Origin: Candidatus Coatesiibacteriota bacterium
GTDB lineage: Bacteria > RBG-13-66-14 > B26-G2 > WVWN01 > G020348885
Direction of reading: 5' to 3'
NCBI GenBank assembly: GCA_020348885.1
Contig: CP070755.1
Coordinates: 902,164 to 937,005 of the forward strand
DNA length: 34,842 nucleotides
The translations under genes and the position numbers were made by a program. The notes beneath the pieces are model-generated. The model was not told where the DNA came from and searched no databases. It was given only the letters and a program-made list of their open reading frames with translations. Shown here piece by piece: positions 1 through 34,842 of this stretch; position 1 is the stretch's first letter, and every line of letters begins with the position of its first letter.

Positions 1-1112
1 CCGACCAGTATCGCCGCGTCCAGGCCGCCGATGTCGATCCCCAGCTCCAGCGCGTTCGTGGACGTAACGCCCATCAGCTCGCCTGCGAACAGCCTCTTTT
101 CGATTGCCCGCCGTTCCTCGGGCAGGTAACCGCCACGGTAAGGGCTGAGTAGCTTACCGAGCCGGGGTCCAAGTTCCTCGGCGGCGTATCGATAGATTAG
201 TTCGGCGACGACACGGGAACGGGCGAATGTTATCGTCTGTACGCCGTCGCGGACCAGTTCGGCCATCACCGAAGTCGCTTCCACGTTTGCGCTGCGGCGC
301 CGCCCCAGCTCGCGGTCCACGAACGGCGGGTTGAGGAGCACGAAATACCGTTCGCCCCTGGGCGAACCGCTTTCGCCTACGACCTCGACGGGCGCCCCGA
401 CCAGTTTCTCGGCGTGGTCGCCCGGGTTGGCCACCGTTGCGGAAGCCATGAGGTACTGCGGCGCGGCGCCGTAGTGGGTCAGGACGCGTTCCAAGCGCCT
501 GAGTACGTTCGCGACGTTACTCCCGAAGATGCCCCGGTACGCGTGCAGTTCGTCGATAACCACATATTTCAACCCGGCCAAGAACCGGGCCCAACCCGCG
601 TGATGGGGCAATATCCCGGCGTGAAGCATATCCGGGTTGGTTATGACCGCGTTGGCCTCGCCGCGGATTTTACGCCGAAGGTGAACCGGCGTATCGCCGT
701 CGTAAACGCCCGGACTCACCCGGCGACCCAGCGGCGGCGAAAGTTCGAGCAAGCGGTTCAGGTTGCGGAGCTGGTCCTGGCTCAGCGCTTTGGTGGGATA
801 CAGGAAAAGGGCCGACGTGCCGTCGTCGTCGAGCATCGCCTCGAGAACAGGTGCAAGGAACCCTATCGTTTTACCGCTGGCCGTCGGCGTTACTTGCAGT
901 ACGTTCGAACCGTCGCGGGCGTACGAAATCGCGTCGGCCTGGTGGCTGAAAAGCCGGGATACGCCCGTATGGGCCAGGGCCGACGCTATCGGCTCGGGTA
1001 AAGGCATCCCCAATTCGCCATAAACGGCCTCCCTCCCTTCGACGTGCTCGACGTGGGCGACGGCGTCGGGCCGGGAAGCTATCAATTCGTCTATGAAACG
1101 CTCGATCGTCAT
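1..1112 (-). CDS. YprA/MrfA-type DEAD/DEAH helicase, partial (N-terminal 370 aa)
   Basis: Superfamily 2 ATP-dependent helicase of the YprA/MrfA (DUF1998-type) group, cut by the left edge of the window. Reading the minus strand from ATG 1112 gives 370 codons with no stop. Motif I is TPTASGKT (residues 75-82), motif II is DELHAYRG (187-194, a DEAH variant typical of this group), motif III is SAT (224-226), and the second RecA domain begins with TFARSR and continues to the motif V region STNALELGIDIGGLD. The cysteine-containing C-terminal DUF1998 domain would lie outside the window. The start is 6 bp beyond the stop of the glycosylase gene, so the two are probably co-transcribed. MrfA in Bacillus acts in mitomycin C damage repair; a repair role here is inferred from the family and the neighbour. 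Confidence 0.9.
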   Translation of the reverse strand, partial: MTIERFIDELIASRPDAVAHVEHVEGREAVYGELGMPLPEPIASALAHTGVSRLFSHQADAISYARDGSNVLQVTPTASGKTIGFLAPVLEAMLDDDGTSALFLYPTKALSQDQLRNLNRLLELSPPLGRRVSPGVYDGDTPVHLRRKIRGEANAVITNPDMLHAGILPHHAGWARFLAGLKYVVIDELHAYRGIFGSNVANVLRRLERVLTHYGAAPQYLMASATVANPGDHAEKLVGAPVEVVGESGSPRGERYFVLLNPPFVDRELGRRRSANVEATSVMAELVRDGVQTITFARSRVVAELIYRYAAEELGPRLGKLLSPYRGGYLPEERRAIEKRLFAGELMGVTSTNALELGIDIGGLDAAILV

Positions 1113-1118
1113 ATATTG

Positions 1119-1778
1119 TTATGTCGGTAGAAGTCCCTCCAATGGGCAACCTTCGCACTTCGGCTTCGGCTTACAATAGAGATGCCCGCACTTAACGAGT
1201 AGCGCGTGGAACTTGTTGAACATAACGGTATCCGGCTCCAGATTATCCTCGAAAACGGCCTTTACTTCGTCGTAACCGGCTTCCTCCTGCGCCAGTCCGT
1301 GGCGGCCGAGTATTCGGTGGGTATACGCGTCTACGGCGAAGGTCGGTATGCCCGCGGCATATAGAAGTATGCTATCGGCCGTCTCCGGCCCTACGCCGTT
1401 CACGGAAAGTAACTTACCGCGGGCTTCGGCAACGGGCATATCGGCCAAGGCCTCGACCCGGCCGCCGCACTCGGCCCAGAGGAACTCCATCAGCGACTTC
1501 AGGCGCCGCGCTTTTACGTTGTAGTAACCGGCGGAAACGATATAGCCGGCCAGCTCTTCGGCCGTCACGTTTCGCAGGGCTTCCGGCGAAAGCAGCTCCG
1601 CATCCTTGAGCCGCCCAATCGCCTTCTCGACGTTGCGCCAGGACGTGTTCTGGGTGAGGACCGCGCCGACGGCGATCTCGAAGGGCGACTCACCCGGCCA
1701 CCACCCCGGGTCGCCGAACGCGGCTTCGAGCCGGCGGTATATTTCGGTCAAACGTTCTTTCGTCCGACTGCCGTACAA
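1119..1778 (-). CDS. Endonuclease III-related HhH-GPD DNA glycosylase (COG2231-like)
   Basis: Base-excision-repair glycosylase of the HhH-GPD superfamily, 219 aa. LTQNTSWRNVEKAI (residues 41-54) and the hairpin SVNGVGPETAD (125-135) followed by FAVDAYTHRI place it with the endonuclease III-related proteins that include MagIII. The catalytic Asp is D150. The Lys that makes endonuclease III a bifunctional lyase is Glu here (E132), so I expect a monofunctional glycosylase. Four cysteines close the protein (C197, C202, C208, C211), with spacing C-x4-C-x5-C-x2-C, unlike the C-x6-C-x2-C-x5-C of E. coli Nth; they may still bind a 4Fe-4S cluster. The gene lies 14 bp after the small membrane protein and 6 bp before the helicase. 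The substrate is unknown. Confidence 0.88.
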   Translation of the reverse strand: MYGSRTKERLTEIYRRLEAAFGDPGWWPGESPFEIAVGAVLTQNTSWRNVEKAIGRLKDAELLSPEALRNVTAEELAGYIVSAGYYNVKARRLKSLMEFLWAECGGRVEALADMPVAEARGKLLSVNGVGPETADSILLYAAGIPTFAVDAYTHRILGRHGLAQEEAGYDEVKAVFEDNLEPDTVMFNKFHALLVKCGHLYCKPKPKCEGCPLEGLLPT

Positions 1779-1792
1779 GGATTTAAGCGCGG

Positions 1793-2224
1793 TTATTCAA
1801 AGGTCCCGTCGTAGAACGACTTAAAACGCCGCCGTTCGTATCGGGGCGCGACGGCGAACAGAAAAACTATCCCGACGATACCTACCACTATAGCGGCTAC
1901 CGAACCCACCAACCCGAGTGAACGTCCCGCCACCATTGGCGCTCCCGGCGACGTTACTAACGCGTATCCGTGGAGGCCTACCGCGGCCGTTAGCGCTGGT
2001 AAAGCGAACCACCGCCCAGTCCCCCGTTTGAACGGCAGGAGCAGAGCCGAGAGTAGAAACAACGTCGCTTCGCCTACCGTATAGGCCCGCCAGGAAAAAG
2101 GCGCCGCTGTCCACGGGTACCCGAAAGCGCCCTCGATGTCGGCGATTAGGAAAACGGCCCAAACGAAAAGTACGGCCGCCAGGATAAGGGTTCCCCGTAT
2201 AACGTTCTTTTCGCTTTTCTCCAT
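1793..2224 (-). CDS. Small four-helix membrane protein, unknown function
   Basis: A 143-aa integral membrane protein with about four hydrophobic segments (roughly residues 10-29, 48-66, 74-92 and 102-126) and a basic C-terminal tail (RYERRRFKS). I recognise no family. ATG 2224 follows its promoter very closely: the -10 hexamer ends at 2244, so transcription should begin near 2237 and the leader would be only about 12 nt with no clear Shine-Dalgarno. It is the first gene of the probable operon with the glycosylase and helicase. Any link of the membrane protein to DNA repair is inference from position only. Confidence 0.7.
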   Translation of the reverse strand: MEKSEKNVIRGTLILAAVLFVWAVFLIADIEGAFGYPWTAAPFSWRAYTVGEATLFLLSALLLPFKRGTGRWFALPALTAAVGLHGYALVTSPGAPMVAGRSLGLVGSVAAIVVGIVGIVFLFAVAPRYERRRFKSFYDGTFE

Positions 2225-2243
2225 AGATTAGAAAGAGTATAAA

Positions 2244-2272
2244 AATATACTCAACCGGGGTTGAGTAGTCAA
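2244..2272 (-). promoter_or_regulatory. Sigma-70-type promoter of the membrane protein-glycosylase-helicase operon
   Basis: On the minus strand TTGACT (2272-2267) and TATATT (2249-2244) are separated by exactly 17 bp. Transcription would start near 2237, about 12 nt before ATG 2224. The whole spacer is taken up by the palindrome described separately, which implies repression by a DNA-binding protein. Confidence 0.75.
2249..2266. promoter_or_regulatory. Operator-like palindrome inside the promoter spacer
   Basis: ACTCAACCGGGGTTGAGT is a perfect inverted repeat: 8-bp arms (2249-2256 and 2259-2266) around a 2-bp centre. It fills the space between the -35 and -10 hexamers. A second inverted repeat, GAGTATA-AAAA-TATACTC (2235-2252), overlaps it and covers the -10 and start site. 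Such placement is typical of repressor operators; the regulator is not identified. Confidence 0.65.
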
Positions 2273-2360
2273 GGTAAACTGGGAACGGACACGCCAATAA
2301 GCTCAAACTTAACGGCTTTTAAAGCGGAAGCCGATTGATACGAAAACACCGGGAACACCA

Positions 2361-2846
2361 TTAATCGCTGTACCACGAAAGCACGTTGAACAGGTAGAAT
2401 TCCAACAAACGCACGAAACCGAAAACCAGAACGTACCAGCCAATCATCAGGTCGATGTAAAGAGGGAAGACGAGAAACGCCGAAATGAACATCAGGTTAA
2501 GGAAAAGGTAAATACCGACTTTGGTCCAATTGCGGTCGGTGAACGCGTCCACCGCGATAATGGTATTAAAAGTGACGACGAAAAGCAGAACGTATAAGAA
2601 GAAGTGAACCGGGTCCTTCGCGATTAGCACCAGCGACGCGACCACGGCCGCGCAAATCAGGAGTATTATCCACCACCGGCGCGCCGCCACCGAGACTATT
2701 CCCTCGAGGATAACGAGAATAACGACCGCAAGGGCGAAAAGCCCGGGCGTCAAACCCATTATCAGGATGGCCGCGCCCAGCGCTATCGTTATAAACGCTT
2801 CGGCGAGAACGAACCAAACGTACGACCTTACGCCGGTCTTGTACAT
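2361..2846 (-). CDS. Multi-pass membrane protein, HdeD/DUF308-like
   Basis: A 161-aa hydrophobic protein with about six transmembrane segments arranged in close pairs, ending in an aromatic stretch (LLEFYLFNVLSWYSD). Size and paired-helix pattern resemble HdeD/DUF308 proteins, but no diagnostic motif is visible. ATG 2846 is preceded by a Shine-Dalgarno GGAAGG (in AAAGGAAGGGAG). The gene has its own consensus promoter at 2930-2958 and ends before the next operon promoter, so it is probably transcribed mainly alone. Function unknown. Confidence 0.7.
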   Translation of the reverse strand: MYKTGVRSYVWFVLAEAFITIALGAAILIMGLTPGLFALAVVILVILEGIVSVAARRWWIILLICAAVVASLVLIAKDPVHFFLYVLLFVVTFNTIIAVDAFTDRNWTKVGIYLFLNLMFISAFLVFPLYIDLMIGWYVLVFGFVRLLEFYLFNVLSWYSD

Positions 2847-2929
2847 AATCTCCCTTCCTTTAACCTGTCGGAACGAAGGAACGAGTTTATGTCATAACGT
2901 AGCGCGACTTACCTTGAGTAACGACGGGG

Positions 2930-2958
2930 ATTATAGACGCGCTTACTTCGAGTGTCAA
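2930..2958 (-). promoter_or_regulatory. Perfect consensus sigma-70 promoter
   Basis: On the minus strand TTGACA (2958-2953), a 17-bp spacer, then TATAAT (2935-2930): a full match to the vegetative consensus. Transcription would start near 2923, giving a leader of about 77 nt for the membrane protein starting at 2846. Confidence 0.85.
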
Positions 2959-3004
2959 ACTTAAAACGGAAGCGTCCGTTTACCGCCGCGAAGGTAAGAG
3001 CGAA

Positions 3005-3033
3005 TTGACTTGACTAAACGAGTATAGTATAGT
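3005..3033 (+). promoter_or_regulatory. Sigma-70-type promoter of the secreted protease
   Basis: TTGACT (3005-3010), 17-bp spacer, TATAGT (3028-3033). It diverges from the consensus promoter at 2930-2958; the two -35 elements are about 45 bp apart. Start would be near 3040, leaving a leader of about 60 nt that ends in a strong ribosome site (AAAGGAGAAGGA) before ATG 3100. Confidence 0.75.
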
Positions 3034-3099
3034 AACAATACGTTCTACAACGACGAAACGGACAAACCGGTTTTCATCGCGTCATAGAAAGGAGAAGGA

Positions 3100-5247
3100 A
3101 TGAGGAGTACGTCCGTATTTTTAATAGTTGTAGCATTGTTATCGGCTTTCGCCGCGTCGGCGCAGCCCCAACAAGATCCGCCCGCTTTGGTAGTTGTCAA
3201 CGCCGAAACGACCGACGAGATGTGGGCGGCGGTCGATAAACTGGCGGAAGACGGTTACAAAACTCGCGTCGTCTTCCCGCCGAACTTCCTGTTCGTCGAC
3301 CCTAACGATAACGAACCGCAAGCGCTATCGTCAAGGGACTACGTCGTCGGCGTTCATACGAACCGCATAGCCGATACGATGTTATACAACCAGTACCCCA
3401 AAGGCGAAACGGCCGTCGGCGCGTATAATTACGTGTACTTCGACGACGCGGCGCCGAAAGGCGAACCCCCGCCGAATGTACATAAAGATTCCCTGTTCTT
3501 CGTTCCCGACGGAGTTAGAGAGACCATAAACGACCTAGGACGGGCCGAGAGTCCGCCGTACGGGGGAACTACGACGGATACCAGCGAATATATGATGGGC
3601 GATGTATCGGCCCAAATAATCTTCCCGGAAAGTACCGGCAGCGGCGAGAACTGGACCCAGGCGAGGAAAAACACGTGTATAAACGAAGTTACGCTGGCGC
3701 TAAACTGGTGGGCCGAGACGTACCCAGAGGACGACCTGACCTTCGTCTTGCACGACGTAACAGCCAGTACGACTTATGAACCGATAAATACGACGATTAG
3801 TCAACACGACGATTGGATAAGTGATTGCCTCGACGACCTCGGCTACACCGGAGGGTCACACTGGAACCAATGTTACGATTTCTGCAACGACAACAGGGAC
3901 AACGACGGGACCGATTGGACGTTCCTGATATTTATCGTCGATAGTTACAACGACGCAAACGGTATGTTCCCCGACGGCTACTTCGCGTACGCGTACCTTG
4001 GCGGCCCTTACCAGGTAATGACATACGACAACGACTACTGGGGCATCGGTAATATGGACGTCGTATGCGCCCACGAGACGGGACACATAGTCTATGCGCT
4101 GGACGAGTACCCCGGTTCACCCTGGGTCGCATACTCCGGTTATCTTAACGCGTACAACGGGAACTGGCAAGGCAGTATACCTTGCATTATGAACGGCTCT
4201 TCACTCCAGTTCCAGGCCTGGAACAGCCACGACAATTGCCAATATACCGACGAGATGTGTGGTTGGCTCGACGACGACGACAACGGACTACAGAACATCC
4301 TCGACGTAGAACCCGAAACCTGGCTAGACGAGTACTTACCTGACCCGACGGAAGACTCGGTCGTAACTTACACGGGAACGACCCAGGTTCAGACCTTCCC
4401 GAACGAAAACCCTTACGGGAACGGCAACGACATCCATATCGGTTACATAAACGTAGTTAAATGGAAACAGAATCCACCCAGCGCCGCGAACAACGCCACG
4501 CCTTCCGACGGGACGTTCGACAGCGGAGAAGAGGACTATACGTTCGATACGTTCCCGATGACGCCGGGCGAAAACGAATTCCGCGCTTTTTGCTACGTTA
4601 AATGGTACACTGGTTACTACGTCCGCGACCTTACGGCGGCGGTGGACTTCCTTACGTACGATCCGGACGATACCGGCGTCGAAGACCTTAATCTCGCGCT
4701 GACTTACAGACACCCGGGAGCAGTGTTCGTAACCTGGGAAGACCCGAACGGCGAATACGCCGGCTTCAACCTTTACAGGGCTGTCGAAAGCGACGGTGGA
4801 GCTTCTCGTAGCGGTTTCGGCGATAAGTTAAACGACGAACAGATAACGGGCGAACCGCCGTACGAGTACGCCGACGGCGCTGTTGAACTCGATATAACTT
4901 ACAGATATACGTTGGAGGCTATAACGGTTTCGGGCAAAACCGAAAACGTAAGCCTTACGATAACGCCCGGCGAGTCGAAACCTGCGGCGTTCGCGCTTTA
5001 CCAGAACGCGCCGAACCCGGTCGTCCATGGGACGTCTATCGTCACGTTCGCGTTGCCGGAGGGTTGCGACGTGGAATTGACCCTTTACGACGTAAACGGA
5101 CGGAAAGTGACCGATGTACTTAACGACCACTTCGGTGCGGGGTACCACGAAATCGCTATCGAAGCCGAACTACCGGCCGGCGTCTACATTTATCGTATCA
5201 AGGCCGGCGATTACTCGGCGGCCAAGAAGATGGTAGTCGAGAACTAG
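3100..5247 (+). CDS. Secreted metzincin-like metalloprotease with type IX-style sorting domain
   Basis: Exported 715-aa zinc peptidase. Residues 1-21 form a signal peptide ending ASA. The active site HETGHIVYALDEY has H325, E326 and H329, with Asp 335 at the position of the third metzincin zinc ligand (HExxHxxxxxD), and CIMNG with M364 fits the Met-turn. This pattern, with DEY after the ligand, recalls peptidase family M64 and related proteins. Cysteine-rich segments surround the active site (C-Y-D-F-C near 288). A fibronectin type III-like domain covers about 526-625. Residues 631-715 are a Por-type C-terminal sorting domain (ALYQNAPNPV at the start, LPAGVYIYRIKAG near the end). It stands alone between its own promoter and terminator. 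Substrate unknown; probably surface-attached or released. Confidence 0.85.
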   Translation: MRSTSVFLIVVALLSAFAASAQPQQDPPALVVVNAETTDEMWAAVDKLAEDGYKTRVVFPPNFLFVDPNDNEPQALSSRDYVVGVHTNRIADTMLYNQYPKGETAVGAYNYVYFDDAAPKGEPPPNVHKDSLFFVPDGVRETINDLGRAESPPYGGTTTDTSEYMMGDVSAQIIFPESTGSGENWTQARKNTCINEVTLALNWWAETYPEDDLTFVLHDVTASTTYEPINTTISQHDDWISDCLDDLGYTGGSHWNQCYDFCNDNRDNDGTDWTFLIFIVDSYNDANGMFPDGYFAYAYLGGPYQVMTYDNDYWGIGNMDVVCAHETGHIVYALDEYPGSPWVAYSGYLNAYNGNWQGSIPCIMNGSSLQFQAWNSHDNCQYTDEMCGWLDDDDNGLQNILDVEPETWLDEYLPDPTEDSVVTYTGTTQVQTFPNENPYGNGNDIHIGYINVVKWKQNPPSAANNATPSDGTFDSGEEDYTFDTFPMTPGENEFRAFCYVKWYTGYYVRDLTAAVDFLTYDPDDTGVEDLNLALTYRHPGAVFVTWEDPNGEYAGFNLYRAVESDGGASRSGFGDKLNDEQITGEPPYEYADGAVELDITYRYTLEAITVSGKTENVSLTITPGESKPAAFALYQNAPNPVVHGTSIVTFALPEGCDVELTLYDVNGRKVTDVLNDHFGAGYHEIAIEAELPAGVYIYRIKAGDYSAAKKMVVEN

Positions 5248-5267
5248 CGCCGACGGTGAAGCTAACG

Positions 5268-5296
5268 AAGGCCGCCGAAACGGCGGCCTTTTCTTT
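5268..5296 (+). terminator. Rho-independent terminator of the protease gene
   Basis: A 10-bp perfect stem (AAGGCCGCCG at 5268-5277 with CGGCGGCCTT at 5281-5290), loop AAA, then TTCTTT. It lies 20 bp after the protease stop. Confidence 0.9.
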
Positions 5297-5382
5297 ATAT
5301 ACGCGTAGAATATTAAAGGTTTGCCGGTTGGAGAATACCTGGTAAACGAGGATATGGGATGCTATAATTATTTAGTAAATCG

Positions 5383-5403
5383 AAAAGAACCCCTAACGGT
5401 TCT
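5383..5403 (-). terminator. Probable terminator of the tRNA-Ala gene
   Basis: On the minus strand AGAACC (5403-5398), six-base loop, GGTTCT (5391-5386), followed by TTT. It begins 6 nt after the tRNA 3' end. The stem is short (6 bp), so efficiency is uncertain. Confidence 0.6.
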
Positions 5404-5409
5404 CGCGAT

Positions 5410-5482
5410 TGGAGCAGATCGGATTCGAACCGACGGCCTCATCCGTGCGAGGGATGCGCTCTTCCGACTGAGCTACTGCCCC
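5410..5482 (-). tRNA. tRNA-Ala (anticodon CGC)
   Basis: A complete 73-nt tRNA on the minus strand. Acceptor GGGGCAG pairs with CTGCTCC and includes the G3-U70 wobble pair that identifies alanine tRNAs; the discriminator base is A (5410). The D arm carries AGCTCAGTCGGAAGAGC. The anticodon loop is CTCGCAC (5451-5445) on a CATCC/GGATG stem, so the anticodon is CGC (5449-5447) and it reads GCG. The T arm contains GGTTCGAATCC. CCA is not encoded. It has its own promoter 12 bp upstream and a short terminator downstream. Confidence 0.97.
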
Positions 5483-5494
5483 GAAATCGGGCGC

Positions 5495-5523
5495 ATTATA
5501 CATTATACTGCGGTTAAAATCAA
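5495..5523 (-). promoter_or_regulatory. Sigma-70-type promoter of tRNA-Ala
   Basis: On the minus strand TTGATT (5523-5518), 17-bp spacer, TATAAT (5500-5495). The -10 ends 12 bp before the mature tRNA 5' end at 5482, so the primary transcript has only a short 5' leader. Confidence 0.85.
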
Positions 5524-5561
5524 GGACTAACGGCCCAACGTATTCAAGCAAGGTGATAGAG

Positions 5562-6014
5562 ATGCGGACTACCATGATTTGTATTACTATCGCGCTGGCC
5601 GTACCGGCGCTCGCGTTCATCGACGAAGACCCGGGATTATACGCGGAGGAATTCTCGATACAGACCGAAGCGTTGGGCGCCGCTATGGACGACCTCGGCG
5701 CGATTATCGAGCAAGCCGTCGGGGGCGATATTAGCGAATACGAAGGTGAACTAAGAACCTTGCGAAGCGATTTCGATAGCGTTTACAACAAAATATCGGA
5801 GTGGGAGAAAATCCCGGACGAATATACGCTTTGCACCGCCGGGCTCGAAGAGGGCGCAGTCAAAGCCGGCGAGTCCGTGGACGGACTTCTCGAGTACGCG
5901 AGCGACAACGACGATGTAGCGCTCGTAAGAGCCGCTATGAAATACGAAGAAGCCTTCGAAGCCTATTCGAAAGCGCTGGATACTTATCCATATCTGATAG
6001 AAGAAGACGAATAG
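5562..6014 (+). CDS. Small exported helical protein, unknown function
   Basis: A 150-aa acidic protein (theoretical, from ATG 5562) with an N-terminal signal peptide (MRTTMICITIALAVPALAFI) and a remaining sequence that is nearly all predicted alpha-helix rich in Glu, Asp and Ala. No family recognised. ATG 5562 is preferred over the in-frame GTG at 5553 because AAGGTG (5550-5555) is a well-placed ribosome site for it and overlaps the GTG. The ECF-transporter ATPase gene starts 20 bp after its stop, so it may belong to the same transcript. It has no membrane segments beyond the signal and is therefore not an ECF S component. Confidence 0.65.
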   Translation: MRTTMICITIALAVPALAFIDEDPGLYAEEFSIQTEALGAAMDDLGAIIEQAVGGDISEYEGELRTLRSDFDSVYNKISEWEKIPDEYTLCTAGLEEGAVKAGESVDGLLEYASDNDDVALVRAAMKYEEAFEAYSKALDTYPYLIEEDE

Positions 6015-6034
6015 CCTTATCTTACCGTTGACCG

Positions 6035-7687
6035 ATGCCCGCCGCGTTCTCTATCAGTAACCTGGCCTTTACCTACAAAGGCGCTACCGAACCCGCCGTC
6101 AAATCCGTCAACCTGGAATTAGGTAAGGGCCGGTACCTCTCTGTAATGGGCCGTTCCGGCGTCGGGAAAACTACCGTTCTGTACGCGTTATCCGCCGTTA
6201 TCCCTGAAAGGAAGAAAGGTTCCCTCGAAGGGAACCGTCTCCTTTTCGGCGAACCACTGGACGGATTACTACCGTCGGACATCGCAGGAAAAGTAGCACT
6301 CGTTTTCCAGGATTTCGAGGCCTCTTTATTCTCGACCGAAGCGAACGACGAAGTAGCCCTAGGGCCCGAGTACCTTGGCTTCTCGCCCGCGGAAACTCGT
6401 GCTCGGGTTTCGGAAAGCTTACGAACCTGCGGCCTCGACGGTTTCGGCGAACGGAAGGTAAACCAATTGAGCGGCGGCGAGAAACAACGGTTGGCGGTCG
6501 CCGCCGCCCTTGCGGTGGACGCGAAACTGCTTCTCTTCGATGAAGCAACGTCCGACTTAGACCCGAAGGGCAAAAGCGACGTCGCGTCGCTCGCGGTCGA
6601 CCTCGTCAAAAACGGACGTACGGTCGTGTCGGTGGAAACCGAAGCCGAAGCCACTCTTACCGCCGACGAACTCTTACTACTAACCGGCGGCCGCGTCTTG
6701 ACAAAGGGCAAGCCGGCCGAAATCCTAACCGACGCGAGAATCTGCTCGAAAGCGGGTGTCCAGCCTTTACCCTTTTTACGGGTTTGCGACGAACACGCGG
6801 GGGATTGGCGACTGAGGAGAGACATCAAGGGCGATAAAAACGTTTTCGAAGCCCTTACAACCGAAGCCTGCAGGGTATCGCATTCCCCGGTTATCCAGAC
6901 CGACGGCCTTACATATTCGTATCCCGGCGGGGCCGACGCACTAGCGGGAGTAAGGTTAACCGTAAACGCTGGCGAGATAGTAGCCGTACTGGGGCAAAAC
7001 GGGAGCGGAAAAACGACTCTGGCGAAGTGCGTGGCCGGGATAATTACGCCCACTTCGGGGGATCTACGTTTGTTCGGTAGAGATACAACCGAAATCCCCC
7101 AACTCGAATTGGCACGCTACGTCGGGTATCTGTTCCAGAACCCGGACCACCAGATATTCTCAGAAAGCGTTTTCGACGAAGTAGCCTTTGGGCCGAGGAA
7201 CATAGGGATTAAAGGCGACGAACTCAAGGCCCGGACGCGGGCGGCCTTGGAAACCGTTGGGATGGCGGAGAGAAGAACCGACGACCCGTTCGCTCTGACG
7301 AAAGGCGACCGGCAGCGCACGGCTCTCGCGTCGGTACTCGCGGTGGAACCTAAAATAATCATACTCGACGAACCGACGACCGGCCTCGATTTCGAAGAAG
7401 TGAGGTCGGTAATGGAGCTTTTACGGGACTTGAACAGAAAGGGGATAACTATAATAATCGTTACCCATTCGATGCCGCTGGTCGCGGAGTACGTCCCCAG
7501 GTCGGTAATTATGAGGGACGGTGCCATCGTGATGGACGGCTCTACCAGGGACGTAATGGCTTGGAGTGCGAAGTCCTATGAACTGGGAATCGAACCGCCG
7601 CTCGTGACGAAAATTACGGCTGAAACCGGCTACCCTTGTCTTACGAACTACGAATTTGAGGAAACATTCGGGGGAAGCATTGAGTAA
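6035..7687 (+). CDS. ECF transporter ATPase, two fused ABC domains (EcfA-EcfA')
   Basis: Energy-coupling-factor transporter ATPase with both nucleotide-binding domains in one 550-aa chain. Domain 1 has Walker A GRSGVGKT (39-46), signature LSGGEKQ (145-151) and Walker B with D169/E170, but the switch His is lost (VET near 200-202 where VTH is usual). Domain 2 has Walker A GQNGSGKT (320-327), a variant signature LTKGDRQ (421-427), Walker B D445/E446 and switch His H478. The predicted ATP site built from domain 2 Walker motifs and domain 1 signature is therefore complete, while the other is degenerate. The fused arrangement recalls YkoD-type ATPases. EcfT follows, overlapping by 8 bp if TTG 7680 is its start. 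The substrate cannot be inferred because no S component is encoded nearby. Confidence 0.92.
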   Translation: MPAAFSISNLAFTYKGATEPAVKSVNLELGKGRYLSVMGRSGVGKTTVLYALSAVIPERKKGSLEGNRLLFGEPLDGLLPSDIAGKVALVFQDFEASLFSTEANDEVALGPEYLGFSPAETRARVSESLRTCGLDGFGERKVNQLSGGEKQRLAVAAALAVDAKLLLFDEATSDLDPKGKSDVASLAVDLVKNGRTVVSVETEAEATLTADELLLLTGGRVLTKGKPAEILTDARICSKAGVQPLPFLRVCDEHAGDWRLRRDIKGDKNVFEALTTEACRVSHSPVIQTDGLTYSYPGGADALAGVRLTVNAGEIVAVLGQNGSGKTTLAKCVAGIITPTSGDLRLFGRDTTEIPQLELARYVGYLFQNPDHQIFSESVFDEVAFGPRNIGIKGDELKARTRAALETVGMAERRTDDPFALTKGDRQRTALASVLAVEPKIIILDEPTTGLDFEEVRSVMELLRDLNRKGITIIIVTHSMPLVAEYVPRSVIMRDGAIVMDGSTRDVMAWSAKSYELGIEPPLVTKITAETGYPCLTNYEFEETFGGSIE

Positions 7688-8447
7688 AAACATACGAAGG
7701 TTACACCCGTTAACGAAGATACTCTGGCTTCTCGGCGGGCTGGTTTTGTTACTCGTATTCAACGACCCGATATACTTATCGGCCGTATTCGCGGCGGCGG
7801 TAATATTCGCCGTTATCCCTTGCCGTATCGGCCGGCAATTGATTAAAGCTGTTCCCCTCCTGGTTGTATTTTTCATCGCTAGCCTGATTATATGGCCGCC
7901 GTTTATCAAATCGGGCGTGACGTGGTTTTCGTTGGGCCCGTACGTCGTTACAATCCACGGCACGGCTTACGCCGCCGCTATGGGGCTGCGGATAGCGGGG
8001 ACGGTCGTCGTCGCGCTATGCTTCGCTTCCACTACAAGCCCCGAAGAATTCGCCGCCGGTTTAAGGTCGATGAAAGCTCCGTCGGCGATAAGTTTCACCC
8101 TATCGTTAGCGTTCAGGTTGCTACCAGTCGTCGCCGAGACTACGGCGCGGGTCGTCGAATCGCAGAAAGCGCGAGGAGTCGCTTTCTCCGGCGGGCTCGT
8201 CCGCCGGATGAAGCTGTACCTTCCTTTAATCGTTCCAGTAGTCCTCTTGAACCTAAGGGGCTCCGACCAGATGGCGATAGGGTTGGAGCTCCGCGGCTTC
8301 GCGCCGTCGAAGCGGCCGGTACCCCACGACCCGCCGCGGAGTTCGGTTCTAGACGTAATGGCGGTCTTTGTATTAATTCTATTGATAGCAAGCGCTTTGG
8401 CGGCCCGGTTGGCCGGTTACGGCGCAATAATCCCCGACCGCATATAA
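7680..8447 (+). CDS. ecfT: ECF transporter transmembrane coupling protein EcfT
   Basis: Membrane subunit (255 aa) that couples the ATPase to a substrate-binding S component. It has about five hydrophobic segments and the two coupling-helix motifs typical of the family: ARG in ESQKARGVAFSG (about residues 164-166) and LRG in GLELRGF (about 204-206). TTG 7680 is chosen because GGGGGA lies just upstream of it; another in-frame TTG at 7656 has no ribosome site. The start overlaps the end of the ATPase gene, a sign of translational coupling. No S component is visible in the window, so this is probably a shared (group II) energizing module or its S gene lies elsewhere. Confidence 0.88.
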   Translation: MSKNIRRLHPLTKILWLLGGLVLLLVFNDPIYLSAVFAAAVIFAVIPCRIGRQLIKAVPLLVVFFIASLIIWPPFIKSGVTWFSLGPYVVTIHGTAYAAAMGLRIAGTVVVALCFASTTSPEEFAAGLRSMKAPSAISFTLSLAFRLLPVVAETTARVVESQKARGVAFSGGLVRRMKLYLPLIVPVVLLNLRGSDQMAIGLELRGFAPSKRPVPHDPPRSSVLDVMAVFVLILLIASALAARLAGYGAIIPDRI

Positions 8448-8469
8448 AAAAAAACCGCCTTTCCGGCGG
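8446..8469 (-). terminator. Terminator of the macro-barrel-FG-GAP operon
   Basis: On the minus strand CCGCC (8469-8465), loop GGAAA, GGCGG (8459-8455), followed by nine T residues (8454-8446). The T run overlaps the stop codon of the convergent EcfT gene, so the two genes share this compact junction. Confidence 0.85.
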
Positions 8470-8503
8470 GTAACTCTTTAACCGAAACAACTCGGATAAA
8501 CTA

Positions 8504-10441
8504 CTACCCGTCGCGGGTTAAGATTATAGACCTGGAAAATACGATACGTTTATCGTCCGTACTCAACCTTATAACGTAAATGCCGTCCGCAACGGCGTTC
8601 CCGCCGTCATCTTCCGCGTTCCATTCGACCGAGTACTCACCCGGTTGGGCGTAATCCGACGCAAGAGTCCGTACGACTTTACCGGATAAATCGAAAACCT
8701 TAACCGTATACCCGATATCGCCTGCGTCCTCGCCTATTTGTATCGGAACGTTAATGGAGGAACTAAACGGATTGGGATACGCGTTCAGTATCTTCGTAAC
8801 GGACACAGGCGACGCCGAAGCCCTCGGGGCCGTTACTATCTTCGGCCCGTACTCCACGGCACTTCCGTCGGTCATTACCTCCTGGACAACGTAATAATAT
8901 GTTTCTCCGCCTTCTATTTCTTTATCTTCGTAAGAATATCTCCCCGAGATTTCTTGGGACATTTCGGCGAGTTTAACGTACTCACCGGGGAGTCCGTCGT
9001 CTTTCGGCGCGCGCAAAACCCGCCACGCGGTGCGCTCCGACGAAGGCGAGCTTTCCCACGAAACCAACAGGGAATCGGATTTCGCCCGCACATCGAAGTC
9101 GAGAACGTTCGTTTCCCTAGCGTGGTATTTCCCGCTACGCCAGTGGTTCCCGCCATATGTAGGCCACGGGCACGAGTCGGTGTTGTACGGCGCACCCATA
9201 CTTATCGCTTCGACGGTACCGCCGTCGGTCGCTATAACCAGATCTATCCCGCCGTCGTCGTCCAAGTCTGTCGCCGTAGGAGTCGCCGTAATCTTACCGC
9301 CGGATACGCTCAGCGGGAACCCGTACGCGGTTTCGCCGCCGGCCCCGAACGCCCATATCTTACCGCAGCCCGTCGCGACGATTACTTCTGGAAGCCCGTC
9401 GCCGTCTACGTCGGCCGCGATGGGCGCCGCGGCTACAGTTTCGTTTACTTTAAGCGGAAACCCGTCGATTTCGTAGCCCCTCGCGTCGACGGCGAATACG
9501 GTACTCGAAGTAAGATGTGCCCCTCCGACGACGAAGATGATTTCGACTGATCCGTCGCCGTCGATATCCGCCGGGGCGGGAGCCGCAGTTATCGTACCGC
9601 TGCAAAGTTTTACCGGCCACCCAGCGCGGACGCGGCCCCTTCCGTCAACCGCATACCCGGAACCGTCGGACGTACCGAAGAGTATTGTTTCGCCGCCGTT
9701 GCCGTCGATATCGGCGATGGTCAACGCGCTTATCTTGGCCGACCCGACGGTAACGGGCCATCCGTCGATTCGTTTGCCGTTATAATAAAAAGCGTAAACG
9801 TTACTACCGGCCGAAACGATTACATCGGCCGTATTATCGCCGTCGAAGTCGCCGACCGACAGAGAAGGCGACCTGGCGCCCTCGAGGTCGATAGGCCAAC
9901 CTTTAATAGGCGTGCCGTCGCCGTGAAACGCGTAAACCGTAACGCCGGACGCCGTTTCGACGGCCGCTACGACCTCCAACCCTCTATAGCTCGTAAGATT
10001 CTGGACTACGGGCGATGCTTTATCGGACGTACCGTCCAATGTCTTAGGCCAACCCGGTAACGGCTTCCCGTCGGCGGATAGCGCTACGAGTTTCCCCTCG
10101 TTCGAAAGGAATACTATGTCCAATAAGCCGTCGTCGTCGATGTCTGCGAGAACCGGAGAATTCTCTTCGCCTTCACCGGCTGTCTTCGGCGTACCGACCG
10201 GGAATCCTCCCGATATTCTACCATCGGACGTTAGCAGGTATAAACGGTCATCCCACGTCGCTACCGCGACCTCGCGTTTCCCGTCGCCGTCAATATCGGC
10301 CACCGCCGGCGAAGAGAAGTGTACCGCGCCGACCTCGGCCGGCCAACCCGGTATGTACGGGGCCGACGTAGCGGGCGAGACCAAAGACAGAACCACCCAC
10401 AACGCGGCCATTAAATATATATCGCGGTTTATACCCGTCAA
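8504..10441 (-). CDS. Secreted FG-GAP/VCBS beta-propeller protein with FlgD-like sorting domain
   Basis: Exported 645-aa protein. A signal peptide (about residues 1-27, ending ATSA) is followed by eight repeats of the FG-GAP type, each with an acidic calcium-binding-like core such as ADIDGDGKREV, ADIDDDGLLDI or ADVDGDGLPEV and a conserved GWP/GFP, filling about 30-430: probably a beta-propeller. A fibronectin-like domain follows (about 445-545). The C-terminus (about 553-645) starts NAYPNPFSSSINV and contains FDLSGKVVRTL and DGIYVIRLS, a FlgD-Ig/Por-type module used as an outer-membrane sorting signal. The start is TTG 10441; ATG 10411 is a possible alternative with no ribosome site. It is last in an operon after an outer-membrane barrel. 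Likely role: surface binding or adhesion. Confidence 0.82.
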   Translation of the reverse strand: MTGINRDIYLMAALWVVLSLVSPATSAPYIPGWPAEVGAVHFSSPAVADIDGDGKREVAVATWDDRLYLLTSDGRISGGFPVGTPKTAGEGEENSPVLADIDDDGLLDIVFLSNEGKLVALSADGKPLPGWPKTLDGTSDKASPVVQNLTSYRGLEVVAAVETASGVTVYAFHGDGTPIKGWPIDLEGARSPSLSVGDFDGDNTADVIVSAGSNVYAFYYNGKRIDGWPVTVGSAKISALTIADIDGNGGETILFGTSDGSGYAVDGRGRVRAGWPVKLCSGTITAAPAPADIDGDGSVEIIFVVGGAHLTSSTVFAVDARGYEIDGFPLKVNETVAAAPIAADVDGDGLPEVIVATGCGKIWAFGAGGETAYGFPLSVSGGKITATPTATDLDDDGGIDLVIATDGGTVEAISMGAPYNTDSCPWPTYGGNHWRSGKYHARETNVLDFDVRAKSDSLLVSWESSPSSERTAWRVLRAPKDDGLPGEYVKLAEMSQEISGRYSYEDKEIEGGETYYYVVQEVMTDGSAVEYGPKIVTAPRASASPVSVTKILNAYPNPFSSSINVPIQIGEDAGDIGYTVKVFDLSGKVVRTLASDYAQPGEYSVEWNAEDDGGNAVADGIYVIRLSTDDKRIVFSRSIILTRDG

Positions 10442-10474
10442 ACCCTTCGCGCCTATCCTCTCCGTTTTACACCG

Positions 10475-11812
10475 CTAGAAGATTACTTCAATATCGAAGG
10501 TTACCGCTTTTTCGGTGTTCTCTTTAATGCCGGTATCAGTTAAATCATAAGCGTTGTGCCACATCCGGTAATCGAAGGTCAGGTCTATCTTAGTGAACTC
10601 GGCCGGCGAATACATTAAATGAGGAGTAACCGTCACGTTCATCGGGACTTCCGCTTGGGCAGGGCCCGCGATAATATCGACCGTCGATAAATCTGGTTGT
10701 TGGAACGCGAATCCGCAACCGACGAACATATCGCTCCGTAAATAGAACTGCGGCTCACCCCACAGTAAAAGGTCGGAGTTTTTATTCTTACCGGTCCCCC
10801 ACGCGTTGGGGTTGTTCGAGCTCCAATATTGGTATATCAATGCGCCGCGCGCCCACAACCTCGACTGGATTATCTGGACGCCGACGTCCGGGTGAACCTG
10901 GATTAAACTACCACCGGTGGGCGCCGTTGGGTCGAGGTCGGCGCTGTCCTTGTACCTGTGATAGCTGAACACGAAGTAATAATCGATAATCGAAAACGCC
11001 CCCGCTCGGTCCACGCCGAAATGCATAGTATCGCCGAACGACTCGACGTCGCTTTCGACATCCGGGTACAGTATTTCGGCCTGTCGGTAAAAACCGCGCC
11101 AGTAACCCGGCATAGCATTCACATAATGCTGGTCCCAGAGAGAACGCACGTTATAAGCGCGCCCCTCGGTGGCGAAGAATATGTCGAAACCCAAAATCGT
11201 TTCTTTTGTCGCGAACAAGGTCTCGCCCCCGGCGCCTATCCCCCCGGCTATCTCGGAAGCGATCGGACCGAACCCGCGAGACAACCGGCCGCCGTAAGGG
11301 TCGAGGTGGGCTACGTAGGAATTGGAGTCGATATCGTTGGTGAAGTCGTTAAAATAACCACCGCTACCGTAGCGTACGTCGAAACCGCCCACGGTAAGGT
11401 CGCCCAAGCCGAACGCGTTCAACTTGGTTAAACTTATATCCTCGAGGGACGCGTAAACGGGGGTATCTACGCTTTTCTCGACCAACGTATAATCGCCGCC
11501 GGCCGTCTGCGCCAGCGAATAACGGTACAGATGAGGTTTTTTCCCGTCATCGAGGGTTACGACGAGACGCGCGGAAGTCTCTTCGTCGATGTTCGCCGTT
11601 AAACCGATGTCGGCCTCATACCGCCACATATAGCGAGGCGTCCCGTCGCCGGTTACGCCGCCTTTAGGGTCGGTAGCTGTAGCGCCGGAACCGTCGATGC
11701 CGTCGCCCCTCAGCGACGTGTATAAATGGCCGTCGATAACTATATCGGCGGACAACGCCGCCGACGCTAAAACGATAAAAACGACCACCACAACCGCGAT
11801 TCTCGAAAACAT
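10475..11812 (-). CDS. Outer-membrane beta-barrel protein (porin-like)
   Basis: A 445-aa exported protein with signal peptide MFSRIAVVVVVFIVLASAALSA and alternating hydrophobic/polar strands rich in aromatic residues, ending TFDIEVIF: a C-terminal Phe preceded by an amphipathic strand, the usual signal for outer-membrane barrel assembly. The strand pattern suggests a porin-like or alginate-export-like barrel, but no specific family is recognised. ATG 11812 follows a good ribosome site (AAGGGG). It is the middle gene of a three-gene operon, 11 bp after the macro-domain gene and 33 bp before the FG-GAP gene. Role in transport is inferred from the fold. Confidence 0.78.
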   Translation of the reverse strand: MFSRIAVVVVVFIVLASAALSADIVIDGHLYTSLRGDGIDGSGATATDPKGGVTGDGTPRYMWRYEADIGLTANIDEETSARLVVTLDDGKKPHLYRYSLAQTAGGDYTLVEKSVDTPVYASLEDISLTKLNAFGLGDLTVGGFDVRYGSGGYFNDFTNDIDSNSYVAHLDPYGGRLSRGFGPIASEIAGGIGAGGETLFATKETILGFDIFFATEGRAYNVRSLWDQHYVNAMPGYWRGFYRQAEILYPDVESDVESFGDTMHFGVDRAGAFSIIDYYFVFSYHRYKDSADLDPTAPTGGSLIQVHPDVGVQIIQSRLWARGALIYQYWSSNNPNAWGTGKNKNSDLLLWGEPQFYLRSDMFVGCGFAFQQPDLSTVDIIAGPAQAEVPMNVTVTPHLMYSPAEFTKIDLTFDYRMWHNAYDLTDTGIKENTEKAVTFDIEVIF

Positions 11813-11823
11813 AGAAACCCCTT

Positions 11824-12366
11824 TTATAGACGTTTCTGTAAGGCTCCCCTGAAAGCCCCGTACGCGTCGTCGTCGTAAAGGACGAACGTAATTTCGAGTA
11901 AGCGGACGACATCACGAGTTTCGAGATAGTCCAACGTCGCCGTCAACATCGCGTCCGCCGAATCGCCGTAAGGTAACTTCCCCACACCGGTACCCATCGC
12001 AGGGAACGCTATACGTTTCAAACCTATTTCTTCGGCTCGGGTCAAGGCGCTCCGGGTCGCCTCCGATATAAGGCCGACGCTCGCGTTACCATCAGCATCG
12101 AGTACGACCGCGTGGATTACGAACTTAGCCGGTAGGAGCCCGGCCCGAGTCCGGGCCGCGTCGCCCGGTTCCAAGGGCGCGTAATCGTCGCACTCGCGTT
12201 GTATCGTGGAACCGCCTTTCTTGGCGATGACACCGGCCACGCCCACGCCCAGGACCAGGTTCACGTTCGCCGGGTTGACGATAGCGTCCACTTTGGCGTT
12301 GGTTATGTCGCCTTTCTCAAGGCCGATCACCGTTTCACCGATTTCGATTATAGGCTCCCTATCCAT
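11824..12366 (-). CDS. Macro-domain protein (ADP-ribose binding, possible deacetylase)
   Basis: Cytoplasmic macro-domain protein of 180 aa. Family landmarks are GDIT (19-22), IVNPAN (29-34), a glycine-rich loop GVGVAGVI (40-47) and FPAMGTGVGKLPYGDSA (121-137). Macro domains bind ADP-ribose and some remove O-acetyl or ADP-ribosyl groups. The loop reads LGVGVAG rather than the usual GGGVA-type sequence, so activity is uncertain. No signal peptide is present, although it leads an operon whose other two genes encode an outer-membrane barrel and a secreted protein. A strong promoter lies at 12446-12474, and the leader begins with a hairpin. A GGAAGGG ribosome site sits a little far (about 10 nt) from ATG 12366. 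Confidence 0.88.
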   Translation of the reverse strand: MDREPIIEIGETVIGLEKGDITNAKVDAIVNPANVNLVLGVGVAGVIAKKGGSTIQRECDDYAPLEPGDAARTRAGLLPAKFVIHAVVLDADGNASVGLISEATRSALTRAEEIGLKRIAFPAMGTGVGKLPYGDSADAMLTATLDYLETRDVVRLLEITFVLYDDDAYGAFRGALQKRL

Positions 12367-12414
12367 CAGGGGGATGCCCTTCCGATTCTCCTTCGAACCC
12401 CATTAACAGCAACA

Positions 12415-12433
12415 GCCGGACAATGGGGCCGGC
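12415..12433 (-). promoter_or_regulatory. Hairpin at the 5' end of the macro-operon leader
   Basis: GCCGG (12415-12419) pairs with CCGGC (12429-12433), and flanking AACA/TGTT can extend the stem with one bulged T. The predicted start site is near 12439, so this hairpin would be at the very 5' end of the mRNA. It may stabilise the transcript. No U run follows, so it is not a terminator. Confidence 0.4.
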
Positions 12434-12445
12434 TTGTTTGATAAT

Positions 12446-12474
12446 ATAATACTCGAAATCGGAGCCGGTGTCAA
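12446..12474 (-). promoter_or_regulatory. Sigma-70-type promoter of the macro-barrel-FG-GAP operon
   Basis: On the minus strand TTGACA (12474-12469), 17-bp spacer, TATTAT (12451-12446). Transcription would start near 12439, giving a leader of about 70 nt. The next clear terminator is at 8446-8469, so the three genes form one unit of about 4 kb. Confidence 0.82.
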
Positions 12475-12543
12475 TCGAATTCGCCCGTGTCCATTATGAC
12501 AGGTTTTCGCCCAACCGGACTTATCATTAAGCGGTAAAAAAGG

Positions 12544-13020
12544 TCAATCGAAAGCAAGTTCCATGAAGACTGCGCCTTCGACCGGGTTATAGCGATACGG
12601 TTCACACTCCTCGAAGCCCAGGGACTTATATAGCGCTATCGCCTCCACCATAGATGGTACGGTATCCAACATCATCTTTTTATAGCCGAGTTCCCTGGCC
12701 GCGTCGATTACGGCGGCTGCGAGTGCTTTGCCCACGCCCTTTCCACGGAACTCGGGCCGGACGTACAACCGTTTCATCTCGCAGACGCGGTCGCCGAACT
12801 CCCTTAACGCGACGCAACCGGCGACCGCTGAATCGATATAGGCCAGCAACAAACAACCATCCGGCGGCGCATATTCGCCGGGGAGTTCCGCGTACTCCCG
12901 TTCGTAATCCTGGAAGTCGAGGTTGAAACCTAGTGATTTCACGTACTCGGTAAAAAGTTCCCGGACGACATCGAGAACCTCCCGACGATGTGCGTTTACT
13001 ATATCGAGTCCTTCGCTCAT
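12544..13020 (-). CDS. GNAT-family N-acetyltransferase
   Basis: A 158-aa acyl-CoA-dependent acetyltransferase. The acetyl-CoA loop is [13 protein letters not shown] (88-100, R92-G93-K94-G95-V96-G97), preceded by the strand CEMKRLYV and followed by the C-terminal [13 protein letters not shown] typical of the fold. The substrate is unknown. It is the last gene of the long minus-strand run, 30 bp after the radical SAM gene. A run of six T follows its stop without a hairpin, and no convincing terminator is seen before 12474. Confidence 0.88.
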
Positions 13021-13050
13021 ACGGGGAAAAGCCGTCAGTACAGCTGGCTG

Positions 13051-13818
13051 TTACTTATAAAACGCCACGAAAGGTACGCCCGTCGCCTCGCGACCCGCTC
13101 GCGCAATATCCTCGAGCCTTTCCGGCGGTACGAGCGAAATCCCCGTGTCGGGAACGGGCCTGTCGATGGAATATATGTGTACCTCTACAGGCTGTATAAG
13201 AGAGACTAGATCGAAATAACTCTCCAGTTCCCCGGCGCTGATGTTCGACGGCGCGCCGTCCACCAGAACGGACTGCACACGGATACCGTCAAGCGATGAG
13301 AGACGCTCAACAATATCGTAGAAGTCAACGCGCCTAGCCGGCCTATTTATCGCACGGAACGTGCGTTCGGTACCGGCGTCGAGTTTGAATACCGGGGCGT
13401 CGATTTTACGCACCGCTTCCCGTACGCCGGTCCGTGCCAACGCTGTAGAATTGGACAACAGTGCGACTTTGGCGTCGGGCCTATACGTGTCCCTCAATTC
13501 TACGACTTCATCGACCAGTTCCGGGAAATCTGGATGGAGGGTAGGCTCGCCGTTGCCGGAAAAGGTCACGTAACCGAACTCAAGCGACGATTTTAACGCT
13601 CCCTCGACGGCCCTCACGACCTCGTCCGAATCCGGTAAGTCGTTTACGTATTCGCGCATATCGACCGATAACTCGTCGGTCCGCCCGAAATGACAATAAA
13701 CGCAGTCGAACGAACAAAGCTTAAACCGCCCCGGCATAAGGTTGATACCGAGTGACTTCCCCAGTCGCCTCGAGTTTATCGGGCCGTAGATTATCCCGTC
13801 CTTCAGTTCAAGTAGCAT
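13051..13818 (-). CDS. Radical SAM protein (COG0731-like)
   Basis: A 255-aa radical SAM enzyme. The 4Fe-4S/SAM motif is CSFDCVYC (C35-x3-C39-x2-C42). The N-terminus IYGPINSRRLGKSLGINLMP and the later TFSGNGEPTLHPDF are hallmarks of the COG0731 group, which includes homologues of the wybutosine enzyme TYW1 without the flavodoxin domain. The reaction is not known for this subgroup. It starts 9 bp after the upstream GNAT stop and has no clear ribosome site of its own, so it is probably translated by coupling. Confidence 0.9.
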   Translation of the reverse strand: MLLELKDGIIYGPINSRRLGKSLGINLMPGRFKLCSFDCVYCHFGRTDELSVDMREYVNDLPDSDEVVRAVEGALKSSLEFGYVTFSGNGEPTLHPDFPELVDEVVELRDTYRPDAKVALLSNSTALARTGVREAVRKIDAPVFKLDAGTERTFRAINRPARRVDFYDIVERLSSLDGIRVQSVLVDGAPSNISAGELESYFDLVSLIQPVEVHIYSIDRPVPDTGISLVPPERLEDIARAGREATGVPFVAFYK

Positions 13819-13827
13819 ACGGCGGTC

Positions 13828-14247
13828 TCATCCTTCCCACCTCATCGCCATTCCGGGGGCGTCGTCGGGTCGTACTTCGAAACCGTATCGTTCGTAGAAC
13901 GGGGCCACACCTTCCGCCGCCATCAAGCCGATAAAGGCACCCGCTTTCGCTCTTCGCCTTAAGTAATCCATGACTTTATCCATAATCGACCGACCCAGAC
14001 CCAAACCCTGGTATTCTGGGAGAACGATGATATCTTGAACGTAAAAATATATCCCGCCGTCGCCGACAACGCGGCCGCAACCGATAGTCTTTTTATCGTG
14101 GAAAAGCACGACGTAATATAAGGCGTTCTTTAATCCGACTTCAACACCTTCGCCGGCAACTTCCGACCAACCGACCGCTCGCCTGAAACGTTGGTATTCA
14201 TTAACCGTCGGTTCACGTTCAACTAACTCAAAACCCTCTTTGTTCAT
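13828..14247 (-). CDS. GNAT-family N-acetyltransferase
   Basis: A 139-aa acetyltransferase with motif A QDIIVLPEYQGLGLGRSIM (71-89, Q80-G81-L82-G83-L84-G85) and the terminal FYERYGFEVRP. ATG 14247 is chosen because GGAAGG (14259-14254) lies 6 nt upstream; the ATG at 14274 would overlap the upstream gene and lacks a ribosome site. Compact members of this type act on small amines or peptides, but nothing here fixes the substrate. It sits between the PrsW-like gene and the radical SAM gene in the same transcript. Confidence 0.87.
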   Translation of the reverse strand: MNKEGFELVEREPTVNEYQRFRRAVGWSEVAGEGVEVGLKNALYYVVLFHDKKTIGCGRVVGDGGIYFYVQDIIVLPEYQGLGLGRSIMDKVMDYLRRRAKAGAFIGLMAAEGVAPFYERYGFEVRPDDAPGMAMRWEG

Positions 14248-14260
14248 TATAAGCCTTCCG

Positions 14261-15175
14261 TTACTCGGCTCCACCTTCCAACTTATCGTCCTTATCTTCT
14301 TTTGCCTCGCCGTTCTTCGTAACCTTTTTACCGTAACCCCGCATCATATGCCACTTGCCGCAGTGGGGACATCGCTCGTACCGTTTCCACATCAGGTTCG
14401 CCGCCAAGAAAACGGGCTTGTCGTATTCTTTGCCGCAGTCGGGGCATACGTCGGTTCCGTAGATCCAGCGTCCGAACTTGAACGACCCTACGGCGAAACG
14501 GGTGAGCGTCAATACCATGGCAACGATGAACGCATAAAAATATACCACCAGGATAATAGTCCACGTCGTCTTGCCCAACTTGAAGAGGTCGATCCAAGCG
14601 AGATAAATCGGTAAGTTCGCGAAGTAGTGAAGCGCCGCTGCGCCCAGCATCCCGACGGCGATGTTTTTCCGTATGTACCTCAACATAACCGCCGCGAAGG
14701 CGCCGTGGGCAATACACACCATAAAGCGTTCGTTTAAAAAACCCACGTAATAGTACCAGGGGTAATCGACGAAGTCGGGGCTGGCGAACACCCGTTCGGC
14801 TATCATCCAGATTTCGCCGAGGCCGAAGCCCAGCCCTATCGCCATCGCGATTCTTACGAAGTTCTTCTCGGTAATCTGCTTCCGGAACCACGGGAGAAGC
14901 AAGAGTACCCACTTCGCCGGTTCCTCGGTCAGAGGCGCGTAGAACGTGGTCAGGAATACGAACCAACCCGATTCGGCGTCCATCGCCGTCTCGAACCAAC
15001 CGTGAAACGTAAGCCGCACGAGGTAGAACGCTATCCAATACATCGGGATGTGGAAAAGGATCGCCGTCGTTACCGCAGCGTATTCGCTTTTCCGGGCCCG
15101 CCAATATACGAACCCGCCGATTAAACCGGCGCTGAAGACAGTAGTAACGACCGCCATTATGAATATGCCGGGCAT
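14261..15175 (-). CDS. PrsW-like intramembrane protease with C-terminal zinc ribbon
   Basis: A 304-aa polytopic membrane protein. The PrsW/CPBP-type glutamic peptidase motifs are present: PLTEEPAK (E84, E85, K88), GLGFGLGE (114-121, with E121) and IAHGAF (H157), plus a later His (H183) in ALHYF. Seven to eight hydrophobic segments are visible up to about residue 230. A cytoplasmic tail carries a zinc ribbon with C244-x2-C247 (CPDCGKEY) and C269-x2-C272 (CPHCGKW), then a charged Lys/Glu-rich end. PrsW proteases cleave membrane-bound regulators such as anti-sigma factors; a zinc ribbon on this fold is not one I know as standard. ATG 15175 follows AGGAGG, 5 bp after the DUF429 stop. Confidence 0.78.
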   Translation of the reverse strand: MPGIFIMAVVTTVFSAGLIGGFVYWRARKSEYAAVTTAILFHIPMYWIAFYLVRLTFHGWFETAMDAESGWFVFLTTFYAPLTEEPAKWVLLLLPWFRKQITEKNFVRIAMAIGLGFGLGEIWMIAERVFASPDFVDYPWYYYVGFLNERFMVCIAHGAFAAVMLRYIRKNIAVGMLGAAALHYFANLPIYLAWIDLFKLGKTTWTIILVVYFYAFIVAMVLTLTRFAVGSFKFGRWIYGTDVCPDCGKEYDKPVFLAANLMWKRYERCPHCGKWHMMRGYGKKVTKNGEAKEDKDDKLEGGAE

Positions 15176-15180
15176 TTACC

Positions 15181-15900
15181 TTACCTCCTGCACCTCGGAT
15201 AGACTATCTCCATAGGCAACCCCGCCGAATCGAATTCAGGTTCGTCCGGTATCGAAGCCAACCCTTCGGCGCCCCTAACCACGGCGACCGCGGCCACCAG
15301 AGCGTCCAAGATATCGTCGCGGCCTACGTCCCGGCGGCGGTACGACCGTAAAGCTTCCTCTACTATTTCGACCGCTTTCGAGAAAAAAGACCTGAGTGTT
15401 GCCATACGTTCCCGGAACCCAATGGTCTTCCGCTTCGGATATTTCATCGGCCCGCCAGCGAAGGCCCAAAAACAAACCTCGGGGTGAGTTTCTCGAATGA
15501 CGCGGCGGGCCGCCGGGTCTTCAGCCAAAAGCTTGTCGACCTCTCTGATTTTACGGCTTATATGGTAACTCTGTAGGGATAACTTCCTGCCCGTAAGTTT
15601 TTTATTTACCCGCGACGCGTCTTCGTAAATATCCTCGTAAACAGCGGCGTGGCAAGGCGCCGGGAACACGCTGCACCTACGCGGCCACCCGAGTAACTTC
15701 CTCGCTTCGACGTCGCATAAACGTTCGTCGGGACCCTCGGTGCGTAAACCGATCGGGATATCTACTAAAATCAAATCCGCGTCGTTGTTTTCCGCCCAAA
15801 GTTCTTTTATAGTCGAATAAACGGCCGTTTCCGACCGTTCAGCGCTCAGAACAACCGCGAACCAGCCCGCCCGACATCCGTCTACGCCGACGGCCTTCAC
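15181..15900 (-). CDS. DUF429-family protein (RNase H-like fold)
   Basis: A 239-aa protein of the DUF429 family. It begins VKAVGVDGCRAGW (GVDGC..GW motif), followed by LILVDIPIGL, RLCDVEARKLLG and, near the end, DDILDALVAAVA, a conserved-acid pattern consistent with an RNase H-like fold. Enzymatic function is not established for this family. GTG 15900 is chosen as start because it overlaps the TGA of DUF2461 (GTGA junction) and has GAGG just upstream; the in-frame upstream ATG at 15930 lies deeper inside that gene. Confidence 0.85.
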   Translation of the reverse strand: MKAVGVDGCRAGWFAVVLSAERSETAVYSTIKELWAENNDADLILVDIPIGLRTEGPDERLCDVEARKLLGWPRRCSVFPAPCHAAVYEDIYEDASRVNKKLTGRKLSLQSYHISRKIREVDKLLAEDPAARRVIRETHPEVCFWAFAGGPMKYPKRKTIGFRERMATLRSFFSKAVEIVEEALRSYRRRDVGRDDILDALVAAVAVVRGAEGLASIPDEPEFDSAGLPMEIVYPRCRR

Positions 15901-16598
15901 TTCGCCCTCGCCGTCATCTCCACGAGCCAACGGTGAATGGGTAACATATCCTTGAACCTGTCGAGACAGTAGTCGATTATGCGTGGTTCGTAAATCTCGT
16001 CGGGAACCGCTAACTCGACGCCGGCCGTCAGCCCGTTATAAAGAAGCAGCTCAGCGTTCTCGTGGTCGGGGTCAAATCCCTTGGGCGTCTTCTTGTAGTG
16101 CTTCCGACCGACGTTATACCCTTTACCAGATACCTCGTCTATAGCCCAGACCAACGCCGGACCGTAAACCGGATGGACGACCGATTTACGGTACTCTTCC
16201 AGTAGGTGTTTCGGAAAGATATAAACCCCGACGCCGAGGAACAAGCCGGGCGGCTCCAAGTGGAAGTAAAAACCGGAGTTCTCCATCCTCGGGCCGACGC
16301 CCTCCCAGAACCATAACCCCAGGTGGGTTTTATAAGGGCTTTTATCCTTGCTGAAGCGCGTGTCCCGGTAAATGCGGAAGATAGACTTATTCACCCTCGG
16401 GTCGGCGACGATCTCGGGCGTGATTTCCCGCAATCGTTCCCCCATCGAGACTACGAAAGAACGGGCCGGCGCCATAACGTAGTCCTCGAAATCGGCCTTG
16501 TGCTTCTCGAACCAGACCTTGTCGTTATTCTCGGCCAGCCCCTCGAAGAATTCTACGCATTCCCTTGGAAAACCGACGAAATCCCGTTCATTCGTCAT
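15897..16598 (-). CDS. DUF2461-family protein
   Basis: A 233-aa soluble protein of the DUF2461 (TIGR02453) family, recognised by FPRECVEFFEGLAENNDKVWFEKHK near the N-terminus, the central RIYRDTRFSKDKSPYKTH and the downstream GFYFHLEPPGLFLGVG segment. The family is widespread and uncharacterised; no catalytic residues are known. ATG 16598 follows a purine-rich ribosome site (GGGGGCGGAAG). Translation is coupled to DUF429 through a GTGA overlap. Confidence 0.88.
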   Translation of the reverse strand: MTNERDFVGFPRECVEFFEGLAENNDKVWFEKHKADFEDYVMAPARSFVVSMGERLREITPEIVADPRVNKSIFRIYRDTRFSKDKSPYKTHLGLWFWEGVGPRMENSGFYFHLEPPGLFLGVGVYIFPKHLLEEYRKSVVHPVYGPALVWAIDEVSGKGYNVGRKHYKKTPKGFDPDHENAELLLYNGLTAGVELAVPDEIYEPRIIDYCLDRFKDMLPIHRWLVEMTARAK

Positions 16599-16638
16599 CT
16601 TCCGCCCCCTCTACTAATCTCCCCCGCGACCCTTACGG

Positions 16639-17637
16639 TTATTTCATCGCCGTAATCATCGGGTCGCCCTCTATCGCCGCGGGCGTCTCAATCGCCTTCT
16701 CTACGACCGGTTTCACCAACGCGTCGACGCCCTCCAAATCGCTCGGTCGGTCTTGAGGAGCGAGTTGGTCAAAAAGCGAACCGGCCGCGTCGGCGCCGCT
16801 TTCGGTCGGCAACACTTCCCGAAACCCGACGTCTGCCAACCACGCAGCGAGGGTCCTCCCGGACGGGTGGCGCAGAGGACACGCGCGTACGTCGGTTATC
16901 CTAGGCGCGACCTCCTCTAACGCTTCCGGCGTTACGTCGTCTAATGTAATCTCGCCGGTACCGCCGGTTATCGTTTTATTTAGGTGCTGGGCGGACACGT
17001 CAAAGACCAGATTGAACTGGTCGGCCCGCTCCTCGTCTATATGACGGTCCGTGAGTATGAGCTGCGCCGTTTCGCCGCCGACTGACCTGACCCAGACTTC
17101 CCGTTCCCTCCCGTCGCGGTATCTGGCGAGGGCCTCGTACCACACCCTCAGTCGCCCGCCTGGTCGTATAACCCGATAGATTTCCTCGAGCGCGAACAGG
17201 GGATCCGGCGTCTGCTCCACCGACGACGCGGCCATAGCGCCGTCGAAGTGACCGTCCGGAAAAGGTAACCGGGTCGAGTGGGGAACGTGTACGAACGCCG
17301 CGTTCTCAATCCCCAGCCGTTCGGCGTTCTCTTCGCACGCTTCGACCCGGCGTTTCGACGCGTCGACGCCCACTACCTCGCCCGCGAACGGCGCAACGTT
17401 CAACGACGGCCAGCCGTCGCCCGGGCCGAAGTCCAACAAACGCCCGCTGCCCGTCGAATAGAGGTAGTCGAAAGTAAAACCCCGTTCCCGCCAATCGCCT
17501 CGTGAAGTCGTATCGAACGGTCGGTAGATTATCGGAAGGCATCGCTCCGACTGCGAGTCCATCTCGTCGTAGATAAACTCGGCGGAATCGCAAACCCGCG
17601 GGTTCAAGTTCTTTTTTATCCAATCGAATACGTCCAA
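16639..17637 (-). CDS. SAM-dependent class I methyltransferase
   Basis: A 332-aa protein with a Rossmann methyltransferase core: motif I LLDFGPGDGW (67-76), the acidic motif II VVGVDASKRRVEAC, motif III FDGAMAASSVEQTPD and the post-motif IRPGGRLRVW. About 130 residues follow the core and are not assigned. The reading frame is closed by a stop seven codons before TTG 17637, so the start is TTG 17637 or an internal ATG (M26). No clear ribosome site marks either. The substrate is unknown. Confidence 0.85.
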   Translation of the reverse strand: MDVFDWIKKNLNPRVCDSAEFIYDEMDSQSERCLPIIYRPFDTTSRGDWRERGFTFDYLYSTGSGRLLDFGPGDGWPSLNVAPFAGEVVGVDASKRRVEACEENAERLGIENAAFVHVPHSTRLPFPDGHFDGAMAASSVEQTPDPLFALEEIYRVIRPGGRLRVWYEALARYRDGREREVWVRSVGGETAQLILTDRHIDEERADQFNLVFDVSAQHLNKTITGGTGEITLDDVTPEALEEVAPRITDVRACPLRHPSGRTLAAWLADVGFREVLPTESGADAAGSLFDQLAPQDRPSDLEGVDALVKPVVEKAIETPAAIEGDPMITAMK

Positions 17638-17677
17638 TTGAATCGTTGCTTGTTACGAGACGGAACGCAGTCCGCCG

Positions 17678-18040
17678 TCAATAATCGATTTCGTCAAACT
17701 CGCCGCGGATTACGCGGTCGGCCGAGCCGATAAGGTTGACGGCGCGTTTGAACAATTCGGTGATTTCGGGTTCCTCGTCGACGGCGGCCATTATTTCTTC
17801 ACAACGTTTGGAGCTTTCGTAGAAGTTTAAACCGACCCAAAGTTCTTCGTTCCCGCTCGTTGGAACAACGTCGGAAACCCCCGTTAGGCCATACCTCTGA
17901 GCGCCGTCGGCCAGTCGAAAGATTTCTTCTCCGCTGGCGCCGTGTTTTTCGTAAATCGTCCGCGCTCTTGACGATATCTCGAGGAACTCTTTAACACCGT
18001 TCTTCGGGACGCGATATATGTAAAGCTGTAAATAAGCCAT
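17678..18040 (-). CDS. DUF1428-like small protein (ferredoxin-like fold)
   Basis: A 120-aa soluble protein. The opening MAYLQLYIYRVPKNGVKEFLEISSRA and the closing IRGEFDEIDY match the layout of DUF1428 (YbaA-like) proteins, whose fold is a dimeric alpha/beta barrel; the match is by eye only. ATG 18040 is preferred over the adjacent GTG because GGAGG sits five bases upstream of it. It follows the propeller gene by 17 bp in the same run. Function unknown. Confidence 0.65.
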   Translation of the reverse strand: MAYLQLYIYRVPKNGVKEFLEISSRARTIYEKHGASGEEIFRLADGAQRYGLTGVSDVVPTSGNEELWVGLNFYESSKRCEEIMAAVDEEPEITELFKRAVNLIGSADRVIRGEFDEIDY

Positions 18041-18057
18041 CACCGCCTCCGTTAGTA

Positions 18058-20058
18058 TTATTTATACCCAGCGTCAGGGTCTCCGACCGTGAAATCGGGC
18101 GGTTCGCCGTCATACTCGAGAATCGAGACGCCGCCGGCGGTCGCAAACGCGAGCCGGGTCCGGCCGCCGACCGGCGCCAGCGGCGTTATCCCGCGGCAGT
18201 GCTCGTCGCCCAGGCCGTAGCGGGCGTAGTATCGCTCGACCTCCCCCTCGCCGTCGAGGTCTATCGCGTTTATACCAACGTCCCTAATAGCGACCCAGAG
18301 GTATCCGTCGTTAACTGCCTCCGCCCGAACGTCGGTATGGCTGAGGCCGTCGGTTCGGGTGATGTGGCCTATCACTTCCAGATCGGGCGTAAGTATATCT
18401 ATACCCTGGTCGTACGCCCCTACGTAAACGACACCCTCGGCGGCAGTCAGCGAAAGGAGTCGGGGTGATGATAACCCGTTATCGATATCCACGTAAGTCG
18501 TAGAACCGTCGCCCGCTATTTTAGCCAAGCCGCCCCATCGGGTCGCGACATACAAACCCGTATCGTCCGACGCCAGGTCAACGACGTCGGAAGAGGGGAG
18601 ACCGTCGGCCGTCGTGTACCGCCAGACCGGTTTCAGCGTGCCGTCCAGTTCTATTAAACCCACGGAGGTCCCCAGGAACGGGCGCTCGTCGAAAACGGCG
18701 CAACAGACGCCGCTCCCCCCGAACCCGTTTTCGGTGACGCCGAAGGTCAACCACGTCTCGCGTAACGGGTCAAAGAGGGCAGCCCCCGGTTCCGCCGCCA
18801 CGAAAACCTTACCGCCGAGATACGCGAGGTCCCGGAGTTGGTCCCAATCACTACCCGCCGGGTTCCTGTAGTTCCGGACGGAAAAACCGTCGACGTCGAT
18901 CAACGACAACCCGTCGTTGGTTGCGGCCCACAGGTAATCGCCGGCGTCAAGTACGGCATAGACCGCAGGGCCGGCGAGTCCTTTCGATATAGGTAACGGA
19001 CGCGCGTCGCCGGACGTAGGGTCGAAGACGAAAACGCCGTCGGTAGTCCCGACCAGAACCGTCTCGCCGAAAGGCTCCAGGCAGTTTACCGGCGCGCCGC
19101 TGAAAGACTCGGTTACCCGCCACAGCGGCGACGGCTTCCGCTTCTTTGCGTCCTTTTCCGATTCCCAGTCGAGACCGGTCCCGACGGGGAAAACAAACGG
19201 CTCACCGTCGTCGCGCCGTACGTACAAACCGTCAGCCGCGGCCACGTAGTGGTACCCCGCGAAGTGTAGCCCGTCGTTTACGTCAACTCCCGCGAGCCGC
19301 GGGTGGAACGGCTTTACCATCCCCGAAGCAGGGTGTAGGACACCGGCGCCTCCCGACGTATATATCTCGATCGAGTCGCCCCGCTCGATTATCTTACGGA
19401 TGAACCGGTATCCGCGCGAAGCGACGTGAAGGGTCTGCCATAAATCCAAAACCGGGTCGAAAACGAGAATCTTGTCGTACCCGCCCCAGTAAACCAATCG
19501 GCGTCCGAAGTTAACGCCGTAAACGTCGTCGAGGAGGGTTTGGCCGGGGTTAACGTACGGCGTCCAGCCATCGTCGAGTTGGCGGCTGAGGGGTCTGCTC
19601 GACTTCCAGGTTATGGGCGATTCTACCGGTTCGCCGAACTCCTTGTCAAATCGCCGCGCGCCTTCCAGCGTAGAAACCCATACGTACCGTTCGTCGGCGG
19701 CGACGCCCGTACAATCGTTATACGCGTATCCCCACATACGGATAACGTGTTCAAGAGTACCGTCGAACCTGTCGTACTTCGACAGGCCGTTCCGGGTCGC
19801 GATATAAACGTAATCGTCGTCGGCCGCCAGCCCGGTAGCGTAGTTGTGGCCGAGACCTTCGGCGGTCGTTAACGTGTCGTACGACCCCGTCGGAAAATCG
19901 TACCGTACGACCCCGCCGCCGCGGTAAGAGATCCATATCCAGTAGTCTAACGCGAGAATATCGCTTACGTCGGTTCTCGAAATGACGTTGATCCAATCGG
20001 CCCCCAAAACGTTCACCGAAAGGATAATGCTTAAAACAGCCGGAAATAAACGTTTCAT
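18058..20058 (-). CDS. Exported beta-propeller protein with Reg_prop-type repeats
   Basis: A 666-aa exported protein with signal peptide MKRLFPAVLSIILSVNVLGA. The rest is a series of short repeats of the two-component-regulator propeller type, for example TADGLPSSDVVDLASDD followed by LYVATRWGGLAKI, and TEGLGHNYATGLAADD-like and LWAATNDGLSLI-like variants. No membrane segment, histidine kinase or sorting domain follows, so this is a free periplasmic or extracellular sensor-like propeller. The start ATG 20058 lies 6 bp after the M23 peptidase gene and lacks a strong ribosome site, so coupling is likely. Ligand unknown. Confidence 0.82.
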   Translation of the reverse strand: MKRLFPAVLSIILSVNVLGADWINVISRTDVSDILALDYWIWISYRGGGVVRYDFPTGSYDTLTTAEGLGHNYATGLAADDDYVYIATRNGLSKYDRFDGTLEHVIRMWGYAYNDCTGVAADERYVWVSTLEGARRFDKEFGEPVESPITWKSSRPLSRQLDDGWTPYVNPGQTLLDDVYGVNFGRRLVYWGGYDKILVFDPVLDLWQTLHVASRGYRFIRKIIERGDSIEIYTSGGAGVLHPASGMVKPFHPRLAGVDVNDGLHFAGYHYVAAADGLYVRRDDGEPFVFPVGTGLDWESEKDAKKRKPSPLWRVTESFSGAPVNCLEPFGETVLVGTTDGVFVFDPTSGDARPLPISKGLAGPAVYAVLDAGDYLWAATNDGLSLIDVDGFSVRNYRNPAGSDWDQLRDLAYLGGKVFVAAEPGAALFDPLRETWLTFGVTENGFGGSGVCCAVFDERPFLGTSVGLIELDGTLKPVWRYTTADGLPSSDVVDLASDDTGLYVATRWGGLAKIAGDGSTTYVDIDNGLSSPRLLSLTAAEGVVYVGAYDQGIDILTPDLEVIGHITRTDGLSHTDVRAEAVNDGYLWVAIRDVGINAIDLDGEGEVERYYARYGLGDEHCRGITPLAPVGGRTRLAFATAGGVSILEYDGEPPDFTVGDPDAGYK

Positions 20059-20064
20059 ATAATA

Positions 20065-20805
20065 CTAATCGCGTAGTAAGTACAACCCCCGGGGCGGACG
20101 CAGGCGGACCTCATGTTCACATATATACGCCAGCGGCTCCACCCCCCTGGTCAACGGTACTCCCGGTCGGAGCCCGTCGCATACGTACTTGACGAGCCAT
20201 CGAGGGCGGGATTGGGCCTCGACGCCGAAGTCGAGTTCGAAGTGGAGGTGCGTCGGCGTCCCCTCGGCGTTGCCCGTGGCGCCTACGGCAGCTATCGGGT
20301 CGCCGGGCTCCACCCACCGTCCGACTTGGACGTCGATGGACTCCATATGTATGTAGTAAGTATAGACGCCCCGGCCGTGGTAAACGGCGACCTTATAACC
20401 GGGGCCGGGCCGTGGGCAAAAAGACGCGACCGTCACGACGCCCGCACGGGCGGCGAGAACCGGAGTACCGCCGGGCGCGTATATATCGGTCCCGAAGTGG
20501 TTCCGGCGCCACGTGTTACGGAAGTCGGTCAGACCGTAGGTCTCGGTGTACTCAATCGAGTGAAACGTCGCTCCCTCGACCGGGAAGACGAAGCATAATC
20601 CTCGGAATCGATCGCCGGTGGCGAGCATCCGCCCCTGCTCGTTATCAGGGACCACCAAGCGGCCGGTCTCCGGACTTACGAAACCGAGCGGCCGTTCGAT
20701 TACCGTTTCGGTTTCGGCCGTTTCACCGCCAGCAGGGTAGGATAAAGCCGCGCCGGCGTACGCCAGAGCGGCCAGGCAACAGGTCAGGTAAACGAGCGGC
20801 TCCAT
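20065..20805 (-). CDS. M23-family (LytM-like) metallopeptidase
   Basis: Exported 246-aa peptidoglycan-type endopeptidase. The N-terminal hydrophobic segment (3-22) is a signal sequence. LytM zinc ligands are all present: H103 and D107 in NHFGTDIYAPGG, and H188 in PTHLHFEL; H153 (YYIHM) and H186 match the catalytic histidines. This suggests an active enzyme that cuts cross-links in the cell wall, rather than a degenerate EnvC-like activator. It lies between a lipoprotein gene (12 bp upstream) and the propeller gene (6 bp downstream). GGTTCTTGAACC just before ATG 20805 is an imperfect inverted repeat of no clear meaning. Confidence 0.9.
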   Translation of the reverse strand: MEPLVYLTCCLAALAYAGAALSYPAGGETAETETVIERPLGFVSPETGRLVVPDNEQGRMLATGDRFRGLCFVFPVEGATFHSIEYTETYGLTDFRNTWRRNHFGTDIYAPGGTPVLAARAGVVTVASFCPRPGPGYKVAVYHGRGVYTYYIHMESIDVQVGRWVEPGDPIAAVGATGNAEGTPTHLHFELDFGVEAQSRPRWLVKYVCDGLRPGVPLTRGVEPLAYICEHEVRLRPPRGLYLLRD

Positions 20806-20817
20806 CGGTTCAAGAAC

Positions 20818-21228
20818 CTATTCGCCCAAGTTTGTGGTAATCTTCCACTCGCCGTCTTCGTTAATCAGGAACTGGGTATAGGGTACGCCGTCCAGTTCGT
20901 AGGTCGCCTCGGCGGTGAGCATCTTCACGGTCAGGTTTTCGGGATTCGCTTTTACGTACGGCTCCCGGTTGTCCTTCAGGCTCTTAATAAACCATATCTT
21001 TATCTCATCTTCTGGTAGTCCGCCCACGTCATCGGCGACAGATTTGGTGGAGTTCTCCGAATAACACTCGAACGCCATCTCGAAGTCGCCGTCGCGCATT
21101 GCCTGAATATACGTGGCCATCGTGGTCTCGGGCGTCGCAAACGGCCCTTCGACTTCTTCTTCCTTCGTGCAACCGACGAACGCCGCGAGCGTCGCGACGA
21201 GAACGACGGTTATATAGCATCTAGTCAT
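20818..21228 (-). CDS. Small lipoprotein, NTF2/DUF4878-like
   Basis: A 136-aa lipoprotein with lipobox AFVGC (Cys 20) after a hydrophobic segment. The mature part begins with a charged linker, then TPETTMATYIQAMRDGDFEMAFECYSE and ends with FLINEDGEWKI, the layout of NTF2-like lipoproteins (DUF4878 type) in which a conical pocket binds unknown ligands. ATG 21228 has a strong ribosome site (GGAGG). It belongs to the long minus-strand run, after folE2. Confidence 0.75.
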   Translation of the reverse strand: MTRCYITVVLVATLAAFVGCTKEEEVEGPFATPETTMATYIQAMRDGDFEMAFECYSENSTKSVADDVGGLPEDEIKIWFIKSLKDNREPYVKANPENLTVKMLTAEATYELDGVPYTQFLINEDGEWKITTNLGE

Positions 21229-21261
21229 ACGACCTCCATTAATTCCCTTCGGTATATCCCG

Positions 21262-22047
21262 TTATTTTACCCTTTCTATCCGCGCGAATGCGTCGTGTTG
21301 GTGAATGGACTCGAAGTTGGTACACTCGACTTTATACGCTCGCGCCCGCGGTTCTTCGTCCAAAATAGCCGCGACGCCGCGGACGACATCCTCGACGAAC
21401 CGCGGGTTTTCATAAGCAAGCTCTGTAACCGCTTTCTCGTCCTCTCGTTTTAGAAGGGCGTAAAGGGGAGCCGACGACGCCGACTCAACCCAGTCGATTA
21501 TCTCCTCTATCCATATCAGCTTACGGCCCATAACCTCAACGTAGACGTCGCCCCGCTGGTTGTGGGCGCCGGCCTCCGATATCTCCTTAGAACAGGGACA
21601 CAGGTTCATTACGGGCACTGCGACACCTAAGCCAAAAGCGTATCCGCCGTCTAGGTCGCCGATGAACCGTGCCTTTACCTCGTACGGCGACTTCTCGCCT
21701 GAGACGGGCGCGGCTTTCTCGACGTAGTACGGGAATTCAACGGTTACGTGGGCGCTTTTCGCGTCAAACCGGGCCCGCATATCCCGGAGCACCTTCGCCA
21801 GCGACATATAGTTTATATTGTGTCTGTATACGTTCAGTATCTCGACAAAACGGCTCATATGTGTTCCGCGGAATTGCCCCGGTAAGTCCACGAACATGTC
21901 TACAGTCGCGATGGTGTGTTGGCGGCCCCACGCCCTATCGAGCACTTCCACCGGCATACGGAGGCCCCGAACGCCTACCTGGTTAATTGGTACAGCCGCC
22001 TCGGGCCGGTCGAACGCAATATCGTTTAGCCCTCCGTTATCACTCAT
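21262..22047 (-). CDS. folE2: GTP cyclohydrolase FolE2 (type IB)
   Basis: Converts GTP to 7,8-dihydroneopterin triphosphate, the first step of folate (and queuosine) synthesis. At 261 aa it has the size of the FolE2/GCYH-IB family, which can use metals other than zinc. The metal-site Cys lies in VMNLCPCSKEIS (C150), with H162 in GAHNQRG and the C-terminal NFESIHQHDAF (H249/H251) near the active site. No classical FolE is seen in the window. Zinc-limitation control of folE2 is known in some bacteria; no Zur-like site is evident here. ATG 22047 follows AGGTT. Confidence 0.92.
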   Translation of the reverse strand: MSDNGGLNDIAFDRPEAAVPINQVGVRGLRMPVEVLDRAWGRQHTIATVDMFVDLPGQFRGTHMSRFVEILNVYRHNINYMSLAKVLRDMRARFDAKSAHVTVEFPYYVEKAAPVSGEKSPYEVKARFIGDLDGGYAFGLGVAVPVMNLCPCSKEISEAGAHNQRGDVYVEVMGRKLIWIEEIIDWVESASSAPLYALLKREDEKAVTELAYENPRFVEDVVRGVAAILDEEPRARAYKVECTNFESIHQHDAFARIERVK

Positions 22048-22136
22048 CTAGTAACCTATCGGTATTAACGAAAACGTCCGATGAGTTCAGGTCGGTTAAA
22101 CCGTTACTCGAAACCGGACTAGATACGGACCGCGCG

Positions 22137-22448
22137 TTAATCCTCCCCGTCGTCCGGGTTCGTAACCCGGAACGGGTCGCCGGGGTCCGGCCGGCCGACG
22201 GCCCACGAGCCGAACGGGTCGCCCAGTTCGGCGCCGTTGGACGCGCCGTCGCCGTTACTGTCGAGGGCCGCGAGGGCCGCGGTCCACTGACCGCCGGCCT
22301 CGCGAAAGTCGTCCGCGAACGCACCCGAGTAGTGGCACGTATTACAACTGTTGACGGCACCGTTGGGGACAAACTCCTCGTACCCCCAAAAAGCTAACGA
22401 GGCCACCGACGTAACGATAAAAAATACGAAAGCCGATAACGTCTTCAA
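22137..22448 (-). CDS. Small exported temptin-like protein with CxxCH motif
   Basis: A 103-aa exported protein with signal peptide MKTLSAFVFFIVTSVASLAFW. The mature part reads VPNG, then CNTCH (C35-x2-C38-H39), then DDFREAGGQWTAALAALDSNGDGASNGAELGDPFGSW, which is the layout of temptin domains: PNG, a Cys motif, G-W-T, a DSDGDG calcium-like loop and NGAELGDP. CNTCH is also a possible covalent heme site (cytochrome c type). It is the first gene of the long run, behind the promoter at 22477-22505. Whether it binds heme, copper or calcium is not decided by sequence. Confidence 0.72.
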   Translation of the reverse strand: MKTLSAFVFFIVTSVASLAFWGYEEFVPNGAVNSCNTCHYSGAFADDFREAGGQWTAALAALDSNGDGASNGAELGDPFGSWAVGRPDPGDPFRVTNPDDGED

Positions 22449-22476
22449 GCTGTTCCTCGCGCGGGAAGTCTAACGG

Positions 22477-22505
22477 TGTATAATATACGATAACGAAAGC
22501 GTCAA
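22477..22505 (-). promoter_or_regulatory. Sigma-70-type promoter of the temptin-folE2 gene run
   Basis: On the minus strand TTGACG (22505-22500), 17-bp spacer, TATACA (22482-22477). The start site would be near 22470, about 20 nt before ATG 22448. It is divergent from the NAD(P)HX-repair promoter at 22545. Confidence 0.7.
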
Positions 22506-22544
22506 GTCACTAATAATCCGTACGGCCCGCAGGCTTTATATACC

Positions 22545-22573
22545 TTGACCGCCCGTCCCCCCGCCTTTATAAT
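22545..22573 (+). promoter_or_regulatory. Sigma-70-type promoter of the NAD(P)HX repair gene
   Basis: TTGACC (22545-22550), 17-bp spacer, TATAAT (22568-22573). The start site falls near 22580, only about 10 nt before ATG 22590. An upstream in-frame TTG at 22545 lies inside the promoter and cannot be the start. Confidence 0.82.
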
Positions 22574-22589
22574 CGCAAGCGGTGATAAT

Positions 22590-24209
22590 ATGAAAGTCGT
22601 TACGCCGGCGCAGATGCGTCTCGTGGACGATAAGGTGATAAACGAGCTAGGGGTTCCGTCGCTGGACCTGATGGAGAACGCAGGACGAGCCGTGGCCGAC
22701 GTGATCGCCGATTACGAACCGGCGTCGGTCGTCATCCTCGCCGGCCCGGGGAACAACGGCGGCGACGGCTTAGTAGCCGCTCGATACGTGAACGAACACG
22801 GGGTTTCCGTCGAAATAATCCTGTTCGCCGAACCGGGCCGACTGTCCGGCGACGCCCGTACGAACTACGAACGACTCGACGGTACAAGTGTACGAATTCG
22901 AGAGTACGACGGTAACGACGAACGGTTGTACCAATCGCTTTCTTCGGCAGACGTCGCGATCGACGCCCTATTGGGTACCGGCGCGACCGGCGGTCTCCGA
23001 GAACCTATGGCGTCGACTGTCGAAATACTCGCGGATTCGGAAACCCCGGTAGTGGCGGTGGACGCTCCCTCCGGTATAGACTCTGCGACAGGTGCGGTTC
23101 CGGGTTCCGCGGTAATAGCCGACGAAACGGTAACGATGGGACTGCCCAAGTCCGGCCTTCTCCACTTCCCGGGCCGGGCGTACGTTGGCGCGATACACGT
23201 GGCCGACATAGGCTTTCCCTACAAGCTCTTGCGCGAGCTTCCGTACTCACCCGACGGCGAAAGCTATGGTTTCTTAGTCAGGTTAACCCGCGTCGACGAA
23301 ATCAGGGACTTGCTTCCGGTCCTGGAGTTGAACGCCCATAAAGGCTCGGCCGGACGCGCGTACCTACTCGCCGGTTCCCAAGGGATGGCCGGCGCAGCGG
23401 TGCTGGCGGCACAGAGCGCACTGCGGGCAGGAGCCGGGTTGGTTTACGCCGGTATCCCGAAGTGCATCGACGCGCCGTTCAATTCGACCGCGGTAGAGAC
23501 CGTCGCGAAAGTCTTGCCCGACGCCGATGGGATGTTCGCGCCGGCAGCCCGGGACGCGGTGTTGGCCGACGCCGCGGACGTGGATGCGTTTTGCGCCGGG
23601 CCCGGTATCGGCCGGGGCGACGGCCCTACCGAGTTGTTGGCCGCCGTCGTGAGTAGCATAGGCTTACCGACGCTTATAGACGCCGACGGGATTAACGTAC
23701 TCGGGTTAAACGGCTTGAAGAGCGTCAAGAAAGGCGTAATATCGCCGCACCCGGGCGAGACGGCCGGGCTTTACGGTACGGACATCGCCGAAATCGAAGC
23801 CGACAGGGTCGGGTGGGCGCGCCGGTTGGCGGAAGAGACCGGGTTAAACGTGATTCTAAAAGGATATCTCAGCGTGGTAACAGGACCCGGAAAACCTACG
23901 TTCCTCAACCCGACCGGGAATCCAGGGATGGCTACGGCTGGTTCGGGCGACGTGCTCTCGGGTATCGTCCTGGCGTTCCTCGCGGCCGGATTAGAACCCT
24001 TCGAAGCGGCGTTAGCCGGCACGTACGTCCACGGGCTGGCTGGCGACATAGCCGCGGCCGAACTGGGCGAACGCTCGGTTATCGCCGGCGACATAATGGA
24101 CTTCATCCCGGGAGCATTCGACGAAATCGAAAACGTGGACGAAGACCTGACTCTGGAGCGGGCGTTTGCCGATTATACGCCTTATTGGCCGGAACCGGAT
24201 AACCGATAG
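22590..24209 (+). CDS. nnr: Bifunctional NAD(P)H-hydrate epimerase/dehydratase (NnrE-NnrD)
   Basis: Repairs damaged NADHX and NADPHX. The 539-aa protein joins an N-terminal epimerase (NnrE, about residues 1-215), with NAGRAVADV and GPGNNGGDGLVAARYV, to a C-terminal ATP/ADP-dependent dehydratase (NnrD, about 240-520), with NAHKGSAGRAYLLAGS, VISPHPGETAGL and GNPGMATAGSGDVLSG. This is the usual bacterial fusion at the usual length (about 500-540 aa). ATG 22590 is set by the promoter, whose -10 box is only 17 bp upstream, and by a weak ribosome site (GGTGATAAT). It is followed after 83 bp by an exported protein gene on the same strand. Confidence 0.93.
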   Translation: MKVVTPAQMRLVDDKVINELGVPSLDLMENAGRAVADVIADYEPASVVILAGPGNNGGDGLVAARYVNEHGVSVEIILFAEPGRLSGDARTNYERLDGTSVRIREYDGNDERLYQSLSSADVAIDALLGTGATGGLREPMASTVEILADSETPVVAVDAPSGIDSATGAVPGSAVIADETVTMGLPKSGLLHFPGRAYVGAIHVADIGFPYKLLRELPYSPDGESYGFLVRLTRVDEIRDLLPVLELNAHKGSAGRAYLLAGSQGMAGAAVLAAQSALRAGAGLVYAGIPKCIDAPFNSTAVETVAKVLPDADGMFAPAARDAVLADAADVDAFCAGPGIGRGDGPTELLAAVVSSIGLPTLIDADGINVLGLNGLKSVKKGVISPHPGETAGLYGTDIAEIEADRVGWARRLAEETGLNVILKGYLSVVTGPGKPTFLNPTGNPGMATAGSGDVLSGIVLAFLAAGLEPFEAALAGTYVHGLAGDIAAAELGERSVIAGDIMDFIPGAFDEIENVDEDLTLERAFADYTPYWPEPDNR

Positions 24210-24238
24210 TTAAGACGAAGTAGCCGCCGGTTTTTCGC

Positions 24239-24267
24239 TTGCGCCTTCTGCAAAACACCCGTAATAT
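24239..24267 (+). promoter_or_regulatory. Weak candidate promoter before the exported Ig-like protein
   Basis: TTGCGC (24239-24244), 17-bp spacer, TAATAT (24262-24267). The -35 is poor. It could drive the gene at 24293 in addition to read-through from the nnr gene, after which no terminator is visible. Confidence 0.35.
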
Positions 24268-24292
24268 AGCTACCGAAGGAAAGACGTTACAT

Positions 24293-24835
24293 ATGAACGT
24301 TTGCCTAATCGTACTCACGCTTACCACGATATCGTCAATTGCGTCGAACTCCTGGGCGGGCGGCGGGGACCCCGTTTCTGTACGTCCGGCGAAATCCGAG
24401 TTCGGCGTGGGTGAGACCGTCGAGGTAGTAGTAACCAATATAAGCGCCGACCCGGTCTACCTTATACCGACTTTCTCAAGCTATCCGTTCGGTTATTTCT
24501 ACCCGCCGGACAACTACCTCGAGGTATTCGACGGCGAATACTGGCGCCCGCTCCAACGGGTACAAGATATTACTTACTACGACAAAAGGCTACTTTTTTT
24601 CGAGCTGGCGCCTTTGGACTCCCGCTCGTTAACGTGCTCGTTGTCCGACTTCGACGGCTCCGAAGAGAAAAACACCGGAAACGGATTCCGCGCCGTGGTG
24701 AACGTAATCGCGAACCCGGAAGCGCCTATAGTGTCGTGGCAGGACTTCGAGGAGTACGGTCAGCAATGCCAGGAAACGATTAAATCCGATACCTTTACCA
24801 TCGTCGGCGAGGAAGAAAACCCCGATAAGGAATAA
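24293..24835 (+). CDS. Exported Ig-like protein, BsuPI/DUF-like, unknown function
   Basis: A 180-aa exported protein with signal peptide MNVCLIVLTLTTISSIASNSWA. The mature part, PVSVRPAKSEFGVGETVEVVVTNISADPVYL and later FYPPDNYLEVFDGEYWRPL, has the layout of a beta-sandwich domain like those of the intracellular proteinase inhibitor (BsuPI) type, although nothing specific confirms the family. ATG 24293 is chosen because the region before it carries no signal peptide and GAAGGAAAG lies upstream. The zinc-ribbon gene follows after 14 bp. Confidence 0.65.
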   Translation: MNVCLIVLTLTTISSIASNSWAGGGDPVSVRPAKSEFGVGETVEVVVTNISADPVYLIPTFSSYPFGYFYPPDNYLEVFDGEYWRPLQRVQDITYYDKRLLFFELAPLDSRSLTCSLSDFDGSEEKNTGNGFRAVVNVIANPEAPIVSWQDFEEYGQQCQETIKSDTFTIVGEEENPDKE

Positions 24836-24849
24836 TAACGGAGGGACGT

Positions 24850-25326
24850 ATGAAATGCCCTAAATGTGGAAGTGACGTACCAGAAGGAGCGAGCTTCTGC
24901 ATAAACTGTGGCGCAACCGTCGGCGGCGGAGACGATAAAGCACCGGACGAATCCGCTACGCCACCGGAAGAAAAACCGTTTGCTCCGGAACCGCCCGAAC
25001 CGGAGTCCGGGCCGGTTGAACCGGAACCGACCGAACCCGAAACCGATAAACCGGCCGAGTTGGCCGAAAGCGAAGCGCCGGACGAACTGCCTGAACCGGA
25101 CCGGAAGTTGGAGGAAACACCGGCCCCCGAAACCGAAAAGCCGTCGAAACCCGAACCGTCCAAATCGGAACCAAAAAAGAAACCGGCGGAAACAACCGAG
25201 AAACCTTTCCGCGACTACCGTAAGCCGATTACCGCGGTCATATTCATAGTCGTGATAGTCTGCTCTATTTTCGCCTGTTGCGCGTTCTGCGTAATTATGT
25301 CGTCTATGGGCGGCTACGGGTTCTAA
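24850..25326 (+). CDS. Zinc-ribbon membrane protein with Pro/Glu-rich linker
   Basis: A 158-aa tail-anchored-like protein. The N-terminus is a zinc ribbon (C3, C6 and C17, C20 in CPKCGSDVPEGASFCINCG). Residues about 30-118 are dominated by Pro, Glu and Lys (EPPEPE-type repeats) and should be disordered. A single hydrophobic segment follows (about 125-150), itself with four cysteines. A strong ribosome site GGAGGG precedes ATG 24850. The topology places the zinc ribbon in the cytoplasm. No function is known; a structural or sensor role in the envelope is possible. Confidence 0.75.
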   Translation: MKCPKCGSDVPEGASFCINCGATVGGGDDKAPDESATPPEEKPFAPEPPEPESGPVEPEPTEPETDKPAELAESEAPDELPEPDRKLEETPAPETEKPSKPEPSKSEPKKKPAETTEKPFRDYRKPITAVIFIVVIVCSIFACCAFCVIMSSMGGYGF

Positions 25327-25363
25327 GACGTTGACGGTAAGTTAATCATTAGCTAAACAAAAC

Positions 25364-25388
25364 GACCGGCGGTCGCGGACCGCCGGTC
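25364..25388. terminator. Bidirectional terminator between the zinc-ribbon and UbiA genes
   Basis: A perfect 11-bp stem (GACCGGCGGTC at 25364-25374 and GACCGCCGGTC at 25378-25388) with loop GCG. On the minus strand it is followed by GTTTTGTTT, a fair U run; on the plus strand by only TTACG. It separates the convergent genes. Confidence 0.8.
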
Positions 25389-25407
25389 TTACGATTATAC
25401 GTCATTA

Positions 25408-26352
25408 CTAATAGAAGAGAATAACCGCGAGCGTTAATAAAACGGAAATCCCCAAGTTAGTTAATACCTGGTTACCACACACCTTTTCCAACGCCGCGTG
25501 GTCCCGCCAAGCACCTTTCACGGCTATCAAGAAACTATTAAGTAGGGCTAATACAAACACGGGGAAAACCAGAAGGTAAGCCCACGGAGTAAGGCCGCTT
25601 CGCCAGACGGCGACGGGGAGGGCCGCGGCGGTGAGTAGCGATATTACGCCATAAACCGGGGCCGACCGGACCAACCCGAGACGAACCACCCAATTGCTGC
25701 GTCCGAAGGCCTTATCGGCGGGATAATCGGGGAACTGGTTTATATATATAACGCCCAGAATGGAAAGGCTTACCGGCAGCGAAAGCCAATGGACCGCCGA
25801 TACGAAACTCCCCACCTGGATATAATACGCGACCGCGACCGCCAACCAACCGTAGCATATCGCTATCAACACCTCGCCGATTCCCCGGGAACCCCACGCC
25901 ACCGGCCGCGTGGAATAGAAGAAACCCGAGATTATGCCGAAGGCGCCAAGGGCCAATGGAATCCACCCGGCGCCGCGGACGAAGCAGATTACCAGGCCGA
26001 GAACCGCGGCCGTCGCCGCGAGGGTTACGCCGCCGGCGAAGACCTCCGCCTTCGTTACGACGCCCCGGTGAACGAGGAGCGTCCCACCAGAGAATTTATT
26101 ACGGGTTTTCTCACCGAAAGCGTCGCCCTCCACGTCGAAGACTTCGCCCATCGTGTTGGCCGTCGCGGCAATTAGCGCCGTCGCGAGGGCACCGAGGATA
26201 AAATTTACGGTATCGAAAACGCCCGCGAGGCGCCAGGCCAGTATCGACCCCAAAACGAACGGCGCGACTACGTTGGCGAGAAAGGGGAGCCGCACCAGTT
26301 GCAGCCATACGCCAAAACGCTGACCTATCGTAAGTTTAGCAACAGTAGTCAT
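25408..26352 (-). CDS. UbiA-family prenyltransferase (MenA-like)
   Basis: Membrane prenyltransferase of the UbiA superfamily, 314 aa with about eight transmembrane helices. The first Asp-rich site is ANTMGEVFDVEGD (N66, D73, D77) and the second is NQFPDYPADKAFGRSNW (N205, D209, D213, K214). Both are intact, so it should join a polyprenyl diphosphate to an aromatic acceptor, and the pattern is closest to MenA-like quinone enzymes. The acceptor is not set by sequence. ATG 26352 follows AGGAG. It is a single gene with its own promoter, ending at a bidirectional terminator. Confidence 0.88.
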   Translation of the reverse strand: MTTVAKLTIGQRFGVWLQLVRLPFLANVVAPFVLGSILAWRLAGVFDTVNFILGALATALIAATANTMGEVFDVEGDAFGEKTRNKFSGGTLLVHRGVVTKAEVFAGGVTLAATAAVLGLVICFVRGAGWIPLALGAFGIISGFFYSTRPVAWGSRGIGEVLIAICYGWLAVAVAYYIQVGSFVSAVHWLSLPVSLSILGVIYINQFPDYPADKAFGRSNWVVRLGLVRSAPVYGVISLLTAAALPVAVWRSGLTPWAYLLVFPVFVLALLNSFLIAVKGAWRDHAALEKVCGNQVLTNLGISVLLTLAVILFY

Positions 26353-26426
26353 TTCATACTCCTGGAGACATTACCGAGTACCGGTTGCCCATCGATGCAA
26401 CCGCCGAACACCTGAAATGGGCGCGG

Positions 26427-26455
26427 ATAGTAGCACAAGAAAACGGTAACGTCAA
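26427..26455 (-). promoter_or_regulatory. Sigma-70-type promoter of the UbiA-family gene
   Basis: On the minus strand TTGACG (26455-26450), 17-bp spacer, TACTAT (26432-26427). Start near 26420, with a leader of about 68 nt ending in AGGAG. Confidence 0.72.
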
Positions 26456-26481
26456 CACTTCGCCTACCCCGCGGATTTCCC

Positions 26482-26510
26482 TTGTCAACCAAAGGCCGCC
26501 TTGTTATACT
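26482..26510 (+). promoter_or_regulatory. Sigma-70-type promoter of the PLD-like gene
   Basis: TTGTCA (26482-26487), 17-bp spacer, TATACT (26505-26510). The start site falls near 26517, about 14 nt before ATG 26531. An in-frame TTG at 26501 lies inside the promoter and is therefore not the start. Confidence 0.75.
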
Positions 26511-26530
26511 CCGAAGGATGGAGTCCGCGT

Positions 26531-27037
26531 ATGACCGACATTAAAATACTCTTTCTTCTAGCTACTATAATAACGACGGCGGCCCCGCTCGCAGGCGCGG
26601 AAATCGAAACCCACTTCGGGTCCGAAGGGTCCGTTCGCGATTATTACGTCAACGCGATATACGGCGCCGAGTACGAGGTGAAGGTCGCGATGGACCGGTT
26701 CACCGACTATACGTTGGTCGAAGCGTTAATTTACGCGGCCAAATACGGTAAGGAGGTTTACGTTATCGTCGACGGTGATCGGAAGAACCTCCTCAAAGGC
26801 GCGTCCATAAGCGATTACCTTCGCGACGGCGGCGTCGAAGTTATGCTAGACAGAAGCAACTTTCGGCTCTACGACCGTTTCGCGATTATCGACGAAAAGA
26901 TGGTAATCGTCGGCGGGTATCCCTTCGAGGACGACGCCGGGGCGTCGCCTATGACCGACCTGGTTATTATCGAAGACGCCGACGTAGCGGCCGCGTATTT
27001 GGAACACTTCGATTATCTCTGGACGTTGACGAAGTAA
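26531..27037 (+). CDS. Exported PLD-like protein with substituted HKD motif
   Basis: A 168-aa exported protein with signal peptide MTDIKILFLLATIITTAAPLAGA and a single phospholipase D-like domain. The HKD motif H-x-K-x4-D is present in position and spacing but reads Y114-D-R116-x4-D121, so both catalytic His and Lys are replaced. It is followed by the usual K-x-V-I-V-G-G (GGYPFEDD here), where GSxN is usual. Earlier strands KVAMDRFTDYTLVEALIYAA and VYVIVDGDRKN fit the fold. I infer a binding or structural role, or an altered active site, rather than a normal PLD nuclease. The dehydrogenase gene follows after 38 bp. Confidence 0.78.
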   Translation: MTDIKILFLLATIITTAAPLAGAEIETHFGSEGSVRDYYVNAIYGAEYEVKVAMDRFTDYTLVEALIYAAKYGKEVYVIVDGDRKNLLKGASISDYLRDGGVEVMLDRSNFRLYDRFAIIDEKMVIVGGYPFEDDAGASPMTDLVIIEDADVAAAYLEHFDYLWTLTK

Positions 27038-27042
27038 CCTGT

Positions 27043-27059
27043 CGGCGGATGAACCGCCG
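27043..27059 (+). other. Hairpin between the PLD-like and dehydrogenase genes
   Basis: CGGCGG (27043-27048), loop ATGAA, CCGCCG (27054-27059), ending just before the ribosome site GAGGAG of the dehydrogenase. No U run follows, so it is not a standard terminator; it could affect translation or mRNA processing. Confidence 0.4.
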
Positions 27060-27075
27060 ATGAGGAGACATTGTT

Positions 27076-28062
27076 ATGGGAGAACCGCTGCAGATCGTAG
27101 TCGCGCTGAGCCACGACGACGAACCGTACGTAAAGATACAGGATAAACTCGCCGCGAGCGACGTTCCCGACTCCGAATACGTGCTGGTACGCTCCGAAGG
27201 CCCGCGCCACCTGGAAGCCCTGATGCCCGAAACGGACGTGTTAATCGCCTGGGGCCTCGCGCCGGAGTTATTAGCCAAAGCCAAGCATCTCAAATGGCTA
27301 CATCTCGGGTTGGTAGGAGTGGGAGAGTTGATGTACCCGGAGCTATTGGACAGCGATATCCGTTTGACCAACTCCATGGGGTTTCATCACGTACCCGTCG
27401 CCGAACACGTCTTTGCGCTCATCCTGACCTATACGAGGGCGATACACATATCGATGCGTAACCAGTTCGAACGGCGTTGGAACAGGCGCGTTGCCGCGTA
27501 CGCCGTTTATGAGCTGAACGGTAAAACGCTGGGAATAGTCGGCCTGGGGAAAATCGGCAAATCGGTCGCGAAACTCGGGCGCGCGTTCGGTATGCGCGTG
27601 ATAGGTTACGACATAAGCGAAATCAAGGACGAGAACGTGGATAGGGTTTACGCGGAAAACCAACTGCCGAAACTACTCGAACAATCCGACTTCGTCGTCC
27701 TTAGCGTTCCGTTTACGAGTAAAACTGAGCGGATAATCGGTATAGACGAAATCCGGGCGATGAAACAAACTGCGTTCCTCGTGAACGTAGGTCGCGGCCG
27801 GTTAATAGACGAACCTATACTCATAGAAGCCCTCAGCAAGGGGTGGATCGCCGGGGCGGGGTTGGACGTGTTCGAGACCGAACCGCTACCGTCGGACAGC
27901 CCGTTCTTCAGCCTGGGGAACGTAATAATGACGCCGCACATCGCCGGCGCCACTCCGGACTACTGGGACCACGTCGGTAAGATTTTCGCGGATAACCTGA
28001 AGGGTTTCCTCGCCGGCAACCCGATGGTTACAGAGTTGGATAAAACCGTGTATAAAGAATAA
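27076..28062 (+). CDS. D-2-hydroxyacid dehydrogenase
   Basis: NAD-dependent oxidoreductase of the D-isomer-specific 2-hydroxyacid dehydrogenase family, 328 aa. The NAD-binding loop is GIVGLGKIG (153-161). Catalytic residues are visible: R240 in NVGRGRLID, E269 in DVFETEP and H288 in TPHIAG. Substrates in the family include glyoxylate, hydroxypyruvate and phosphoglycerate; the sequence does not set which. ATG 27076 follows GAGGAG. It follows the PLD-like gene and ends at a strong terminator. Confidence 0.92.
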   Translation: MGEPLQIVVALSHDDEPYVKIQDKLAASDVPDSEYVLVRSEGPRHLEALMPETDVLIAWGLAPELLAKAKHLKWLHLGLVGVGELMYPELLDSDIRLTNSMGFHHVPVAEHVFALILTYTRAIHISMRNQFERRWNRRVAAYAVYELNGKTLGIVGLGKIGKSVAKLGRAFGMRVIGYDISEIKDENVDRVYAENQLPKLLEQSDFVVLSVPFTSKTERIIGIDEIRAMKQTAFLVNVGRGRLIDEPILIEALSKGWIAGAGLDVFETEPLPSDSPFFSLGNVIMTPHIAGATPDYWDHVGKIFADNLKGFLAGNPMVTELDKTVYKE

Positions 28063-28087
28063 AGGGCCCTCAGGGCCCCATAGGTCA

Positions 28088-28113
28088 AGCCGGGTTCATA
28101 TCCGGCTTTTTTT
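28088..28113 (+). terminator. Terminator of the dehydrogenase gene (copy 1 of a repeat)
   Basis: AGCCGG (28088-28093) pairs with CCGGCT (28102-28107) across an 8-nt loop (GTTCATAT), followed by seven T. The same 26-nt sequence (28087-28112) recurs at 29227-29252. Confidence 0.88.
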
Positions 28114-28409
28114 ATTTGTCCGCCGTTCGGTCCGCCGTTCCCGGCTCTTCGCCCTCCTGCCCAAAGACCGGCGAAACGACGCAGAAAGACCCGGAAAATA
28201 TAAATACTACTGTCGGAACCGCGGCGCTCATCGGCGCGATTATAACGAAGGGGCAGGGAAGCGTCGGCGGAAAGAAACGCTGCAATTAGCCGTATAAGCG
28301 TATGGTGACACAACTTGGTTAGAAGAAAGGGTGTAACTAAAAAATCCTTGTATACACTAATAACTCCAGTTTTAACTCGGGGTTTTTATATTTTACGTGG
28401 TAGAGTACC

Positions 28410-28437
28410 TTAAGAGTAGCGAGGTTTCGTTTATAAT
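28410..28437 (+). promoter_or_regulatory. Candidate promoter of the outer-membrane protein gene
   Basis: TTAAGA (28410-28415), 16-bp spacer, TATAAT (28432-28437). The -10 is a full match, the -35 four of six. Start would be near 28444, with a 30-nt leader carrying GAGGAG before ATG 28474. Confidence 0.45.
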
Positions 28438-28473
28438 AAACGGCCCCCAATTAACGAACGACGAGGAGCTGTT

Positions 28474-29070
28474 ATGATAAAGGGTATATTACTCACGTTA
28501 GTAGTTACCGCCCCTATCGTCGCGGGAGGTTTTAGTATAAACAGCGGTTATCAACTCGCGGTCGGACCGCAAGACGATATCGCCTCGTATCTCGGTTTTT
28601 TCGCCGGCTTCGAGCAAGCGTTAGGGCCGGTACGATTAAACCTGGAATATACGTTCGCGGATTATAGCCGGAACAGGCACGACGAAGATATAGATTATAT
28701 ACCGGAAGTGACCCCGGTTTCCGGGTGGAGATGCCACGGGCTCGGCGCGCGAGTTGAATACCCGTTGTTCAGGTCCCGGGTATCGCCGTACGTATCCGGC
28801 GGCGCGGGCGCGGTATGGTACGATTACGCTATTATCGAATACGGCTTGTACGAAATCCCCGACCCAGACCTGGCGTTCGCCGTGTCTATCGGCGGAGGGA
28901 TTGACGTACCGTTACGCCACGCATCTACGTTTTTTATAAAGACGAGTTATGAAAGGCATTTCACGAAGATACTGGATACGTACGACCACCAGAACGGCGA
29001 ATCCGAATATACGGATATAGAATTTTCAGGATTAAATATTGAGACCGGGATATCCGTCGGGATATTCTAG
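28474..29070 (+). CDS. Small outer-membrane beta-barrel protein
   Basis: A 198-aa exported protein with signal peptide MIKGILLTLVVTAPIVAGG. The mature part has about eight amphipathic strands (for example VRLNLEYTFADYS, FFIKTSYERHF) and ends ETGISVGIF with a C-terminal Phe, fitting an eight-stranded OmpA/OmpW/opacity-like barrel. A single Cys lies in a loop (GWRCHG). No specific family is certain. The strong ribosome site GAGGAG precedes ATG 28474. The gene stands alone between two identical terminator hairpins. Confidence 0.75.
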   Translation: MIKGILLTLVVTAPIVAGGFSINSGYQLAVGPQDDIASYLGFFAGFEQALGPVRLNLEYTFADYSRNRHDEDIDYIPEVTPVSGWRCHGLGARVEYPLFRSRVSPYVSGGAGAVWYDYAIIEYGLYEIPDPDLAFAVSIGGGIDVPLRHASTFFIKTSYERHFTKILDTYDHQNGESEYTDIEFSGLNIETGISVGIF

Positions 29071-29177
29071 GCGGGAACGCGGGGAACGCACGCGAAAGAG
29101 AACAGCCGCGCCCGTAGATCCTACAATATCGTACGTACGATGGACGCACTCTGCTAACACCCTGCGATTAACGCAAA

Positions 29178-29202
29178 AGGCGGCCCACGGGCCGCCTCGT
29201 TT
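29178..29202. terminator. Hairpin terminator shared by convergent genes
   Basis: GGCGGCCC (29179-29186), loop AC, GGGCCGCC (29189-29196): an 8-bp G+C stem. On the minus strand it is followed by TTTTGCG, serving the Spy-like gene that ends at 29251; on the plus strand by TCGTTT, serving the outer-membrane gene that ends at 29070. Confidence 0.75.
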
Positions 29203-29228
29203 CACACCTTTTCTGATGTTCATATGAA

Positions 29229-29252
29229 GCCGGGTTCATATCCGGCTTTTTT
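29229..29252 (+). terminator. Terminator hairpin (copy 2 of the 26-nt repeat)
   Basis: The same AGCCGG/CCGGCT stem with loop GTTCATAT and six T as at 28088. The T run touches the stop of the convergent Spy-like gene (29251). The repeat unit covers 29227-29252. Confidence 0.75.
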
Positions 29253-29808
29253 AATGGTTCGCGGCTTCGCTGGCCGGCGCGCCGCCCGCCGGGAAGCCTC
29301 CTTCTTCATAAACTTCTTCCAGCTCACCCGGCCGATTGTCCATGACGAGCCGCATGAGTTTCTTTTCGAAGTTGGCTTCGAACACTATGAACTTGCCGTA
29401 CTGTTCGTCTTGAAGGAGTTCCCGCATCTCCGACCTCAGGTTCTTAACATCGCTCGCCCCCGCGTCGTCGTTTTCCTCCAGAGTGTTAAGTGTACCGGCC
29501 ACCGCGGCGATGTCGCCGACGGCCAGGTTTTCCTGGAGTTCGTCGATTATTGCGATTTTCTCTTTGCGATATTCCAATCGCAAATCCTCGAGTTCCCGGT
29601 AAATATCCAGGAACTCGCCTTCCTCGTCCGGCGTCAGGTAAAGTATATCGAGCAGCTGGTTCTCCTTGACCGTGTTCAGCGCGTCGTGTACCTGCTCCTG
29701 CCGGTAGGCTTCCTTCGCGGCGTAAACCTCTTCGTCGTCCGTATCGGCGACCACGGTAGCAGCGACCAGCAACACGGATATAAGTATTATCTTATAAACC
29801 TTCCGCAT
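29251..29808 (-). CDS. Periplasmic Spy/CpxP/ZraP-like helical protein
   Basis: A 185-aa exported protein with signal peptide MRKVYKIILISVLLVAATVVA. The mature part is long charged helices: LYLTPDEEGEFLDIYRELEDLRLEYRKEK resembles the LTxxQ-type helix of Spy/CpxP/ZraP chaperones and stress sensors, and ends in a Gly/Ala/Pro tail. Such proteins buffer unfolded envelope proteins or act with metal sensors. A GGAGG ribosome site lies ahead of ATG 29808. It follows the anti-sigma gene by 77 bp and is the third gene of an apparent envelope-stress cassette. Confidence 0.72.
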   Translation of the reverse strand: MRKVYKIILISVLLVAATVVADTDDEEVYAAKEAYRQEQVHDALNTVKENQLLDILYLTPDEEGEFLDIYRELEDLRLEYRKEKIAIIDELQENLAVGDIAAVAGTLNTLEENDDAGASDVKNLRSEMRELLQDEQYGKFIVFEANFEKKLMRLVMDNRPGELEEVYEEGGFPAGGAPASEAANH

Positions 29809-29885
29809 ATATTATCGCCTCCGTTCCCACGTCCAAGAGACGTTCCTTATAGACTACGTTCGTACCCATCCGAGCCAAATGCGGC

Positions 29886-30908
29886 CTAGCGACCGCCGCC
29901 AGACGCGCCCTCGTCGGCTTTAAGAAGGTCGTCGATAACCTCATCCTGAGTCCCGGGCGGCGCCTCGTATACGAAATAAACGGTAACGCCGTCGTCGAAC
30001 GTTGTATATTCGATGACCGCTTCGTCGCCACCCTCGATATCCGACAGGTCGACTTCGACCCTCGGGTCTTTCCAACCGTCCGGCGGACGTCCACCGCCGT
30101 TGACGCCGGCTACGTAACCGGAGGGCGCGCCCGTACCGCTTCGGACACCGCGCCTGGCCGCCCAGTACGCCGCGAGACGCCGCTGGAACACGTCCTCCTT
30201 GTCGGCCGCTTTCAGGTATTCGTCGTCGAAGTCAACGAATTCCTCGTCGGCGGCGACGGTAGTTAAAGCCGTTTCCCGTTCGGCCATCTCGCCGACCCAA
30301 TAGTCCTCGGCCGTCGGTACACGCCCCTCGCGGGCGAGGTCACGCGGCCCGGACGGACGGACACCGGAAACCTCTCCCCGTTCCTCGGCGGTCGCTTCGT
30401 TCTCTCCGGACGTTTCCGGTACAGACGTTAACGGTACCTCCTCCGGAACGAAGTCCCTCGTATGGGTGGTCTCACCGGCCGTCAGAAGCGACGGTTCGGA
30501 TTCGCCGGTCGTCTTGAGCAACCCGCCGAAGAACGGGACCATCGCGAAGAAGACGACGACCGTCAACCCGGCCGCAGTCGCGACGGCCAGCCCCGGAACC
30601 AGCCCGGGAATCCGCCACCAGGTCTGCCGTTCCTCTTCGGGCGGCGCGGCGGTTACTTCCCTATCGGCTTTTATCGCCCGCCGTATACCCGCGACGACAC
30701 GTCGCTCAAAGCCCTGGTCAGGTCGAGCGAGTTCGAAAGGCTCCATCGCGCCGTAGAGCGCGCGAAGCCCTTCCAACTCGGCGGCGCAAAACCGGCACTC
30801 GGTGAGGTGCCGCTCGACGACCTCCCGATCTTCGTCGGCGATAATATCGAGTACGAGCTCGCCGAGTAACATCAATACTTCGTCACATTTATAAACGCGT
30901 TCTCCCAT
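29886..30908 (-). CDS. Membrane anti-sigma factor with zinc-finger (ZAS) domain
   Basis: A 340-aa anti-sigma factor. The N-terminus carries the zinc-binding anti-sigma motif H34-x3-C38-x2-C41 (RHLTECRFC), with C8 as a likely further ligand. One transmembrane helix lies near 103-130, then a long periplasmic region with low-complexity Glu/Thr-rich linkers and a C-terminal globular part (about 245-330). ATG 30908 is chosen because the sigma-factor stop (30912-30910) is 1 bp upstream and GAGG is well spaced; the ATG at 30920 would overlap the sigma gene. It should bind and hold the sigma factor until an envelope signal releases it. Confidence 0.85.
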   Translation of the reverse strand: MGERVYKCDEVLMLLGELVLDIIADEDREVVERHLTECRFCAAELEGLRALYGAMEPFELARPDQGFERRVVAGIRRAIKADREVTAAPPEEERQTWWRIPGLVPGLAVATAAGLTVVVFFAMVPFFGGLLKTTGESEPSLLTAGETTHTRDFVPEEVPLTSVPETSGENEATAEERGEVSGVRPSGPRDLAREGRVPTAEDYWVGEMAERETALTTVAADEEFVDFDDEYLKAADKEDVFQRRLAAYWAARRGVRSGTGAPSGYVAGVNGGGRPPDGWKDPRVEVDLSDIEGGDEAVIEYTTFDDGVTVYFVYEAPPGTQDEVIDDLLKADEGASGGGR

Positions 30909-30909
30909 A

Positions 30910-31512
30910 TTAAACCTCATATTCTACCAGAAACGGCGAAAGGGCCTTCTGCATCTTTTTTATCGCATGGAAATAATTGGCCTTCACCGCTCCTTCGGTT
31001 ATCTCGAGCATTTCACCGATTTCCCGGTGTGTCAGATGCTCGAAAAAGTGCAACTCGAAAACCTGACGTTGCCTTTCGGGCAACGTCTTTACCACCTCGG
31101 CGACTGCTTCGGCCAGTTCGTTGCCGGCGGCCGTCTGTACCGGGTTGGGCGACGGGTCGGCGATTATCGGCGCGACTTCCTCCATATCAACAGCGCCGTT
31201 CCGCACGTTTTTCCGTATGTAGTTATGCGCGGTGTTCACGGTAATTCTGTAAAGCCATGTGTAAATCGAAGATTCCTGCCGGAACTTCGCCAGGTTCCGA
31301 TACGCTTTGATAAAGCTCTCCTGAACGACATCCTCGGCGGCCGTTCCGTTCCGCAATACGCCGACTGCGAGCGCGTACAGGCGTTCGTTGAAAGCCTTGA
31401 CAATTTCTGCGAAAGCGTCGTCATCTCCCGCGAGCGTACGCTGGATAAGCGCCGCTTCCTCGTCGCGAGTAAGCCTCTGCTTACTCCGCTCTTTAGACGC
31501 AGAACCCGCCAC
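30910..31512 (-). CDS. ECF (RpoE-type) RNA polymerase sigma factor
   Basis: A 200-aa group 4 sigma factor. Region 2 reads AEDVVQESFIKAYRNLAKFRQESSIYTWLYRITVNTAHNYIRK (with the -10-binding helix) and region 4 reads TLPERQRQVFELHFFEHLTHREIGEMLEITEGAVKANYFHAIKKMQ (helix-turn-helix for the -35). Start is GTG 31512 with AAAGGAA upstream at a slightly long distance. The anti-sigma gene follows immediately. No ECF-type promoter (GGAACTT-like) is visible before it, so autoregulation is not shown by the sequence. Confidence 0.93.
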   Translation of the reverse strand: MAGSASKERSKQRLTRDEEAALIQRTLAGDDDAFAEIVKAFNERLYALAVGVLRNGTAAEDVVQESFIKAYRNLAKFRQESSIYTWLYRITVNTAHNYIRKNVRNGAVDMEEVAPIIADPSPNPVQTAAGNELAEAVAEVVKTLPERQRQVFELHFFEHLTHREIGEMLEITEGAVKANYFHAIKKMQKALSPFLVEYEV

Positions 31513-31642
31513 TATGGTTTATTTCCTTTACGCGCCCGTTGGCGCTCGTAAATAAGACGCTTTCGTTAACGTTACGGTTTAGCTCAAAAAACGAGAATCC
31601 CCTTATAATATATACGTTTATCCAACGGAAAGGGTTTTAAAT

Positions 31643-31659
31643 CGGCGGCCTCTAGGCCG
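31643..31659 (-). terminator. Weak terminator after the DUF4126-PH gene
   Basis: On the minus strand CGGCC (31659-31655), loop TAGA, GGCCG (31650-31646), followed by CCGATTTAAAA. It lacks a continuous U run, so it may be leaky or need help. Confidence 0.35.
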
Positions 31660-32646
31660 TTAGCTCGCGGTCGTAATGTTCCGATTAATCTCGGCGAACA
31701 CGTCCTCGCAACACGGCGTACGCCCCTTGAAGAAAACGATTATATAATCTTTACCCTTGGCCGTCAGGTAAATTCGGTCGCTGAACCAGCCGCTCTCGAA
31801 ATCGGCAACCTCCACTTCGTCCCACTTATACGTTTTCGTCCGTTTGCGGAAGAAACCTTTACGCACCAACATCAACCGGTCCGGCCAGACGAACACCCAA
31901 CCCAGGCGGCGCCGCAAGACCCGGCCTATTATAACCCAGGCGGCGAAAAGGGGTGGGTCGTTCTCGACAGTTTTCTCGAGCTTACGTGGCAGCGGCAGCG
32001 GGTCCGGCAGCGGTTCCCAATCTCGTTGAATGAAGCGCCGTACCTTGACGTATATATGGGCGACCCAATTGTAGAATAGCATTAAAGTTATCTTGACGCC
32101 CCGTAAAATTTTCGGGCCGAAGAAATAGATGAGGAAAAGCGCGATCAGGACTATTATCGCGAGTATTATCGGGCTGAATGCGGCCAATAAAGAACCTATT
32201 ACGACGAATATGTCCTCGCCCCAACTAATCGCCGCGTTGGCGTGGGCGGCCGTCGTCTTTGTGCTGGTTACCCTGAGGGTGGTTTTCGCCGAATGGGACG
32301 TAAACGATACCGCGCCGCCGACGAGAACCGCGATAACCACCCAGTACGGTTCGTTCCCGGACGCTATTATCCCGGCGACAACCATCCCGGCCGGAACCCG
32401 TATGAACGTATGGACGGCGTCCCACGCGTGGTCCACCGCCGGGACCTTGTCGGCGATAACCTCGACTATCGTCAGTACACCGGCGACTATTATCACCGGC
32501 CACGCGGCGAACGGGTCGAACTGGGAACTCAGGACACCGGCGAACCTGGCGACTAACCCGAGGACGAGAACCGTCAAGTACAGGTTTATCCCGGCGAGAA
32601 AAGGGATCCCCAAGACCTGAGCCGCTATTATTAAACCCTGCGGCAT
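31660..32646 (-). CDS. DUF4126 membrane protein with C-terminal PH-like domain
   Basis: A 328-aa protein. Residues 1-180 are a polytopic DUF4126 domain (GINLYLTVLVLGL, VEVIADKVPAVDHAWDAVHTFIRVPAGMVVAG), with several hydrophobic helices up to about 178. A linker with PLPDPLPLPRK follows, then residues about 245-322 form a soluble domain with alternating strands and a terminal helix (GWVFVWPDRLMLVRKGFFRKRTKTYKWDEV and later YIIVFFKG), resembling bacterial PH domains. DUF4126 has no known function. The gene begins 23 bp after the guaB stop and is probably co-transcribed with it. Confidence 0.78.
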   Translation of the reverse strand: MPQGLIIAAQVLGIPFLAGINLYLTVLVLGLVARFAGVLSSQFDPFAAWPVIIVAGVLTIVEVIADKVPAVDHAWDAVHTFIRVPAGMVVAGIIASGNEPYWVVIAVLVGGAVSFTSHSAKTTLRVTSTKTTAAHANAAISWGEDIFVVIGSLLAAFSPIILAIIVLIALFLIYFFGPKILRGVKITLMLFYNWVAHIYVKVRRFIQRDWEPLPDPLPLPRKLEKTVENDPPLFAAWVIIGRVLRRRLGWVFVWPDRLMLVRKGFFRKRTKTYKWDEVEVADFESGWFSDRIYLTAKGKDYIIVFFKGRTPCCEDVFAEINRNITTAS

Positions 32647-32669
32647 ATCACTTCTCCGTCCTTACTAAC

Positions 32670-34148
32670 TTACTTTTTCGGGCCCCTAATTTCGTAGTTC
32701 GGTGCCTCCTTGGTTATCTCTATATCGTGGGGGTGGGACTCGACCAGCCCCGCGCTCGACACGCGGATGAACTCGGCCGTATCCCAGAGCGTCGGGATGT
32801 CCTTCGCGCCGACGTAACCCATACCGCTACGGACGCCGCCGATTAGCTGATAGACGACACTCGAGAGCGGACCCCGGTACGGCACGCGGCCCTCGATGCC
32901 CTCCGGGACCAATTTACCCGTCTCAGTTTCGGGGCTCCGAAAATAACGGTCCCGGCTCCGGCCGGACCTCATGGCGCCGACGCTCCCCATCCCGCGGTAA
33001 ACTTTATAAGAGCGGCCTTCATAAAGGATCGACTCCCCCGGCGATTCTTCCGTCCCGGCGAAGAGCGACCCAATCATCACCGTGGAGGCACCCGCGGCCA
33101 ACGCCTTTACTATGTCGCCCGAGTACTTAACGCCGCCGTCGGCGATTATCGGTACGTCGTTCACGTGCGCCGCCTCGGCCGCAGCTTCGATGGCGGTAAC
33201 CTGCGGCACGCCCGCGCCCGACACGACCCTCGTAGTACAGGTGGACCCCGGCCCGACGCCTACCTTCACGCCGTCGGCGCCGGCGTCGATTAAAGCCCGG
33301 CACCCGTCGGCTCCGGCGACGTTTCCGGCGACGATATCCACGTCGGGGAACTCTTTTACCATCTTCCTGGTCGTCTCGATGACCGCTTTCGTGTAACCGT
33401 GGGCAGTGTCTATCACCAAGGCGTCGACGCCGGCGTCGACCAGAGCGTCGGCCCGCACGACCTGCTCGTCGCCCACGCCTACAGCCGCGGAGACACGAAG
33501 GCGCCCCATCGCGTCCTTGGAGGCGCTCGGGTACTTTATCGCCTTCATTATGTCCTTGTACGTGATGAGGCCGACCAAGTTGCCGGCGTCGTCCACGACC
33601 GGGAGCTTCTCGATTTTGTTCTTCTGCAGTATCTCCTTCGCCTTCTCCAGCGACGTACCCTCGGGCGCCGTTATCAACGGCGCCGGCGTCATAACCTCGT
33701 GTATCAGCCGCTTCACGTTCTGCTCGAAGCGTAGGTCCCTGTTGGTCAGGATACCTACCAGCTTACCGCCGTCGGTAATGGGTACGCCGGATATTCGATA
33801 CTCGGCCATAATCGCCAGCGCGTCGGCGATCGGTCGGTCCGGCGGGAGCGTTATCGGGTCCACTATCATACCTGACTCGGACCGCTTCACTTTCCGTACT
33901 TCGTCAGCCTGCTCCTCGGGCGTAATATTCCGGTGGATGACGCCGATACCGCCTTCCTGGGCAATAGCGATGGCCAGGGCGTGTTCGGTTACCGTGTCCA
34001 TCGCCGCCGACGCGAGCGGGATATTTACTTCGATATTACGGCTGAACTTACTTTCGACCGACACCTCCGACGGCAATATGTCCGAGTACCTCGGCTTCAA
34101 TAATACGTCGTCGAAAGTCACGGCGACTTCGGGGCGTTCGCCCGTCAT
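32670..34148 (-). CDS. guaB: IMP dehydrogenase
   Basis: Converts IMP to XMP with NAD, the committed step of guanine nucleotide synthesis. At 492 aa it has the usual length. The TIM barrel opens with TFDDVLLKP and carries the catalytic loop [10 protein letters not shown] with Cys 304, the [19 protein letters not shown] nucleotide site and [17 protein letters not shown] (the flap region). Two CBS domains (about 95-205) sit within the barrel. ATG 34148 is preceded by AAAGGGGG, and a promoter lies at 34171-34199. The DUF4126-PH gene follows. Confidence 0.97.
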
Positions 34149-34170
34149 AAGACAATCCCCCTTTTGTTAG

Positions 34171-34199
34171 AATATATCAGATGTTTCTTTTTATATCAA
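34171..34199 (-). promoter_or_regulatory. Sigma-70-type promoter of guaB
   Basis: On the minus strand TTGATA (34199-34194), 17-bp spacer, TATATT (34176-34171). The start site would be near 34164, about 16 nt before ATG 34148. No PurR-like palindrome was seen at this promoter. Confidence 0.75.
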
Positions 34200-34247
34200 G
34201 CGAAATAGGTACTACCGACCTTTAGCCCTTTCATATCACAGAGTTAC

Positions 34248-34257
34248 ATCACCTCCT
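34248..34257 (-). other. Strong ribosome-site-like sequence without a long ORF
   Basis: On the minus strand AGGAGGTGAT is a full 10-base complement of the 16S rRNA tail. It is followed at once by ATGTAA (start then stop), and farther on by a 12-codon ORF (MKGLKVGSTYFA). It lies between the MATE terminator and the guaB promoter. A leader peptide or a chance match are both possible. Confidence 0.3.
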
Positions 34258-34285
34258 CACTATAATTAAGGCCGAAAAAACTACG

Positions 34286-34308
34286 AAAAACCCCGGGCGG
34301 AGCCCGGG
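34286..34308 (-). terminator. Terminator of the MATE transporter gene
   Basis: On the minus strand CCCGGGC (34308-34302), loop TCC, GCCCGGG (34298-34292), then GTTTTT. It begins directly after the stop codon at 34309. Confidence 0.88.
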
Positions 34309-34842
34309 TTAAAGCTTCTTATGCTTCCATATACCGGTTCGGAATAGAAACATCATAACGATTCCTTCCATCACCGTGGGTATCGCCACGGCCCAGAAGA
34401 CGCCGACGGCCCCCAGCCCTGCGAAATTCGCCAGTATAAACGCGAGCGGTATCCGGACCCCCAAGAGAACGCTGACGGTAACGACCATCGGAGGAAAGGA
34501 CACGCCAGCGCCTGACATCGAACGACCCAGCACCATTCCGAACGGGAGTAATAAAAACGACGGAGCCACGATGTAAACGAAAAGCGCCCCTAAATCCACC
34601 ACCGACGGGGCGTCGTCGAAAATCCCCACCCAGAACTTTGGCGCCGCCGTCAAAGCGATTACCAACGCCGCCAGAACGCCCAGATAGATGAACGCCGTAG
34701 ACCAGGCCGAACGCTCAGCCCGGGCTGGTTTCCCAGCCCCCAGATTACGCCCGACAAGTATCGCCGCCGAAATCGCGAACGCGAAACCGGGCATCAACAT
34801 TAACATCGTAATCCGCGTCCCTATCCCGTACGCCGCGACGGC
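34309..34842 (-). CDS. MATE-family multidrug/cation antiporter, partial (C-terminal 177 aa)
   Basis: The 3' end of a polytopic efflux transporter of the MATE family; the gene runs off the right edge, so the 5' part (about 250-280 codons) is missing. Reading continues upstream of the internal ATG 34806 as AVAAYGIGTRIT, then MLMLMPGFAFAISAAILVGRNLGAGKPARAERSA, which contains the VGRNLGAGKP signature of the second MATE repeat (usually VGQNxGAxxxxRA). About five transmembrane helices are visible, ending LFRTGIWKHKKL. The drug or ion coupled is unknown. A terminator follows the stop. Confidence 0.88.
   Translation of the reverse strand, partial: AVAAYGIGTRITMLMLMPGFAFAISAAILVGRNLGAGKPARAERSAWSTAFIYLGVLAALVIALTAAPKFWVGIFDDAPSVVDLGALFVYIVAPSFLLLPFGMVLGRSMSGAGVSFPPMVVTVSVLLGVRIPLAFILANFAGLGAVGVFWAVAIPTVMEGIVMMFLFRTGIWKHKKL

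Follow-up and report, generated by a model that had tools for sequence, protein, structure and literature searches.

LexA changes its recognition sequence from one bacterial group to another. By the count of a 2021 paper, 17 LexA motifs have been reported (PMC8565304), among which the Bacillus box reads CGAAC-N4-GTTCG and the Escherichia coli box TACTG(TA)5CAGTA (review table, PMC9578287). The Balneolaeota offer a precedent for detecting new LexA motifs in little-studied phyla through genome comparison; the regulon there includes lexA and recA, TLS polymerases, a radical-SAM protein and a helicase (PMC7739468). In the Bacteroidetes, a non-canonical SOS motif specific to that group is read by a regulator that is no LexA homologue (PMC8565304).

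Here we describe a palindrome that is very probably a LexA operator (SOS box) of the form TACTCAAC-N4-GTTGAGTA, judging from sequence comparison, located in the promoter spacer of an operon in a window of 34,842 nucleotides (the whole stretch of DNA analysed) from a Candidatus Coatesiibacteriota genome. With the box of Bacillus subtilis and other Gram-positives it shares the AAC-N4-GTT core and the spacing, and both occur in promoters of lexA and repair genes; it differs by a C for G beside the core (CAAC/GTTG, not GAAC/GTTC) and by longer conserved arms, TACT...AGTA (PMC9578287). The GAAC/GTTC half-sites of the B. subtilis type were found neither in the window nor in class-mates, where the half-sites are CAAC/GTTG, and sites of the GAAC-N4-GTTC type stand before lexA in the outgroup genomes G014 and G016. 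The 20-bp length and the outer TACT...AGTA are common to the E. coli box, however the inner part is CAAC-N4-GTTG here and a G-(TA)5-C centre there (PMC9578287). As in the Balneolaeota, a divergent motif from a little-studied phylum was reconstructed from genomes, though theirs is a direct repeat, TTACACATATTTTWTACATA, with binding seen by gel shift, whereas the present box is predicted (PMC7739468). The group-restricted motif of the Bacteroidetes is likewise comparable, except that here the relatives encode a TIGR00498 LexA beside the box (PMC8565304). An earlier note on this DNA had remarked that the palindrome differs from the familiar LexA boxes; it does differ from both the Bacillus and the E. 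coli forms, and in the open-access literature we found no report of CAAC-N4-GTTG for LexA or of its combination with TACT/AGTA arms, which is weak evidence of absence.

The palindrome, TACTCAACC-GG-GGTTGAGTA, is 20 bp long with 9-bp arms. The perfect 18-bp repeat that the earlier note had placed in the spacer between TTGACT and TATATT (2249-2266; 8-bp arms, 2-nt centre) was confirmed, and one further pair extends it to the full 20 bp. On the minus strand, the two hexamers are separated by a 17-nt spacer and fit the sigma-70 hexamers at 10 of 12 positions. The palindrome fills this spacer, sharing one base with TTGACT and two with TATATT, and the predicted operator overlaps the promoter between -35 and -10, the position expected of a LexA operator. 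The promoter faces the first operon gene, whose start codon is at 2224. The second inverted repeat described in the earlier note also exists, but it has no counterpart in the lexA promoters of the relatives and is probably an incidental by-product of the AT-rich -10 region. The predicted 5′ leader of the first operon gene measures about 12 nt and holds no Shine-Dalgarno-like sequence (window 2224-2249), whereas clear ones precede the neighbouring genes at 2846 and 3100. A perfect TTGACA-17-TATAAT promoter was also noticed on the minus strand at window 2930-2958, before the membrane-protein gene 2361-2846. The coordinates of the features are collected in Table 1.

Table 1. Features of the predicted SOS box, its promoter and the operon behind it (window coordinates).
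Feature	Position	Strand	Remarks
YprA/MrfA-type DEAD-box helicase, N-terminal half	1..1112	-	TIGR03817; continues past the window edge into an assembly gap
HhH-GPD DNA glycosylase, TTG start	1119..1778	-	in sequence between endonuclease III and MagIII
143-aa protein, four hydrophobic segments, first operon gene	1793..2224	-	no family; no detectable homologue among 60 other genomes
Second inverted repeat GAGTATA-AAAA-TATACTC	2235..2252	.	real; absent at lexA promoters
-10 hexamer TATATT	2244..2249	-	same register as TATAAT of the G002 and G003 lexA promoters
Predicted LexA (SOS) box TACTCAAC-CCCG-GTTGAGTA	2248..2267	-	exact at 16/16 conserved positions of the G002, G003 and G006 lexA-promoter sites; top matrix score in 275 kb
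-35 hexamer TTGACT	2267..2272	-	same register in the G002 and G003 lexA promoters
Weak hairpin, candidate terminator of gene 2361-2846	2313..2333	-	28 nt past the stop, a typical position in this genome; folding not better than shuffles, z -0.86

The gene content named in the earlier note (a membrane protein, an HhH-GPD glycosylase and a YprA/MrfA-type helicase) was borne out, with the helicase present as its N-terminal part only, the gene being broken by 100 N at L035:9065-9164, just outside the window. Genes resembling ftsE/ftsX lie beyond this gap and are perhaps not true neighbours. The operon as a unit is not conserved in relatives, and the glycosylase of the order-mates has different neighbour genes. 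A glycosylase scan of genome contigs gave 80 loci from other phyla, none of them near-identical to relatives, and an Rfam search of the window returned no family except a tRNA. Other palindromic elements were noticed elsewhere. The palindrome GGTATCGTT-AA-AACGATACC at L043:2288-2307, which is not GC-rich, likewise occupies a promoter position, 15 nt ahead of a gene on the minus strand, and is possibly another operator. Two hairpins spaced by about 20 nt, ACCGCCTGCTnnAGCAGGCGGT and CCCCGGCTnnAGCCGGGG, are paired at L042:17933-17994 and, in opposite order, at L043:18389-18450, as in an interspersed palindromic repeat.

What decides the case is recurrence at the lexA genes of relatives rather than palindromy alone. 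The core TACTCAAC-N4-GTTGAGTA is exact in only four of the 290 genomes searched, with one copy in each, and these four places are the window and the lexA promoters of G002, G003 and G006, relatives in the same class; about 0.0006 occurrences per 2.6 Mb genome are expected by chance under uniform base composition. A mismatch-tolerant search of 20 other genomes gave perfect palindromes with this core in the same three relatives. The agreement extends to the promoter: over the composite TTGACT-ACTCAACnnnnGTTGAG-TATAwT (-35, box, -10), the window and the G002 lexA promoter are identical at 26 of 29 bases, and two of the three lexA promoters agree with the window promoter at about this level (26/29). 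In the class-mate G005, the lexA promoter carries the variant TTGACA-TCGCAACGGATGTTGTG-TATACT, with the box CGCAAC-N4-GTTGTG. The box in lexA's own promoter, the mark of autoregulation, is found exact in G002, G003 and G006 and as this variant in G005. The proteins encoded behind these boxes score above the curated cut-off of TIGR00498 (LexA), and the Ala-Gly cleavage site, Ser119 and Lys156 are all conserved in them; the G003 protein was not scanned with TIGR00498 and is 96% identical to that of G002. In total, LexA with cleavage site and catalytic Ser/Lys is encoded by four class-mates.

Related sites stand before other repair genes. G005 has them before dinB, the thpR-recA pair and sbcDC, and G006 has a second site, before dinB. 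In the genome under study, the exact 18-position form has no second copy, and a search with all 18 positions gave two matches with three mismatches (720525 and 1081390), uninformative by themselves. Sites with at most two mismatches number four, against 0.68 expected. One precedes a VOC-family (glyoxalase-fold) gene with the same 17-nt spacer layout, and another a radical-SAM gene matching TIGR03916 (putative DNA modification/repair radical SAM protein). The two-mismatch site at 1081390 has no clear role; it overlaps a coding region (3′ end), and a gene for a secreted protein follows after 139 bp. The uvrA gene has a three-mismatch site 31 bp upstream, within TTGACA-16-TATAAT; about 10 sites with three mismatches are expected by chance in 2.6 Mb, thus the case for the uvrA site rests on its position. 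No good box was found at this genome's own recA and dinB. A matrix was also built from eight SOS-gene sites of the relatives only, none from the present genome; in 275 kb of the latter, the window site scores highest, at 20.8 bits against 13.8 for the next site and at most 14.6 in the reversed-sequence control. Altogether, a related site precedes dinB in G005 and G006, thpR-recA and sbcDC in G005, and uvrA and the radical-SAM gene in the present genome, as expected for core SOS genes. Two adjoining similar VOC-family genes were seen at L154:4909-5849, and a predicted box, AACACAACATCAGTTGAGTA, lies in the spacer of the second one's promoter.

The earlier note had proposed looking for recurrence upstream of lexA, recA and other repair genes, and such recurrence was found: the copies at lexA in three relatives are exact, and degenerate ones precede dinB, thpR-recA and sbcDC in relatives as well as uvrA and the repair-type radical-SAM gene here.

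The LexA gene itself was not found in the present assembly: neither the LexA DNA-binding domain (PF01726), nor a LexA protein with a class-mate sequence as query, nor an S24 domain (PF00717) gave a meaningful score. The best S24 match (E 0.018) was rejected, its translation being a signal-peptidase-like protein. The assembly is a MAG, about 90% complete and with contigs joined by runs of 100 N, therefore lexA may be missing from the assembly, and we infer that the organism still has the gene. In the order-mates G001 and G004, lexA was not detectable either and no box is better than three mismatches, while G002 and G003 of the same genus have both lexA and boxes. This looks like a joint loss of regulator and sites, though G004 is only 78% complete. 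The putative recognition helix of LexA in the class reads GPRAAFEH, GPRAVFDH or TVRGAYDH; in G016, from another phylum, it reads SPSTVHKI, and the site before lexA is GAAC-ATAT-GTTC. From these few sequences, the change of helix appears to accompany the C-for-G change in the box.

Other explanations of the palindrome were weighed against this comparison. Seven palindromes with arms of at least 9 occur in the 35-kb window, so that such arms are not rare there and a palindrome alone carries little proof; chance is nonetheless hardly credible when 16 positions coincide exactly with those of three lexA operators, the promoter register is also the same and the expectation per genome is as low as given above. 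An intrinsic terminator of the upstream gene 2361-2846, made of the hairpin and the minus-strand stretch TATTTTTATA behind it, would fit the terminator-like score, the T-rich tail and the folding of the 36-nt stretch, which is better than that of shuffles (z -3.26). However, the palindrome lies 94 nt past the stop and its stem has three G-C pairs, whereas the terminator-like palindromes of this genome are mostly GC-rich and lie 15-45 nt past the stop; it is 24 nt ahead of a start codon, and a weak hairpin closer to the upstream stop is available (Table 1). Since terminator function does not account for the same sequence at lexA promoters either, the palindrome is unlikely to act as an intrinsic terminator, a reading to which we give a very slim chance.

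The remaining two explanations take the operator as real and question its reader. A different dimeric repressor, local or global, might share the sequence with LexA by coincidence, for which one could cite the absence of lexA from the assembly and the single exact copy in the genome, as for a repressor with one target. We consider this quite improbable, given that the same 16 positions are exact only at lexA in three relatives and that related sites stand at dinB, thpR-recA and sbcDC; as is well established, lexA and these genes have LexA as their common regulator. It is also improbable that the box is a relic, or has been adopted by a different repressor, following loss of lexA in the lineage. 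The failure to find lexA here and in the order-mates G001 and G004, of which one is 97% complete, would agree with such a loss, however those order-mates have lost the boxes too, while the present genome keeps a perfect palindrome and further sites at repair genes, and an assembly of this completeness with 100-N joins makes a missed gene a simple explanation.

We therefore return to the LexA operator. Since the box before the operon matches the lexA box of the relatives, DNA damage probably induces the operon, acting through a LexA site of a form that we have not found described. Following the known SOS mechanism, a LexA dimer would occupy the spacer from the -35 to the -10 hexamer and keep RNA polymerase off the promoter; damage would lead RecA, bound to single-stranded DNA, to set off LexA self-cleavage, and the operon would then be expressed. 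The guess of the earlier note, a lineage-specific SOS-like damage operator, is thereby supported at the level of sequence comparison. A wider proposal, which we regard as doubtful though worth stating, is that the class uses an undescribed LexA motif, with outer arms like those of the E. coli box and a core like that of Bacillus, read by an altered recognition helix, and that in this organism the motif controls an operon headed by a lineage-specific SOS membrane protein (e.g., for a division or envelope checkpoint) coupled to the glycosylase and the YprA-type helicase.

The candidate motif comes from an uncultivated class and stands beside a LexA whose putative recognition helix is unlike that of known relatives, so that motif and helix may be studied jointly, with the order-mates that seemingly have neither lexA nor boxes as a natural comparison. 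The predicted box further points to SOS control of a YprA/MrfA-type helicase and a glycosylase in this lineage, and may offer a regulatory handle on a membrane protein without known family.
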